Source: Actinopolyspora mortivallis DSM 44261
GTDB lineage: Bacteria; Actinomycetota; Actinomycetes; Mycobacteriales; Pseudonocardiaceae
Direction: 5' to 3'
Assembly (NCBI RefSeq): GCF_000384035.1
Contig: NZ_KB913024.1
Location: 1,979,584 to 2,043,583 of the forward strand
Length of the DNA: 64,000 nucleotides
A program made the position numbers and the translations under genes. Below, one piece after another: positions 1-64,000 of this stretch (within the stretch, counting starts at the first letter, position 1; each line of letters opens with the position of its first letter). Under the pieces are notes generated by a model that was not told the origin of the DNA, did no database searches, and was given only the letters and a program-made list of their open reading frames with translations.

Positions 1-999
1 GAGGAACTGCCCGGGCCCGGAAGCAGTGCCTACGAGCTGCTGGACGGGCTGGGAACCAGCGGGGGCGCGCGGGCGTTGCTGGTGTTCGGATCGAATCCGG
101 TGGTGTCCGCGCCGCGTTCGGCGCATGTCGAGCGGCGGCTGGAGGCGTTGGACCTGCTGGTGGTGGCCGATTTCGTGCCCTCGGAGACGGCGGAGATGGC
201 CGATGTCGTGCTTCCGGTGACCCAGTGGGCCGAGGAGGAGGGCACCATGACCAACCTGGAGGGCAGGGTGCTTCGACGACGCGAGGTGCTGCCCCCTCCG
301 GGAGAGGCCAGGTCGGATCTGGAGGTGCTGCACGGACTGGCCGTACGACTCGGCCAGGACCCGGCACGTTTCCCGACCCACGCCCCGAGCGTCTTCGACG
401 AGCTGGCCCGGGCCTCGGCCGGGGGCCCCGCCGACTACTCCGGCATCACCTACCAGCGGCTCGACGCCGGTGAGCAGTTGCACTGGCCCTGTCCACGCGG
501 CACCGGCGAGTCCCCTCACCCCGGCACCCCGCGTATGTTCCTGGACTCCTTCGCGCATCCGGACGGCAGGGCCCGCTTCGTCGCGGTCGACTGGTCCCCC
601 ACGGCGGGGGTCGGCGAACGGCAGCCCCCGCTGGTGGCGACCACCGGCAGGATCATGGAGCAGTACCAGACCGGGGTGCAGACGCGCCGGGTGCACGAGC
701 TCTCCGCCTCCGCTTCCGAGGGGTTCGTCCGGCTGCATCCGGACGTGGCGGCGCGGGCGGGTGTCTCCCAGGACCAGCGAACCGTGATCCGTTCGGAGTA
801 CGGGGAGGTGCGGGCCCGGGCGGAACTGGACGAGTCGATCCGGCGGGACACGGTGTTCCTGCCGATCCACTACGGCGGTGGGGAAGGCGCGAACCTGCTC
901 ACCGGACCGGACACCGACCCGAGCAGCGGCATCCCCGAGTTCAAGGTCTGTCCCGTCTCGATCACCGCCGAGGAGGCATCCGGATGCGCCGAGTCGTGA
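1..999 (+). CDS. Assimilatory nitrate reductase, molybdopterin catalytic subunit (C-terminal part, 5' truncated)
   Basis: The reading frame is open from the first base of the window, so only the last 332 residues of a larger protein are present. The visible part has the late MoCo-domain pattern of the NasC/NarB and formate dehydrogenase superfamily (VFGSNPVVS, then ADVVLPVTQWAEEEGTMTN, residues about 30-90) followed by a molybdopterin-dinucleotide-binding domain (ATTGRIMEQYQTG and the closing IHYGGGEGANLLTG segment). Proteins of this family reduce nitrate to nitrite in the cytoplasm. The neighbours NirB and NirD decide for the assimilatory nitrate reductase rather than a formate dehydrogenase. 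The stop overlaps the start of the next gene by 16 bases, so the two are co-translated. The N-terminal [4Fe-4S] and Mo-ligand region lies outside the window and cannot be checked. Confidence 0.88.
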   Translation, partial: EELPGPGSSAYELLDGLGTSGGARALLVFGSNPVVSAPRSAHVERRLEALDLLVVADFVPSETAEMADVVLPVTQWAEEEGTMTNLEGRVLRRREVLPPPGEARSDLEVLHGLAVRLGQDPARFPTHAPSVFDELARASAGGPADYSGITYQRLDAGEQLHWPCPRGTGESPHPGTPRMFLDSFAHPDGRARFVAVDWSPTAGVGERQPPLVATTGRIMEQYQTGVQTRRVHELSASASEGFVRLHPDVAARAGVSQDQRTVIRSEYGEVRARAELDESIRRDTVFLPIHYGGGEGANLLTGPDTDPSSGIPEFKVCPVSITAEEASGCAES

Positions 1000-2420
1000 T
1001 CATCGGACACGGACCGGCCGGACACCGGCTCGCCGAACGGCTGGGCACGGCCGAGGACACGCGGGTGACCGTGGTGGGCGCACGGCCGGAGGGCCCCTAC
1101 GACCCCGGGCTGGGGCTGGCGGCGTTGACCACGGAACTCTCCCTGGATCTGCTCGCCCTTCCGGAACACGACCAGCGGGTACGCACCGTCGCCGCCCGCG
1201 CCGTCTTCCTGGACCGGCTCCACCGCGTCGTCCTCACCGAGGACGGAGGCCGACATCCCTACGACACGGTGGTGTTGGCCACGGGGGCACACCGCGAACA
1301 CCCCGACGTCCCGGGGGCCTACGAGGCGGGGGGACGTCCCGCCGCCGGTGTGTGGCACGTGGACTCCCCACGGGACTGCGTGGGGATGCGCACCGCGCTC
1401 ACTCCGGGGGCGGCGGTGGCCGTGTTCGGTGCGGACCTGACGGCGGTGGAGAGCGCCCACGCGCTGGCCGTGCACGGACACCACGTCACCCTGGTCCACC
1501 AGGACACTCGCCTGATGAGCGGGGAACTCGATCCGGGTGCCTCGGCGGCGGTTGCCCGGCGGCTCCGCGAGGTCGGAGTGGAGCAGCACTGGGGCGCGGT
1601 ACCGGTGGAACTGCGGTCGGGACAACTGGTGCTGCGTGAGGGGGAACCGGTGCCGGCCGAGGCGTTGCTGCTGTGCACCGGAACGCGCCCGAACACGGAG
1701 CTGGCCCTGGCGGCGGGCCTGGAGGTCGGCGACACCGGTGTTCGGGTGGACGAGCGCCTGCGCAGCAGTGATCCCCGTGTTCACGCGATCGGGTCCTGCG
1801 CGGCGACGAGCGGAACGGGGTGGTGCACCCTCAGCGCCGCCCGTCGTCAGGCCGAGACCCTCGCCGAGATCCTCACCACCTCGCCCGAACGCCGGTACCG
1901 GCACACCGAGATCGTCCGGGCCCGGGGAGACGGTCTGGATCTCGTCGCGCTCGGACCGGTCGAGCTGCTCGCGGGAAACACCGCCGGAGTCGACCACGTG
2001 GCGTTCAACGATCCGCGTCGGCACCGCTACGCACGACTGGCCCTGAGCGGCGACCGGCTGCTCGCGGCGAACCTGGTGGGACTGCGGGAGGCCGGTGCCG
2101 AACTCAGCAGGGTCCACGAGGCCGGATCCCCCGTTCTCTCGAACCGTTTCGCGCCGTTGTTCGGCATCGCCGCCGCCGGCGGCGGAGCGGTTTCCGAAGC
2201 GGTGGTCTGCCACTGCAACAACGTCTCCGAGACGGCACTGCGCACGGCTTTCCGGCAGGGGGCCCGGGACGTCCCCGCCCTGGCCGCGGCCACGCGTGCC
2301 ACCACGGGATGCGGCAGCTGCGCCGACGACGTGCGTCGGCTCTGCGCGGCGCTGCAACGAGACCGGATTTCCGAAGTCACCGAGGACAGCGATGTCCCTT
2401 CCGAGGAGGACGCGGCATGA
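984..2420 (+). CDS. FAD/NAD(P)-dependent oxidoreductase with C-terminal BFD-like [2Fe-2S] domain (nitrate reductase electron-transfer protein)
   Basis: The 478-residue product opens with a Rossmann motif (VVIIGHGPAGHRLAERLG) and has a second nucleotide-binding block near residue 150 and an FAD-closing region around residue 260, the layout of pyridine nucleotide-disulfide reductases. Near residue 410 a BFD-type iron-sulfur domain follows, with CHCNN and GCGSC cysteine pairs. This arrangement resembles NasB-like proteins that pass electrons from NAD(P)H to assimilatory nitrate reductase; it also resembles the N-terminal half of NirB. It starts inside the end of the nitrate reductase gene and its stop overlaps the nirB ATG (ATGA), so it is part of one translationally coupled operon. 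The electron-carrier role is inferred from domain content and position. Confidence 0.85.
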   Translation: MRRVVIIGHGPAGHRLAERLGTAEDTRVTVVGARPEGPYDPGLGLAALTTELSLDLLALPEHDQRVRTVAARAVFLDRLHRVVLTEDGGRHPYDTVVLATGAHREHPDVPGAYEAGGRPAAGVWHVDSPRDCVGMRTALTPGAAVAVFGADLTAVESAHALAVHGHHVTLVHQDTRLMSGELDPGASAAVARRLREVGVEQHWGAVPVELRSGQLVLREGEPVPAEALLLCTGTRPNTELALAAGLEVGDTGVRVDERLRSSDPRVHAIGSCAATSGTGWCTLSAARRQAETLAEILTTSPERRYRHTEIVRARGDGLDLVALGPVELLAGNTAGVDHVAFNDPRRHRYARLALSGDRLLAANLVGLREAGAELSRVHEAGSPVLSNRFAPLFGIAAAGGGAVSEAVVCHCNNVSETALRTAFRQGARDVPALAAATRATTGCGSCADDVRRLCAALQRDRISEVTEDSDVPSEEDAA

Positions 2421-4957
2421 GCAACACACTCGTCGTCATCGGCCACGGAATGGTCGGACACCGGCTGGTCGAGGAAGTACGGGAACGCGACCACGCCGGG
2501 CACTGGCGGATCGTGGTCCTCGGGGAGGAACCGAGTCCGGCCTACGACCGGGTCGGGTTGTCCACCTATCTGAAGGGAACCACGGCCGAGGAACTGAGTC
2601 TGACGGGAGCCGAGGTACGTGCTGATCCCCGCGTCTCGTTACGCACCGGAGTGGGAGCCGCTCGGGTGAACCCGAACGAGGCCACGGTACTCACCACCGA
2701 GGGCGAAACTCTCCATTACGACGCGTTGGTGCTGGCTACGGGATCGCGTCCCTTCGTTCCTCCCGTACGGGGAAGCGATCTTCCCGGCTGCCACGTGTAC
2801 CGCACCCTGGAGGACCTGGACGGTATCCGCGCCGCCGCCGAACCCGGCACGAACGGAGTGGTCGTGGGGGGCGGACTCCTGGGGCTGGAGGCCGCCGACG
2901 CGCTGCGGGGACTGGGCATGCACGCGCACGTGGTCGAGGTGGCTCCCCGGCTGATGCCCGTTCAGGTCGACGAGGGCGGCGGAGCCGTGCTCGCCCGTCT
3001 CGTCGAGGAACTGGGACTGCGGGTACACACCGGCACGGCCGTGGAGAGCGTGTGGCGAAACGAGCGCGGCGTGGTCTCGGGGGTGTCGCTGACGGACGGA
3101 ACCGCGATCGACACCGGGATGCTGGTGTTCTCGGCCGGCATCCGCCCCCGGGACGAGCTGGCCGGACCCGCCGGGATCGAGGTGGGCGAGCGCGGCGGTT
3201 TCCTGGTGGACCCGAGCTGCCGCACCAGCCAGGCGGGCATCTGGGCCGTCGGCGAATGCGCCGCCGTGCGGGGACGCTGTCACGGTCTGGTGGCTCCCGG
3301 CTACCAGATGGCCACGGTGGTCGCCGAGCAGTTGACCGGTGGTGGGGAAGCCGAGTTCGAGGGCGCCGACAGCGCGACCAAACTGAAACTGGTCGGGGTG
3401 GACGTGGCCAGCTTCGGCGACGCGCACGGAACCTCCGAGGGAGCGCTGGAGGTGACCTACGCCAACAACGCCGCGGGCACCTACGCCAAGCTGGTGCTCG
3501 ACGACGACGCCTCCACCCTGTTGGGCGGAGTGCTGGTCGGCGACGCGAGCACCTACACCACCCTGCGTCCCCTGGTCGGTCGGCCGCTGCCCGCCGCCCC
3601 GGAGGAGTTGCTGTTTCCCGGTTCCTCCCCGGGAGGCGTCGGCGCGGGGGCCCTGCCGGGCGAGGCCACGGTGTGTTCCTGCCACAACGTGAGCAAGAAC
3701 GACATCACGGCCGCGATCTCGGCGGGTTCCGCCGAGGACGTGGCCGGACTCAAGGCCTGCACCAAAGCGGGAACCGGCTGCGGCTCGTGCGTGCCGATGC
3801 TGAAGACCCTGCTCGACGAGGCCGGGGTGGTCACCTCGAACGCGCTGTGCGAGCACTTCCCGCAGTCCCGCTCCGAGCTGTTCGAGATCGTGCGGGCCAC
3901 CGGGATCGGCTCGTTCTCGGAGCTGATCTCGCGCTACGGCACGGGACGGGGCTGTGACATCTGCAAACCGGCCGTGGCCTCCGTGCTGGCCGGTCTGAGT
4001 GGTTCGCACATCCTCGAGGAGGAGCAGGCCACCCTGCAGGACACCAACGACCGCTTCCTGGCCAACATGCAACGCAACGGCACCTACTCCGTGGTGCCCC
4101 GTGTCCCCGGTGGGGAGATCACTCCGCAGAAACTGATCGTGCTGGGGGAGGTGGCCGAGGAGTTCGGGCTCTACACCAAGATCACCGGTGGTCAGCGGGT
4201 CGACATGTTCGGCGCCCGGGTGGAGCAGCTGCCCGAGATCTGGCGCAGGCTCGTCGAGGCCGGTTTCGAGTCGGGCCACGCCTACGGTAAGGCGCTGCGC
4301 ACGGTGAAGTCCTGCGTGGGCACCGACTGGTGCCGTTTCGGTGTCCAGGACTCGGTGAGCATGGCCATCCGGCTGGAACTGCGCTACCGCGGACTGCGGG
4401 CCCCACACAAGATCAAGGCCGGTGTCTCCGGCTGCGCCCGGGAGTGCGCCGAGGCCAGGTCCAAGGACTTCGGCGTGATCGCCACCGAGAGGGGCTGGAA
4501 CCTCTACGTCGGCGGCAACGGGGGGTTCAGTCCACGTCACGCGGAACTGTTGGCCTCCGACCTGGATGACGAGGAACTGATCAGGATCCTGGACCGTTTC
4601 CTGATGTTCTACGTGCGCACCGCCGAGCGGTTGCAGCGCACGGCGGGCTGGATCGAGTCGTTCGAACACGGTCTGGACCACGTGCGGGAGGTGGTGGTGC
4701 GGGACTCGCTCGGGATCGCCGCCGACCTGGAGGAGGCCATGAGCCGACACATCAGTGACTACACCGACGAGTGGGCCGCCGTGCTGCGGGACCCGGACAA
4801 GCTCTCCCGGTTCGTCTCGTTCGTCAACGCCCCACAGGCACCCGATCCGACGATCGAGTTCACCGAGCAGCGGGGGCAGATCCGTCCCGCTCCGGTCATG
4901 CTCCCCGTTCCCACCACGGAGCGCTCCGGGCTCGTCTCCGAGGAGGTGTCGGCGTGA
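2417..4957 (+). CDS. nirB: Nitrite reductase [NAD(P)H] large subunit NirB
   Basis: Cytoplasmic siroheme enzyme that reduces nitrite to ammonia with NAD(P)H. The chosen ATG at 2417 overlaps the previous stop as ATGA and gives 846 residues, the usual NirB length; an upstream extension in the same frame is only the shadow of the preceding gene. Domains in order: FAD/NAD(P) oxidoreductase (1 to about 400), BFD-like [2Fe-2S] domain starting near Cys420 (CSCHN then GCGSC), a second NirB-specific cysteine region (GRGCDICK), and the sulfite/nitrite reductase half. There Cys633-x5-Cys639 and Cys673-x3-Cys677 form the classic ligand set for the [4Fe-4S]-siroheme centre. nirD overlaps its 3' end and a sirohydrochlorin chelatase for siroheme follows two genes on. 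Confidence 0.97.
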   Translation: MSNTLVVIGHGMVGHRLVEEVRERDHAGHWRIVVLGEEPSPAYDRVGLSTYLKGTTAEELSLTGAEVRADPRVSLRTGVGAARVNPNEATVLTTEGETLHYDALVLATGSRPFVPPVRGSDLPGCHVYRTLEDLDGIRAAAEPGTNGVVVGGGLLGLEAADALRGLGMHAHVVEVAPRLMPVQVDEGGGAVLARLVEELGLRVHTGTAVESVWRNERGVVSGVSLTDGTAIDTGMLVFSAGIRPRDELAGPAGIEVGERGGFLVDPSCRTSQAGIWAVGECAAVRGRCHGLVAPGYQMATVVAEQLTGGGEAEFEGADSATKLKLVGVDVASFGDAHGTSEGALEVTYANNAAGTYAKLVLDDDASTLLGGVLVGDASTYTTLRPLVGRPLPAAPEELLFPGSSPGGVGAGALPGEATVCSCHNVSKNDITAAISAGSAEDVAGLKACTKAGTGCGSCVPMLKTLLDEAGVVTSNALCEHFPQSRSELFEIVRATGIGSFSELISRYGTGRGCDICKPAVASVLAGLSGSHILEEEQATLQDTNDRFLANMQRNGTYSVVPRVPGGEITPQKLIVLGEVAEEFGLYTKITGGQRVDMFGARVEQLPEIWRRLVEAGFESGHAYGKALRTVKSCVGTDWCRFGVQDSVSMAIRLELRYRGLRAPHKIKAGVSGCARECAEARSKDFGVIATERGWNLYVGGNGGFSPRHAELLASDLDDEELIRILDRFLMFYVRTAERLQRTAGWIESFEHGLDHVREVVVRDSLGIAADLEEAMSRHISDYTDEWAAVLRDPDKLSRFVSFVNAPQAPDPTIEFTEQRGQIRPAPVMLPVPTTERSGLVSEEVSA

Positions 4958-5277
4958 ACTGGCATCGCGTCTGCGCTGATTCCGCGTTGCCCACCGATTT
5001 CGGTATGGCCGCTCTCGTGGCCGGGCACACCGTGGCGTTGTTCCGCACCGCCGAGGACGAGCTCTACGCGGTGGGCAACGTGGACCCGTTCAGCGGAGCG
5101 GGAGTGATCAGTCGCGGCATCGTCGGCGACCGCGCGGGAGAGCCCACGGTGGCCTCCCCCATGCACAAACAGGTGTTCTCGCTGCGCAGCGGAGAGTGCC
5201 TGGACGAACCGACGCGACGACTGCCCACCTACCCGGTACGTCGCCGGGAGGGTGTGATCGAGATCGGACTGTCGTGA
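4954..5277 (+). CDS. nirD: Nitrite reductase small subunit NirD
   Basis: 107-residue Rieske-fold small subunit of the NADH-dependent nitrite reductase, working as partner of NirB in the cytoplasm. The GTG at 4954 overlaps the nirB stop (GTGA), which fixes the start; a longer reading frame running in from upstream is not supported. The sequence VALFRTAEDELYAVGNVDPF and SPMHKQVFSL matches the NirD pattern, in which the Rieske Cys/His iron ligands are lost. The protein therefore is unlikely to hold a [2Fe-2S] cluster, as is normal in this family. Its stop overlaps the next gene by four bases. Confidence 0.94.
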   Translation: MNWHRVCADSALPTDFGMAALVAGHTVALFRTAEDELYAVGNVDPFSGAGVISRGIVGDRAGEPTVASPMHKQVFSLRSGECLDEPTRRLPTYPVRRREGVIEIGLS

Positions 5278-6044
5278 ACGAATCCACAGCTCCCGTCGGA
5301 AAGGACGCCGCCAGGGTGGCCATCTCCCCGGCGGCCTCCGCCGCGTGTCCGCCCTCCCTGCTGGTGGTGGCGCACGGTAGCCGGGATCCGCGTGCGGGCG
5401 AGACGGTGGAACGCCTGGCCGGTGCCGCCGCCGAGACACTCCGGGTGCGGCACCGGGTCGCCAACGTGGACGTGACCGGCCCCACCGTCGCGGAGGCCCT
5501 GGACGAACTACCCGGGCCCGTGGTGGCCGTGCCCGCCTTTCTGTCCTCCGGCTATCACGTGCGCACGGACCTGCCCGCCCAGCTGGCGACGCACGGTCAC
5601 GCCGAGGTCGCGGTGTCCGAGCCGCTGGGACCTGCCGAGGAGCTGGTCGGGGTGATGGTGCGCGGACTCGGCCGGATCGGGTGGTGTCCCGGTGATCCGG
5701 TGGTGTTCGCCGCGGCGGGCTCGGCCGATCCCGCCGCGCTGGCCGACGTGCGGGACATGGCCGCGGCGTTGGGTGCCCGGGTTCATCCGCGGGGCGAGCC
5801 GCTGCGACCCACCTACGTCACCTCGGCGGAACCACGGACGAGCGCGGTGTGCGCGGCGGGCGGGTACGGCCCGCGCGCGTTCGTGGCCCCCTACCTGTTG
5901 GCGCCCGGACTCTTCCACCGGTGGCTGTCGGAGCTGCCCAGCGCCGGAGTCGCCGCTCCCCTGGGGGAGGACCGGGAGGTGGCACGGCTGGTGGTGCGTC
6001 GCTACCGGGCCGCGCTGGCACGCCTGCCGTGGCGGTACCGGTAG
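5274..6044 (+). CDS. Sirohydrochlorin chelatase (CbiX/SirB family)
   Basis: 256-residue protein with the CbiX/SirB motif VVAHGSRDPRAGE near residue 35 (the metal-binding His) and a second half-domain (VVFAAAGSADP, then AGGYGPRAFVAPYLLAPGLFHRW). Enzymes of this type insert iron (or cobalt) into sirohydrochlorin; next to nirBD the likely job is the last step of siroheme synthesis for nitrite reductase. The GTG at 5274 overlaps the nirD stop. The first 25 residues (Ala/Pro rich) look like an unstructured extension. Iron rather than cobalt is an inference from context. Confidence 0.88.
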   Translation: MNESTAPVGKDAARVAISPAASAACPPSLLVVAHGSRDPRAGETVERLAGAAAETLRVRHRVANVDVTGPTVAEALDELPGPVVAVPAFLSSGYHVRTDLPAQLATHGHAEVAVSEPLGPAEELVGVMVRGLGRIGWCPGDPVVFAAAGSADPAALADVRDMAAALGARVHPRGEPLRPTYVTSAEPRTSAVCAAGGYGPRAFVAPYLLAPGLFHRWLSELPSAGVAAPLGEDREVARLVVRRYRAALARLPWRYR

Positions 6045-6182
6045 GCTCCCCCGCACGTGTGGTCACGGAGACGGGAGCCGACAGCATCGCTCTTCCGGAA
6101 CGAGGCTCCCGTTCACGCCGCGAAAAACCGCTAAGTTTGCGCGAACGTGTACACACGGGGGTTCGTTTCCCCCTCCCCTGCC

Positions 6183-6212
6183 TTGAAGGCGCATATAGGA
6201 CAAGCGTACTGT
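6183..6212 (+). promoter_or_regulatory. Predicted acnA promoter
   Basis: TTGAAG (6183-6188) and TACTGT (6207-6212) are separated by 18 bases and lie about 100 bases upstream of the aconitase start. The -10 fits the actinobacterial TANNNT consensus. The hexamers are seen directly; activity is inferred. Confidence 0.45.
6196..6211 (+). promoter_or_regulatory. AcnR-like operator overlapping the acnA promoter
   Basis: The 16-mer TAGGACAAGCGTACTG matches the corynebacterial AcnR operator consensus CAGNACnnncGTACTG (known from Corynebacterium glutamicum acn) at every defined position but the first. It lies across the spacer and -10 of the predicted acnA promoter, where a bound TetR repressor would block transcription. 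An AcnR-type gene is present at 14300-14893. Confidence 0.7.
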
Positions 6213-6313
6213 TTAAACTGAGGGTCCGCGCGCACGAACCACGTGCGCGAGACTTCGTCGGACCCCGTGCGGTTCCCGAACTTGCGCACGCCCGTCACGA
6301 GATGGAGTGAAAC

Positions 6314-9118
<2,805 letters not shown>

Positions 9119-9138
9119 CCCTTCCCTCACGACTGCCC

Positions 9139-9179
9139 GTACGGCACCGTGGCCCATGTTGTGGACCACGGTGCCGTAC
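9139..9179 (+). terminator. acnA terminator
   Basis: Perfect 14-bp inverted repeat GTACGGCACCGTGG / CCACGGTGCCGTAC (9139-9152 and 9166-9179) with a 13-base loop, 20 bases after the acnA stop, followed by TATGTTTCTT. Confidence 0.85.
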
Positions 9180-9322
9180 TATGTTTCTTAGGACTAGGAT
9201 CCGGGGCGGGCTTTGCCTCCGTTGACCATACGACTCACTCGGACAGGTGAGAACGGGCACAGTTTCCGTCCACGCGCATCACCTCCGCACGAGTCGCACG
9301 TCTCCCGCATGGAGGTGTGATC

Positions 9323-9544
9323 ATGACGACCGAACTCAAGCATCACTGGCAGCCCGCCGAGCGGCAACGTCACGCCATCGCGGGGCCGCTGCCGGGCGGC
9401 AGACAGCACGGCGAGGGGGAGACCCTCGACACCCTCTGCGGCAGACGTGTCGTGGCCGCCGAGTCCAACGAGCTCAACTGGCTCTGGCCCACCTGTGACG
9501 ACTGCATGGAGGTCGCCAAGGAACGGGTCGGGGCCAAGGCATGA
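9323..9544 (+). CDS. Small zinc-finger-like protein
   Basis: 73-residue protein starting at the ATG seven bases after GGAGG (9311-9315); a GTG at 9317 is too close to that ribosome-binding site. The sequence HHWQPAEGQRH-like start (HHWQPAERQRHAI), GETLDTLCGRRV and WPTCDDC-like end contains a His/Cys set (His near residue 15, Cys about 40, CxxC near 60) typical of a family of small 'zinc finger' proteins common in Pseudonocardiales. No biochemical role is known to me. It stands alone between the acnA terminator and the convergent egt operon. Confidence 0.8.
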   Translation: MTTELKHHWQPAERQRHAIAGPLPGGRQHGEGETLDTLCGRRVVAAESNELNWLWPTCDDCMEVAKERVGAKA

Positions 9545-9627
9545 GCCCTGTCGCGCTCGTCCGCCGTCGTCCGGGGGGACGATGGTGGTTCCGACGGCGG
9601 ACCCGCCCGTCCCCCGCGCCCCACCGG

Positions 9628-9648
9628 CCCGGCCCGTGCCGGGCCGGG
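9628..9648 (-). terminator. Hairpin terminator of the egt operon
   Basis: CCCGGCCCG-TGC-CGGGCCGGG, a perfect 9-bp stem, lies 54 bases beyond the egtD stop. It sits between the convergent zinc-finger gene and egtD and could serve both. No T-run is present. Confidence 0.6.
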
Positions 9649-9701
9649 AACGGACAGCAGCCCGGCGGCATCCCGGGGCGCTGCCAGGGCCCCGGAAACG
9701 C

Positions 9702-10673
9702 TCAGCTCGCCCTCGCCAGGGCCACGGCGAAGTCCCGATCCCGGTCGGTGTACCAGTCGACCAGCTCGAAACCCGCCTCGTGGAGTTCCGTGCGCACCCC
9801 CGAGTACCGGAACTTCGCCGATATCTCCGTTTCGATCTCCTCGCCGGCGGACAGCTCGACCGCGAGGGCCGCCTCGTCCAGCCACACCCGCATCGCACGG
9901 GGTGAACGCAACGAGATCTCGACACGCTCCCGCCGCCCGTCGTAACGGGCACAGTGCACGAACTCCTCGACCGGGAAGTCCGCCCTCAGCCCATGGTTGA
10001 GCACGTGCAGCACGTTCCGGTTGAACTCGGCGGTGACGCCCGCGCCGTCGTCGTAGGCCCTGCGCAACCGCTCCGGGTCCTTGACCAGGTCGGTGCCCAG
10101 CAACAGCCACTCCCCACCGTCGAGCGCCCCACGCACCTGCCGCAGGAAACGATCCCGCTGCCACGGCTCCATGTTGCCGATGGTCCCGCCGAGCAGTGCG
10201 ATCATCCTGGTGTCCGCTCGGGGAAGCACCTCCAGTGTGGTCTCGAAATCTCCCACCACCGCGTGTAGGTCGACCTCCGGATAGTCCACCGAGAGTCGGG
10301 ACAGCGCCCCGCGCAGGGCGGCGTGCGAGACGTCGGAGGGGACGAAACACTCCAGGGTGCCGTTCTTGCGCAGGGCGTCCAGCAGCAGAACCGTCTTGGA
10401 CGACGAGCCGGAACCCAGCTCCACCAGGGAGTCCACTCCGGTTCTCTCCGCGATGTCGGGCGCGTACCGCTCCAGGATCCGGTACTCCGCTCTGGTCTGG
10501 TAGTACTCGGGCAGCTCGGTGATGCGTTCGAACAGGTCACTGCCACGTGCGTCGTAGAACCACTTCGGCGGCAGCCACTTGGGGGAGGCGGTGAGCCCCG
10601 CGCGTGCGTCAGCCACCAGTTCCCGCGTGGTGTCCACCTCGGCGCGGTAGTCCCGCAGTTCCACTCGACTCAT
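9702..10673 (-). CDS. egtD: L-histidine N-alpha-methyltransferase EgtD
   Basis: Transfers three methyl groups from SAM to histidine to give hercynine, the first committed intermediate of ergothioneine. The 323-residue product has the EgtD family opening (LTASPKWLPPKWFYDARGSDLFERI), the SAM-binding block LVELGSGSSSKTVLLLDAL near residue 85, and the closing KFRYSGVRTELHEAGFELVDWYTD segment. It is the last gene of the operon, four bases after egtC, and is followed by a hairpin. It is another heavy SAM consumer in a genome segment rich in methyl-cycle genes. Confidence 0.96.
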   Translation of the reverse strand: MSRVELRDYRAEVDTTRELVADARAGLTASPKWLPPKWFYDARGSDLFERITELPEYYQTRAEYRILERYAPDIAERTGVDSLVELGSGSSSKTVLLLDALRKNGTLECFVPSDVSHAALRGALSRLSVDYPEVDLHAVVGDFETTLEVLPRADTRMIALLGGTIGNMEPWQRDRFLRQVRGALDGGEWLLLGTDLVKDPERLRRAYDDGAGVTAEFNRNVLHVLNHGLRADFPVEEFVHCARYDGRRERVEISLRSPRAMRVWLDEAALAVELSAGEEIETEISAKFRYSGVRTELHEAGFELVDWYTDRDRDFAVALARAS

Positions 10674-10677
10674 CGGA

Positions 10678-11484
10678 TTACCCGCTCTCCGGTTCGGGGG
10701 TTTCGAACAGTGCGGTACGGCTCGTCGTCACGCGGTCGGCCACCACCAGACAGCCGTCCGGGACGGATTCCCAAGGGGGATGCTCCGCGCCCGCGTGCAC
10801 CTCCCCCAGCACCGTCGGGGGAAGCTCGAAGGGTTCCGAGGCCACCAGCACCGCCTCGGCGGTACGGCACACGGACAACGAGTGGGTCCAGGTGGTGGCG
10901 ATCAGCGTGTTCCCGTCGGTCAGCAGCAGGTTCATCCGCGCGTCGGGAACGGCGGTGACCACCTCGACCAGGGTGTCGCGTACCGCGTCGGCCGGGGGGC
11001 TTCCCTCCGCCATCCGGTGCCGCAGCAACGCCCACACCAGCGCGGAGTCCACCGGTGCCTCCAACTCGGCCAGTTCGGTACTGTCCAGCTTGTCCACGAG
11101 GTCGGCCAGCGAGTGCGGCCACCCCGGAACCCGGCCGTTGTGGCTGAACAGCCAGGGACCGGCGGTGAACGGTGCGCACGCGGTGTGCACCACCGGCGTG
11201 GACCGGCTCGCGGAACGAACCGCCCCGACCACGGCACCGGCGGCCACGCTCTCGGCCACGGCGGGGAGGTTGTCGTCGGCCCACATGGGCCCGGCGGCCC
11301 GGTAACGCTTCGGCACCGGGGTGGCCGGTTGGTACCAGCCGACCCCGAAGCCGTCCACGTTGACCGTCCCTCCCCCACGCATGTCGTTCGGTGCCCAGCT
11401 CTGTTCGAGCAGTGAGTGGGCCGGACGCAGCAGCAGCTCGTCCAGTCCCACCGGGGATCCCAGATAACCGACGTGACGGCACAT
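10678..11484 (-). CDS. egtC: Ergothioneine amidohydrolase EgtC
   Basis: Class II glutamine amidotransferase-fold hydrolase that removes glutamate from gamma-glutamyl-hercynylcysteine sulfoxide. The start at 11484 is decided by the need for a catalytic Cys directly after the initiator Met (MCRHVGYLG); a reading frame open further upstream is only overlap with egtB. The 268-residue protein carries WAPNDMRGGGTVNVDGFGVGW and PFTAGPWLFSHNGRV, the NTN-hydrolase core motifs. It lies 14 bases after egtB and four bases before egtD. Confidence 0.95.
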   Translation of the reverse strand: MCRHVGYLGSPVGLDELLLRPAHSLLEQSWAPNDMRGGGTVNVDGFGVGWYQPATPVPKRYRAAGPMWADDNLPAVAESVAAGAVVGAVRSASRSTPVVHTACAPFTAGPWLFSHNGRVPGWPHSLADLVDKLDSTELAELEAPVDSALVWALLRHRMAEGSPPADAVRDTLVEVVTAVPDARMNLLLTDGNTLIATTWTHSLSVCRTAEAVLVASEPFELPPTVLGEVHAGAEHPPWESVPDGCLVVADRVTTSRTALFETPEPESG

Positions 11485-11498
11485 TCGTGGTGGTCCGA

Positions 11499-12845
11499 TC
11501 AGTCCAGTTCGGCGCGTGAGGGAGTACGCGCGCAGCGGAAACCGGCGAAAATCTGACGACGGACGGGAAAGTCCCAGTTCCGGAACGTCGCCCTGCAGGC
11601 GGCCGGATCGGTTCCGAACGAACCGCCGCGCAGCACCTTGTACGAGGGACCGAAGAAGACCTCGGAGTACTCCCGGTACGGAAAGGCCTCGAATCCGGGG
11701 TAGGGGGCGAAGTCCGTGGCGGTCCACTCCCAGACGTCCCCGATGAGCTGCCCCACCCCGGCGGGGGAACGTCCCTCGGGGAAGGCCCCCACCGGGGCGG
11801 GACGCAGGTGCCGCTGCCCCAGGTTGGCGTGGTGGGGCTCCGGTGCGGCGTCCCCCCACGGGTAACGCCTCGACCGCCCGCTGCGGGGGTCGAACCGGGC
11901 GGCCTTCTCCCACTCGGCCTCGGTCGGGAGTCGTTTTCCGGCCCAGTTCGCGTACGCCAGGGCCTCGTGGAAACTGACGTGCATCACCGGTTCCCGCGCC
12001 GGGACCGGTTCCACCCGACCGAACCTGCGCCGCATCCAGACGTCGCCGCTACGTCGCCAGAACAGCGGCGCCTCCAGACCGGCGTGCCGGAGATACCGCC
12101 AGCCCTCCTCGCTCCACCAACGCGGTTGTTGATACCCCCCGCTGTCGACGAAGCGGAAGAAGTCCGCGTTGGTCACCGGGTGGGCGTCGATGAGGAAGTC
12201 GTCCACGTGCACCCGGTGGGCGGGGCGTTCGTTGTCCAGCGCCCAGGGCTCCTCGGAGGTTCCCATCGTGAAGCTCCCCGCCGGGATCAGCACCTCCCCG
12301 GAGGTCTCCGTGCCCTCCGGCGGCGCGGGTGGATCCGGAGCGTGGAGCACGGGATCCCCCCGGCGCAGCTGGTGGGTGGCCAGCATGGTCTCGTCGTGCT
12401 GCTGTTCGTGTTGCACGATCATGCCGAACGCGAAGGCGTTGTCGACCAGTCTGCGGCCCCGCAGCGGCACCCGCTCCAGCACGTCGTGGACCTTGTCCCG
12501 GACGGTGGCCACGTACTGTCGGGACTCGTCGGGCCCCAACAGCGGCAGTTCGGGACGTTCGGCGCGGGCGTGTTGGAAGGCGTCGTAGAGATCGTCGATG
12601 TCCGGGCGCAGCGCGCGTCTGCCACCGACGTCGCGCACCAGCCACTGTTCCTCCTGGCTGCCGACGTGGGCGAGGTCCCACACCAGGGGCGACATCAGCG
12701 GAGAGTGCTGTTTGACCAGTTCCTCGTCGTCCACCACGTCGGTCAGTGCCGCGCTGCGCCGACGGGTTCTGTCCAGTTCGACCGCCACGCGCTCGCGCAG
12801 CTCCTCCGCGGAGAGATCGACGATTTCCGGTCCGAGCGTGCTCAC
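11499..12845 (-). CDS. egtB: Hercynine oxygenase EgtB
   Basis: Iron(II)-dependent sulfoxide synthase joining hercynine and gamma-glutamylcysteine. The GTG at 12845 has AAGGAG upstream and overlaps the egtA stop by four bases (GTGA), giving 448 residues. N-terminal DinB_2-type helical domain with the iron-binding H-x3-H-x-E (QHEQQHDETML, near residue 140), then a formylglycine-generating-enzyme fold (GSFTMGT, WEKAARFDPRSGR, GDVWEWTATDFAPYPGF, VLRGGSFGTDP). The gamma-glutamylcysteine substrate would come from EgtA next door, and this points to the mycobacterial-type pathway. Confidence 0.96.
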   Translation of the reverse strand: MSTLGPEIVDLSAEELRERVAVELDRTRRRSAALTDVVDDEELVKQHSPLMSPLVWDLAHVGSQEEQWLVRDVGGRRALRPDIDDLYDAFQHARAERPELPLLGPDESRQYVATVRDKVHDVLERVPLRGRRLVDNAFAFGMIVQHEQQHDETMLATHQLRRGDPVLHAPDPPAPPEGTETSGEVLIPAGSFTMGTSEEPWALDNERPAHRVHVDDFLIDAHPVTNADFFRFVDSGGYQQPRWWSEEGWRYLRHAGLEAPLFWRRSGDVWMRRRFGRVEPVPAREPVMHVSFHEALAYANWAGKRLPTEAEWEKAARFDPRSGRSRRYPWGDAAPEPHHANLGQRHLRPAPVGAFPEGRSPAGVGQLIGDVWEWTATDFAPYPGFEAFPYREYSEVFFGPSYKVLRGGSFGTDPAACRATFRNWDFPVRRQIFAGFRCARTPSRAELD

Positions 12846-14125
12846 CAGTGTTCTCCTTCCGTGTCCCCCGACTGCCGCCGTCCGTGGTCGAGTCGCCCGT
12901 GCACGAAGGTGTCCACCCGCTCGGCCAGTCCCTCGGGCGCGTCCGGCGCGGCCTCCAGACATCGGCAGGCCAGGTCGAACACCGCGGCGGCGGCGCGGGC
13001 GAGTTCCGGGTTCCGCAGACCGTCCCGCGCGGCGGGGATCCAGCTATGGGCCACGGCCGCGGTCTCCTCGAGTACCTTGTCCACGACCGTCTCCGAACGG
13101 AACAACGCCGCCAACGCGGCCACCGGCACCATCCACCGGTCCCCCGGTTGGGCGTCGATGTAGCGGACCTCCAGGTACCCGCGCGGACGTACGGGAGGAA
13201 ACATCGTGCTCAGGTGGTAGTCGAGGTCCTGCCGGTCGGGAGCGTCTCCGAACGCCCCCGCGATCCACTCCGCGAAGCTCGCTCCGCACGGCGGGGTCCA
13301 GTCCCCGTTCTCGCGGCGCCGACACACCACCGGGGCGTCGAGCGCGTAGCGGGCCCAGTCCAGAGCCGGATCGGTGCTCGTCGGTGCGGGCGAGGTCCGT
13401 GGCGGATCGGTGTGCAGCAGGCACCGGGCCCGTGCGGAGGCCCACCCGGTCTCCCGCCCCAGAGACAGCCGGGAGTTGGCGAACACGGCGGTGAACACGG
13501 GGCCCAACGCGTGCAGGGCCTGCCACCTGGCGGCCACTCTGGCCGGCTCCCCCGCGTCCAGGCACACCTGCACCCCAGCGGTGTTGCACATCATGCGTTT
13601 ACCGGCGCTGCCGATCCGGTTGAAGGAGTGTTCCATCGCCGCGTAGCGCGGTGAGTTCAGCAGTCTGCGCGGAGTGCGCCACGGGTCCAGACCGTGGTCT
13701 CCGAGCACGAGCCCGGCACGGCCGAGCAGGTCCCGGGTGTGGGCCGTGTCGGTGGACACCGTCCGGAACAGCTCGGTCATCGACGCGTGTACCGGGCTGG
13801 ATATCTCGACCTGGCCTCCCGGTTCGACGGTGATCCTCGACCCGCCGGGCAGTTCGCGGTGCGGACTGTCCGGGTTCAGGGTCGGTGGGGCGTAGGGTCC
13901 CAGGGCTCTGGTGAGGGTGTCGGGGCAGAGGGGGCGTCGGGGGTCGCACGCGTGGTGCACGGTCCATTCGAGTTCGGTTCCCAGCAGCCGCGGAGGGCCG
14001 TGCTTGAAACACACCGAGGCCACGTAGGCCTCGGCCTCGGCACGGCTCCGCAGACGCGAGGTGGGCACCTCGTGGGTGTCCGGTTCTGTGTCGGTTCCAC
14101 CGAGGGTCGACACGGCCACGTTCAT
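12842..14125 (-). CDS. egtA: Glutamate-cysteine ligase EgtA
   Basis: Makes gamma-glutamylcysteine for EgtB. With the ATG at 14125 the product is 427 residues, close to mycobacterial EgtA. Motifs of the GCS2 family are visible: GTELEWTVHHACDP near residue 45, LTPG-like GSRITVEPGGQVEISSP near 105, and MMCNTAGVQVCLDAG near 190, then ARYALDAPVV and YLEVRYIDAQPGDRW. It is the first gene of egtABCD; egtE, the C-S lyase for the last step, is not in the cluster. The start is not strongly marked by a ribosome-binding site, so a slightly longer form is possible. Confidence 0.93.
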   Translation of the reverse strand: MNVAVSTLGGTDTEPDTHEVPTSRLRSRAEAEAYVASVCFKHGPPRLLGTELEWTVHHACDPRRPLCPDTLTRALGPYAPPTLNPDSPHRELPGGSRITVEPGGQVEISSPVHASMTELFRTVSTDTAHTRDLLGRAGLVLGDHGLDPWRTPRRLLNSPRYAAMEHSFNRIGSAGKRMMCNTAGVQVCLDAGEPARVAARWQALHALGPVFTAVFANSRLSLGRETGWASARARCLLHTDPPRTSPAPTSTDPALDWARYALDAPVVCRRRENGDWTPPCGASFAEWIAGAFGDAPDRQDLDYHLSTMFPPVRPRGYLEVRYIDAQPGDRWMVPVAALAALFRSETVVDKVLEETAAVAHSWIPAARDGLRNPELARAAAAVFDLACRCLEAAPDAPEGLAERVDTFVHGRLDHGRRQSGDTEGEHW

Positions 14126-14185
14126 CACCGCCTGTGTCCGCTCGTGTCCGTTGACGCTACCGGTGATCGGCTCGGCACGCACCAC

Positions 14186-14215
14186 TTGCACCGCACCTTC
14201 GGGTGCTGGTATATG
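14186..14215 (+). promoter_or_regulatory. Predicted promoter of the AcnR-type regulator
   Basis: TTGCAC (14186-14191) and TATATG (14210-14215) with an 18-base spacer, in the divergent gap between egtA and the regulator gene. No second copy of the AcnR-like operator was found here by eye. Confidence 0.35.
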
Positions 14216-14299
14216 AGAGCGACCCCGAGGACTGCCGGGAGAACTCACAAAACGTACGTACGGATTGCGGTTGCCCCGTCGGACTGCGACGATCAGCCC

Positions 14300-14893
14300 A
14301 TGCCTCGTGTCAGCTCGGATCATCTGCAGGCCAGACGCCGCCAGATCCTGGACGGCTCCCGGGCCTGCTTCGCACGGCACGGCTACGAGGGCGCCACCGT
14401 GCGCAGGCTCGAGGAAGCCACCGGGCTCTCCCGTGGCGCCATCTTCCACCACTTCAAGGACAAGGAGTCCCTCTTCCTCGCCTTGGCCGAAGACGACGCG
14501 GAACGGATGGCCGATGTGGTCGCCCAGCAGGGGTTGGTCCAGGTGATGCGTGACCTGCTCTCCGATCCGCACGGTCGCCAGGGCTCGGTGCCGGGGGCGG
14601 AGTGGCTCGGTACCAGGCTGGAGGTCTCACGCAGACTCCGCACCGACGCCGAGTTCCGCAGTCGCTGGGCCCAGCGTTCGGAGCAGTTGACCGCGGCCAC
14701 GCGGGAACGTCTCCGACGCCAGCGCCGCTCCGGCAACCTCCGGGACGACGTGGACGTCGACGTGCTCACCGCCTACCTCGAACTGGTGCTGGAGGGGCTG
14801 GTGTCCCATCTGGCCATGGGGTTTCCCGCCGACGACCTCGACCCGGTACTGGACCTCGTCGAGGAGAGCGTCCGCCGCCACCGCAACGGGTGA
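14300..14893 (+). CDS. acnR: TetR-family repressor, AcnR type
   Basis: 197-residue TetR regulator. The N-terminal helix-turn-helix (RRRQILDGSRACFARHGYEGATVRRLEEATGLS, then GAIFHHFKDKESLFLAL) is nearly the text of corynebacterial and mycobacterial AcnR, which represses aconitase; so is the following AERMADVVAQQGLVQVMRDLL. The ATG at 14300 is chosen because the domain begins there; upstream in-frame sequence is the shadow of egtA. In Corynebacterium and Mycobacterium this gene lies directly behind acn; here the zinc-finger gene and the egt operon (about 5 kb) lie between. A matching operator is found at the acnA promoter. AcnR is expected to respond to citrate/aconitate in other species; the ligand here is inferred. 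Confidence 0.85.
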   Translation: MPRVSSDHLQARRRQILDGSRACFARHGYEGATVRRLEEATGLSRGAIFHHFKDKESLFLALAEDDAERMADVVAQQGLVQVMRDLLSDPHGRQGSVPGAEWLGTRLEVSRRLRTDAEFRSRWAQRSEQLTAATRERLRRQRRSGNLRDDVDVDVLTAYLELVLEGLVSHLAMGFPADDLDPVLDLVEESVRRHRNG

Positions 14894-15030
14894 TCCGTGA
14901 TCCTCGGCTCATCGGGCTCCGAGGCGGGAGTGTGTGCGATGCCGTGGCGGAACGTGCGGCGTAATCTCGCCACCGGCCCGTCGACATCCCCGGAAGAGAC
15001 CTTCCGGAACACGGCTACGCGGAGGAGCGC

Positions 15031-17142
15031 ATGTGGGGCGAGTGGTGGAACCGCTTCGTCGCCTCGGATCCCGCTCTCCGCCGGCTCCGCACCGCCGTGC
15101 GGGTGAGCTGTTCGGTCGCCCTGACGCTGTTGGTGCTGCTGCCCGTGCTCCCCCTGCTCGGTCAGTCACCGTCGAACGCGCTGATCGGCGCGGTCGTGGC
15201 CATCCAGTCCTCGGTGGCGGTCAACGACACGACCCAGCGCCAGCGGCTGGTGACGACCCTGCTCATGCCGATACCGGCCACGGCCAGTCTGGCCGTGGCC
15301 ACGGTCAGCCAACCTCTTCCCGCGCTCAAGGTGGCACTGTTCCTCGTGGTCATCTTCGTGGCCACCTACATCCGCCGTTTCGGAGCCCGCTACTTCGCCC
15401 TGGGATTCGTCGGCTTCTTCGGCTACTTCTTCGCGATGTTCCTGCGCCCCACCCTGGAGCAGATCCCCGCCATGGCCCTGTCCGCCGTGTGCGGGGCGTT
15501 GGCGGCGTGTCTGCTGCGGTTCGTGCTGCTGCGCGACGATCCCCAGGGAGTGCTGGAACGCGGTAGGCGCACCATGCGTGCCCACGTGCACTCCCTGCTG
15601 CACGCGGTCCGCGAGCTGGCCGAGAACCCGAACTCGGTCAGGCACCGCCGCGCGCTGCAGACGCACTCCGTCCGGCTGAACGAGACGGCTCTCATGCTGG
15701 AGGGTGTGCTCGAACAGCTGCCCGGCCTCGACGAACGCAGGCGCGCACTGCTGCGCCAGCGGCTGCTGGAGGTTGAGCTGGCCGCGGAGAACCTGCTCAC
15801 TCCCCTGACACGGTCCTTCGACGATCCGGAGAACAACGGGGCGGTGCCCGCCCTGGCACCGCTGCTGGACGTGCTGCGCACCGACCCGGCGGAGTTCCGT
15901 TCGGTGAGCCGTCGGGTCGCCGAGGACTTCGAACGTCAGGGTTCGGTCGAGCTGGCGATGACGGTGCGCAGACTCGGCTCGGCGATGACGGAGCTGGCCC
16001 AGGCGACCTCCGAACTCGGTGAGGACGGTGCGGAGGAGGTCGACGAGGAGCCCCCACCGGCCCGACAGCAGGAGACGGACCAGCAGGAACGCGTCGACCA
16101 GGACACCGGGCTGCGCCGCCCCGAGGTCCGTGTCGCCGCCCAGGCGACCTGCGCGGCGGCGCTGGCCATCGTGGGGGGCCAGTTCGTCTCCCCGAACCGC
16201 TGGTACTGGGCGGTGATCACCGCCTTCGTCGTGTTCATCAGCGTGAACAGCCGGGGCGAGCTGCTCGTCCGGGCCTGGCAGCGCACGGCGGGAACCGTTT
16301 TCGGGGTGCTCGCCGGGATCCTGGTGGCCTCCCAGGTGACCGGCCACCCGGTCACCGAGCTCGTCCTGGTGCTGTGCTGCCTGTTCCTCGCCTTCTACTT
16401 CCTCGGCTACTCCTACTCGGCCCTGACCTTCTTCGTCACCACCACGCTGGGGATCCTCTACGGCATTCTCGGCACGTTCTCCGCGTCGGTGCTGGGTACC
16501 CGCCTCGTGGAGACGGCAGTGGGAGCGGCGGCGGGAGTGTTGGCGGCGGTGCTGGTGCTGCCGACGAGCACCCGCACCGTGGTAAGCGCCCGTTCGCGGG
16601 AGTTCCTGCTCACCCTGCGGGACCTGTTGCGCCGAGCCGGGGACGAGACCGCCCACCAGGGCACGGTCACCGCCTTCCACGAGGACGCCCGCGAGTTGGA
16701 CGGCAAGCTGCAACAGCTGCGCACCAGCGCACGCCCGCTGACGGGGGCGTTGTTCCGCTCCCGGGGAAGCAGGCTGCAACGCGAGCTGATCGTGGGTACC
16801 GGCTGCGCCTACTACGTCCGCAACCTGGCGGTGCTGCTCGAACACACCGTGGAGATGACCGACGAGGACACCCGCCACAGGCTCGCCGAAGCCCTGTGGG
16901 CCCTGGCCGCCTGCGCCGAGGCGCTGACCGACGAGGGGGACCGCCCCTTCGGGGAGACCTCGCGGGCGTTGCGCCCCTGTCTCGAATCCCTGCACGACAT
17001 CGCCGAGGCCCTGCCCACCGGCCCCACCTCGCTGCACCGGACGATCAACCTGCTCGACCGGATCGGACAGACCCTGCACGACCTCGCCCACGAGTTCGGC
17101 CGCGTCCCTCGGCGGGAGAGCGGGACAACGGCAGCGGGGTGA
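15031..17142 (+). CDS. FUSC-family membrane protein
   Basis: 703-residue inner-membrane protein with two clusters of hydrophobic helices (about residues 25-170 and 370-510) separated by a soluble acidic region, and a soluble C-terminal tail. This duplicated FUSC/YccS/AaeB layout is found in putative exporters of aromatic acids and related compounds. GGAGGAG precedes the ATG. It may share a transcript with the upstream regulator gene (about 140-base gap). The substrate is unknown; the position next to acnR does not indicate one. Confidence 0.85.
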   Translation: MWGEWWNRFVASDPALRRLRTAVRVSCSVALTLLVLLPVLPLLGQSPSNALIGAVVAIQSSVAVNDTTQRQRLVTTLLMPIPATASLAVATVSQPLPALKVALFLVVIFVATYIRRFGARYFALGFVGFFGYFFAMFLRPTLEQIPAMALSAVCGALAACLLRFVLLRDDPQGVLERGRRTMRAHVHSLLHAVRELAENPNSVRHRRALQTHSVRLNETALMLEGVLEQLPGLDERRRALLRQRLLEVELAAENLLTPLTRSFDDPENNGAVPALAPLLDVLRTDPAEFRSVSRRVAEDFERQGSVELAMTVRRLGSAMTELAQATSELGEDGAEEVDEEPPPARQQETDQQERVDQDTGLRRPEVRVAAQATCAAALAIVGGQFVSPNRWYWAVITAFVVFISVNSRGELLVRAWQRTAGTVFGVLAGILVASQVTGHPVTELVLVLCCLFLAFYFLGYSYSALTFFVTTTLGILYGILGTFSASVLGTRLVETAVGAAAGVLAAVLVLPTSTRTVVSARSREFLLTLRDLLRRAGDETAHQGTVTAFHEDARELDGKLQQLRTSARPLTGALFRSRGSRLQRELIVGTGCAYYVRNLAVLLEHTVEMTDEDTRHRLAEALWALAACAEALTDEGDRPFGETSRALRPCLESLHDIAEALPTGPTSLHRTINLLDRIGQTLHDLAHEFGRVPRRESGTTAAG

Positions 17143-17204
17143 GCGAACGCCGCCGCGACACCGACATCCCCTCCGTCGAGGACCACGGATCCCGCGTCGG
17201 ACAG

Positions 17205-17210
17205 CATAAT
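17205..17210 (+). promoter_or_regulatory. -10 element, probably leaderless start
   Basis: CATAAT sits six bases before the ATG at 17217, and no Shine-Dalgarno sequence lies between. Transcription would begin at or next to the start codon. Confidence 0.45.
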
Positions 17211-17216
17211 GCGGTC

Positions 17217-18284
17217 ATGCACGACATCGAACGGCGAATGGCGCTGCGCTTCCACGCGGACTCGATCTCCGCCGGGACACACGTCAACATCTCGGCCATC
17301 CGCGACGGGGGAGGCGGCTGTCTGTGGCTGGCCGGGGACGAGACACCGAGCGTGGAGCGCATGAGCGTCACGGTGGGGGACCACGCGGACTCCTACGGAG
17401 CCCAGCGCACCTTTCGCCTGGCCGATCTCGTCCCGCTGCCCGGGGACGAGGACGCCGAGGCCGACATCGAGGGACTGGGCTACGACGGAAGCTGGCTGTG
17501 GGCCGTGGGGTCACACAGCCTGGTCCGCAAGAGAATCAAGGCCAAGCACGACGACACCAAGGCCGTGAAGAGACTGACCAAGGTGCGTGACCGGCCGAAC
17601 CGCCACATCGTGGCTCGACTGGCCGTGGAACACGACCGCGGGGGGCTGCCCCACGTGGTGCGGGAGAGCACCGACGGGAGACGTTCGGCGGTGTTGGGAG
17701 CCCGGCGTGGGGACAGCCTCACCGAGGCCCTCGCCACCGACGCCCACCTCAGCCCCTTCCTCCGCATCCCGGCCAAGGAGAACGGGTTCGACGTGGAGGG
17801 GATCGCCGTCAAGGGCCGGCACCTGTTGCTGGGCCTGCGCGGTCCGGTACTGCGTGGTTGGGCCGTGGTGCTGGAGATCGCGCCCCTGGAGGGATCCCGC
17901 ACCGGCGAGCTCGTGTTGGACAGGTTCGGCGGGTCCCGTTACCGCAAGCACTTCCTCGACCTGGGCGGGTTGGGAGTGCGGGACCTGTGTCCGCAGGGGG
18001 ACGACCTGCTGGTTCTCGCCGGTCCGACGATGGAGCTGGACGGGCCGGTGCGGGTGCACCGCTGGAAGGACGCGCTCCACACCGAGGAGCCCTCCGTGCT
18101 GCGGGCCGACCGACTGCCGGTGGAGGTGGAGCTGCCGCACGGCGAGGGAAACGACCACGCGGAGGGAGTCTCGGTGGTCTCCGAGTCGGACGGGGACAAG
18201 CTGTTCGTCGTCTACGACAGTCCGGCCGAGCACCGGCTGCGCGAGACCGACACCGTGTTCGGCGACATCGTCGCCCTGCCCTGA
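17217..18284 (+). CDS. DUF3616 domain protein
   Basis: 355-residue soluble protein beginning with an ATG just after a CATAAT box. The sequence INISAIRDGGGG-like opening (VNISAIRDGG), LWLAGDETPSVERM, ADIEGLGYDGSWLWAVGSHSLVRKR and FDVEGIAVKGRHLLLGLRGPVLRGWAVV are the repeated blade-like motifs of the DUF3616 family, which is predicted to form a beta-propeller. The function is unknown. A hairpin 45 bases after the stop ends the transcript. Confidence 0.85.
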   Translation: MHDIERRMALRFHADSISAGTHVNISAIRDGGGGCLWLAGDETPSVERMSVTVGDHADSYGAQRTFRLADLVPLPGDEDAEADIEGLGYDGSWLWAVGSHSLVRKRIKAKHDDTKAVKRLTKVRDRPNRHIVARLAVEHDRGGLPHVVRESTDGRRSAVLGARRGDSLTEALATDAHLSPFLRIPAKENGFDVEGIAVKGRHLLLGLRGPVLRGWAVVLEIAPLEGSRTGELVLDRFGGSRYRKHFLDLGGLGVRDLCPQGDDLLVLAGPTMELDGPVRVHRWKDALHTEEPSVLRADRLPVEVELPHGEGNDHAEGVSVVSESDGDKLFVVYDSPAEHRLRETDTVFGDIVALP

Positions 18285-18330
18285 GGCTCCGGGATCCCGC
18301 CCCGTCACGGACGCGTTCGGACCCGGCGGC

Positions 18331-18366
18331 GCACGGGCCGCCCGTCCCCGACGGGACGGCCCGTGC
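18331..18366 (+). terminator. Hairpin after the DUF3616 gene
   Basis: GCACGGGCCGCCCGTC pairs with GACGGGACGGCCCGTGC, with one bulged base and a 3-base CCC loop. No T-run follows. Confidence 0.6.
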
Positions 18367-18413
18367 CGAAGCGGATCAGTTGACCCCGTGCATGTCATGC
18401 ACCGGACTGGTGA

Positions 18414-18961
18414 TCACAGGTAGTCCGTTCTGTAAACAAGGTGTTCGTACCGGTCGGCGTGACCGTTCGGCAGGCGTACTTCCCGCTGCGAGGTACCGCA
18501 CGTCGGATGCACGGTCTCATTGATTTTCCAGACTTCGAATCCGGTCCGATGTACCACTTTGCCCGCACGGAGCATAACTTTCTGACCAGCAGATATCTTC
18601 GGCGAGGTCCAAGAGGTGCGCGTAGTGGTGGACCATGTGACATCGAAGCCCACTTCGGCACTGACCTTGCCGTTTCCCACCCCACTCGAAGTCGACACCG
18701 TGTTGGAAACGGTGACGGACTTGGAAAGCTGGCCCTGACCGGGCCCTCTGAATTCGACCATCCAGTCCGGATGGTCGGGCCAGATCTCGTGACTCCCCAG
18801 CGAGTGGGGATTGCGGACCTCCAGATGCGAAAGACAAAGCGGTGGGGAGCCTTCGCGGCTCCGCCCGGAGCGGCCACAGCGTTCGCCGCGGCACTGAGCA
18901 TCCCCAGAACAACGATCCCGAAAAAAGCGGCAAGAGATCGCAGAACTCTCTTCAGACCCAA
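18414..18961 (-). pseudogene. Secreted beta-rich protein broken by a frameshift
   Basis: A TTG at 18961, six bases after AAGGAG, opens a clear signal peptide (MGLKRVLRSLAAFFGIVVLG, hydrophobic, ending ANAVAA). After about 38 residues this frame turns into low-quality Arg/Pro/Ser sequence, while the +1-shifted frame continues sensibly to a stop at 18414 with Ser/Thr-rich alternating strands (VTVSNTVSTSSGVGNGKVSA, then EVGFDVTWSTTTRTSWTSP). The switch falls at a run of four C (GGCTCCCCACC, near 18845); a fifth C would rejoin the frames. The intact protein would be about 183 residues and exported. Lower GC than its neighbours suggests it was acquired. The body resembles small secreted actinobacterial proteins with a pore-former-like strand pattern, but I do not assign a function. 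A sequencing error would restore a normal gene. Confidence 0.65.
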
Positions 18962-19118
18962 AGATCACTCCTTGTTCCCATGATCAAGTGTCTTGCACAG
19001 GTTATGCGGCGAAACCCTCGAAGATCGACATTCGATAAAGCAGGTCACGCGTTATCAGGACGGAAGAATCCCCACAGCCAGTCAGCCACGACGCCTTCCC
19101 CGGCTGTCGAAACAACAG

Positions 19119-19167
19119 CGGGCACGACCGTCACCACGCGATCAGCAGTCGGTGACGGCCGTGCCCG
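19119..19167 (-). terminator. Terminator of the POT transporter gene
   Basis: CGGGCACG-A-CCGTCACC (19119-19135) pairs with GGTGACGG-C-CGTGCCCG (19151-19167): two 8-bp stems flanking one A-C mismatch, 15-base loop. It lies about 120 bases past the transporter stop. The remainder of 18975-19283 shows no gene. Confidence 0.65.
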
Positions 19168-19283
19168 TCAGTACCAGGAGCCTTGGAGCGAACCACACTC
19201 ACACTGCTTCGGCTTCGGCGCGGTTTCCACCGCCCCGGACACCCGACAGCATCCGTACGGTCCGACTTCCTCCACGATCGGCG

Positions 19284-20762
19284 CTACAGCACGCCATGCA
19301 TGTACTTCTTGATCAAAGGAACCATCAGCGCGAGCAGGACGCCCAGAAAGACGGTGACCAGCCCGACACCACCGAAGTACAGGTTCTGGTGCTGGTCCGA
19401 GTACAACTTCGTCACCTGCGCGGCCACACCCTGTCCCAGAGCGGGGGCCAGGAAGTACAACCCCATGGTCTGCGAGGAGAAGGCCTCGGGGGCCAACTTG
19501 GTGGTCGCCGAAAGCCCCACCGGGGAGAGCATGAGCTCACCGATGGTCAGCAACACGAACACGAACCCGATCATGAACGGGTTGAGCAGTCCCTCCTCGT
19601 TGGTGAACAGGCTGGAGAACACCACCCACAGGAAGGCGAGCCCCACGAAGACCAGGCCACCCACGAACTTGCCCGGGGTACTCGGCTGCCGTGGTCCGAG
19701 CTTGGTCCACATCACGGCGAAAAGCGGGGCCAGAATGATGATGCTCAACGGATTGATCGACTGGAACCATCCCACCGGGAACTCGTGGCCGAACACGGTG
19801 GTGTCCGTCTGGAAGTCGGTGACCACCACCAGCGTCGCGGCCTGCTGTTCGAACAGCAGGAAGAAGACGGCCGTGGCCAGGAAAAGCGGGATGTACGCGA
19901 TCAAGCGGTCCCGCTCCGTCCTGGTGATCTGGTTACTTCTGAACATCACCACGAAGTACGCGACAGGCAGTACCATCGAGATGCCGGTGATGGTGTTGAT
20001 CAAACCCGGGATACCCCACAGGAAGACGGTCCCCCCGAGCACGACCAGAATCAACACGGTGATGAGCGTGACCCTCGTCAGGATCGTGTTCCTGCGATCG
20101 GCGGGCAGCGGGTTGACCGGTTGGCGCCCCGCCTCGCCGAGACGGCCACGTCCGAGAACGTACTGGACCAGGCCGAGGGCCATCCCGACGGCGGCCGCGC
20201 CGAAGCCCCAGTGGAAACCGATGCCGGTCTGCAGGGCCGGAGTCAGGATCTGGCTGATGAAGGCACCGAGGTTGATGCCCGTGTAGAAGATCGAGAATCC
20301 GGCGTCGCGCCGTGTGTCCTCCTTGTCGTAGAGGCCGCCCACCACGTTGGACACGTTCGGCTTCAACAGACCGCTACCGATCGTGATGAGGCCGAGCCCC
20401 ACTCCCAGCGCGGTGAGACCACCGGGTGCGGCCATGGCGACGTGCCCGAACATGATCAGCACGCCGCCGTAGAAGATGGCACGTTGCGACCCGAGAACGC
20501 GATCGGCCAACCAGCCACCGGCGACGCCGGTCAGATACACCGAGGATCCGTATGCCAGGACCAACGGCACCGCGATGGTGTTCTTGTCCAGGCCCAAACC
20601 GCCCTCGGCGACCGCCGTGTACAGGTAGAGGGCGAGGATGGCGCGCATCCCGTAGTAGGAGAAGCGCTCCCACATCTCGGTGAAGAACAACGTCGACAGC
20701 CCGGGGGGTTGCCCGAGGAACCCTTTTCCGCGTGGGTCGTTCGTAACCGTGGAGGTGTTCAC
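19284..20762 (-). CDS. POT/PTR2-family proton-coupled peptide transporter
   Basis: 492-residue 12-14 helix membrane protein importing di- and tripeptides with protons. The family signatures are complete: the ExxERF motif in helix 1 (FTEMWERFSYYGMRAILALYL, shown in two parts of the protein start) and the PTR2 signature FYTGINLGAFISQ near residue 150. GTG at 20762 with AGAGGACG upstream gives a short hydrophilic N-terminus; an in-frame start 14 codons earlier lacks a ribosome-binding site. It is transcribed alone, divergent from the DinB-like gene. Confidence 0.9.
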   Translation of the reverse strand: MNTSTVTNDPRGKGFLGQPPGLSTLFFTEMWERFSYYGMRAILALYLYTAVAEGGLGLDKNTIAVPLVLAYGSSVYLTGVAGGWLADRVLGSQRAIFYGGVLIMFGHVAMAAPGGLTALGVGLGLITIGSGLLKPNVSNVVGGLYDKEDTRRDAGFSIFYTGINLGAFISQILTPALQTGIGFHWGFGAAAVGMALGLVQYVLGRGRLGEAGRQPVNPLPADRRNTILTRVTLITVLILVVLGGTVFLWGIPGLINTITGISMVLPVAYFVVMFRSNQITRTERDRLIAYIPLFLATAVFFLLFEQQAATLVVVTDFQTDTTVFGHEFPVGWFQSINPLSIIILAPLFAVMWTKLGPRQPSTPGKFVGGLVFVGLAFLWVVFSSLFTNEEGLLNPFMIGFVFVLLTIGELMLSPVGLSATTKLAPEAFSSQTMGLYFLAPALGQGVAAQVTKLYSDQHQNLYFGGVGLVTVFLGVLLALMVPLIKKYMHGVL

Positions 20763-21034
20763 GATCACGTCCTCTCGTACGCATGGCACGGCGGCTGTAG
20801 CCACCTGGTAACTTGCGGGAGGGTACGCGTTTAGTAACAGGACACAAGTATCGGGTCCCTCGTACGTGTGACCTCTTCCCCGAAAAATACTTCACACAGT
20901 ATTCCCATTCCGTGTTCGGTCACGCTTGTAGCACGGCCGCTCACTCCGGGCTTCCGCGGACACGCCGCCTCCCGTCCGATCGGATAGGCTGGCCGGGCGA
21001 ACCTCCTCGATTCCGGCGCCACACGGAGAGACGA

Positions 21035-21595
21035 ATGGAACTGCTGCCCGCCCACCGGTTGGCCATGCGCGAGTTCGACCGGCGTGTCCGGCAGACGACA
21101 GTCGACCAGCTGGACAACCCCACCCCGTGCAGCGAGTGGAACGTCCGTGACCTGCTCAATCACCTGATCAGCGAACAACTGTGGGCTCCTTGGCTGCTGG
21201 AGGGACACACCCTGGCCCAGGTGGGCGACCGTTTCGACGGCGACCACGTCGGCCGAAACCCGCGACAGGCCTGGGAAAAGGCCAGCTCGGCCGCACGGGC
21301 CGCCTGGGACGCCGCCTCCCTCGACGGACGCGTGCACGTGACCGGCGGAACCATTCCCACCGAGGAGTACGGCTGGCAGATGACCATGGACCTGGCCGTG
21401 CACGCCTGGGACCTGGCCACGGGCATCCACGCCGACACCCGACTGGATCCCGAGCTGGTCGAGGCCGTCTACGCGGTGTTCGAACCGCAGCGGGAGGCGC
21501 TACGCCATGCGGGGGTGTTCGCCGCCCCCGAACAGCTGCCCGACACGGCCGACCAGCAGAGCAGACTGCTCGCCCTGGTGGGCAGGAGGCCCTGA
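21035..21595 (+). CDS. TIGR03086-type metal-binding protein (DinB/mycothiol-dependent maleylpyruvate isomerase fold)
   Basis: 186-residue four-helix protein: TPCSEWNVRDLLNHLI near residue 30 holds the metal-binding His of the MDMPI_N/DinB fold, with further His in VHAWDLATGIHADTRLDPELV. Members use mycothiol as thiol cofactor or are uncharacterised. GGAGAG precedes the ATG at 21035. No pathway neighbours help to name a substrate. Confidence 0.8.
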   Translation: MELLPAHRLAMREFDRRVRQTTVDQLDNPTPCSEWNVRDLLNHLISEQLWAPWLLEGHTLAQVGDRFDGDHVGRNPRQAWEKASSAARAAWDAASLDGRVHVTGGTIPTEEYGWQMTMDLAVHAWDLATGIHADTRLDPELVEAVYAVFEPQREALRHAGVFAAPEQLPDTADQQSRLLALVGRRP

Positions 21596-21816
21596 GCGGG
21601 CCGAACGTCCGTGCGGAGGCCGGGAGGTTCCGCCTTCCGGGAAGGAAAACCGTTCCAGTCGGGCGGATATTCCCGTCACAGCCTCGCCCACACCACCGGT
21701 GCCGACGCTAGAATGTGCCAGCAGAGGGCTCTCGCTCGCACCCGTGCCGTACTGGTCGAAGCGGCCCCGCGGTGGAGCGCGGCACCCGTGAGTATCCGGA
21801 GGAGGGACAACCCCAA

Positions 21817-21927
21817 GTGCCCGAGGCGCACTCGACCGACGACAGTACCGGGCCGGGTCGAAGACCCGGCGAACCTGTCAGCCCGCGGCTACGGCCCCAC
21901 CGCGACCGGAGACGGGGCGGCCGCTGA
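21817..21927 (+). other. Possible 36-codon leader ORF in front of the CNNM gene
   Basis: A GTG at 21817 behind GGAGGAGGG opens a 36-codon frame that ends in TGATG exactly on the start of the next gene (21927). It spans a perfect 8-bp hairpin GCCGGGTC-GAA-GACCCGGC. The 331-base gap 21596-21926 holds no other gene. It could be a translated leader for coupling, or chance in GC-rich DNA; the peptide (Arg/Pro rich) has no recognisable motif. Confidence 0.3.
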
Positions 21928-23294
21928 TGGACGTACTGCTCGCTGTGGCCGGACTGCTGTTCGTCGGGGTGCTCACCCTCGGCACGGCGTTGGCGGTCGC
22001 GGCCGAATTCTCGTTGACCAGCCTGGAACGCAGCACCATCGACGCCCACGTCTCCGAGGTCGGTGACCGGCGCTCCAGATCGGTGCGGCGTGCGCACAGC
22101 ACCCTGTCCTTCCAGCTGTCCGGCGCCCAGGTCGCGATCACGCTGACCACGCTGGTCACCGGTTACGTGGCCGAGCCCCTGATCGGTGACCTGCTCCGTC
22201 CGTTGATCAGCACCACCGGCGTCCCGGAGAGCGTGGCCGTGCCGATCGCCCTGGTGTTGGCGATCTTCCTGGCCACCACCCTGTCCATGGTCTTCGGCGA
22301 GATGGTTCCCAAGAACCTGGCCATCGCGCGCCCGCTGTCGACCGCCCGAGCGGTGTCCGGCTACCACGCCGGGTTCTCCACCCTGTTCAGCCCGTTGATC
22401 AACGGGATGAACGACAGCGCGAACTGGTTCCTGCGCAAGCTGGGCATCGAGCCCCAGGAGGAGCTGCGTTCGGCACGCTCACCCGAGGAGCTCGGTTCGA
22501 TCGTGCGCTCCAGCGCCGAGCACGGCACCCTCGACGAGTCCACGGCAGAGTTGATGAACCGTTCCCTGCGTTTCGGGGAACGCACCGCCCAGGAACTGAT
22601 GACCCCCCGGGTGCGGGTCGAATCACTCGAGGTCACCGACAACGTGCTCGAACTGCTCGGCAGGGCCCGGCGCACCGGCTTCTCGCGTTTTCCGGTGCAC
22701 AGCGGCGACCTGGACAACGTGCACGGGGTGGTCCACGTCAAGCAGGCCTTCGGGGTGCCGCTGGAGGAGCGCGCCGAGACCTCCGTCGGAGGACTCACCA
22801 AACCCGTTCCCACCGTCCCGGAAACCCTGGAAGGGGACGCGCTCCTCGAACGGTTACGGGGCTCCGGGCTGCAACTGGCCCTGGTCGTCGACGAGTACGG
22901 CGGTACCGCGGGCATCGTCACCCTGGAGGACGTGGTCGAGGAGATCATCGGGGACGTGCGGGACGAGCACGACCCGAGGGAGGCCGCTGCCGTGCGCCGT
23001 ACCGGCGGAACGAGCTGGACCATCTCCGGGCTGCTGCGGGCCGACGAGGTCGAGGAAGCCACCGGCTTCGCCATGCCCGACGGGGACTACGAAACCGTCG
23101 CGGGACTGGTGCTCGCCCGGTTGGGACGGATCCCCTCGCCCGGCGACCGGATCCGTGAGGGCGAGTGGACGCTGACCGTGGCCGCGATGGACCGGCACCG
23201 GATCGCCGAGCTGCGGCTGCAACGCGTTCCCGCCGACCGCGAACCGCGTGAGTTACCCACCCAGGAGAGCCGGGCGCGGGAGGTGGCCCGATGA
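21927..23294 (+). CDS. CNNM/CorC-type transporter with DUF21, tandem CBS and CorC_HlyC domains
   Basis: 455-residue inner-membrane protein. Residues about 1-190 form the DUF21 (CNNM) membrane domain (LSMVFGEMVPKNLAIARP is its conserved stretch). Then two CBS domains (LMTPRVRVESL and ALVVDEYGGTAGIVTLEDVVEEI, about 205-335) and a C-terminal CorC_HlyC domain (about 350-435). Family members are linked to magnesium/cobalt homeostasis; 'hemolysin' in older names is misleading. It overlaps the shorter paralogue downstream (ATGA), so the two probably form a complex. In mycobacteria the same pair lies beside guaB1, which is absent here. Confidence 0.9.
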   Translation: MDVLLAVAGLLFVGVLTLGTALAVAAEFSLTSLERSTIDAHVSEVGDRRSRSVRRAHSTLSFQLSGAQVAITLTTLVTGYVAEPLIGDLLRPLISTTGVPESVAVPIALVLAIFLATTLSMVFGEMVPKNLAIARPLSTARAVSGYHAGFSTLFSPLINGMNDSANWFLRKLGIEPQEELRSARSPEELGSIVRSSAEHGTLDESTAELMNRSLRFGERTAQELMTPRVRVESLEVTDNVLELLGRARRTGFSRFPVHSGDLDNVHGVVHVKQAFGVPLEERAETSVGGLTKPVPTVPETLEGDALLERLRGSGLQLALVVDEYGGTAGIVTLEDVVEEIIGDVRDEHDPREAAAVRRTGGTSWTISGLLRADEVEEATGFAMPDGDYETVAGLVLARLGRIPSPGDRIREGEWTLTVAAMDRHRIAELRLQRVPADREPRELPTQESRAREVAR

Positions 23295-24331
23295 CCGATG
23301 GAACGGCTATCGGTCTCACCGTGCTGCTGCTGTTGCTGAACGCACTGTTCGTCGGTGCCGAGTTCTCCCTGCTGTCCTCCCGGCGGGACCGGCTGGAGGC
23401 ACTGCGTGAGCAGGGGGTGCACCGGGCCAGAACCGTGATCCGGGCGAGCCAGGAGGGCTCGCTGATGCTGACCAGCGCGCAGCTGGGGATCACCCTCTGC
23501 TCGCTGGGACTGGGGCGGCTCGGCGAGCCGGCGGTGGCGCACCAGCTGGAACGACTGCTGGGGTCGGTTCCCGTTCCGGCCGTGCTGCTGCACACCGTGG
23601 CCTTCGCGGTCGCGCTGGCGGTGGTGGTCGTGCTGCACGTGCTGATCGGCGAGATGGTGCCGAAGAACTTCGCGATCGCCGAACCCGAGCGGCTGGCGCT
23701 GTGGCTGGTTCCCGTCCTGGTGGGCTTCGTCAAGATCGCCCGGCCGTTCATCGCGCTGTTCAACATGCTGGCCAACGGGGCGCTGCGGCTGCTGCGTGTC
23801 CAACCCAAGGAGGACCTGGAGACCGCCTACACCTCCTCCGAACTGGCCGAGCTGCTCGTGGAGTCCCGCAGGGAAGGGCTGCTGGACCAGTCCGAGCACC
23901 GCAGGCTGGCCAAGACGCTGTCCTCGGTGGAGAGCACCGTCGCCGACGTGCTGGTTCCCCTCGAGAAGCTGACCACGCTTCCCGGCGAGCCGACGCTGGC
24001 CGACGTGGAGCACGCCGTCTCCTCCACGGGGTTCTCCCGTTTTCCCGTGCGGGGACAGGACGGCAGACTGTTGGGGTACCTGCACGTCAAGGACGTGTTG
24101 GACCAGGCGGACCAGCCCGCCCGCACTCCCGTCTCCCCAGCGCGGGTGCGTGCCTTGCCCAGCGTGCGTACCGGGGATCGGCTCGACGACGCGTTGACGG
24201 CGCTGCGCCGCACCGGCAGCCACTTGGCCACCGCCGTCGACGACGGCGGCAGACCGCGGGGCGTGGTCGCCCTGGAGGACCTGGTCGAGGAGTACGTGGG
24301 AACCGTGCGCGACGGCACCCACGTGGCCTGA
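23291..24331 (+). CDS. CNNM-type transporter with DUF21 and CBS domains (short paralogue)
   Basis: 346-residue paralogue of the preceding protein: DUF21 membrane domain (LHVLIGEMVPKNFAIAEPE near residue 120) and two CBS domains (VADVLVPLEKLTTL, HLATAVDDGGRPRGVVALEDL). The CorC_HlyC domain is missing, as is usual for the second member of such pairs. GGAGG precedes the ATG, which overlaps the upstream stop. Likely role: divalent-cation homeostasis together with the first protein. Confidence 0.88.
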   Translation: MTDGTAIGLTVLLLLLNALFVGAEFSLLSSRRDRLEALREQGVHRARTVIRASQEGSLMLTSAQLGITLCSLGLGRLGEPAVAHQLERLLGSVPVPAVLLHTVAFAVALAVVVVLHVLIGEMVPKNFAIAEPERLALWLVPVLVGFVKIARPFIALFNMLANGALRLLRVQPKEDLETAYTSSELAELLVESRREGLLDQSEHRRLAKTLSSVESTVADVLVPLEKLTTLPGEPTLADVEHAVSSTGFSRFPVRGQDGRLLGYLHVKDVLDQADQPARTPVSPARVRALPSVRTGDRLDDALTALRRTGSHLATAVDDGGRPRGVVALEDLVEEYVGTVRDGTHVA

Positions 24332-24407
24332 TGGCCACCGGTCCCGCTGCCGGACGCCGAGGGGCAGTCGCACGAGCCGGTTCGTCCACACACTGGTGAC
24401 GAGTACG

Positions 24408-25091
24408 CTAGCCGGTCACGGCCCGGTGGGGAGAACCACCGGACAGGCGCCACATCCGAACCGCCAACAGTGCCGTCCAGAGCCACACCAACACGGTGAA
24501 CGGCACGATGACCGCGAAGTTCATCAGCAACGCTCCGGTCAACCACCCGGTTCCGGCCACCACTGCCGACCAACCCAGCCACCGAGGTGTCATCGTCCGG
24601 GCCAGAGTGAGACCGGCCAGTGCTATGGAGATCCCCAGCATCGCCTGTGCGGTGAACGCGATGCTGCCGAGCAGAATCAGTACCGTCTCGGTGCGTTCCA
24701 GCACGGCCGCCTGGTCGGCGCCGGAGGCGAAGTACTGGTCGGCGGCGACCGTCAAACCGAAGGCGTGAACGCTGAAGTACACCGCGAACACCGCCGTCGA
24801 GGCGGTGAACACCACGCGCAACGCCCGTGTCAGTCCCGTCGTCGTGGACGCGAGCACCGGGGTCGCCACGGAGAACGCGCAGGCCCACAACAGTACCGCG
24901 AGAATATTGGTCAGATGCGTGATTCGCCAGGAAGGGCGCTGGTGCACGTACTCCAGCATGGCGCTCGCCGAGCCCACCGGCGGATTCCCGTGTAGTGCCG
25001 TCGGCAGCACGTAAAGCACGGTGCCCACGAGTAGAAGTCCCGCCGCCACACGGAGTGGGCTGGTTCGTGTGGCCGGATCCGTCCCTGTCAT
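24408..25091 (-). CDS. DUF4386-like integral membrane protein
   Basis: 227-residue protein with six likely membrane helices (from VAAGLLLVGTVLYVLPTAL to TVLVWLWTALLAVRMWRL). Pattern and length resemble DUF4386 proteins, but the family call is tentative. AAGGAG sits seven bases before the ATG. It is divergent from a PadR regulator gene across a palindromic gap, so it is the obvious target of that regulator. Function unknown. Confidence 0.75.
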   Translation of the reverse strand: MTGTDPATRTSPLRVAAGLLLVGTVLYVLPTALHGNPPVGSASAMLEYVHQRPSWRITHLTNILAVLLWACAFSVATPVLASTTTGLTRALRVVFTASTAVFAVYFSVHAFGLTVAADQYFASGADQAAVLERTETVLILLGSIAFTAQAMLGISIALAGLTLARTMTPRWLGWSAVVAGTGWLTGALLMNFAVIVPFTVLVWLWTALLAVRMWRLSGGSPHRAVTG

Positions 25092-25123
25092 GGTCGAACT
25101 CCTTCTCCGCGTTACCCAACTCT

Positions 25124-25151
25124 AGTCATTTTATGACTATATGTAAAGTCA
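25124..25151. promoter_or_regulatory. Predicted PadR operator in the divergent gap
   Basis: AGTCATTTTATGACT (25124-25138) is a perfect dyad of 6-bp arms around TTT, and TGACT-ATATGTAA-AGTCA (25134-25151) forms a second, overlapping dyad. The gap is AT-rich in a GC-rich region and serves both the PadR gene and the membrane-protein gene. Confidence 0.55.
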
Positions 25152-25155
25152 AGGC

Positions 25156-25770
25156 ATGACACGACGTTCCGGAGGCGAATCGCGGGCACCGCTGAACCTG
25201 GTGGTGCTCGCTCTGCTGTACGAGGAGGCGATGCATCCCTACCGGATGCACAAGCTGATCACCGAGCGGGGCAAGGACAGGGTGGTCAACATCCGCAGCC
25301 GCAACAGTATTCAGCAGATCGTCAACCGTTTGGAGCGGAACGGGCTCATCGCCGCCACCGACACCGAACGCAGCGGCAACTACCCGCCACGCACCCGTTA
25401 CACTCTCACCGAGGTGGGACGCGAGGAACTGTTCGATTCGTTGCGCCGCCTGCTGTCCACACCCGCACGTGAGTTTCCCGCCTTTCCGGCGGCACTGTCG
25501 TTCCTGGCTGTCCTACCACCGTCCACGGCCGCCGAGCTGCTGCGCGGACGACGCGCCGAGCTGGTCGAACTGGTCGGGCGGGAGAGCACGGAGACCGAGC
25601 GGGCGTCGGAACGACTCCCAGCGGTCCTGTTGATCGAGAACGACTACGTCATCGCCATGCACCGCGCCGAAATCGAGTGGTTGGACCACACTGTGGAGGC
25701 CCTCGACAGTGGCCGACTCACGTGGGACCCGCAGGAACTGATCGCCCAGTCACACCGCTACGAGCAGTAG
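25156..25770 (+). CDS. PadR-family transcriptional regulator
   Basis: 204-residue regulator: an N-terminal winged helix (LNLVVLALLYEEAMHPYRMH, then NSIQQIVNRLERNGLI and PPRTRYTLTEVGREEL, residues about 12-95) and a helical C-terminal dimerisation domain typical of PadR subfamily 2. The ATG at 25156 has no good ribosome-binding site and follows the operator directly, so a leaderless mRNA is possible. Expected to repress itself and the divergent membrane protein. Confidence 0.9.
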   Translation: MTRRSGGESRAPLNLVVLALLYEEAMHPYRMHKLITERGKDRVVNIRSRNSIQQIVNRLERNGLIAATDTERSGNYPPRTRYTLTEVGREELFDSLRRLLSTPAREFPAFPAALSFLAVLPPSTAAELLRGRRAELVELVGRESTETERASERLPAVLLIENDYVIAMHRAEIEWLDHTVEALDSGRLTWDPQELIAQSHRYEQ

Positions 25771-25988
25771 GCGTCTCCCCCACCGGCGAGTTCACGACCG
25801 GGTCCGACACGCGAGATCCCGGCCGCCCCCCCCCACCCGCGTACGGCGACGCTGCGAGACCGCACGGACGGTCCGGGTCCCGGGTGGTTCGCATCCGGGA
25901 CGACAGGCCGTCGCGAAGCCCTGTACCTCGCTTCCGGGTTCGGCCGTATGGTGAGCACGAACAACTTTCATCCCGCGATCAGAGACCG

Positions 25989-26016
25989 GTCAGCACCGTA
26001 CTGACTCCGTGCTGAC
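25989..26016 (+). promoter_or_regulatory. Inverted repeat in the leader of the 26035 gene
   Basis: GTCAGCAC (25989-25996) and GTGCTGAC (26009-26016) form a perfect 8-bp stem with a 12-base loop, ending eight bases before the AAGGAG ribosome-binding site. It could be an operator or an mRNA structure that hides initiation. The rest of 25771-25988 shows nothing but a C9 run near 25828. Confidence 0.35.
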
Positions 26017-26034
26017 TCCAGGAAAGGAGAGACG

Positions 26035-26895
26035 GTGATCGTTCTCGCCGAGGACGAGTGGCGAGCGCGGGAGAACGCGCACCGGGAACGCATGCGGGCC
26101 TACACCGAACCGCACCGTCAACGGCGGAAGCGGGGCGAAAAACACCCGGTGATGGACTTCATGTTCACCTACTACACCCAACGCCCCTCCCGCCTGGAGC
26201 GCTGGCAGCCCGGTTTCGGGGTGGCGTTGGAGCACGGCGAGGACTTCCTGCGGCGCAAGGGCTACGTCCGCACATCGCACGGGGTCGTGGTCGATCCGGA
26301 GGAACTGACGACCCAGCGGCGTGAGACCGTACGGTTCGTCCATCGGCTGCTCAGCGCCACGGAATCGCGCCCACCGCAGCTCGGCTGTTTCGGACTGCAC
26401 GAATGGGCGATGGTCTATCGCCTCCCCCACGACGATCTCAGGCACTCCGAATGGCCGTTACGCCTCGGAAGCAAGGGAACCGACGAGTTCGTCGAGTCCA
26501 TGCGCATCCAGTGCAGTCATTACGACGCGTTCCGCTTCTTCAGCCGGCAAGCACGCCCGAGAAACACGCTGCAACCGACCCAGCGGGACCGCGTGCGCCT
26601 CGAACAGCCCGGCTGTCTGCACAACAACATGGACGTTTTCAAATGGTGCTACAAACTCGATCCGTTCGTGCCCGCCGAGCTGCTGGCCGACTCCTTCGAA
26701 CTCGCCGCCCGCATTCGGGAACTCGACATGAGGGCCAGTCCTTATGACCTGCGCGAACTCGGCTACTCACCGATCGAGATAGAAAACCCACAGGGCAGGG
26801 CCGAGTACGTTCGCCAGCAGCGGGACTTCGGCCTGCGAGCCTCACGGCTGCGGGAACGGCTCATCGAGCTGTGCGAACGGCTGCTGGACCAGTAG
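26035..26895 (+). CDS. Protein of the family annotated '3-methyladenine DNA glycosylase' (function unproven)
   Basis: 286-residue soluble protein; GTG start at 26035 with AAGGAG upstream. It matches a conserved actinobacterial family (MDFMFTYYTQRPSRLERWQPG, GLHEWAMVYRL, SLRLGSKGTDEFVES-like LRLGSKGTDEFVES, RLEQPGCLHNNMDVFKWCYKL) that databases label 3-methyladenine DNA glycosylase. I see no helix-hairpin-helix glycosylase motif, so the enzymatic name should be taken with caution. A strong hairpin follows its stop. Confidence 0.75.
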   Translation: MIVLAEDEWRARENAHRERMRAYTEPHRQRRKRGEKHPVMDFMFTYYTQRPSRLERWQPGFGVALEHGEDFLRRKGYVRTSHGVVVDPEELTTQRRETVRFVHRLLSATESRPPQLGCFGLHEWAMVYRLPHDDLRHSEWPLRLGSKGTDEFVESMRIQCSHYDAFRFFSRQARPRNTLQPTQRDRVRLEQPGCLHNNMDVFKWCYKLDPFVPAELLADSFELAARIRELDMRASPYDLRELGYSPIEIENPQGRAEYVRQQRDFGLRASRLRERLIELCERLLDQ

Positions 26896-26930
26896 GCGGG
26901 GCGGTCGTTCGTCGTCCCGACCGCCCCGCC
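26895..26930. terminator. Bidirectional terminator
   Basis: Perfect 13-bp stem GGCGGGGCGGTCG / CGACCGCCCCGCC with a 10-base loop, between the convergent genes ending at 26895 and 26947. Confidence 0.82.
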
Positions 26931-26946
26931 GGCACACTGCGCGGGC

Positions 26947-27231
26947 TCACCCGCTGACCGTCAGGCCCAGTTCCCCGTTGTCGTCCCGCTCGGCGTCCAG
27001 GGTCTTGTCGCCGAGCACGACGGCGGCCTGCTCGTCCAGGAAGACGCGCACACCGCTCTGTTCGACGACCTCGTCGTTGTCCTCGGGGATGGTCGCGACC
27101 GTCGCCTCCAGGCTCTCGGCCGCGGCCTGCCCGTCCGGCGAACTGATACGCAGACCGGCCCCCTCGGGGGACTCTCCGCCGACCAGGATCAACTTGATGA
27201 CCTCGGCCGCGTTTTCACTGATGGTGAGCAT
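26947..27231 (-). CDS. HesB/A-type-like protein lacking the cysteine ligands
   Basis: 94-residue protein starting MLTISENAAEVIKLIL, with VFLDEQAAVVLGDKTLDAE, the outline of A-type iron-sulfur carrier proteins (HesB/IscA). It contains no cysteine at all, so it cannot bind a cluster through the usual C...CxC set. Such cysteine-free HesB-like proteins (sometimes labelled adhesin) are common in actinobacteria and of unknown role. GGAG precedes the ATG at 27231. It lies just downstream of gcvP on the same strand. Confidence 0.78.
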   Translation of the reverse strand: MLTISENAAEVIKLILVGGESPEGAGLRISSPDGQAAAESLEATVATIPEDNDEVVEQSGVRVFLDEQAAVVLGDKTLDAERDDNGELGLTVSG

Positions 27232-27299
27232 GCTGCTCCTGCCCCTCTCGGAGTCGGTCACGTAAAGCGTCCACCGTATTAGACGAGTCGTCGGCGCGC

Positions 27300-30197
<2,898 letters not shown>

Positions 30198-30289
30198 CGC
30201 CAAAACCTCAATCGTCGCGGGCATCTCGGACAGAGCAGACGGCACTCCACGCGGAAGTACCGGCCTCCCCCTCTGTCAATGCCCGCGCG

Positions 30290-30482
30290 AAGCGGACGCC
30301 TGAGAGCTTCGCCCATGCATCCGGGCTTGCACCGTCGGCGGGGTTCCACCACTCCGTTGTGGCGAAGCCCTCTTTCCAGAGGTATCTCGCCCGTACGGTC
30401 CCATGGCCTGAGAGGTTATCGGGGAGGGGTTGCTCCTTCGGCGCCGTACCGGAGCCCTTCCGGCACGGACTCTCCCGTACGG
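30290..30482 (-). ncRNA. Tandem glycine riboswitch
   Basis: Read on the minus strand, aptamer 1 (about 30482 to 30405) runs from GTACGGGAGAGTCC through GCGCCGAAGGAGCAA to ACCTCTCAGG. Aptamer 2 (about 30396 to 30298) runs from GTACGGGCGAGATACC through CGACGGTGCAAGCCCGG to GCTCTCAGG. These are the conserved halves of the two-aptamer glycine riboswitch. In the gcvP leader it is expected to turn expression on when glycine is plentiful. A possible promoter lies around 30500-30530. Confidence 0.93.
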
Positions 30483-30590
30483 GGTCAGCGACAGCTGTGA
30501 GCGTACCTCATTGACGCCGGCTCGGAAATCGTACGCGTGCTCCTCTCGGCACCGTTTTCCCACAGTCCGGACCGCGGATCCGGTCGACGG

Positions 30591-31163
30591 TCACGAACTC
30601 TCCGGCTGACGCGTCCGTCGCCTGCGCGAGAGCTCGTCCTCGGTCTCGCTTCCCCTGCCGGCCTTGTCGGCCCGCTCCGCGGGAAAATCACTGATCGTTC
30701 CGCTGATCTCGCGCATGGCACCGCTGACCGCTATACCGAACACCCCCTGCCCACCGCGTAGCAGGTCCACGACCTCCTCGGCCGAGGTGCACTCGTAGAC
30801 GGTCGTGCCGTCGCTGAACAACGTCACTCCCGCCAGGTCGCGCACTCCCCGGCTGCGCAGGTGCTCGACGGCGATACGGATGTTGTGCAGCGACACCCCG
30901 GCGTCGAGCAGTCGCTTGACGACCTTGAGCACGAGGATGTCCTTGAAGGAGTACAGCCGCTGCGAACCGGATCCCTCGGCCAACCGGATCGAGGGTCCCA
31001 CCAGGTCGGTGCGCGCCCAGTAGTCCAACTGCCGGTAAGTGATCCCCGCGATCTGACAGGCCGCACGCCCACGGTAACCGACCAGTTCGTCCGGCAACGC
31101 GGCGTCCGGAAAAAGCTCGTCCCCGCCCTGTTCGGTGTCAAGCCATGATGCGTTCTCGACCAC
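30591..31163 (-). CDS. MerR-family regulator (Rv1830 type)
   Basis: 190-residue MerR-fold protein; GTG at 31163 with GGGGAGG upstream. The DNA-binding part reads VGYRGRAACQIAGITYRQLDYWART then GSQRLYSFKDILVLKVVKRLLDAGVSLHNIRIAVEHL, which is almost the sequence of mycobacterial Rv1830. The tail (GQGVFGIAVSGAMREI) is also conserved. As in Mycobacterium it lies between the DUF151 protein and gcvP. The regulon is not visible from sequence. Confidence 0.9.
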   Translation of the reverse strand: MVENASWLDTEQGGDELFPDAALPDELVGYRGRAACQIAGITYRQLDYWARTDLVGPSIRLAEGSGSQRLYSFKDILVLKVVKRLLDAGVSLHNIRIAVEHLRSRGVRDLAGVTLFSDGTTVYECTSAEEVVDLLRGGQGVFGIAVSGAMREISGTISDFPAERADKAGRGSETEDELSRRRRTRQPESS

Positions 31164-31450
31164 GCGCGCCTCCCCTCGGCCGCTGCACCGGCGACTGCCG
31201 GATCAGGAGGAGGCAGCACATCCTCCCTTGCTCCCGGAGCCGGGCCCGTCGTCGCCCCGTCCGCCCGAACACCGTGCGCACGACCTTCGCGTGTCCTTCG
31301 ACAGTAGGACCGTCGGCGAACAGGGTCAACGCGACGCGCGGCTCGTCGGATCCGACCGGAGAGGAACTCCCCCACACGTCTCGGAACATGTCGTCGTCCG
31401 GAGACACGGCGGCGGGCCCGTCACCGCCGTGACCGGCCGTGCCGAACGCC

Positions 31451-31927
31451 TCAGGTGTCGGCTCCCCGAAAGTCCTCGGGCGAGACCGAGTCCAGGAACT
31501 CCTTGAACTTCTCGACCTCGTCCTCCTGCTCGTCGGGGATCAGCAGCCCCGCCTCGTCGAGCACGGACTGCTCGGCGTGGATCGGAACTCCCGTGCGCAG
31601 GGCCAGAGCAACGGAGTCGCTCGGCCTCGCCGAGACACGCACGTCCCCGTCGAAGACCAGCTCCGCGTAGAACGTCCCCTCTTGGAGATCCGTAACTCGC
31701 ACCTGTTCCAGTTCCCGCCCGAGTGCGCCGATCACGTCCTTGAGCAGGTCATGAGTCAGCGGCCTCGCGGGCCGGACCCCCTGCTGTTCCAGAGCGATCG
31801 CGGTCGCCTCCACCGATCCGATCCAGATCGGCAGATACCGCTCGCCGTCGGTTTCGCGCAACAGCAGGATCGGCTGGTTGGCCGGCAGTTCCACTCGCAC
31901 GCCGACGACGCGCATCTCGCTGCTCAT
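31451..31927 (-). CDS. DUF151 / bifunctional nuclease family protein (Rv1829 type)
   Basis: 158-residue protein matching mycobacterial Rv1829: MRVVGVRVELPANQPILLLR, YLPIWIGSVEATAIALEQQG, SARPSDSVALALRTGVPIHA and the tail DEVEKFKEFLDSVSPEDF. Plant relatives have dual nuclease activity; no function is proven for the bacterial ones. ATG at 31927 is ten bases after GGAGG; a TTG two codons earlier is too close to it. Confidence 0.9.
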   Translation of the reverse strand: MSSEMRVVGVRVELPANQPILLLRETDGERYLPIWIGSVEATAIALEQQGVRPARPLTHDLLKDVIGALGRELEQVRVTDLQEGTFYAELVFDGDVRVSARPSDSVALALRTGVPIHAEQSVLDEAGLLIPDEQEDEVEKFKEFLDSVSPEDFRGADT

Positions 31928-32270
31928 CGTCAAATCGCCTCCTCCAGCGCGCCGAAGCGTGACATCTCCTTCGAGGATCGCGCACCGACGCCTTCGACGC
32001 TACCCGCGATACGGCGAAGACGCCGCCCACGGGACACACGGTTGCTCCCCTCGCTGCCCCGGATCGCCCGATGGGACGCGCCCAACCGTGGTTCCGAGCC
32101 ACTCGACGGGAACACATCGCGCACCCGGGCCTGGTGTCTTCATCCGGACGTCGCGCACGAGTCCGCTGCCGCACGTGCGTCACCACGCCACGCCCGGCAG
32201 CCGTATCAACGGCCCTGGTTCCCCGTGACAACGCGGCGGTGTCCCTCCACCGCTCGCGGCCGGGCTCTGC
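31928..32270. other. Gene-free gap where FtsR (Rv1828 type) is usually found
   Basis: This 343-base stretch between garA and the DUF151 gene has no convincing reading frame. In mycobacteria and corynebacteria the MerR regulator FtsR lies here. I see no remnant of its conserved ISKIRFLEAEGL helix in any frame. Confidence 0.6.
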
Positions 32271-32741
32271 TCATCGGGTTTCCTGCTGACCGCCCTCGGC
32301 CGACGCACCGGTCAGGAACACCAGGCGGAACTTGCCGATCTGAACCTCGTCCCCGTTGGCCAGCACCGAGGTGTCCACGGGCTCACGGTTCACATACGTT
32401 CCGTTGAGGCTTCCCACGTCGACGACGACGTACTCAGTCCCCTCCTTGCGGAACTCGGCGTGCCTGCGGGAGACGGTGACGTCGTCCAGGAAGATGTCGC
32501 TGTCCGGATGCCGTCCGGAACTGGTCGTCTCCCGGTCCAGCAGGAAACGGGATCCGGCGTTGGGGCCACGCTTGACCACCAGGAGGGCGGACCCGGCTGG
32601 CAGCGCGTCGACACCGGACGCGGCGGCCTCAGAAGGTGCGCTCTCGGCGTTCTCCTGTTCCGAGAGGAAGGGCTTGAAGACCGACGTGGTCTCCGATGAC
32701 TGCTCCGGCGGTACGTCGCCGGGCCCGTCGTTGGTGCTCAC
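32271..32741 (-). CDS. garA: FHA-domain regulator GarA
   Basis: 156-residue glycogen accumulation regulator homologue: phosphorylation-switched FHA protein that inhibits 2-oxoglutarate enzymes and GDH in actinobacteria. GTG at 32741 follows AGGAGGAG. The phosphosite motif ETTSVF is at residues 17-22 (Thr18/Thr19, targets of PknG/PknB in mycobacteria). The FHA domain follows from about residue 55 (GSRFLLDRETTSSGRHPDSDI, then VSRRHAEFR and VGSLNGTYVN). It regulates the same carbon/nitrogen node that nitrate assimilation and glycine catabolism feed. Confidence 0.94.
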   Translation of the reverse strand: MSTNDGPGDVPPEQSSETTSVFKPFLSEQENAESAPSEAAASGVDALPAGSALLVVKRGPNAGSRFLLDRETTSSGRHPDSDIFLDDVTVSRRHAEFRKEGTEYVVVDVGSLNGTYVNREPVDTSVLANGDEVQIGKFRLVFLTGASAEGGQQETR

Positions 32742-33009
32742 CTGAGCTCTCCTCCTGCGCATGGGTCGTGCCAGTGCCATCAAACGTACCGCGCCACGCA
32801 AAGCTCTGGACGGCCTGTCCCGGGATCCGTACCGGCTCATGTCGAGATCACCGCCCTATTCCCACAGTAACCGCAACGAAGATCACATCCGTGTGCCCGA
32901 TCGTCGCCGCACACCCGGTTCACCCGGTCTCACCGGCAACCGGACCTCGCGGGCGCGAGACGGCGGCCTCGGTACACGACAGCACCCCGTGGAACAGGGG
33001 TCCCGGGTG

Positions 33010-33684
33010 TCAACTGCGTACCCACGACGATCGTACCGCGCTGATCACCTGGCCCAGATAGAGCACACCGGCCCACAGATAGAGCGCCCCGCCCCAGCAG
33101 GTGAAGGCGTAGGCCACCGGACGGACCAGCCAGTCCAGCGCGAAGTCGCCCTGCACCAGCAACAGCAGCGGGAAGGCGTACATCAGACAGAACGTGGCCG
33201 CCTTGCCCAGGTAGTGCACCTCGGGCGGTTCGTAGCCGTGGTAGCGCAACACCGGCAGGCACAGGGTCAGTACCACGTCACGCCCGACCAACGCAGCCGC
33301 GGCCCACCAGGGGATCACTCCCCGGAGCACGAACGCCACCAGGGTGGCCACGATGTAGAGCCGGTCGGCGGCGGGGTCGAGCAGTTGCCCCACCCTGCTG
33401 TACTGCCCGAGCCAGCGGGCCAGTTTTCCGTCCAGCCAGTCGGTGAGGCCGCTGAGTACGAGCACCAGCAGGGCGAGCAGGTCCCAGTGCGGCCCGAGCA
33501 GCAGCCACAGGAAGGCGGGTACACCGGCGAGTCGTAGGGCGCTCAGCGCGTTGGGCAGGGTCCACCACGGATCTCTCCAGACGTCCGCGGCGACCTCCTT
33601 GAGACGGTCGATCCCCTGTTCGGGAGGTCTGTCGTCGCCGTTCGACGCCGATCCCGTAGTGGCGCCGTCGGCGTCCTGCACCAC
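33010..33684 (-). CDS. CDP-alcohol phosphatidyltransferase family protein (PgsA2 type)
   Basis: About 224 residues with five to six membrane helices after a charged N-terminus. The CDP-alcohol signature DG-x2-AR-x8-G-x3-D-x3-D is intact in DWLDGKLARWLGQYSRVGQLLDPAADR (read as DG..AR..G..D..D, near residue 80). It makes a phospholipid such as phosphatidylglycerophosphate; the exact alcohol is not evident. Two adjacent GTG codons (33684, 33681) can serve as start behind GGGGAGGG. It lies at the head of the garA/DUF151/MerR group, as Rv1822 does in mycobacteria. Confidence 0.87.
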   Translation of the reverse strand: MVQDADGATTGSASNGDDRPPEQGIDRLKEVAADVWRDPWWTLPNALSALRLAGVPAFLWLLLGPHWDLLALLVLVLSGLTDWLDGKLARWLGQYSRVGQLLDPAADRLYIVATLVAFVLRGVIPWWAAAALVGRDVVLTLCLPVLRYHGYEPPEVHYLGKAATFCLMYAFPLLLLVQGDFALDWLVRPVAYAFTCWGGALYLWAGVLYLGQVISAVRSSWVRS

Positions 33685-33855
33685 GAGACCCTCCCCTGCA
33701 CACGCACGGGCCCACAGCCTGCGACCGGACCCGCCCTTCACGGCACCGCCCGGGAGGGTCGTCTTCGGAAACCCCGCCGGACCGCCTTCCCGGGACGCCG
33801 TACCCGTCTCACTCTAGTCGGAGACCACGACCGACGACGAACGGGCCCGCCCCAG

Positions 33856-34083
33856 TCACCGGGCGGGTGGAGTCCACCCCCTGCGCCGGAGGTCGGCGTT
33901 ACTGAGGAAGCGTGGACGCCCCCTGTCGTCCACTCCCACCCAACACCAACGCCCTCCGAGCCCTTCGAGGACGAACGGATGCCCCTCACTCCACACCACG
34001 GAGCACGGGGCGGTGGGAAGTTGCCGTTCCCCCGGGGCGTCACCGTCGTCCGCCTCCGGGACCTGTGCCGCGTCACCGCGCAT
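33856..34083 (-). CDS. Small hypothetical protein
   Basis: 75-residue frame from an ATG at 34083, with GGAGG eleven bases upstream. The C-terminal half (GHPFVLEGLGGRWCWVGVDD and the ending RRRGWTPPAR) reads like a folded, Trp-rich protein and unlike a chance frame; the N-terminal half is less convincing, and longer starts exist up to 34380. I do not recognise a family. Confidence 0.4.
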   Translation of the reverse strand: MRGDAAQVPEADDGDAPGERQLPTAPCSVVWSEGHPFVLEGLGGRWCWVGVDDRGRPRFLSNADLRRRGWTPPAR

Positions 34084-34325
34084 CCGAGTCAACACCTCCG
34101 CCGACTCCGGGCTGGCTCTCACCGCTTTCCCCACCGATTGTGCGCGGTCGAACCTCCGGTGTCCTGGTGCAACACGTAACACCGCGCCGAGCGGTGGCCT
34201 CCGTGCGCCGAGAGGCTGCGGGGCCGAGGGCGGCACGCCCATTCCGACCCGCCGAGGTGATCGGCCCCACTCGCCGTAGAGACCTCCCACCCCGACGACG
34301 GACGATTCCACTTCCCTACCATAAA

Positions 34326-34342
34326 ATTGTCGACAATCCGCA
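34326..34342. promoter_or_regulatory. Palindromic 17-mer, copy 1
   Basis: ATTGTCGACAATCCGCA contains the perfect palindrome ATTGTCGACAAT (34326-34337). The same 17 bases recur at 63829-63845. This copy lies about 460 bases upstream of the choline-type symporter, in a low-GC, gene-free stretch (34084-34805) that has no other recognisable feature except the dyad at 34734. Confidence 0.55.
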
Positions 34343-34733
34343 GTAATCACAGTCATCACACGGATCGACCACAAAGACACCCCACGGAAGCCTTCCTAGG
34401 CGACCGAAAAATCAAAAAACTCCGAGTAATCGTTCAAATACTATGCGTGTGAAAGCAATCCGACGAACGGATGTCGCAAACCCCGAGCAAAACGTTTTCA
34501 CAAGTATTGGTGACACAGAACACACATCCGTTTTTCCCGTGAGGACCACAACAGCGCACCCCTTGTGCGCCGCCGCTTCGGTCGAGGTCCGAACACGGCC
34601 GAGCGAGCACGAAGAAACGAATTGGAAGCTTTCTGACCTGGCATTTTGACTATCGGGATCACGTGCGAACACCGAGCGAACACGACACGGGCAGGACGGT
34701 CGACAACAAGAGTTCGTTATCTCGACGTAACTA

Positions 34734-34745
34734 GTACATCTGTAC
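34734..34745. promoter_or_regulatory. Dyad GTACATCTGTAC upstream of the symporter
   Basis: Inverted repeat GTACA-TC-TGTAC about 60 bases before the symporter start, in the region where its promoter must lie. Candidate operator only. Confidence 0.35.
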
Positions 34746-34805
34746 ATCCAAGCTATTTCTGGCTATGGTGCCGAACCGTTCTGGCACCAACAGGAAGGGA
34801 TGAAC

Positions 34806-36542
34806 GTGCCTGCCGAAACACGTACGAACGGTGACGACAGCACCCGACCACCGGTTGTCGGCGGGGGCAAACGTGGCATGTTGAAGATCGGCATCTTCGT
34901 GACCGTTCTGGCTTTCGCCCTCGGCTACGTGGCCATCGCGGAGCCGAATGTTTCCTGGCCAGGACTGATCGCCATGCTGGCGTTCTACGCCCTGTTCTAC
35001 TGGCTGGGTGCTTTCGTGGCCGCCCGACGCGGAGGCGGGCTCGGCGACACCATGGTCGCGGGGCGCAACATGCCGCTGTGGATCGGCGTGTTCACGATGA
35101 CGGCGACCTGGGTCGGTGGAGGCTACATCAGTGGTGCCGCCGAGAGCACGTTCAGCAGCGGCATGGCCTGGGCACAGGCCCCCTGGGGTTATGCGCTGAG
35201 TCTGCTGATCGGCGGTCTCTTCTTCGCGAAGAAGATGCGCAGGGGTCGGTTCACCACGATGCTGGATCCCATCGACATCCGGTTCGGCAAACACGTCGCC
35301 GGACTCGGTTCGATCCCGGCCATCCTCGGGGAGATCTTCTGGACCGGTGCCATCCTCACGGCGCTGGGAACCACCTTCGGCACCATCATCGGTCTGGACT
35401 TCACCGTCTCGATCATCCTCTCCGCCGTCATCGCGATCGCCTACACGGTGGTCGGCGGCATGTGGTCGGTGGCCATCACCGACGTGGTCCAGGTCGTGCT
35501 GATCTTCGTCGGTCTCGTCGTGGCCGTTCCCTTCGCCGCCTCCGCCGTCGGCGGCATGGGAGAGGCCTGGGCGAACTATCCCTCGAACTTCGACTTCGAG
35601 TCCTACGCCTCCCTCTTCCCGCCGTTGACCGGCTGGGACGATCCGGGCTGGGGGCACGCCTACTGGACCTGGTGGGACTCCGGTCTCGCCCTGATGCTGG
35701 GCGGTATCCCCTGGCAGGTGTACTTCCAGCGGGTACTCTCCTCCAGCAGCCCGCGCAACGCCCGCAGGCTCTCGATCGGCGCCGGCGTCATGTGCGTGCT
35801 CGCGGCCATCCCGCCGGTGCTCATCGGGATCGTGGCCACGGCGGCCAACTTCCAGGCGGAGGGGGCTCCCCCGCTGGACAACCCGTCCATGGTGCTGCCC
35901 TACGTGCTGCGCTACCTGCTTCCCACCGGGGTGGCCGCCCTCGGGCTCGGCGTGCTCGCCGCCGCCGTGATGTCCAGCGTCGACTCCTCCGTACTCTCGG
36001 CCTCCTCGCTGACCGGCTGGAACGTGTACCGCCGCCTGGTGAACCCCAGGGCCGACTCCGACCAGGTGCAGAAGATGATCCGCAGGCTGATCGTGATCAT
36101 CGGCGCGGCGGCGACCCTGATGGCGCTGCGAGCCAGCAGCGTCTACGACCTGTGGTACCTGGCCAGCGACCTGATCTTCGTGATGCTGTTCCCGATGCTG
36201 GTGTGCGCCCTGTTCGTGCCGTGGGCCAACCGCGTCGGAGCCGCCTGCGGCTTCGTCGTCGCCGTGGTGCTGCGCCTGTCCGCGGGTGAGGACCTCTTCG
36301 GGATCTCGCCGTTCCTCCCCTGGCCCTGGTACGAGGACGGGGCGGTCCAGTTCCCGTTCCGCACCGTGACGATGGTGGCCTCCCTGCTGACCATCATGGT
36401 GGTCTCGGCGATCACCCGACGCAGGAGTGCTCCGGTGCCGATGGCGGCCCTCGAACCGGACACCCCGGAACGCGCCGAGTGGGGCAACGACCTCGTCGAG
36501 GAACCCTCCCGTGAGGAGGAGGTCTCCACCGCCAGGGTCTGA
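34806..36542 (+). CDS. Sodium:solute symporter resembling the high-affinity choline transporter CHT1 (SLC5A7 type)
   Basis: 578-residue SSS-family membrane protein with about 13 helices, bringing a solute in with sodium. Long stretches match the animal choline transporter as I remember it: FTMTATWVGGGYISGAAEST, MAWAQAPWGYALSLLIGGLF, FAKKMRRGRFTTMLDP, MLGGIPWQVYFQRVLSSSSP and AAVMSSVDSSVLSASS. Choline uptake would feed betaine synthesis in a salt-adapted cell; a choline dehydrogenase is not in the window. The ATG at 34800 lies one base after AGGAAGG, so the GTG at 34806 (spacing 7) is the better start. A 14-bp hairpin terminates it. Choline as substrate is inference; other SSS substrates are possible. 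Confidence 0.85.
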   Translation: MPAETRTNGDDSTRPPVVGGGKRGMLKIGIFVTVLAFALGYVAIAEPNVSWPGLIAMLAFYALFYWLGAFVAARRGGGLGDTMVAGRNMPLWIGVFTMTATWVGGGYISGAAESTFSSGMAWAQAPWGYALSLLIGGLFFAKKMRRGRFTTMLDPIDIRFGKHVAGLGSIPAILGEIFWTGAILTALGTTFGTIIGLDFTVSIILSAVIAIAYTVVGGMWSVAITDVVQVVLIFVGLVVAVPFAASAVGGMGEAWANYPSNFDFESYASLFPPLTGWDDPGWGHAYWTWWDSGLALMLGGIPWQVYFQRVLSSSSPRNARRLSIGAGVMCVLAAIPPVLIGIVATAANFQAEGAPPLDNPSMVLPYVLRYLLPTGVAALGLGVLAAAVMSSVDSSVLSASSLTGWNVYRRLVNPRADSDQVQKMIRRLIVIIGAAATLMALRASSVYDLWYLASDLIFVMLFPMLVCALFVPWANRVGAACGFVVAVVLRLSAGEDLFGISPFLPWPWYEDGAVQFPFRTVTMVASLLTIMVVSAITRRRSAPVPMAALEPDTPERAEWGNDLVEEPSREEEVSTARV

Positions 36543-36561
36543 ACCGGTCCGATCCGTGCGG

Positions 36562-36606
36562 AGCTCGGCACCGTGGCGCCCGGTAGGGCGAACGGTGCCG
36601 AGCTCT
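36562..36606 (+). terminator. Symporter terminator
   Basis: Perfect 14-bp stem GAGCTCGGCACCGT (36562-36575) / ACGGTGCCGAGCTC (36593-36606), then TTTCG. Starts 20 bases after the stop. Confidence 0.88.
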
Positions 36607-36678
36607 TTCGTGTCCCGTGGTTACTGGTTCCGCGGCAGCAGGCCTACTCCATCCGGGTGATATACCACACCCGTCACT

Positions 36679-36691
36679 TTGGTCTATACCT
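36679..36691 (+). promoter_or_regulatory. DasR-like operator (dre)
   Basis: TTGGTCTATACCT matches the core TGGTCTAGACCA of the DasR-responsive element at 10 of 12 positions. It lies about 35 bases before the hexosaminidase start. DasR is the GntR repressor of chitin and N-acetylglucosamine genes in actinomycetes. Confidence 0.6.
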
Positions 36692-36726
36692 TATCCGACC
36701 GTTTCCGAAGAAAGGTACAGACCACC

Positions 36727-38373
36727 ATGAAACGACCTCGGGAGAACACCCGAAAACACCACCACCGACTTCCGGCCGCCCTCGCCCTGGCCACGAGCGC
36801 CCTGCTGGCCTGCGGCACGGTCTCGGCGGCGGCCCCCCAACCCACCCCGGATCGGGGCAACGGCCAACCTCCGAACGGGGGATCCACGGCGCTGGGCGAC
36901 GTCATCCCCGCACCGACCTCGGTCGATCCGATCCCGGGCGAGAGGTTCCACATCAGGTGGAACACCGGCATCCACACGCCCCGTGGAAACACGGAAGCCA
37001 CCGAGGTGGGCCGTTACCTGCAACGACAACTGCGTCCCTCCACCGGCTACGGGCTGTTACTCAACCGGGGCGAGCCCGAGCGGGGCGACATCGTGCTGAA
37101 GCTGGACGGTTCCGAAGGGCGGCTGGGCGAGTCCGGTTACCGCATGGAGGTGCGGGGAGACCGGCTCACGATCCACGCGACCAGCTCCGAAGGACTCTTC
37201 TACGGAACCCAGACGCTGCGACAACTGCTGCCCGCCAAAGCCGAAAGCGACTTCCCCCGGCACGGTCCCTGGCCCGTGCCCGCCGGAACGATCGTGGACA
37301 AACCACGCTTCGAGCACCGCTCGGCGATGCTGGACGTCGCACGCCACTTCTTCGGGGTGGACCAGCTCAAACGCTATATCGACCAGATCGCCCAGTACAA
37401 GATCAACTATCTGCACCTGCACCTGACCGACGACCAGGGCTGGCGGATCCAGATCGACAGCTGGCCCAGGCTGACCACCCACGGAGGAAGCACCGAAGTG
37501 GGGGGCGGTGACGGCGGCTACTACACGAAGCGGCAGTTCACCGAGATCGTCCGCTACGCGGCCGAACGCAACATCACTGTGGTCCCCGAAATCGACATGC
37601 CCGGGCACACCAACGCGGCGCTGTCCTCCTACGCCGAGCTGAACTGCGACGGTAAGGCCCCACCGCTGTACACCGGGATCGAGGTCGGGTTCAGCTCCCT
37701 GTGCGTGGACAAGGAGATCACCTACCGCTTCGTCGAGGACGTCATCCGCGAGGTCGCCGAGCTGACTCCGGGCCGCTACCTGCACATCGGAGGCGACGAG
37801 GCCCACTCGACCACCGACGAGGACTACCAGCGGTTCATGTCCCGCGTGCTGCCTCTGGTCGAGAAGTACGGCAAGACCCCCGTGGGATGGCACGAGTACG
37901 CCAAGGCCACTCCCTCCAAGGAGGCGATGGTGCAGTACTGGGGCACATCGACCTCGAACGAGGAAGTCGCCGAGGCGGCCGAACGCGGCAATCCGATCCT
38001 GCTCTCGCCCGCCAACCACAGCTACCTGGACCAGAAGTACAACGAGGACACCGAACTCGGACTGGACTGGGCCGGACCGACCACCGTCCGGGAGGCCTAC
38101 CAGTGGGACCCCGGCACACACATGGAGTCCGTGCCGGAAAGCGCCGTGGCCGGGGTGGAGGCCCCGCTGTGGAGTGAAACCCTGACCACCTCCGACCACA
38201 TCGAGTTCATGGCGTTCCCCCGACTGCCCGCCGTCGCCGAGCTCGGGTGGTCCCCGGCCGGCGCACACGACTGGGAGTCCTTCCGGAACCGGGTCGCCCA
38301 TCAGGCTCCCCGCTGGCAGGAGCAGGGGATCGACTTCTACCGCTCCGAACAGATTCCCTGGTCGGACAACTGA
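36727..38373 (+). CDS. Secreted beta-N-acetylhexosaminidase (GH20)
   Basis: 548-residue exported glycosidase releasing N-acetylglucosamine from chitin oligomers or glycans. N-terminus: basic stretch 1-14, hydrophobic core 15-28, then LLAC at Cys29, which may be a lipobox (the Leu at -2 is unusual) so lipid anchoring is uncertain. GH20b domain about 50-190 and the catalytic barrel from about 195 (YLHLHLTDDQGWRIQID; WHEYAKATP). The catalytic pair is Asp357-Glu358 in LHIGGDEAH. Start ATG at 36727 follows AAAGG. A DasR-like operator upstream and a T-tailed terminator downstream make it a single-gene unit. Confidence 0.94.
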   Translation: MKRPRENTRKHHHRLPAALALATSALLACGTVSAAAPQPTPDRGNGQPPNGGSTALGDVIPAPTSVDPIPGERFHIRWNTGIHTPRGNTEATEVGRYLQRQLRPSTGYGLLLNRGEPERGDIVLKLDGSEGRLGESGYRMEVRGDRLTIHATSSEGLFYGTQTLRQLLPAKAESDFPRHGPWPVPAGTIVDKPRFEHRSAMLDVARHFFGVDQLKRYIDQIAQYKINYLHLHLTDDQGWRIQIDSWPRLTTHGGSTEVGGGDGGYYTKRQFTEIVRYAAERNITVVPEIDMPGHTNAALSSYAELNCDGKAPPLYTGIEVGFSSLCVDKEITYRFVEDVIREVAELTPGRYLHIGGDEAHSTTDEDYQRFMSRVLPLVEKYGKTPVGWHEYAKATPSKEAMVQYWGTSTSNEEVAEAAERGNPILLSPANHSYLDQKYNEDTELGLDWAGPTTVREAYQWDPGTHMESVPESAVAGVEAPLWSETLTTSDHIEFMAFPRLPAVAELGWSPAGAHDWESFRNRVAHQAPRWQEQGIDFYRSEQIPWSDN

Positions 38374-38400
38374 CCGTTCCGTTCCCGGACGGAAGAGCCC

Positions 38401-38439
38401 ACGGCGCATCCCGACCTCGTGCCGGGATGCGCCGTTTTC
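38401..38439 (+). terminator. Hexosaminidase terminator
   Basis: Perfect 13-bp stem ACGGCGCATCCCG / CGGGATGCGCCGT (38401-38413, 38423-38435) followed by TTT: a classical intrinsic terminator. Confidence 0.92.
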
Positions 38440-38620
38440 GGTTCGGCTCGGGGCCGGAAAACGATCCCCGCCTTCCGCACTCCCCCTTCCCCGGCCTCCT
38501 TCCGGGGAACGCCGGATTCCTTCCCGGAGGGAGCGGAACTCTCCGTGGGCCACGAATAACGAGCACACCGAGTGGGAACCCGGGACACGAGTCCCGTGTC
38601 CGCACTCGGAGGTGACACAC

Positions 38621-40735
38621 ATGGCGTCCCAGGACCGGCAGGACGACAAGCAGAACCAACTCGACGGGGTCCGCAAGGATTCCCAGGACGGGTATCTGAC
38701 GACCCAGCAGGGAGTACGCGTGGACCACACCGACGACTCGGTGTCGGTCGGGGAACGCGGCCCCACCCTCCTGGAGGACTTCCACGCCCGGGAGAAGATC
38801 ACCCACTTCGACCACGAGCGCATCCCCGAACGAGTGGTACACGCCAGAGGGGCCGGGGCCTACGGGCACTTCCAGCCCTACGACACCTGGTTGGCCGACT
38901 ACACCACGGCCGAGTTCCTCACCGATCCGGGCAAGCGCACCCCCGTGTTCGTGCGTTTCTCCACCGTGCAGGGGTCCCGGGGGTCCAACGACACGGTACG
39001 GGACGTTCGCGGGTTCGCCACGAAGTTCTACACGGAACTGGGCAACTACGACCTGGTCGGCAACAACATGCCCGTGTTCTTCATCCAGGACGGCATCAAG
39101 TTCCCCGACTTCGTGCACGCCGTCAAGCCGGAACCGCACAACGAGATCCCCCAGGGCGCCTCCGCGCACGACACCCTGTGGGACTTCGTCTCCCTGCAAC
39201 CGGAAACCATGCACATGATGATGTGGCTGATGTCCGACCGGGCCATTCCGCGCAGCTACCGCATGATGCAGGGCTTCGGGGTCCACACCTTCCGACTGGT
39301 CAACTCCGCGGGACGGGGGACCTTCGTCAAGTTCCACTGGAAGCCCCTGCTGGGCACGCACTCCCTGGTGTGGGACGAGGCCCAGAAGGCGGCCGGCAAG
39401 AATCCCGACTTCAACCGGGCGGACCTGTGGGAGGCGATCGAGTCCGGCAACTACCCCGAGTGGGAACTGGGCGTACAACTGGTCGACGAGTCCAGGGAGT
39501 TCGACTTCGACTTCGACCTGCTCGACCCCACCAAGATCATCCCCGAGGAGGAGGTCCCCGTACGGCCGGTCGGGCGCATGCGGCTGGACAGGAACCCCGA
39601 CAACTTCTTCGCGGAAACGGAACAGGTGGCCTTCCACACGGCGAACGTCGTTCCCGGCATCGACTTCACGAACGACCCGTTGTTGCAGGCCCGCAACTTC
39701 TCCTATCTGGACACCCAGCTCATCCGCCTCGGTGGTCCGAACTTCGCGCAGATACCGGTGAACCGCCCCGTCGCCGAGGTGACCAACAACCAACGGGACG
39801 GATTCGCGCAGATGAGAATCCACCGCGGTCGCACCAGCTACTACGACAACAGCCTCGCCGGGGGCTGTCCGGCACTGGCCGGAACGGAGAACGGGGCCTT
39901 CTCCCACTATCAGGAGAAGGTGGAAGGAGCCAAGATCCGCAAACGCAGCGAGAGCTTCAAGGACCACTACACGCAGGCGACGCTCTTCTGGAACAGCATG
40001 GCCGACTGGGAGAAGGAGCACATCGTCGCCGCGTTCCGCTTCGAACTGGGCAAGGTCGAACACACCCACATCCGGGAGCGCACGGTCGAGCACCTCAACC
40101 ACGTCGACCACGACCTGGCCACCCGCGTGGCCACCGGTATCGGGGTGAGCCCCCCATCGGCTCCGGCCACCACCAACCACGGACGCAGTTCACCGGCACT
40201 GAGCCAGGCGAACTCGGCGACCGACTCCATAGCCACCCGGAAGGTGGCGGTGCTGCTCGCCGACGGTGTGCAGGCCGAGGCGGTCGACCAGCTGCGCCGC
40301 TATCTCGCCGAACGCGACGCCACGGCCGAACTGCTGGCTCCCAGGGACGGCACGCTGCGCTCGGCCGGCTCCACCGAGGTGACCGTGAACGGGGCGGTCA
40401 CCACCACCTCCTCGGTGCTGTACGACGCCGTGTTCGTGCCGGGAGGGGCGGACAGCGTGGAGACGCTGCTCGCCGACGGTTATGCCGTGCATTTCGTGGC
40501 CGAGGCCTACAAGCACGCCAAACCGGTCGCCGCCAGTGGGGAGGGTACGAGGCTGCTGCGACGCGCCGGTATCGAGGTGCGCCACGCCGAGGGGCCGGAC
40601 GTGGTGACTGACCAGGGGGTCGTCACCGTGGCCGAAACCGAGGGTTCCGTCCCCTGGGATTTCCTCTCCGAGTTCGCCGAGCTCCTCGCGGGACACCGGG
40701 TGTGGAGCAGGGAGACGGCGGCTGTGGTCGCCTGA
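38621..40735 (+). CDS. katE: Large-subunit catalase, HPII/KatE type
   Basis: Monofunctional haem catalase of 704 residues, the long HPII class. The catalytic His lies in [15 protein letters not shown] (near residue 70); the haem-ligand Tyr in [17 protein letters not shown] (Y-x-DTQ-x2-R). After about residue 540 a class I glutamine-amidotransferase/DJ-1-like domain follows ([31 protein letters not shown]), which HPII enzymes carry as a stability domain. ATG at 38621 sits eight bases after CGGAGG. No regulator is adjacent; it has its own transcript. Confidence 0.96.
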
Positions 40736-40993
40736 GAACCCGAACGGCCGTCCTCGCGCTCCGGAGAAACAGCCGAGGCGCGACCCCGGTCCCGCCCTGT
40801 CTGTCGCCCCCCGGGTCGCCGGGCGGGACCGCGCGCGGCCGCTCCGAGCGTGTTCACCACTCAGTTCCGTGCCGAACACGGGTGTGTGCCACCCTGTCGA
40901 AACGGGGCGGCACGGGACGGTGCGACGACGGGATTCGTTGCCGAATGACACAGTCCGCTTCTTCTCTCTCCCCCTTCTCCACCAACCGTCCCC

Positions 40994-42430
40994 TCACCGT
41001 TGCCGGCACAGTGTCAGCTCGGCGAGACCGACGAGCATCGCGGCCGCGACGAAGCAGACCGAGGCCACCAGACCGTGCGAGATGGCCACGTCGTAGTCCC
41101 CGGGAAGCTGGGAGAAGAACAGGCCGGAGGCCGTGGCGGTACCGATGGCGGTACCGATCCGCTGTCCCGTCTGCTGTACCCCCGCGGCGGTACCGCCACG
41201 GGTGACCTCCACTCCGCTGAGGGTGACGGTCTGGTTCGGCGAGATGACCATGCCGCTGCCCACACCGGCCACCAGCAGCGGTAACGCGGTGACCATCCCG
41301 GCGGAGTGCCCGAGCCGCCCGGCCAGCAACAGCTGCGTGGCCAACAGCCCGAGCAGTGCCCCGGACAGCCCGAGCAGCACCACACGTCGACCCATCCGAT
41401 GCACCGCCCGTCCGCTGAAGGCGGAGGAAACCGCCGATCCCACGGCGAAGGGAGTCAGCGCCAGTCCCGCCTGCAACGCCGAATACCCCAGTCCGCGTTG
41501 GAAGTACACCGCGAGCACGAAGAAGATGCCGGTGAACCCGGCGAAGTACAGCATCCCGAGCGCGGAGCCGAAACTGTAGCTGCTGATCCGGAACAGCCGC
41601 AGGTCGATGAGGGGAGAGCCCTCCTTGTTCGTGTAGCGGTATTCCCACCCGACGAACAGTGCCAGCAGTACCGGAGCGGCGGCCCACAGCAACCAGCTCA
41701 GCCTTCCGAGGTCCTGCTGGTCCACCAACGGAAGCAACAGACACACCGTTCCGGATCCGAGCAGCAGCACCCCGGGAAGATCGGTGCCGCGCAGCTCCGC
41801 GGACCCCCTGGAACGGGGCATGAACCGGAGGGCGGCCAGCAGGGCGATCACCCCGATGGGGATGTTGACGAAGAACACCCACCGCCATCCCTGCTGCACC
41901 CCGGCCAGCTCGATGATCAGCCCGCCCAGCAACGGCCCGACCGCCGTCGAGAGGCCGACCACCGCGCCGAACATGCCGAAGGCGGTGCCGCGTTCCCGTC
42001 CGTGGAACTGCTGCTGGATGAGCCCGATCACCTGGGGGTTGAGCATGCCGCCGGCCGCCCCCTGCAACAACCGGGCCAGCACGAGCCACAGTGGGTTCAA
42101 CGCCATGCCGGCCAAGGCGCTGGCCAGCGTGAACAGCGCGAGCGCGACCAGGAACATCCTGCCCCGACCGTGGGCGTCACCGAGCTTGCCCATCGGCACC
42201 AGCACCAGCCCGAACGTCAACGCGTACCCGGACACGACCCAGGACAGCGCCACGTGCGGAGCCTCGAGTCCGTGTTGGATCGAGGGCAGCGCGACGTTGA
42301 CGATGCTGACGTCCAACAGGGTCATGAACCCGGCCAGCAGGCACAGGGCGAGCACGCGCCAGCGGTGCTCGTTGGTGCTTTCCCGTTGCTCCGGGGACGT
42401 GGGCGATCCTCGTTCGACTCGACTCACCAC
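40994..42430 (-). CDS. MFS drug exporter, DHA2 family
   Basis: 478-residue membrane protein with 14 predicted helices. Motif A of drug:proton antiporters is present as GKLGDAHGRGRMF after helix 2, and LDVSIVNVALPSIQ marks the DHA2 group in helix 1; motif C-like GPLLGGLI follows. Two consecutive GTG codons (42430, 42427) can serve as start. Substrate not evident. No regulator gene is adjacent, but a strong dyad lies 90 bases upstream. Confidence 0.9.
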   Translation of the reverse strand: MVSRVERGSPTSPEQRESTNEHRWRVLALCLLAGFMTLLDVSIVNVALPSIQHGLEAPHVALSWVVSGYALTFGLVLVPMGKLGDAHGRGRMFLVALALFTLASALAGMALNPLWLVLARLLQGAAGGMLNPQVIGLIQQQFHGRERGTAFGMFGAVVGLSTAVGPLLGGLIIELAGVQQGWRWVFFVNIPIGVIALLAALRFMPRSRGSAELRGTDLPGVLLLGSGTVCLLLPLVDQQDLGRLSWLLWAAAPVLLALFVGWEYRYTNKEGSPLIDLRLFRISSYSFGSALGMLYFAGFTGIFFVLAVYFQRGLGYSALQAGLALTPFAVGSAVSSAFSGRAVHRMGRRVVLLGLSGALLGLLATQLLLAGRLGHSAGMVTALPLLVAGVGSGMVISPNQTVTLSGVEVTRGGTAAGVQQTGQRIGTAIGTATASGLFFSQLPGDYDVAISHGLVASVCFVAAAMLVGLAELTLCRQR

Positions 42431-42520
42431 TCACCTCGTCGGGAGACATCGGGACCGGCCGGTCCAGCTCATCACGAAGCACCCGGTCCCGCCCGCCGGG
42501 CCCGGGACGGGACGAACCCG

Positions 42521-42558
42521 TCCGCAACGGCTTCCACCTGCTTGGAAGTCGTTGCGGA
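42521..42558. promoter_or_regulatory. Long inverted repeat upstream of the MFS gene
   Basis: TCCGCAACGGCTTCCA (42521-42536) pairs with TGGAAGTCGTTGCGGA (42543-42558), 15 of 16 positions, 6-base loop. It lies in the 367-base divergent gap between the exporter and the enoyl-CoA hydratase gene; the rest of the gap shows nothing. Candidate operator or transcript hairpin. Confidence 0.45.
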
Positions 42559-42797
42559 TGGGGCGCTGCGCACGGCGTCACCGCCCCCTCGTGTCCATCG
42601 TCACCCGGCCCCGTCCGCCGGTTTCCGACAAAACCGACCCGGCGGAGGAGAGCAAGCGGATCGTCCCCGACACGGAAAGGTCAGACCGGGCGGCACCTCA
42701 TCGACAGGGCGGGGTCACTCACCCATCCGGAGTCAGCGGGCTTGTGATGAGTCACAGGGCTGGGTAGGTTTCGACCAGCCCCGGCGGAGGTGATCGC

Positions 42798-43568
42798 ATG
42801 GCGAATACCGACGAGGTCCTGGCCGAGCATCACGACGCGGTACTGCTGTTGACGTTGAACCGGCCCGAACGGCTCAACGCCTGGACCCCGACCATGCGGG
42901 ACCGCTACTGTGCCCTGCTGGAGGAGGCCGACCGGGACCCCGCTGTCCGCTCGATCGTGGTCACGGGAGCCGGAAACGGCTTCTGCGCCGGCTCGGACAT
43001 CACGGCTCCCGGAGTCGAACGCTCCGCCCCCGAGGGCACCTCCCGCGGCCCGAACCTGAGCATGCGCCTGGGCAAACCCGTGATCACCGCGATCAACGGC
43101 ACCGCCTCGGGAGCGGGTCTGGCGGCCGCGCTGTTCACCGACATCCGTTTCACCTCCCCCGAGACCAGTCTGACCACGGCGTTCGGTCGCGCCGACCTGG
43201 TGGCCGAACACGGGGTGGGCTGGCTGCTGCCGAAACTGGTGGGCATCGACCGTGCGATGGACCTGCTGTTGTCAGCACGGAAGGTGACCGGCCTCCAGGC
43301 CCGTTCCCTGGGACTGGTGGATCGGGTCGTGCCCAGGCAGAAGGTGCTGCCCAGCGCTCTGGAGTACGCGCGGACTCTCGCTCTGGAGTACTCGCCAGCG
43401 GCGATGGCGGAAATCAAGCAGCGGATCTACAGTGGTCTGGAGACCGCCTCGGAACTGGCCGCGTACGCGGCACACAACCGGATGATGACCGTCCTGCGCG
43501 GGAACGGGGACTCCCGGGGCAGGACAGGGCCGGGGCGGTACGGGGCGCGTTCCTCGTCGCGGGACTGA
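42798..43568 (+). CDS. Enoyl-CoA hydratase/isomerase family protein
   Basis: 256-residue crotonase-fold protein with LLTLNRPERLNAWTPTM near residue 18, oxyanion-hole segments GNGFCAGSDI (about 70) and NGTASGAGLAAALFTDIRF (about 100), and FGRADLVAEHGVGWLLPKLVG carrying the usual Glu. GGAGG precedes the ATG. The last 25 residues (after MMTVLRGNGDSR) are Gly/Arg/Ser rich and unlike the normal RRPPRF-type end, so the C-terminus may have been altered by a late frameshift. Substrate unknown. Confidence 0.87.
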   Translation: MANTDEVLAEHHDAVLLLTLNRPERLNAWTPTMRDRYCALLEEADRDPAVRSIVVTGAGNGFCAGSDITAPGVERSAPEGTSRGPNLSMRLGKPVITAINGTASGAGLAAALFTDIRFTSPETSLTTAFGRADLVAEHGVGWLLPKLVGIDRAMDLLLSARKVTGLQARSLGLVDRVVPRQKVLPSALEYARTLALEYSPAAMAEIKQRIYSGLETASELAAYAAHNRMMTVLRGNGDSRGRTGPGRYGARSSSRD

Positions 43569-43680
43569 TCCGACGGTGCCTGGGCGGAGACGGATTCGCC
43601 CGGGGTGCCGTGTCGAGGAGAGTCACCCGACGCCCCAGTACGGTTGACCGATCCACGTGGAGTCGGCAGGAGTGAGCGCC

Positions 43681-43863
43681 ATGGATTTCGAAAAACCGGA
43701 AGGGGACGTGGCCGAACAGGCCCAGTACTACGGGAATCCCGCCGAGGAGAACGAACTCCCGTCCGGTCCGGCGGACTCGGAGCTGCATCCGGACGCCGAT
43801 CCCGCGGACCTGGTCGAACAGGAGATCGTGGTGCCCACCGAGGAGGACTACGAGCAGGGGTGA
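43681..43863 (+). CDS. Conserved small acidic protein
   Basis: 60 residues, rich in Glu and Asp, starting MDFEKPEGDVAEQAQYYG and ending LVEQEIVVPTEEDYEQG. It belongs to a widespread actinobacterial family with the pattern MDFE.PE.D..EQ...ADPAD..EQ...... It has no cysteines or membrane segment and is probably disordered. AGGAG lies eleven bases before the ATG at 43681. Function unknown. Confidence 0.75.
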   Translation: MDFEKPEGDVAEQAQYYGNPAEENELPSGPADSELHPDADPADLVEQEIVVPTEEDYEQG

Positions 43864-43887
43864 CCCCACCCTCGGGGCCGTGCCGGC

Positions 43888-44820
43888 TCAGGAGGGCCAC
43901 AGGCCGAACAGCTCCGCGAAGCCCTCCCGCCAGGTGGGCCACCGTGGTCGCCATCCGGTCGCTTCGCGGAAGCGGAAGTTCGTCGCGCCGCGCTGTTCGG
44001 CCAGGCGGTGGACCGTCTCCCAGTCGAGTTGCCGCCTCGCCTGCTCCGGGGTGAGCGAGACGGGTTCCGGGGCTCCGATCATCCCGGCGTAGGCGGGCAG
44101 CCACTCCGCGCTCTCGGCGGGCTCGTTGTCCACGATGTTGTAGACGGCCGGCTCCACCTCGTGCGAGGCCAGCAGCACGGCCCGCGCGACGTCCTCGACG
44201 TGGGTGAACGACGTCATTCCCGAACCACGTCCCACCAGCGGAAGTTCACTGGCCTTCACCCGGTCGTACAGTCGGCCGTGTCGGGCGTAGCACGTCCCGG
44301 CGCCGTACAGCTCACCCAGACGCAGCACCACCGTCTCCAGCTCGCTGGTGTCGAACAGCAACTCCTCCAGGCGTTCGGCGGCCCGCACCGCCTCGCCCCA
44401 GTGTCCCGGGGCGGTGGTGAACAGTGGTGTGCGTTCGTCCGCCACTCCCGTGCCGCCCGGCTCGTACGCGGCCACGCTCTGCGCCACGATCCTACGGGCA
44501 CCGGCGTGAAGGGAGGCCGCGACGAGATTGCTCGTCCCCTGCTGCCGCAGTCGCGCGGTGCGCCGCATCCCGGCCGCGGGGTCCCACTCCCGGAAGCCGG
44601 AAGCCACGTGTATCACCACCTCCGGGGCCGCGTCCTCCAGGATCCCGCACAACCGCTCCGGTTCGAGAAGGTTCCCCCGCACCAGTGTGTCCGCGGTTTC
44701 CGGAACCGGCGACGGGGCGCTCTCGTGTACCAGTGCGGTCACTCGGTGGCCGTGTTCCGCCAGCCTCGGCAGCAGACTGCGTCCGATCACTCCGGTCGCT
44801 CCGGCTACGAACACACGCAA
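43888..44820 (-). CDS. NAD-dependent epimerase/dehydratase (extended SDR)
   Basis: About 310 residues. The Rossmann start RVFVAGATGVIGRSLLPRLAEHGH (read as GATGVIG) places the real N-terminus near a TTG at 44820, eight bases after GGGGG; a longer open frame upstream is not supported. VIHVASGFREWDPA and the C-terminal GWRPRWPTWREGF fit extended SDRs acting on nucleotide sugars or related compounds. The usual YxxxK is not obvious (YEPGG follows the Ser), so catalytic activity is uncertain. Confidence 0.8.
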   Translation of the reverse strand: MRVFVAGATGVIGRSLLPRLAEHGHRVTALVHESAPSPVPETADTLVRGNLLEPERLCGILEDAAPEVVIHVASGFREWDPAAGMRRTARLRQQGTSNLVAASLHAGARRIVAQSVAAYEPGGTGVADERTPLFTTAPGHWGEAVRAAERLEELLFDTSELETVVLRLGELYGAGTCYARHGRLYDRVKASELPLVGRGSGMTSFTHVEDVARAVLLASHEVEPAVYNIVDNEPAESAEWLPAYAGMIGAPEPVSLTPEQARRQLDWETVHRLAEQRGATNFRFREATGWRPRWPTWREGFAELFGLWPS

Positions 44821-44898
44821 GGACAAGACCCCCGCACCATGGTCGACGACGCCCTCATGAACCCTAACGCGCGGAGCCTCACCCCCTTGAGTGAATTC

Positions 44899-44925
44899 GT
44901 GTTCGCATTTGAACACGGAGTGTTC
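44899..44925. promoter_or_regulatory. Three alternating half-sites GTGTTC/GAACAC
   Basis: GTGTTC (44899), GAACAC (44911) and GTGTTC (44920) form two overlapping perfect dyads with spacers of 6 and 3 bases. The site lies in the divergent gap 44821-45121 between the epimerase and the YezG-like gene; the remainder of the gap shows nothing. Confidence 0.45.
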
Positions 44926-45121
44926 ACCAGTCGTTTTCCGACACACGCGGTCGATCCGAATATTCGTCGGCTACCGGAAACACCTCCCACCACGACCCAC
45001 CCCGGTAGCTCGTTCCGAAACGACCCCTAAGCTTCCGAGCGGGCTGTTCCCGTCGCACGCGAGGTGCCGGGCGATTCGCGGGAGCAAACGGATGCGGCAT
45101 TCGACTGGGAGGATGTCAGGT

Positions 45122-45991
45122 ATGAGCCAACCGGAATCACCGAACACCACGGGGGCGGGCGCTCCGGGGACGCTGGACGAACAGGCCCAGCAGGAGATGA
45201 TTCAACGGATCGGCCGTACCCTCGTACAGGCGCTTCCCCCCGGATGGAGCCAGGTGAGCGTGCGGTACCGCTCCGTCGGAGCACACCGTGAGCTGGACGC
45301 CGAACTGACGGCACCGAACGGAACCGAGATCCCGTTGGCCCCGCCGGCCGAACTCGGCGAGCTGTTCGCCCGCCTGCGCCACGGCATGTACCGCGAGAAC
45401 CGCGGGACCTGGACCAGCGCGACCTACCGTCTCAGTCGCCCGGCGAGCTACAGCGTCGATTTCGACGGCGAACACGAACCCGCCTGGGAGAACCATCCCC
45501 CCCACGCCGAGTTCGCGGCGGAACTTCGCCTGTACCCGCGTGCCGTGCACAACATTCCCGGCTGGCTCGCCGAACGCGCCGGTGTGCGGGTCCCCGAAAC
45601 CGCCACGGCGGTCGACCAGCTCCGCAGGGCGGAGGTGTTCGACGGAACCGACGCGGTGGGACGACCGGTGAACAACCGGCCCGCCCTCGCCGCCGACGAA
45701 CGGGACAGAGTGCTGGAGTACCTGGAAAGGGCCCCGGTGGTCCTCGCCGCACGCGGTTACGACAGCGACAGGCTCGACCCGACGGCCGGCTCCTCGGTCC
45801 CTCTCACCTTCCACACCGACGGAAGCTGGATCTGGCCGGGTGCCGTCTGCTACTACCTGCGCACCCACGGCCTGTCCCCCCAGCCGGAGCTGGTGGACCA
45901 CATCCGCCGACGCGACTTCCAGCTCCCCTACGTCGGAGACGAGGCCCGTGAACTGGCCGTGGCCGCCATCACGGAGGAGCAACAGTCCTGA
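45122..45991 (+). CDS. YezG/DUF600-like protein (polymorphic-toxin immunity-type fold)
   Basis: 289-residue soluble protein. The first 160 residues (ALPPGWSQVSVRYRSVGAHR, LFARLRHGMYRENRGTWTSA, SVDFDGEHEPAW) resemble YezG/DUF600 proteins, known as antitoxins of polymorphic toxins. The C-terminal part (VPLTFHTDGSWIWPGAVCYY then LVDHIRRRDFQLP) is found joined to such domains in actinobacteria, often near TNT-type toxins. No toxin gene is adjacent. ATG at 45122 is fourteen bases after GGAGG, with AGG nearer. Its stop overlaps the next start (TGATG), odd company for an amidohydrolase. Family call moderate. Confidence 0.65.
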   Translation: MSQPESPNTTGAGAPGTLDEQAQQEMIQRIGRTLVQALPPGWSQVSVRYRSVGAHRELDAELTAPNGTEIPLAPPAELGELFARLRHGMYRENRGTWTSATYRLSRPASYSVDFDGEHEPAWENHPPHAEFAAELRLYPRAVHNIPGWLAERAGVRVPETATAVDQLRRAEVFDGTDAVGRPVNNRPALAADERDRVLEYLERAPVVLAARGYDSDRLDPTAGSSVPLTFHTDGSWIWPGAVCYYLRTHGLSPQPELVDHIRRRDFQLPYVGDEARELAVAAITEEQQS

Positions 45992-47616
45992 TGCCTGCGG
46001 CCGACACGGTATTCCTCGGCGGTCCCGTCGCCACGATGGACCCGGCCGGTTCGTTCACCGACGCGGTGGCCGTACGGGAGGGCAGGATCGTCGCCCTCGG
46101 ACACGCGGAGGCAACCGCACTCGTGTCCGGACGCACCGAGGTCGTCGAACTGCGCGGGCGTCTGCTTCTGCCCGGGCTGCAGGACGCCCACGTGCATCCG
46201 CTCTACGGCGGGCTCCAACGGATCCGCTGCGATCTGACCGACAGTGCGAGCGAGGCCGAGTGCCTGCGCCGGGTGGCGGAGTACGCGGCGGCGAATCCTC
46301 GGGTGGAGTGGATCCTCGGAGGTGGCTGGGAGATGGGGCTGTTCGCCGGAGGATGCCCGAGCAGCACGGCCCTGGACGAGGTGACCGGTGACCGCCCAGC
46401 CCTGCTGATCAACGAGGACCAGCACGGGGCCTGGGTGAACTCGGCGGCGTTGCGTAGGGCCGGGGTCCACCGGGACACCCCCGATCCGCCGGGTGGGCGC
46501 GTGGAGCGCGACCACCACGGCAGGCCCACCGGGACGCTGCACGAGACGGCGGTCGACCTGGTCAGTAAACACGTTCCCCCGACACCGGACTCCGAGTACC
46601 TGCGCGCGCTGTCGGAAGGACAACGTCACCTGCACGAACGTGGGGTGACCGCCTGGCACGACGCGATCCTCGGCTCCTATCTGGGCTATCCGGACCCGCT
46701 GGACTACTACCGGCAGCTCGACGGCGGGAACCTGCTCACCGGCAGGGTGACCGGTTCCCTGTGGTGGAACAGGACACGCGGTCTGGAGCAGGTCCCGGAA
46801 CTGACCCACCGGAGCAGAACCACGGTGGGAAACCGTTTCGGAACCCGTTCCGTCAAGATCATGCTCGACGGGGTCTGCGAGAACTTCACCGCCGCCATGC
46901 TGCGGCCCTACCTGCACGGCCATGGCCACGGCATCGCCTATGTGCCCCAGCCCGAACTCGACGAGGTCGTACGGGTTCTCGACGCGGCGGGGTTCGGCGT
47001 GCACTTCCACGCCGTGGGGGATCTCGCCGTGCGTCAGGCACTGGACGCCGTCGATGCCGCCAGAAACGCCAACGGTCCCAGCGCGAACCGACACCAGATC
47101 GCTCACCTGCAGGTGGTGGATCCGGCGGATCTCCCCCGTTTCGCCGAGCTCGGGGTCATTGCCAACATCCAGGCGGAGTGGGCCCACAACGACACCGCGA
47201 TGCTCGAACTGACCGCCCCCTACCTCGGCAGGGAACGCTACAACCAGCAGTACCCGTTCCGAACCCTGCTCGACTCGGGCGCGCTGCTGGCAGCGGGCAG
47301 TGACTGGCCGGTTTCGGAAGCGGCTCCCATGCGTGCCGTGCACACGGCCGTCAACCGCACCGAACCGGGAGACGACCGGTGGCCACTGCTGCCCGAACAG
47401 TCCCTCGAGCTGGCCGACGCCCTGGCGGCGACCACCATCGGCAGTGCCCGCGCCCATCACCTGGAGGGACACACCGGTTCCGTGGAACGGGGCAAGTGCG
47501 CCGACCTGACCCTGCTGGACCGGAATCCCTTCGAGCTCCCCCTCACCGAGATCGGTGAGACCGGTGTGGATCTGACGATGGTGGGGGGACGGGTGGTCCA
47601 CAGTTCCGGTCGGTGA
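45991..47616 (+). CDS. Amidohydrolase (YtcJ/NfdA-like)
   Basis: 541-residue metal-dependent hydrolase. The metal-binding HxH is in LPGLQDAHVHPLYGG (about residue 65); later ligands are in VHFHAVGDLAVRQAL and HLQVVDPADL, and the terminal Asp in AAGSDWPVSEAAPMRAV. This is the amidohydrolase_3 layout of YtcJ and N-substituted formamide deformylase. Start overlaps the previous stop by one base (TGATG). The substrate is not evident from neighbours. Confidence 0.88.
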   Translation: MPAADTVFLGGPVATMDPAGSFTDAVAVREGRIVALGHAEATALVSGRTEVVELRGRLLLPGLQDAHVHPLYGGLQRIRCDLTDSASEAECLRRVAEYAAANPRVEWILGGGWEMGLFAGGCPSSTALDEVTGDRPALLINEDQHGAWVNSAALRRAGVHRDTPDPPGGRVERDHHGRPTGTLHETAVDLVSKHVPPTPDSEYLRALSEGQRHLHERGVTAWHDAILGSYLGYPDPLDYYRQLDGGNLLTGRVTGSLWWNRTRGLEQVPELTHRSRTTVGNRFGTRSVKIMLDGVCENFTAAMLRPYLHGHGHGIAYVPQPELDEVVRVLDAAGFGVHFHAVGDLAVRQALDAVDAARNANGPSANRHQIAHLQVVDPADLPRFAELGVIANIQAEWAHNDTAMLELTAPYLGRERYNQQYPFRTLLDSGALLAAGSDWPVSEAAPMRAVHTAVNRTEPGDDRWPLLPEQSLELADALAATTIGSARAHHLEGHTGSVERGKCADLTLLDRNPFELPLTEIGETGVDLTMVGGRVVHSSGR

Positions 47617-47662
47617 CCGTCCTTCCTCGTCTTCCGCTTGGGGTGGGCTGGTGTTCCGTTAA

Positions 47663-47703
47663 TTTCATTCAAAACTGAAAATACTATTGCTACAAATATA
47701 GCA
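47663..47703 (+). promoter_or_regulatory. AT-rich control region of the aldehyde dehydrogenase gene
   Basis: Two dyads in a row: TTTCA-N8-TGAAA (47663-47680) and TGCTA-N6-TAGCA (47688-47703). The stretch is AT-rich inside GC-rich DNA, about 180 bases before the gene, and may be the binding site of the LysR regulator encoded downstream. Confidence 0.4.
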
Positions 47704-47878
47704 GTCTCCGCCTGGGACGGTTCCCGACGACGCACCACACCGGCGGACCAAGAAATTCTCGTGCTCGACACGAACAGGAATCATGCTTCTGGTCCTCGGC
47801 GCCGCGCCGCACACCGTCTACGGTGACGGCACGGGGTGTGCTACGGCACACACCGAACGTCCGAACACACCGGCGGAA

Positions 47879-49483
47879 ATGGGGTGCCCCGTGGAGGCCA
47901 CGCAGTGCGGATCGGTGATCGGTTCCATCGACTCCACACGACAGGCGACGTCCGAGGAGGGGTACGGACAGTACCTCTCGCGCAATCCGGCGGAGTTGGA
48001 CGACGTGGTCGCCCGGGTCCGTCTCGACGGACCGGACGCGCTCGTCTCCGCCGCGCGCCAGGCCCGCCGGGCCCAGCGGGAGTGGGCCAAGGTTCCCGCT
48101 CCGGTGCGGGGACGTGTCGTCTCCGGCTTCGGCCGGCTCGTGGAGTCCAACAAGGAGGCACTGGCGAGCCTGGTGACCCGCGAGATCGGCAAGCCCTACA
48201 CCGAAGCGCTCGGCGAGGTACAGGAGATCATCGACACCTGCGACTACTTCGTCGGCGAGGGACGGAGACTGTACGGGCAGACGGTCCCCTCCGAGATGCC
48301 GGACAAACAGCTGTTCACCTTCCGCGCACCCGTGGGGGTCGCCGCCGTCGTCACCGCGGGCAACTTCCCTGTGGCGGTCCCCTCCTGGTACCTGGCCCCC
48401 GCCCTGGTCTGCGGCAACGCCGTGGTGTGGAAACCGGCCGAGTACGCCGCCGCCACCGCGCGCGCCCTCGCGGAACTGGCCTGGAGAGCCGGCGTCCCCG
48501 AAGGGGTGCTGAACCTCGTCTACGCGGAGGGCGAGGCGACCTTCGAGGGACTGAGCACGGCCCTGCGGGAAGGGGTCGTGGACAAGGTCGGATTCACCGG
48601 ATCCAGTCGGGTGGGCCGTGAGATCGGCGAACTCTGCGGACGTCACCTGCAGACCCCCTGCCTGGAGCTCGGGGGCAAGAACCCCATGGTGGTGGCCGCC
48701 GACGCCGACCTCGATCTCGCCGTGGAGGGCGCCCTGTTCTCCGGGTGGGGAACAGCGGGGCAGCGCTGCACCTCGCTCGGCAACCTCATCGTGCACCGGG
48801 ACGTCCACGACGAGTTCGTCCGACGGCTGGACCACGCCCTGCGGGAGGCCACCATCGGTAATCCCACCCAGGACGTGCTCTACGGCCCGATGCTGGACCG
48901 CAAGTTCGCCGACCGGTTCGAACAGGCCCTCGCGGAGACGGCCCCCCACCACCGTGTACTCGGCTCGGAGTCGACGGGGCAGATCACCGACTCCAACCCC
49001 CGCAAGGGATTCCGCGGCGACCACTCCACGGGGCTGTACTACCACCCGATGCTGGTGGACGGAGTACGCGCGGACGACTTCCTGTTCGGCAACGAGGTCT
49101 TCGGCCCGATCGTCGGGGTCACCACCTTCGAGACCCTCGACGAGGCCGTCGAACTGGGCAACCTGCCGGGATACGGCCTCTCGGCGGCCGTCTACACCAC
49201 GGATCCGGGCACAGCCTTCCGCTTCCGCGAAGGCATCAACGCCGGAATGGTCAGCGCCAACAACTCCACCTCCGGAGCGGAGGCACACCTGCCCTTCGGA
49301 GGCAACGGCGAGTCCGGCAACGGCAGCAGGCTATCCGGCATGTGGGTGATCGACCAGTTCACCCGCTGGCAGTCGCTGAACTGGGACTTCTCCGGGAGAT
49401 TGCAGAAGGCCCAGATGGATGTGGGAGCCGTCGAGCCCGAGTTGGACTACCGGCTTCCCACCGAACTCCGTGGACACCGCTGA
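47879..49483 (+). CDS. Aldehyde dehydrogenase, ALDH7-like (piperideine-6-carboxylate / aminoadipate semialdehyde type)
   Basis: 534-residue NAD(P)-dependent dehydrogenase. EVQEIIDTCDYFVGEGRRLYG and AGNFPVAVPSWYLAPALVCG resemble bacterial Pcd and ALDH7 enzymes that oxidise L-aminoadipate semialdehyde in lysine breakdown. Catalytic residues: Glu in PCLELGGKNPMVV and Cys in GTAGQRCTSLGN; NAD site FTGSSRVGREIG. ATG at 47879 is preferred over upstream starts, which add a non-homologous tail. The following LysR gene, 25 bases away, is the likely regulator. The lysine assignment is an inference; other semialdehydes are possible. Confidence 0.85.
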   Translation: MGCPVEATQCGSVIGSIDSTRQATSEEGYGQYLSRNPAELDDVVARVRLDGPDALVSAARQARRAQREWAKVPAPVRGRVVSGFGRLVESNKEALASLVTREIGKPYTEALGEVQEIIDTCDYFVGEGRRLYGQTVPSEMPDKQLFTFRAPVGVAAVVTAGNFPVAVPSWYLAPALVCGNAVVWKPAEYAAATARALAELAWRAGVPEGVLNLVYAEGEATFEGLSTALREGVVDKVGFTGSSRVGREIGELCGRHLQTPCLELGGKNPMVVAADADLDLAVEGALFSGWGTAGQRCTSLGNLIVHRDVHDEFVRRLDHALREATIGNPTQDVLYGPMLDRKFADRFEQALAETAPHHRVLGSESTGQITDSNPRKGFRGDHSTGLYYHPMLVDGVRADDFLFGNEVFGPIVGVTTFETLDEAVELGNLPGYGLSAAVYTTDPGTAFRFREGINAGMVSANNSTSGAEAHLPFGGNGESGNGSRLSGMWVIDQFTRWQSLNWDFSGRLQKAQMDVGAVEPELDYRLPTELRGHR

Positions 49484-49507
49484 GACCACCCACCGGGGAC
49501 ACACGAC

Positions 49508-50431
49508 GTGCTCAATCCGATACACCTGCGCACCCTGCAGGAGTGCGTGCGCACCGGTTCGTTCGCCGAGGCCGGCCGGATACTCGGATACACGGCCTCG
49601 GCCGTCTCCCAGCAGATGGTGCTGCTGGAACGCACCCTCGGTGCGAACCTGTTCGAACGTACCGCGCGCAGCATCCACTGCACTCCCCTCGCCGAACGAC
49701 TCGCCCGACGTGGCAGGGAGGTGCTCGGGGAGCTGGAAACACTCGAACGCGAGATCCGGGCCATGGCCGTGGGTGACGAGGGCAGCCTGCGGCTGGCCAG
49801 TTTCGCCACGGCCAACGCCCGGGTGCTCCCCGAGGTGCTGGCGGCGCTGGTCTCCGAACGTCCCCACGCACGGGTACAGCTCGACGAGGGGGAACCCGAC
49901 GAGGTCCTCGGGGACGTGCTCGAAGGGGTCGTGGACGCCGCCGTGGTCTTCGAGTACGACCTGGATCCCCGGTGCTGGCCCACGGAACTGCGGACCGAGG
50001 AGCTGCTGGCCGAACCGCTCCGCCTGGCCCTGCCCGAACAACACCGCCTGGCCGCCAGGGACAGCGTGGCGCTGGGCGAACTCGCCGAGGACTCGTGGAT
50101 CTGCACCCGGGACGACACCGCGGGAGGACGAGTGCTGGTACGCATGGCCGCCGCGGCCGGTTTCGTGCCGAACATCGTCTTCCGCAGCAACGACTACGGC
50201 GTGATACGCGACCTCGTCGGTCGCGGCCTCGGAAGCGCGCTGCTGCCCGCGCTGGCGGTCCCCGACGAGCAGCTGCGCGTCAAGCGGATATCGGGTGAGC
50301 AACCCTGCCGCAGGGTCAAGGCCATATACCGACCACACAACACCAACCCCCTGCTTCCCCTGGCTCTGGACCGTCTCGCGAAGTCCTGTGCCGCGCTGAG
50401 CGCGAACTGGCCCGCCGCGGAACCGGAGTGA
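49508..50431 (+). CDS. LysR-family transcriptional regulator
   Basis: 307-residue LysR protein: winged helix-turn-helix at 1-62 (LRTLQECVRTGSFAEAGRIL, YTASAVSQQMVLLERTLG) and a type 2 periplasmic-binding-like effector domain from about 88 to 295. GTG at 49508 begins the domain directly. Same strand as the aldehyde dehydrogenase and the keto-acid dehydrogenase, so it may be in their operon and control the AT-rich site at 47663-47703. Confidence 0.9.
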   Translation: MLNPIHLRTLQECVRTGSFAEAGRILGYTASAVSQQMVLLERTLGANLFERTARSIHCTPLAERLARRGREVLGELETLEREIRAMAVGDEGSLRLASFATANARVLPEVLAALVSERPHARVQLDEGEPDEVLGDVLEGVVDAAVVFEYDLDPRCWPTELRTEELLAEPLRLALPEQHRLAARDSVALGELAEDSWICTRDDTAGGRVLVRMAAAAGFVPNIVFRSNDYGVIRDLVGRGLGSALLPALAVPDEQLRVKRISGEQPCRRVKAIYRPHNTNPLLPLALDRLAKSCAALSANWPAAEPE

Positions 50432-50512
50432 GCCAAATCCCGCGCCGGGGTGCCGAACCGGACGTCCGGACCTCGGCCCGTCCGGAAAACGCCTCCCCTG
50501 ATCGGAAGAGAG

Positions 50513-52720
50513 ATGTCCCCGTCAGAGCACCAGCACACCGAACCGGTCGACGACAACTTCCCGCGCAGGGTTCGGGAGCTTTCCGCTCCGGAGACCCCTT
50601 CCTTCCCCCCGGGAACGGAACGGGCCGCACGGCTGCTGGACCTCTTCGACAGCCAGTGCGGCAGCAGACACCTGGATCTGGCAGCTCGTGAACTGGGAAA
50701 ACGCGGGGTCGGCTATTACAGCATCGGCTCGGCCGGACACGAGTCGAACGCGGCTGTGGCCGCGGCGTTGCGGCACACCGACCCGGCGCTGCTGCACTAC
50801 CGCTCGGGGGGCTTCTACCTGCGCAGGGCGGCCCAACTGCCGGGCAGTCAGCCACTGCGCGACGTGCTGCTCGGCGTCGTCGCCGCCGCCGAGGAGCCGA
50901 TCGCGGGTGGCAGACACAAGGTGTTCGGCAACGCCGAGCTGAGCGTGCTGCCGCAGACCTCCACCATCGCCTCCCACCTTCCCCGGGCGGTGGGGCTGGC
51001 CTTCGGTCTCGAACGAGCCGCCAAGCTGGGGGTCGAGTCGGAGTGGCCCCGGGACTCCGTGGTGGTGTGCAGCTTCGGCGACGCCTCGGTCAACCACTCC
51101 ACGGCCACCGGCGCGATCAACACCGCGTTGCACTGTGCCTACCAGCGGATCCCGCTACCGTTGCTGCTGGTGTGCGAGGACAACGGGATCGGGATCAGCG
51201 TGGCCACCCCGCGGGGTTGGGTGAGTCGGACCTTCGCGAACCGTCCGGGGCTGCCGTATTTCGCCGCCGAGGGCCACCGCCCGCTGGAGTGCCTGGAGAC
51301 CGCCGAACGGGCCGCCGCGTGGGTACGCGAGCACCGGGCCCCCGCCTTCCTGCACCTGCGCACCGTCCGCCTCATGGGACACGCGGGGTCCGACGTGGAG
51401 TCCGGCTACCGCTCCCGGGAGGAGATCCTCGCCGACTACCCACGGGACCCGCTGCTGGCCACGGCCGAGGCGCTGGTACGACACGGGGTACTCACCCCCG
51501 CAGAGGTGATCGACCGTTACGAGGCCAGGCGCGCCGAGGTCGCCGAGACCGCCGAGTGGGCCCTGGGAAGACGCAAACTGACCGGATTCGCCGAGATCGC
51601 CGAGCCGATCGCCCGGAACACGCCGGAGGGGATCCGCTCACGGGCACGGGAGCTCTCTGTCCCGACAACGGACTCCCCCACACGACAACGGCCGGAACTG
51701 ACCCTGGCCCAGAGCATCAACCGCTCTCTCGAAGGGATCCTGGCCCGGGACGGACGCACCCTGGTGTTCGGACAGGACGTCGCCCGCAAGGGGGGAGTCT
51801 ACGGGGTGACTCGCGGCCTGCACCGGAGATTCGGGGCCGGGCGTGTCTTCGACACCGTGTTGGACGAGCAGAGCATCCTGGGCACCGCGCTGGGCAGCGG
51901 GCTGACCGGACTGCTGCCCATCCCCGAGATCCAGTATCTGGCCTACCTGCACAACGCCGCCGACCAGATCCGCGGGGAGGCCAGCACCCTGGGATTCTTC
52001 TCGCGGGGACGCTACCGCAACCCCATGGTGGTGCGGGTGCCCGCCTACGCCTACCAGAAGGGGTTCGGGGGACATTTCCACAACGACAACAGTGTGGCCG
52101 CGCTGCTGGACATCCCCGGGATCGTGGTGGCCTCCCCCTCCCGTCCGGACGACGCAGCGGCCATGCTGCGCACGTGTGTCGCCGCTGCCGCCGTGGACGG
52201 CAGGGTCTGCGTGTTCCTGGAACCCATCGCGCTGTACCACACCCGCGACCTGTACGAACCCGGCGACGGGGCCTGGACGGCCGCCTTCCCCGCGGAGGGG
52301 GAGGTGGAGCTCGGATCCGCTCGCCGGTACCTCGACGGTTCCGACCTCACCCTGGTCACTTCGGGCAACGGTCTGGCGATGAGTCTCCGGGTGGCCCGGC
52401 GGTTGGGGCGGCACGGGATCGGGGTCCGTGTGCTGGATCTGCGCTGGCTGGCTCCGCTTCCGAGCGAGCGGCTGCACGCGGAGGCGGCGGCCACCGGCAG
52501 AGTGCTGGTGGTCGACGAGACCAGAGCCAGCGGGGGCATCTCGGAACGCGTGGTCACCGCGCTGGTCGACGGCGGCTTCTCCGGTCTCCTCCGGCGAGTG
52601 ACCAGCGGGGACTGTTTCGTCCCCCTCGGGGAAGCGGCCTACCGGGTGCTGCTGGACGAGCAGACCGTCGAAAAGACCGCGCTGGAGATGGTCCACTCGG
52701 AAGAAGGGGGGCGTGGATGA
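50513..52720 (+). CDS. Fused 2-oxoacid dehydrogenase E1 (alpha and beta in one chain)
   Basis: 735-residue thiamine-diphosphate enzyme in which the alpha subunit (about 1-370) and beta subunit (about 400-735) of branched-chain/pyruvate-type E1 are joined. The ThDP motif starts at FGDASVNHSTATGAINTAL and ends EDNGIGISV; the beta half shows VFGQDVARKGGVYGVTRGL, EIQYLAYLHNAADQIRGEA and RVLVVDETRASGGISERV. ATG at 50513 has GGAAGAG before it. No E2 or E3 partner is nearby, so it must use lipoyl proteins from elsewhere or act as a simple decarboxylase. Position behind the semialdehyde dehydrogenase suggests amino-acid breakdown. Confidence 0.88.
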   Translation: MSPSEHQHTEPVDDNFPRRVRELSAPETPSFPPGTERAARLLDLFDSQCGSRHLDLAARELGKRGVGYYSIGSAGHESNAAVAAALRHTDPALLHYRSGGFYLRRAAQLPGSQPLRDVLLGVVAAAEEPIAGGRHKVFGNAELSVLPQTSTIASHLPRAVGLAFGLERAAKLGVESEWPRDSVVVCSFGDASVNHSTATGAINTALHCAYQRIPLPLLLVCEDNGIGISVATPRGWVSRTFANRPGLPYFAAEGHRPLECLETAERAAAWVREHRAPAFLHLRTVRLMGHAGSDVESGYRSREEILADYPRDPLLATAEALVRHGVLTPAEVIDRYEARRAEVAETAEWALGRRKLTGFAEIAEPIARNTPEGIRSRARELSVPTTDSPTRQRPELTLAQSINRSLEGILARDGRTLVFGQDVARKGGVYGVTRGLHRRFGAGRVFDTVLDEQSILGTALGSGLTGLLPIPEIQYLAYLHNAADQIRGEASTLGFFSRGRYRNPMVVRVPAYAYQKGFGGHFHNDNSVAALLDIPGIVVASPSRPDDAAAMLRTCVAAAAVDGRVCVFLEPIALYHTRDLYEPGDGAWTAAFPAEGEVELGSARRYLDGSDLTLVTSGNGLAMSLRVARRLGRHGIGVRVLDLRWLAPLPSERLHAEAAATGRVLVVDETRASGGISERVVTALVDGGFSGLLRRVTSGDCFVPLGEAAYRVLLDEQTVEKTALEMVHSEEGGRG

Positions 52721-52827
52721 CCGAGCACACGCCCGGTGGGCTCTACCGTCGTTGGCTGCACGAGCCGTGGTCCGGCGAGCGGGACCACGGAACGGGGGCG
52801 TGTCCGTGGACCTCCGTCGGCCCCTGA
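52717..52827 (+). CDS. 36-residue ORF coupled to the E1 gene (possible truncated SnoaL-like remnant)
   Basis: ATG overlaps the E1 stop (ATGA). The peptide MTEHTPGGLYRRWLHEPWSG resembles the first residues of SnoaL/NTF2-like proteins (..LYRRWL.ELW.G..), then runs into unrelated sequence and stops. It may be the remnant of a deleted gene or a chance ORF. Confidence 0.35.
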   Translation: MTEHTPGGLYRRWLHEPWSGERDHGTGACPWTSVGP

Positions 52828-52893
52828 CGACACCGGCCCGGAGGCGTCGCCGTGTGGGCGACACGGCGGCGACACCTCCACCTCCCGGACGGT

Positions 52894-53787
52894 TCAGACC
52901 GGTTGTGGTACTCCTTCGGCCAGGCCGAGGTTGTCCACCACCTCGCGGGTGGCCTTGGCCCGGTTGAGACTGTAGAAGTGCAGCCCGGGAACCCCTTCGG
53001 AGATCAGCCGCTCGCACAGTCGGGTGATCAGCTCGATTCCCGCCGCCCGGAACGCCTCGGGGTCCTCGGCCAGCGGATCGAGCACCGCCGAGACCTCGGA
53101 AGGCACCGGAACCCCCGCCAGGTGTTCGAACTTGCTCAGTACCTTCGGGGTGGTGATGGGCATGACCCCCGGGATCAGGGGAACGTGGCAGTTCCGCGCG
53201 GCGAGACGGTCCCGCAGCCGGAGGAAGTACTCCGGTTGCAGGAAGAGCTGCGCGACCGCGAAATCCGCACCGGCACGGATCTTGTTGACCAGATGATCGG
53301 TCTCGATCTCCACGTCCGTGGAGCGCGGGTGCATGTGGGGGAAGGCGGCGACCCCCACCGAGAAGTCCCCGCAGGAACGGACCAGCCGTACCAGTTCGTC
53401 CGCGTAGAGGATGCCGTGCGGGTGCGGGATCCACTCACCCATCGGGTCCCCCGGCGGATCCCCCCGGATCGCCAGGATGTTGCGGATCCCCTCGTCGGCC
53501 AACGAGCCGACGACGTGTCGCAGTTCGTCCTTGGAATGGTCCACCCCGGTCAGGTGGGCCATCGGCAGCATGGTGGTCTCACGGGCGATACGCCCGACGG
53601 TGCGGATCGTGCGATCCCTGCTGGAACCGCCCGCCCCGTAGGTCACCGAGACGTAGGCGGGGTTCAGCGGCTCCAGTTCGCGCACGGCCTTCCAGAGGAT
53701 CTGCTCTTCGGCGTCGCCGCGCGGAGGGAAGAACTCCACCGAGAACACGGTCCTGCCCGGCTGTAGCCGGTCCACGACCCGAGTCAC
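52894..53787 (-). CDS. metF: Methylenetetrahydrofolate reductase MetF
   Basis: 297-residue FAD-dependent TIM barrel that makes 5-methyl-THF, the methyl donor for MetH. Motifs: FSVEFFPPRGDAEEQ near residue 14, NPAYVSVTYGAGGSSRDRT near 45, NILAIRGDPP near 105, AQLFLQPEYFLRLRDRL near 190 and FYSLNRAKATREVVDNLGL at the end. GTG at 53787 lies seven bases after AAGGAGG; a longer upstream frame is not supported. It is the last gene of the betaine/methyl-cycle block and is separated from ahcY by a hairpin. Confidence 0.95.
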   Translation of the reverse strand: MTRVVDRLQPGRTVFSVEFFPPRGDAEEQILWKAVRELEPLNPAYVSVTYGAGGSSRDRTIRTVGRIARETTMLPMAHLTGVDHSKDELRHVVGSLADEGIRNILAIRGDPPGDPMGEWIPHPHGILYADELVRLVRSCGDFSVGVAAFPHMHPRSTDVEIETDHLVNKIRAGADFAVAQLFLQPEYFLRLRDRLAARNCHVPLIPGVMPITTPKVLSKFEHLAGVPVPSEVSAVLDPLAEDPEAFRAAGIELITRLCERLISEGVPGLHFYSLNRAKATREVVDNLGLAEGVPQPV

Positions 53788-53824
53788 GTTCAGGCCTCCT
53801 TGTTGTCCTGGGCTCCACACACGT

Positions 53825-53855
53825 GGGTGGCCACCACGATCAGTGGTGGCCACCC
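53825..53855 (-). terminator. Hairpin between ahcY and metF
   Basis: Perfect 13-bp stem GGGTGGCCACCAC / GTGGTGGCCACCC with loop GATCA, 30 bases after the ahcY stop. No T-run; partial read-through into metF is possible. Confidence 0.75.
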
Positions 53856-53884
53856 GTGTCACACGTGTTCGTGCGCGGAGCGGA

Positions 53885-55348
<1,464 letters not shown>

Positions 55349-55406
55349 GATTTCCCTTCCTCGTTTCCTCTATCGGGCAGCTTCTGCGGCCTTGACGGCC
55401 GAGTCT

Positions 55407-58400
55407 TCAGGTGTTGAAGTACTTGGCTTCGGGGTGGTGTGCCACGAACGCGTCCGTGGACTGCTCCGGATGCAGCTGGTACTCCTCGGAGAGCTCCACA
55501 CCGATGTTCTCCGCGCCGAGCAACTCGACGATCTTGGCGCGATCCTCGAGATCGGGGCAAGCGCCGTAACCGAGCGAGAACCTCGCACCGCGGTAGCCGA
55601 GCTTGAAGAACTCCTCCACGTTCTCCGGGTCCTCGGAGGCCACGGTCAGACCCGAGGACCACTGCAGCTCACTGCGGATGCGCCGGTGCCAGTACTCGGC
55701 CAGCGCCTCGGTGAGCTGCACACCGAGCCCGTGGATCTCCAGGTAGTCCCGGTAGGCGTCGGCGGCGAACAGTTCGTTCGCGTAGTCGGCGATGGGCTGC
55801 CCCATCGTCACCAGCTGCAGCGGCAGCACGTCGACCTGCCCGGTGGCCTCGGCCTTCTCCCGCGAACGGTAGAAGTCGGCCAGGCACAGCCTGCGGTCAC
55901 GCTTCTGCCGGGGGAAGTTGAACCGGAACCGCTCCGGGGCGTCCGGGGCGTCCTTGTCGAGCACGACCAGGTCGTTGCCCTCGGACACGCAGGGGAAGTA
56001 CCCGTAGACCAACGCCGCGTGCTGCAGGATGCCCTTGGTGGCCAGTTCGTCCATCCAGGCACGCAGCCGCGGGCGTCCCTCGGTTTCCACCAGCTCCTCG
56101 TAGCTGGGGCCCTGTCCCTTCTTGGCACCGCGCAGGCCCCACTGTCCGAAGAACGTCGCGCGTTCGTCGAGCAGCGCCAGGTAGTCGTTGCTGGACAGCC
56201 CCTTGACGACCTTGGGTCCCCAGAACGGCGGGGTGGGCACCGGCACGTCGGGGTCGACGTCCGAGCGCACGCTGTCGTCCCGCTCGTCCGGTTCCGGCCC
56301 CTGCTCGGCCTTGCGCTTCTCCGCGATCCGGTTGGAGCGCTCGCGCCGGGCCTTGCGTTCGGCCTTCTTCTGGCGCTCCGCCTCGTCCTCCTCGGGGGAC
56401 TCGCCGTTCTTGGCCTGCATGATGCGGTCCATCAGCTTGAGGCCCTCGAAGGCGTCCTTGGCGTAGCGCACGTCGCCCTGGTAGAGCTCGTCGAGGTCGT
56501 TCTCGACGAAGGACCTGGTCAACGCGGCACCACCGAGCAGCACGGGGTACTTCTCGGCCAGTCCCCTGGAGTTCATCTCCTCCAGGTTCTCCTTCATGAT
56601 GACCGTGGACTTGACCAGCAGCCCGGACATGCCGATCGCGTCGACCTCGTGCTTCTCGGCCTCCTCGAGGATGGTGTTGATCGGCTGCTTGATGCCGATG
56701 TTGACCACCTCGTAGCCGTTGTTGGACACGATGATGTCGACCAGGTTCTTGCCGATGTCGTGCACGTCGCCCTTGACCGTGGCCAGCAGCAACCTGCCCT
56801 TGCCGCCGGAGTCCTCCTTCTCCATGTGCGGCTCCAGGTAGGCCACGGCGGTCTTCATGATCTCCGCGGCCTGCAGCACGAAGGGCAGCTGCATCTGGCC
56901 GGAGCCGAACAGGTCACCGACGGTCTTCATCCCGGACAGCAGCGTGTCGTTGACGATCTCGAGAGGCTTCTTCTCCTTCATCGCCTCGTCGAGATCGGCC
57001 TCCAGGCCGGTCTTCTCACCGTCGACGATGCGCTGCTCCAGACGCTCGAACAGCGGCAGGGCGGCCAGCTCCTCCGCCTTGGAGGCCCCGCTGGACTCCG
57101 CCGACTTGCCCTCGAACAGGGCCATGAGCTTCTGCAGCGGGTCGTAGGCCTCTTCGGTGTCGGTGGCCTCACGCCGCCGGTCGTAGACGAGGTCCAGGGC
57201 GACCTGGCGCGCCTCCTCGTCGATCTTGTTCATCGGCAGGATCTTGGACGCGTGCACGATGGCACTGTCCAGACCGGCTTCCCGGCACTCGTTGAGGAAC
57301 ACCGAGTTCAGCACCTGCCGCGCGGCCGCGTTGAGACCGAACGAGACGTTCGACAGCCCCAGCGTGGTCTGCACCTCCGGGTGCCGCTTCTTGAGCTCCC
57401 GGATCGCGTTGATGGTCTCGATGCCGTCCCTGCGGACCTCTTCCTGGCCGGTGGTGATGGGAAAGACCAGGGGATCGATGATGATCGCGGACTTGTCCAG
57501 ACCCCAGTTACGGGTCAGGTCCTCGATGAGCCGCTCGGCCACGCGCAGCTTCCACTCCGCGGTACGAGCCTGGCCCTCCTCGTCGATGCAGGTGCACACG
57601 ACGGTGGCACCGTGCTCGACGGCCATCTTCATGACGCGGTCGTAGCGACCGCCCTCCTCGGTGCCGTCCTCGTAGTTGATCGAGTTGATCGCGCACCGGC
57701 CGCCGAGGTGCTCCAGGCCGACCTCGATGACGTCGGCCTCGGTGGAGTCGACCATGATCGGCAGCGTGGAGGCCGTGGCCAGCCGCGAGGCCAGCTCACG
57801 CATGTCGTGCGTGCCGTCGCGGCCCACGTAGTCCACGCACAGGTCGAGCATGTGCGCGCCCTCGCGGGTCTGCGCCTTGGCGATCTCGACGCAGTCCTCG
57901 TAACGCCCTTCGAGCATCGCCTCCCGGAACGCCTTGGAGCCGTTGGCGTTGGTGCGCTCGCCGACGTTGAGGATCGAGGCTTCCTGCTCGAACGGGATCG
58001 CCTGGTACACCGAGGAGACCGAGGGGACGATCTCGGGTTCGCGCGGGGCCGGGTTCAGGCCGCTGACCGCCTCGGCCACCTGGCGCACGTGTTCACCGGT
58101 GACACCACAGCAGCCGCCGACCAGGCGTGCTCCGTAGTTGTTGACGAAGTCGACCAGCGCCTCGGACAGTTCCTCCGGGGTGAGCGGGTACACCGCCCCG
58201 TTCGGGCCGAGTTCGGGCAGTCCCGCGTTGGGCATGACCGAGATCGGAACCCGCGCGTGGTCGGCCAGCACGCGCAGGTGCTCGCTCATCTCGGCCGGAC
58301 CGGTCGCGCAGTTCATACCGATCATGTCGATGCCCAGCGGCTCGAGCGCCGTCAGCGCGGCACCGATCTCGGAGCCGACCAGCATCGTCCCGGTCTGCTC

Positions 58401-59012
58401 CACGGTGACGTGGGCGATGATCGGCACCCACTTGCCCTGGTCCCGCATCGCGCGTTTGGCGGCGACGATGGCGGCCTTGGTCTGCAGCAGGTCCTGCGAG
58501 GTCTCCACCAGCACCACGTCGACGCCGCCGTCGAGCATGCCGAGGACCTGCTGGTGGTAGGCGTCCCGCAGGTCCGCGTACGGTGCGTGGCCGAGCGTGG
58601 GCAGCTTCGTGCCCGGTCCCATGGAGCCCAGCACGAAACGTGGCTTCTCCGGCGTGGAGTACTCGTCACAGCACTCCCGCGCCAGCGCCACTCCCTTCTC
58701 GGCGAGATCCCGGATGCGGTCCTCGATCCCGTACTCGCCCAGGTTCGGCAGGTTGCAGCCGAACGTGTTCGACTCGATGGCGTCCGAGCCGTTCTTCAGG
58801 AAGCCCCGGTACACCGAACGGACGATATCGGGACGCGTCTCGTTGAGGATCTCGTTGCAACCCTCGAGGTTGTTGAAGTCCTCCAGGGTGAGGTCGTGCT
58901 CCTGCAACGCCGTACCCATGCCGCCGTCCCCGACGAGCACGCGTTCGGCGATGGCCGTGAGAAACCCACTCGGGTCGTTGTCCCGACGGCCCGATTCTTC
59001 CTGTGTCGTCAT
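55407..59012 (-). CDS. metH: Cobalamin-dependent methionine synthase MetH
   Basis: 1201-residue four-module enzyme that methylates homocysteine with methyl-THF through cobalamin. Homocysteine-binding module 1-330 (DGGMGTALQEHDLT; zinc cysteines in GMNCATGP and VGGCCGVTGEH), pterin-binding module about 345-630 (ILNVGERTNANGSKAFREA), cobalamin cap and binding module about 650-850 with the B12-ligand His751 in GDVHDIGKNLVD, and the AdoMet reactivation domain about 930-1200 (ADFYRSREKAEATGQVDVLPL, ARFSLGYGACPDLEDR). A charged Lys/Glu/Arg linker (about 855-915) is longer than usual. ATG at 59012 fits GGAAGG better than the GTG one codon upstream. adoK ends 20 bases before it; no cobalamin riboswitch is visible in this short gap. 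Confidence 0.97.
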   Translation of the reverse strand: MTTQEESGRRDNDPSGFLTAIAERVLVGDGGMGTALQEHDLTLEDFNNLEGCNEILNETRPDIVRSVYRGFLKNGSDAIESNTFGCNLPNLGEYGIEDRIRDLAEKGVALARECCDEYSTPEKPRFVLGSMGPGTKLPTLGHAPYADLRDAYHQQVLGMLDGGVDVVLVETSQDLLQTKAAIVAAKRAMRDQGKWVPIIAHVTVEQTGTMLVGSEIGAALTALEPLGIDMIGMNCATGPAEMSEHLRVLADHARVPISVMPNAGLPELGPNGAVYPLTPEELSEALVDFVNNYGARLVGGCCGVTGEHVRQVAEAVSGLNPAPREPEIVPSVSSVYQAIPFEQEASILNVGERTNANGSKAFREAMLEGRYEDCVEIAKAQTREGAHMLDLCVDYVGRDGTHDMRELASRLATASTLPIMVDSTEADVIEVGLEHLGGRCAINSINYEDGTEEGGRYDRVMKMAVEHGATVVCTCIDEEGQARTAEWKLRVAERLIEDLTRNWGLDKSAIIIDPLVFPITTGQEEVRRDGIETINAIRELKKRHPEVQTTLGLSNVSFGLNAAARQVLNSVFLNECREAGLDSAIVHASKILPMNKIDEEARQVALDLVYDRRREATDTEEAYDPLQKLMALFEGKSAESSGASKAEELAALPLFERLEQRIVDGEKTGLEADLDEAMKEKKPLEIVNDTLLSGMKTVGDLFGSGQMQLPFVLQAAEIMKTAVAYLEPHMEKEDSGGKGRLLLATVKGDVHDIGKNLVDIIVSNNGYEVVNIGIKQPINTILEEAEKHEVDAIGMSGLLVKSTVIMKENLEEMNSRGLAEKYPVLLGGAALTRSFVENDLDELYQGDVRYAKDAFEGLKLMDRIMQAKNGESPEEDEAERQKKAERKARRERSNRIAEKRKAEQGPEPDERDDSVRSDVDPDVPVPTPPFWGPKVVKGLSSNDYLALLDERATFFGQWGLRGAKKGQGPSYEELVETEGRPRLRAWMDELATKGILQHAALVYGYFPCVSEGNDLVVLDKDAPDAPERFRFNFPRQKRDRRLCLADFYRSREKAEATGQVDVLPLQLVTMGQPIADYANELFAADAYRDYLEIHGLGVQLTEALAEYWHRRIRSELQWSSGLTVASEDPENVEEFFKLGYRGARFSLGYGACPDLEDRAKIVELLGAENIGVELSEEYQLHPEQSTDAFVAHHPEAKYFNT

Positions 59013-59032
59013 CACGCTGCCTTCCGAACGCT

Positions 59033-60007
59033 TCAGCGAAGCACGGACTCGATCTCACTGGCGGCCTGGTTGCCGTACGCCTCGGCGAACCTGGCCACGA
59101 ACGATCCCTTGTCCACCTCGTATTCCTGCGGCCCGTCGGTTTCCAGGGACGTGGTCGCCAGGGTGCATCCGAGCTGGATGGAACGCTCGAGTTCCAGCCC
59201 GTTGGCCAGTCCCGCGAGGAAGCCCGCACGGAGCGCGTCGCCGACACCGGTGGGGTCGCCGACCTGCTTGGGCTTGACCGGAGCGATCTCGATCGTCGGT
59301 GCCGAGGCGGACTCGACACACACTCCGTTCTCGCCCAGTGAGGTGACCCACATGCCGACCTGCTGCAGCACTTCCTCGTGGGCCATGCCGGTGGTCTGCA
59401 GCAGCAGGCTGTGCTCGTACTCGTTGGTGAACAGGTACTTGGCCCCCTCCACCAGCTTACGGATCTGCGGGCCGTCCATCCGGGCGAGCTGCTGGCCCGG
59501 GTCGGCCACGAACTGGTAGCCGCGCTCGCGGCACTCCTGGCTGTGCCGCAGCATCGCCTCGGGATCATTGGCCGAGACGACCACGAGGTCCAGCCCACCG
59601 ACCCGGTCGGAGATCGGCTTGAGCTCGATCTCACGGGCCTCCGACATCGCCCCGGGGTAGAACGAGGCGATCTGGTTCTGCACCTCGTCGGTGGTGCAGG
59701 TGAACCGAGCGGTGTGGGCGGTCTTGGAGGTGTGCACCGCACTGGTGTCGACACCGTAGCGCTCCAGCAGCGCGCGGTACTCGGCGAAGTCCTCGCCGAC
59801 CGCGCCCACCAACAGCGACTTCACACCGAGCTGGCCGAGCCCGAACACGATATTGCCCGCGACACCGCCCCTGCGTACCTCGAGTTCGTCGACGAGGAAC
59901 GACAGGGAGACCTGGTCGAGCCGGTCCGCGATGAGCTGATCGGCGATCTTGCCGGGGAAAGACATCAGGTGGTCGGTGGCGATAGAACCGGTCACCGCGA
60001 TTTGCAC
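59033..60007 (-). CDS. adoK: Adenosine kinase (PfkB family, mycobacterial AdoK type)
   Basis: 324-residue PfkB kinase turning adenosine into AMP. Close to the mycobacterial AdoK text: VQIAVTGSIATDHLMSFPGK start, VSLSFLVDELEVRRGGVAGN, HTARFTCTTD, QIASFYPGAMSEAREIEL and DPGQQLARMDG; the catalytic Asp is in DPTGVGDALRAGFLAG near residue 255. The GTG at 60007 follows AAGGAG. Beside ahcY its role is to pull SAH hydrolysis forward by removing adenosine. A generic label 'carbohydrate kinase' would miss this. Confidence 0.92.
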   Translation of the reverse strand: MQIAVTGSIATDHLMSFPGKIADQLIADRLDQVSLSFLVDELEVRRGGVAGNIVFGLGQLGVKSLLVGAVGEDFAEYRALLERYGVDTSAVHTSKTAHTARFTCTTDEVQNQIASFYPGAMSEAREIELKPISDRVGGLDLVVVSANDPEAMLRHSQECRERGYQFVADPGQQLARMDGPQIRKLVEGAKYLFTNEYEHSLLLQTTGMAHEEVLQQVGMWVTSLGENGVCVESASAPTIEIAPVKPKQVGDPTGVGDALRAGFLAGLANGLELERSIQLGCTLATTSLETDGPQEYEVDKGSFVARFAEAYGNQAASEIESVLR

Positions 60008-60098
60008 TGCGAAAAACTCCTTCACCAAGGCCGATGTCGGTGGCCCGTCACCGGCCGGCGGTCATGTGGGGGACGGAAAGAACCTGGTGTTGCTCGCC

Positions 60099-60135
60099 AC
60101 GCCGCGGGGCGCGGGAGAACCGCGCCCCGCGGCGT
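60099..60135 (-). terminator. Strong hairpin between metK and adoK
   Basis: Perfect 16-bp stem ACGCCGCGGGGCGCGG (60099-60114) / CCGCGCCCCGCGGCGT (60120-60135), 5-base loop GAGAA, starting 30 bases after the metK stop. It splits the cluster into a GSMT-SDMT/metK unit and an adoK/metH/ahcY unit unless read through. Confidence 0.82.
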
Positions 60136-60165
60136 CGACGACACGTCACGTCACGTGTTCGGCTG

Positions 60166-61368
60166 TCAGAGGCCAGCGGCGTTCTTCAGGGCCTCGACGC
60201 GGTTGGTGCGTTCCCAGGGCAGGTCCACATCCGTCCGCCCGAAGTGCCCGTAAGCCGCCGTCGGCGCGTACATCGGCCGCAACAGGTCCAGATCCCGAAT
60301 GATCGCCGCCGGACGCAGATCGAAGACCTCGTTGATCGCCGCCTGGATCTTGACCGGATCCACGTTCTCCGTGCCGAAGGTCTCCACGAACAGACCCACC
60401 GGCGCGGCCTTACCGATCGCATAGGCCGTCTGCACCTCGATCCGACTGGCCAACCCCGCGGCCACCGCGTTCTTGGCCACCCACCGAGTCGCGTACGCCG
60501 CCGACCGGTCCACCTTCGACGGATCCTTACCCGAGAACGCGCCACCACCGTGCCGCGCCATACCCCCGTAGGTATCCACGATGATCTTACGCCCCGTCAG
60601 ACCACAGTCCCCCATCGGACCACCCGTGACGAACCGACCCGTCGGATTCACCAGCAGGCGCAGGTCCGTGGTGTCCAGTCCGACCCGCTCGATCTCGGGG
60701 TCGATGACGTGCTGGCGGATGTCGGGGGCCAACATCGCGTCGAGGTCGATGTCCTCGGCATGCTGCGTGGAGAGCACGGCGGTGTCCAGCTTGACGGGCT
60801 GGTCCCCGGCGTACTCGACCGTGACCTGGGTCTTGCCGTCCGCGCGCAGGTAGGGCAGCACGCCCTCCTTGCGAACCCTGGTCAGCCTGCGCGACATGCG
60901 GTGGGCCAGAGCGATCGGCAGCGGCATCAGCTCGTCGGTCTCGTTCGAGGCGTAGCCGAACATCAGCCCCTGGTCACCGGCGCCCTGCTGGGCGATCTCG
61001 TCGATGGCACCCTCGACGCGGGTCTCGTGGGCGCTGTCGACGCCCTGCCCGATGTCCGGGGACTGCGCGTCGATGGAGACGCTGATGCCGCAGGTGTTGC
61101 CGTCGAAGCCCTTGGCCGAACTGTCGTAGCCGATCTCCAGGATCTTCTCCCGCACGGTGGCGGGGATGTCCACGTCGGCCTCGGTGGTGACCTCACCGGC
61201 GAGGTGCACCTGGCCGGTGGTGATCATGGTCTCCATCGCCACGCGGGAGCGGGGGTCCTGGGCCAGCATCGCGTCCAGGATGGCGTCGCTGATCGAGTCG
61301 GACATCTTGTCCGGGTGGCCCTCGGTCACGGACTCACTGGTGAACAACCTGCGGTTCATCTCAGTCAC
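60166..61368 (-). CDS. metK: S-adenosylmethionine synthetase MetK
   Basis: Makes SAM from methionine and ATP. 400 residues with the family signatures [20 protein letters not shown] near the start, [12 protein letters not shown] near residue 120, and [19 protein letters not shown] near 265. GTG at 61368 is used here; an ATG three codons later is possible. It lies 56 bases behind the betaine methyltransferase gene and must be co-transcribed with it, which ties SAM supply to the demand of three SAM per betaine. Confidence 0.97.
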
Positions 61369-61424
61369 GGCTGAACTTCACCTCACTGCTGATTTCTTCG
61401 AACGTTCTTCGTACGCGACGGCTG

Positions 61425-63122
61425 TCATGCCCTGGCGTGGATGATGCCCCAGGCCAGGCTCCCGCCATTGCCGGCCTGCACCCAGTTGCGCAGTCCGGTC
61501 TTCATGTGGGTCCGGTACTCTTCGCCGATGAACTCGGCGAGTTCCTTTTCCCGACTCTCCAACACTTCCAGCACCCGGCCGTAGTGGACGGGCAGATACT
61601 CGCTGAGGTCCTCGAACTCGATGTTCTGCAGACCCAGCCGCGCCAGCTCCTTGCGGTAGAAACCGGGCGAACCGAGCGAATCCAGGTGCAACCGGTCCAG
61701 GATGGGACCGAGGTCGTTCTTGTTCGCCGAGTCCGCGGCCATCGGGTCGGTGAACAGCACCGAGCCCTTCGGCTTGAGAACCCTGACGACCTCTTCCAGA
61801 ACCCTGCCCCGGTCACCGCTGTGCAGGAAGGAGTCCTGCGACCAGACGATGTCGAAGGCGTTGTCCTGGTAGGGGATGTCCTCGAAGGAGCCGTCGGCCA
61901 CCTCGATCAGGTGCTCGAGGCCCTCGGCCCTGGTGATCTCACGGTTGCGCTGGTTCTCGACCTCGCTGAGGTTGAGGCAGGTGACGTGGCATCCGTAGGT
62001 CCTGGCCAGGTAGCGGGCGGCCCCGCCGTAACCGGCTCCCAGGTCCAGGATCCTGGTCGAGGAGTTGATCTCCACCTTGTCCGCCATCCGCTGGACGGTG
62101 CGCTCGCTGGCGGTGGCGATGTCCTCCTGCGGGGTCTGGTAGAGGCCGACGTGGATGTCGTTACCGCCCCAGACGTGGTAGTAGAAGTTGTCCGCGTCCT
62201 CCGAGTTGTAGTAGTCGCGTGCGGTGTGTACCGCACTCGAATACATGTCGATGAACTCGTCCTCGGTGCGGTAGTTCTTCTCCGCTATGTGAATGTAGAA
62301 GTCCGGCTCGTTCTCACCGTAAGTTTCCTGGAAGTCACCGTAGGTGTCAATCCGCTGGAAACCGACCTCACGCATGAGCCGCCGCATGTAGTCCTTCCGC
62401 AGCGGATACATGTTGAGGAAGAATTCGGACTTGTCCGGGAATGTGTACTTGAACCGCGCCAGACCGTCGTCGATGTAGTCCGGCTCCGCGGAAACGTCCT
62501 CACCAGCGTAGTAATAGGTGTGCTTGCTGGAGAACCCGTTGTCCAGAATCGAGTCGTAGTTCCGCTGGTCGATGATCAGGACACCGTCGTGCTTGAGCAT
62601 CGCGTAGAACTCGGCCAGGGTCTTGCGGCGGTCCCGCTCCGAAAACAGGTGAGTGAAGGAGTTGCCCAGACAGATGATCGCGTCGTACTCGCCGTGCACG
62701 TCCCGGTTGAGCCAACGCCAGTCGGCGTTGACCACACGCAGGATGTAACCACCGTAGGCCAGTCCGTTACTGAAGGCCTTGGCCAGCATCTGCGGGCTTC
62801 CGTCGGCACTGACGGTCTCGAACCCCTCTTCGAGAAGTCGAACCGAGTGAAAACCGGTTCCCGTCGCAGCGTCCAGCACGGTCTTGACACCGCGTGCGCG
62901 CAACTGATCGATGAAGAAGTTTCCTTCGCTTTCGTAGCGCTTCTTCCAGTCGATCAAATCATCCCACTTGTCGACAAAACCGCCGACGTACTCATGCGTG
63001 TAGTGATCAGTGTCGCGTACTTCCAACGGATTGTCGCCGAACGCCTGCTGCTCGCGGTACACCGGGTCCTGATCGTCCCCTTCCTGGTCACCACGGGCAA
63101 GATCGTCCACGCTCTTGGTCAT
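61425..63122 (-). CDS. Fused glycine-sarcosine N-methyltransferase / sarcosine-dimethylglycine N-methyltransferase
   Basis: One 565-residue chain carrying out all three methylations glycine to sarcosine to dimethylglycine to betaine. The N-terminal GSMT module (about 1-285) has SAM motif I TVLDAATGTGFHSV at 81-94 and RVVNADWRWLNRDVHGEYD (129-147). The C-terminal SDMT module (about 295-565) has its own motif I RILDLGAGYGGAARYL at 357-372 and DIVWSQDSFLHSGDRGRVLE. The fusion is known from Actinopolyspora halophila, while most halophiles use two separate enzymes. ATG at 63122 is six bases after GGGAG. The protein is acidic, as in halophiles. It heads the cluster, with metK directly behind. Product: the compatible solute betaine, in the cytoplasm. 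Confidence 0.96.
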   Translation of the reverse strand: MTKSVDDLARGDQEGDDQDPVYREQQAFGDNPLEVRDTDHYTHEYVGGFVDKWDDLIDWKKRYESEGNFFIDQLRARGVKTVLDAATGTGFHSVRLLEEGFETVSADGSPQMLAKAFSNGLAYGGYILRVVNADWRWLNRDVHGEYDAIICLGNSFTHLFSERDRRKTLAEFYAMLKHDGVLIIDQRNYDSILDNGFSSKHTYYYAGEDVSAEPDYIDDGLARFKYTFPDKSEFFLNMYPLRKDYMRRLMREVGFQRIDTYGDFQETYGENEPDFYIHIAEKNYRTEDEFIDMYSSAVHTARDYYNSEDADNFYYHVWGGNDIHVGLYQTPQEDIATASERTVQRMADKVEINSSTRILDLGAGYGGAARYLARTYGCHVTCLNLSEVENQRNREITRAEGLEHLIEVADGSFEDIPYQDNAFDIVWSQDSFLHSGDRGRVLEEVVRVLKPKGSVLFTDPMAADSANKNDLGPILDRLHLDSLGSPGFYRKELARLGLQNIEFEDLSEYLPVHYGRVLEVLESREKELAEFIGEEYRTHMKTGLRNWVQAGNGGSLAWGIIHARA

Positions 63123-63345
63123 ACTCAGCTCCCACTCGCGTTGGTCAAGCGCCACTGCACCGCTCGGAACCGCGGCGAATTTCGCCGCCCCGAGCTTTCA
63201 CGGGCGCGCCGGGTCACCTCACACAAGGGGCACGCCGGACCGATGCGGGCAGCCGCCTGACGGGCCGCGCACTGACACCGATCAGCACACTCGGTCGGCA
63301 CCTTTGCCGTCCGATCCCGACGCAGATTCCGTACGCCGAGAACCC
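63123..63345 (-). promoter_or_regulatory. Long untranslated leader of the betaine operon
   Basis: About 220 bases lie between the predicted promoter and the GSMT-SDMT start. The transcript has several GC-rich stems (for example around CCGACCGAGTGTGCTGATCGG) but I could not match it to SAM-I/II/IV, SAH or glycine riboswitch consensus. It may be a new leader element or simply a long UTR. Confidence 0.4.
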
Positions 63346-63373
63346 AACTTAGGCGCATTCACGGAAAATGCAA
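63346..63373 (-). promoter_or_regulatory. Predicted promoter of the betaine/methyl-cycle operon
   Basis: On the minus strand TTGCAT (63373-63368) and TAAGTT (63351-63346) are 16 bases apart, in an AT-rich stretch. Alternative -10-like boxes (TATGAT near 63400) also exist. Confidence 0.35.
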
Positions 63374-63529
63374 CAGCAAATAGCTGTGACCCTAATCATA
63401 AAAATAGTAGGATCGCATGATTCACGTGATCACCCACCGTGAAAAAATCCGCCCTCACCTGGAGAAATTCGCTCTTTCGCCCCGCAGGTCACGATCTGAC
63501 AAAGGCGTTCGATCCGAACTTGACGTACA

Positions 63530-63550
63530 ATACGCGTGCGCGGCGCGTAT
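63530..63550. promoter_or_regulatory. Dyad ATACGCG-N7-CGCGTAT
   Basis: Perfect 7-bp inverted repeat about 160-180 bases upstream of the predicted betaine promoter, directly after TTGACGTACA. Candidate operator; the surrounding 63374-63828 has no gene that I can support. Confidence 0.35.
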
Positions 63551-63828
63551 CACGAAAACCACGCGAGGTGCAAGAGTGCGATCGGACGAACCCGAGGCCC
63601 CGACAGGGGGAGTTTCCGCGTTCCGTATTCGCTTCTGCCCGTTCCATCGCAGGAGAGGGCACGGATGTTACGCTCGTACTCCGATGACGGTGAGACACCC
63701 CACCCCCAGTCGAACCGGAACCTCTTTTCGCAGCTCAGCGCCCCTTCGAGGGCCGAAGAACCCCGGACGGGGTCTCCACCTCCCCTAGCTCCGTACCTCC
63801 ACGCCCCCTGATTCTTTTCTACTTTATT

Positions 63829-63845
63829 ATTGTCGACAATCCGCA
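63829..63845. promoter_or_regulatory. Palindromic 17-mer, copy 2
   Basis: ATTGTCGACAATCCGCA, identical to 34326-34342, in the AT-rich gap about 460 bases upstream of the predicted betaine promoter and 95 bases beyond the stop of the gene entering from the right edge. A second small dyad CCGCA/TGCGG overlaps its end. Confidence 0.55.
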
Positions 63846-63938
63846 TAATCGATTGTGCGGCATTCAGGATTTCGGCCCACTGGTCCGAACGAGCGAAGTG
63901 TTCCCCGAACCGGAACGGAACGGGGAACGGAAGGAATC

Positions 63939-64000
63939 TCACCCCTTCGGCTCGTCGAATTCCTCTTCGCGGAACTCCTCGACGACCGCGTCGTCGTGGA
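63939..64000 (-). CDS. C-terminal end of an unidentified protein (3' end only)
   Basis: The last 19 residues, HDDAVVEEFREEEFDEPKG, and a TGA at 63941-63939 are visible; the gene continues past the window. The highly acidic tail would fit the cytoplasmic tail of a membrane transporter such as a BCCT betaine carrier next to the betaine operon, but this is a guess from context. Confidence 0.5.
   Translation of the reverse strand, partial: HDDAVVEEFREEEFDEPKG

What the first reader, a model, noticed from the sequence alone, without database searches (positions are those of the whole stretch)
52894..63122. Complete betaine-from-glycine pathway fused to a full methyl-regeneration cycle in one locus
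Six same-strand genes encode GSMT-SDMT, MetK, AdoK, MetH, AhcY and MetF. Each betaine costs three SAM and produces three SAH; every enzyme needed to remake SAM, remove SAH and adenosine and supply methyl-THF sits in the same 10 kb. Housekeeping genes that are normally scattered appear to have been gathered behind an osmolyte gene, which would make methyl flux salt-inducible. I know of no named system of this completeness.
Basis: partly seen in the sequence, partly recalled or inferred. Interest (0 to 1): 0.9.

Follow-up and report, generated by a model that had tools for sequence, protein, structure and literature searches.

The report
Betaine gene cluster with methyl recycling
A salt-loving actinomycete keeps the gene that makes the protective solute glycine betaine next to the genes that recycle the methyl groups it uses up; this arrangement has been published before, and here its spread, swapped parts and conserved control region are described.

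Summary
The six genes are really there, on one strand at 52894-63122, in the order gsmt-sdmt, metK, adoK, metH, ahcY, metF. The host is an Actinopolyspora. The claim of no precedent fails: Imhoff et al. 2020, Table 4, list 'fusedMT-MAT-o-MS-SAHase-MTHFR' for Actinopolyspora halophila, with 'o' where adoK lies, and a 2022 paper lists sahH, metH, adoK, metK and GSMT at one Saccharopolyspora erythraea locus.

Added here: metK-adoK-metH-ahcY follows gsmt-sdmt in 32 of the 79 closest loci and is not seen in at least 28. In the window genome ahcY and adoK showed no second copy; metK has a paralog, metH and metF have likely stand-ins. The reductase slot holds FAD-type MetF (11 loci) or MTHFR_2 (9). 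The two metK copies undergo gene conversion. A conserved, possibly structured leader of about 200 nt precedes gsmt-sdmt in the Actinopolyspora-Saccharopolyspora group. One of 16 relatives without gsmt-sdmt carries metK-adoK-metH-ahcY. Salt induction is untested.

The parts
61425..63122 (-). fused glycine-sarcosine / sarcosine-dimethylglycine N-methyltransferase (gsmt-sdmt, 565 aa)
   Evidence: start
60166..61368 (-). metK, S-adenosylmethionine synthetase (block copy; 3' part identical over 453 nt to the second metK of the genome)
59033..60007 (-). adoK, adenosine kinase (PfkB family)
55407..59012 (-). metH, cobalamin-dependent methionine synthase
53885..55348 (-). ahcY, S-adenosylhomocysteine hydrolase (only copy found in the genome)
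52894..53787 (-). metF, FAD-type methylenetetrahydrofolate reductase
63156..63354 (-). conserved 5' leader, possibly a structured RNA (the modelled stretch includes the promoter's -10-like box)
63346..63373 (-). promoter-like TTGCAT-N16-TAAGTT, similar in relatives
   Evidence: consensus recalled
63386..63399 (-). operator-like ATGATTAGGGTCAC, imperfect palindrome; GTGA-N6-TCAC in Saccharopolyspora
60098..60137 (-). 16-bp hairpin between metK and adoK, terminator-like or attenuator-like, no T run
53825..53855 (-). 13-bp hairpin between ahcY and metF

Best explanation
This is the known actinomycete block for making glycine betaine from glycine with its methyl cycle supplied in cis. GSMT-SDMT methylates glycine three times and releases three SAH. 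AhcY splits SAH to homocysteine and adenosine, which relieves product inhibition. AdoK removes adenosine, so the reversible AhcY reaction runs forward. MetF supplies methyl-THF, MetH remakes methionine and MetK remakes SAM. Shown here: gene identity by homology, order, distribution and replacement of some slots. Inferred from the enzyme families: the reactions and the flux logic. Not shown: co-transcription and the inducing signal. Regulation probably acts at two points or more, the leader before gsmt-sdmt and a second point around metK/adoK (inference).
For: Gene identities. Core order in 32 of 79 loci; 11 more begin as the block and are cut by the locus end. Of 43 family genomes queried with the other five proteins, 23 of 27 with gsmt-sdmt carry metK-adoK-(metH)-ahcY behind it (20 contiguous, 3 judged split by contig ends), against 1 of 16 without gsmt-sdmt. 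Of 26 loci where the slot behind ahcY could be judged, MetF fills it in 11 and MTHFR_2 in 9; these match different solved enzymes. G003's block MetH is only 33% identical to the window's. Published: SAH strongly inhibits these methyltransferases and co-location is read the same way (passages of PMC7824335, and PMC3176816).
Against: 28 of 79 loci have gsmt-sdmt with none of the other genes in at least 3000 nt seen after it, so linkage is not needed for the pathway. 6 of the 26 loci show neither reductase. Hairpins lie between some of the genes. In S. erythraea metK of the block is under PhoP and GlnR, so the flux may also serve other methylations.
Confidence: 0.87

Rival explanations
1. The block is mainly a general methyl-cycle (SAM supply) operon of this lineage, serving all methylations, and gsmt-sdmt merely sits at its front.
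For: ahcY and adoK are the only copies found in the window genome. G027 has metK-adoK-metH-ahcY without gsmt-sdmt. In S. erythraea, overexpression of the regulators PhoP or GlnR raised metK expression and SAM (passages).
Against: The cassette is found in 1 of 16 genomes without gsmt-sdmt against 23 of 27 with it. A second metK is kept elsewhere.
Confidence: 0.3
2. The order is simple inheritance from one ancestor, without present selection for linkage.
For: In the relabelled trees 29 of 40 block AhcY rows lie in one clade of moderate support (92/86), and 30 of 40 block MetH rows in one clade (support 100); for MetH the starred branches force only 1 change.
Against: AhcY of canonical type sits in the Tamaricihabitans, G073 and L024 blocks; the AhcY label 'block' needs 5 changes and starred branches force 5, one of them due to a stand-alone AhcY copy of G079. 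MetH of G003 is a divergent type. MetF or MTHFR_2 follows ahcY.
Confidence: 0.12
3. The block is a natural-product SAM-regeneration cassette that picked up a betaine methyltransferase.
For: Such cassettes near biosynthetic genes are recalled by me, not from a call; in G027 a SARP-type regulator lies beside metK.
Against: The immediate neighbours of the window block are an acyl-CoA ligase and an E1 dehydrogenase with a LysR regulator; I did not scan further out for biosynthetic genes.
Confidence: 0.05

Closest known systems
Actinopolyspora halophila betaine cluster, 'fusedMT-MAT-o-MS-SAHase-MTHFR' (Imhoff et al. 2020, PMC7824335, Table 4)
   Same: Same genus and same order of five named genes; an unnamed 'o' stands where adoK lies.
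   Different: adoK is not named in that row; copy numbers, slot swaps and a leader are not in the passages I saw.
Saccharopolyspora erythraea SACE_3900 locus (PMC9206729, Fig. 1 legend)
   Same: sahH, metH, adoK, metK, glycine sarcosine N-methyltransferase and an acetyl-CoA synthetase gene, as in the window plus its upstream neighbour.
   Different: Studied for SAM supply and erythromycin; betaine and salt do not appear in the passages I saw.
Halorhodospira GMT-DMT-MAT-SAHase-MTHFR and Roseivivax roseus fusedMT-MTHFR-MS-MAT-SAHase (PMC7824335)
   Same: Same functions gathered behind the betaine methyltransferases.
   Different: Separate methyltransferases and methionine synthase elsewhere in Halorhodospira; different order and no adoK in the Roseivivax row.
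Methanohalophilus portucalensis sams-sahh-gsmt-sdmt (PMC3176816)
   Same: SAM synthetase and SAH hydrolase next to the methyltransferases.
   Different: Archaeal, unfused; no metH, metF or adoK among the genes named for the 3.9 kb fragment.

Membership tests
[quoted passage not shown]
   5gwx/5h02, E about 1e-121, residues 25-283
[quoted passage not shown]
   2o57, E 5e-72, residues 300-560
[quoted passage not shown]
   needs an enzyme assay
Betaine cluster with complete methionine cycle (A. halophila type) | order fusedMT-MAT-o-MS-SAHase-MTHFR | tested here: met
   against Table 4
   hairpins at 60098-60137 and 53825-53855 make a single transcript doubtful
Dedicated duplicate SAM-regeneration cassette | second copy of each gene elsewhere | tested here: not met
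   metK yes; ahcY none at E 1e-60, adoK none at E 1e-40; metH none at E 1e-150 and metF none at E 1e-25, but a MetE-type gene and MTHFR_2 exist
Known riboswitch or leader RNA | match to an Rfam family | tested here: not met
   no match at E up to 5 over 63080-63600
Structured cis-regulatory RNA (any) | compensatory base changes | tested here: inconclusive
   97.0% of cells paired, 29 double-change cells against shuffled mean 10.5 (0/500), but 9 double-change pairs reached by 16/500 and pair types by 21/500 shuffles; single-sequence z -1.32 for 63130-63330

The most novel reading that the evidence does not exclude
The block is controlled by an undescribed cis-acting leader RNA. It is about 200 nt, present once as a strong match per genome, found before gsmt-sdmt in the Actinopolyspora-Saccharopolyspora group, and would sense ionic strength or a methyl-cycle or betaine metabolite. 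The complete cycle is under selection strong enough that two probably convergent methylene-THF reductases were recruited to the same slot.
Probability: 0.3. Interest if true: 0.6.

Novelty: already known. Interest (0 to 1): 0.36.

Why it matters
The block is a compact natural answer to the methyl cost of betaine, useful for engineering SAM-hungry pathways. The slot swaps (MetF or MTHFR_2, two MetH types, different AhcY lineages) make a natural test of selection for linked pathway function, and the leader and the metK conversion give directly testable leads on control.

Tried and rejected
Known riboswitches at the leader: no Rfam match at E up to 5; the only Rfam match in the window at gathering thresholds is a glycine riboswitch at 30386-30487. 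The leader model in other clades: 12 strong matches among 73 sources, all in the Actinopolyspora-Saccharopolyspora group, the rest at E 0.49 or worse; in 9 of 22 genomes nothing better than E 0.036. Upstream regions of four other groups of loci were aligned and looked at by eye, output partly cut. A CRP-like reading of the palindrome is recalled and untested. 'All methyl-cycle genes are sole copies' was my first reading; others (MetE type; MTHFR_2) corrected it. In the trees the row L114 was labelled hk by my mistake; one search repeats them with corrected labels, and its counts are the ones used. Literature searches: searches found nothing; some searches listed the papers used; (metK gene conversion) listed one unrelated paper. 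Passages of PMC7042295, PMC10992897 and PMC9062515 were seen and not needed, except that PMC7042295 reports THF-metabolism genes next to the methyltransferases of Halorhodospira halophila. I did not search the literature for the leader or for MTHFR_2 in betaine clusters.
Full report
What is there. Six ORFs on the minus strand fill 52894-63122. Transcribed order: gsmt-sdmt, metK, adoK, metH, ahcY, metF. Pfam and solved-structure matches support the names, including adenosine kinase for the PfkB protein. The window lies in a 4,233,350-base single-contig genome, and its fused methyltransferase is 91-94% identical to those of five named Actinopolyspora species, so the host is an Actinopolyspora. 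Upstream, reaching beyond the window, lies an acyl-CoA ligase gene in the same orientation, 783 nt from the longest gsmt-sdmt frame (domain).

It is in print. I saw passages of PMC9206729 (2022): its Fig. 1 legend lists sahH, metH, adoK, metK, glycine sarcosine N-methyltransferase and acs with SACE_3900 of Saccharopolyspora erythraea; PhoP and GlnR bind upstream of this metK and activate it. Passages of PMC3176816 describe a smaller archaeal version. So the central claim of novelty fails.

Distribution. A genome-contig scan with the fused protein found 285 relatives; the best 80 were kept, giving 79 loci. In 32 of 79 the core metK-adoK-metH-ahcY follows gsmt-sdmt; 11 start as the block and are cut by the locus end (one of these, L046, has no metH before the cut); 1 has metK only; 28 show none of these genes with at least 3000 nt seen after; 7 show none with less sequence seen. 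Carriers include Actinopolyspora, Halosaccharopolyspora, Saccharopolyspora, Saccharomonospora, Prauserella, Tamaricihabitans, Jiangella and Phytoactinopolyspora; gsmt-sdmt without the block is seen in Nocardiopsis, Streptomonospora, Actinomadura, Actinomycetospora and Streptomyces. Several Saccharopolyspora are soil or plant organisms (recalled), so the block is probably not confined to halophiles.

Relatives without gsmt-sdmt. Of 150 family genomes, 63 match the fused protein at E 1e-30 (three of them, G050, G082 and G139, as two adjacent unfused halves). I took 43 (27 with, 16 without) through AhcY, MetH, MetF, MetK and AdoK (AhcY was run on 60 that include these). With gsmt-sdmt: 23 of 27 carry metK-adoK-(metH)-ahcY behind it. 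Twenty are contiguous (G017 lacks metH there; G003 has a divergent MetH). Three are judged split by contig ends: G117 and G133 by metK pieces at contig ends, and G116, less surely, by adoK-metH-ahcY at a contig start with no metK found. G118, G098, G002 and G050 lack it. Without gsmt-sdmt: 1 of 16 (G027) carries metK-adoK-metH-ahcY, with a SARP-type regulator, a sigma factor and an aldolase gene near it; 1 more (G021) has metK-ahcY only.

Copy numbers in the window genome. ahcY 1 (E 1e-60) and adoK 1 (E 1e-40), both in the block. metK 2. metH 1 at E 1e-150, but a MetE-type match in a 772-aa frame lies at C1:2903808. metF 1 at E 1e-25, but MTHFR_2 lies at C1:1632727. The block is thus neither a full duplicate set nor the only supply of every step.

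Slots are refilled. Behind ahcY, MetF (PF02219) is found in 11 loci and MTHFR_2 (PF19345) in 9; 6 show neither with at least 1000 nt seen; 6 core loci end too soon to tell. MTHFR_2 of G003 matches solved methylenetetrahydrofolate reductases 8bgr and 7wmw (E 1e-131 and 2e-121) and no PF02219; the window's MetF matches 3apt and others. The abstract of PMC11094777 describes flavin-independent and FAD-dependent reductases as most likely convergent; that MTHFR_2 is its flavin-independent type is my inference. G012 has both in the block. G003's block MetH is 33% identical to the window's. On the AhcY tree with corrected labels the 40 block rows need 5 changes and starred branches force 5, one of them from a stand-alone AhcY of G079; on the MetH tree (quick method) the 40 block rows need 3 changes and only 1 is forced. 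Tamaricihabitans, L024 and G073 block AhcY copies fall among canonical ones. So replacement is well supported for AhcY and for the reductase, and for MetH in G003 only.

metK gene conversion. The two metK of the window genome are 88.6% identical, but 453 nt of the 3' part are identical. All 151 third codon positions match there, while the copies match their G072 counterparts at only 107 and 106 of 151. Over 18 genomes (in G003, G014 and G073, which have more than one further metK, I used the most similar; G112's second copy aligned only in part), the nearest neighbour is the genome's own paralog for 20 of 36 sequences in the 3' part, 15 and 13 of 36 in the two 5' parts, and 1 of 36 in nt 600-740. 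In G120 and G073 no identical run of 40 nt or more was found, and G013 has one of 50 nt. Conversion thus recurs, not everywhere, and spares one central segment. Seven of the 79 loci end at a contig end inside metK (L004-L007, L009, L020, L035), as such repeats would cause.

Control region. In 24 of 80 upstream regions (window, L003-L023, L030, L071) an element ATGAT-N5-TCAC or GTGA-N6-TCAC lies at a similar distance; in the other 56 it was not found. GTGA-N6-TCAC occurs in 16 of 80 against a shuffled mean of 0.36, but these are relatives, not independent. Downstream lie a promoter-like pair and a conserved leader. RNAalifold gives 46 pairs on 21 sequences; 97.0% of cells pair, and 29 cells show double changes against 10.5 in shuffles. 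Against: the structure was derived from the same alignment, 16/500 shuffles reach the number of double-change pairs and 21/500 the pair types, and the stretch 63130-63330 alone folds with z -1.32. A covariance model finds one strong match (E 3e-31 or better), just upstream of gsmt-sdmt, in 13 of 22 genomes; some of these are of the species used to build it and match by construction. The other 9, five of them block carriers of other clades, show nothing better than E 0.036. No Rfam family matches.

Transcription. The metK-adoK gap folds strongly in many of 25 loci examined (for instance -81 kcal/mol in 145 nt of L003) but weakly in others (L025, L047, L059, L072) (no shuffle control was made). 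With the PhoP/GlnR result in S. erythraea, separate control of metK or of adoK-metH-ahcY is plausible; a single salt-induced operon is not shown.

Verdict. Observation confirmed; interpretation partly supported; the cluster is already known. The additions are the taxonomic spread, the reductase slot swap, metK conversion and the leader; I did not test whether those additions are in print beyond the searches named.

Noticed in passing
window 30386-30487 (-): Glycine riboswitch (68.6 bits) upstream of a 981-aa ORF at 27300-30245 that reads like glycine cleavage P protein (name recalled, not searched); glycine is the betaine precursor.
   Followed up: partly
G000:C1:1142693-1143874 (in L082) and window 60166-61368: Two metK genes about 0.9 Mb apart share a 453-nt identical 3' tract: gene conversion, recurring in relatives.
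   Followed up: yes
L088 5074-14107 and L087: Methyl-cycle genes grouped away from gsmt-sdmt: in G002 a MetF, a MetE-like, metK, adoK, ahcY and formate-THF ligase; in G003 metK, adoK and ahcY within 8 kb.
   Followed up: partly
L017: Saccharopolyspora dendranthemae contig end carries gsmt-sdmt-metK twice in inverted orientation, each with the leader; possibly an assembly artefact.
   Followed up: no
G117:C3:102326, G072:C2:1677360 and others: Several relatives hold a separate GSMT-only paralog, 69-76% identical to the N half of the fused protein.
   Followed up: no
window 49508-52720 (+): LysR-type regulator followed by an E1 dehydrogenase with transketolase-like C part, convergent with metF.
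   Followed up: no
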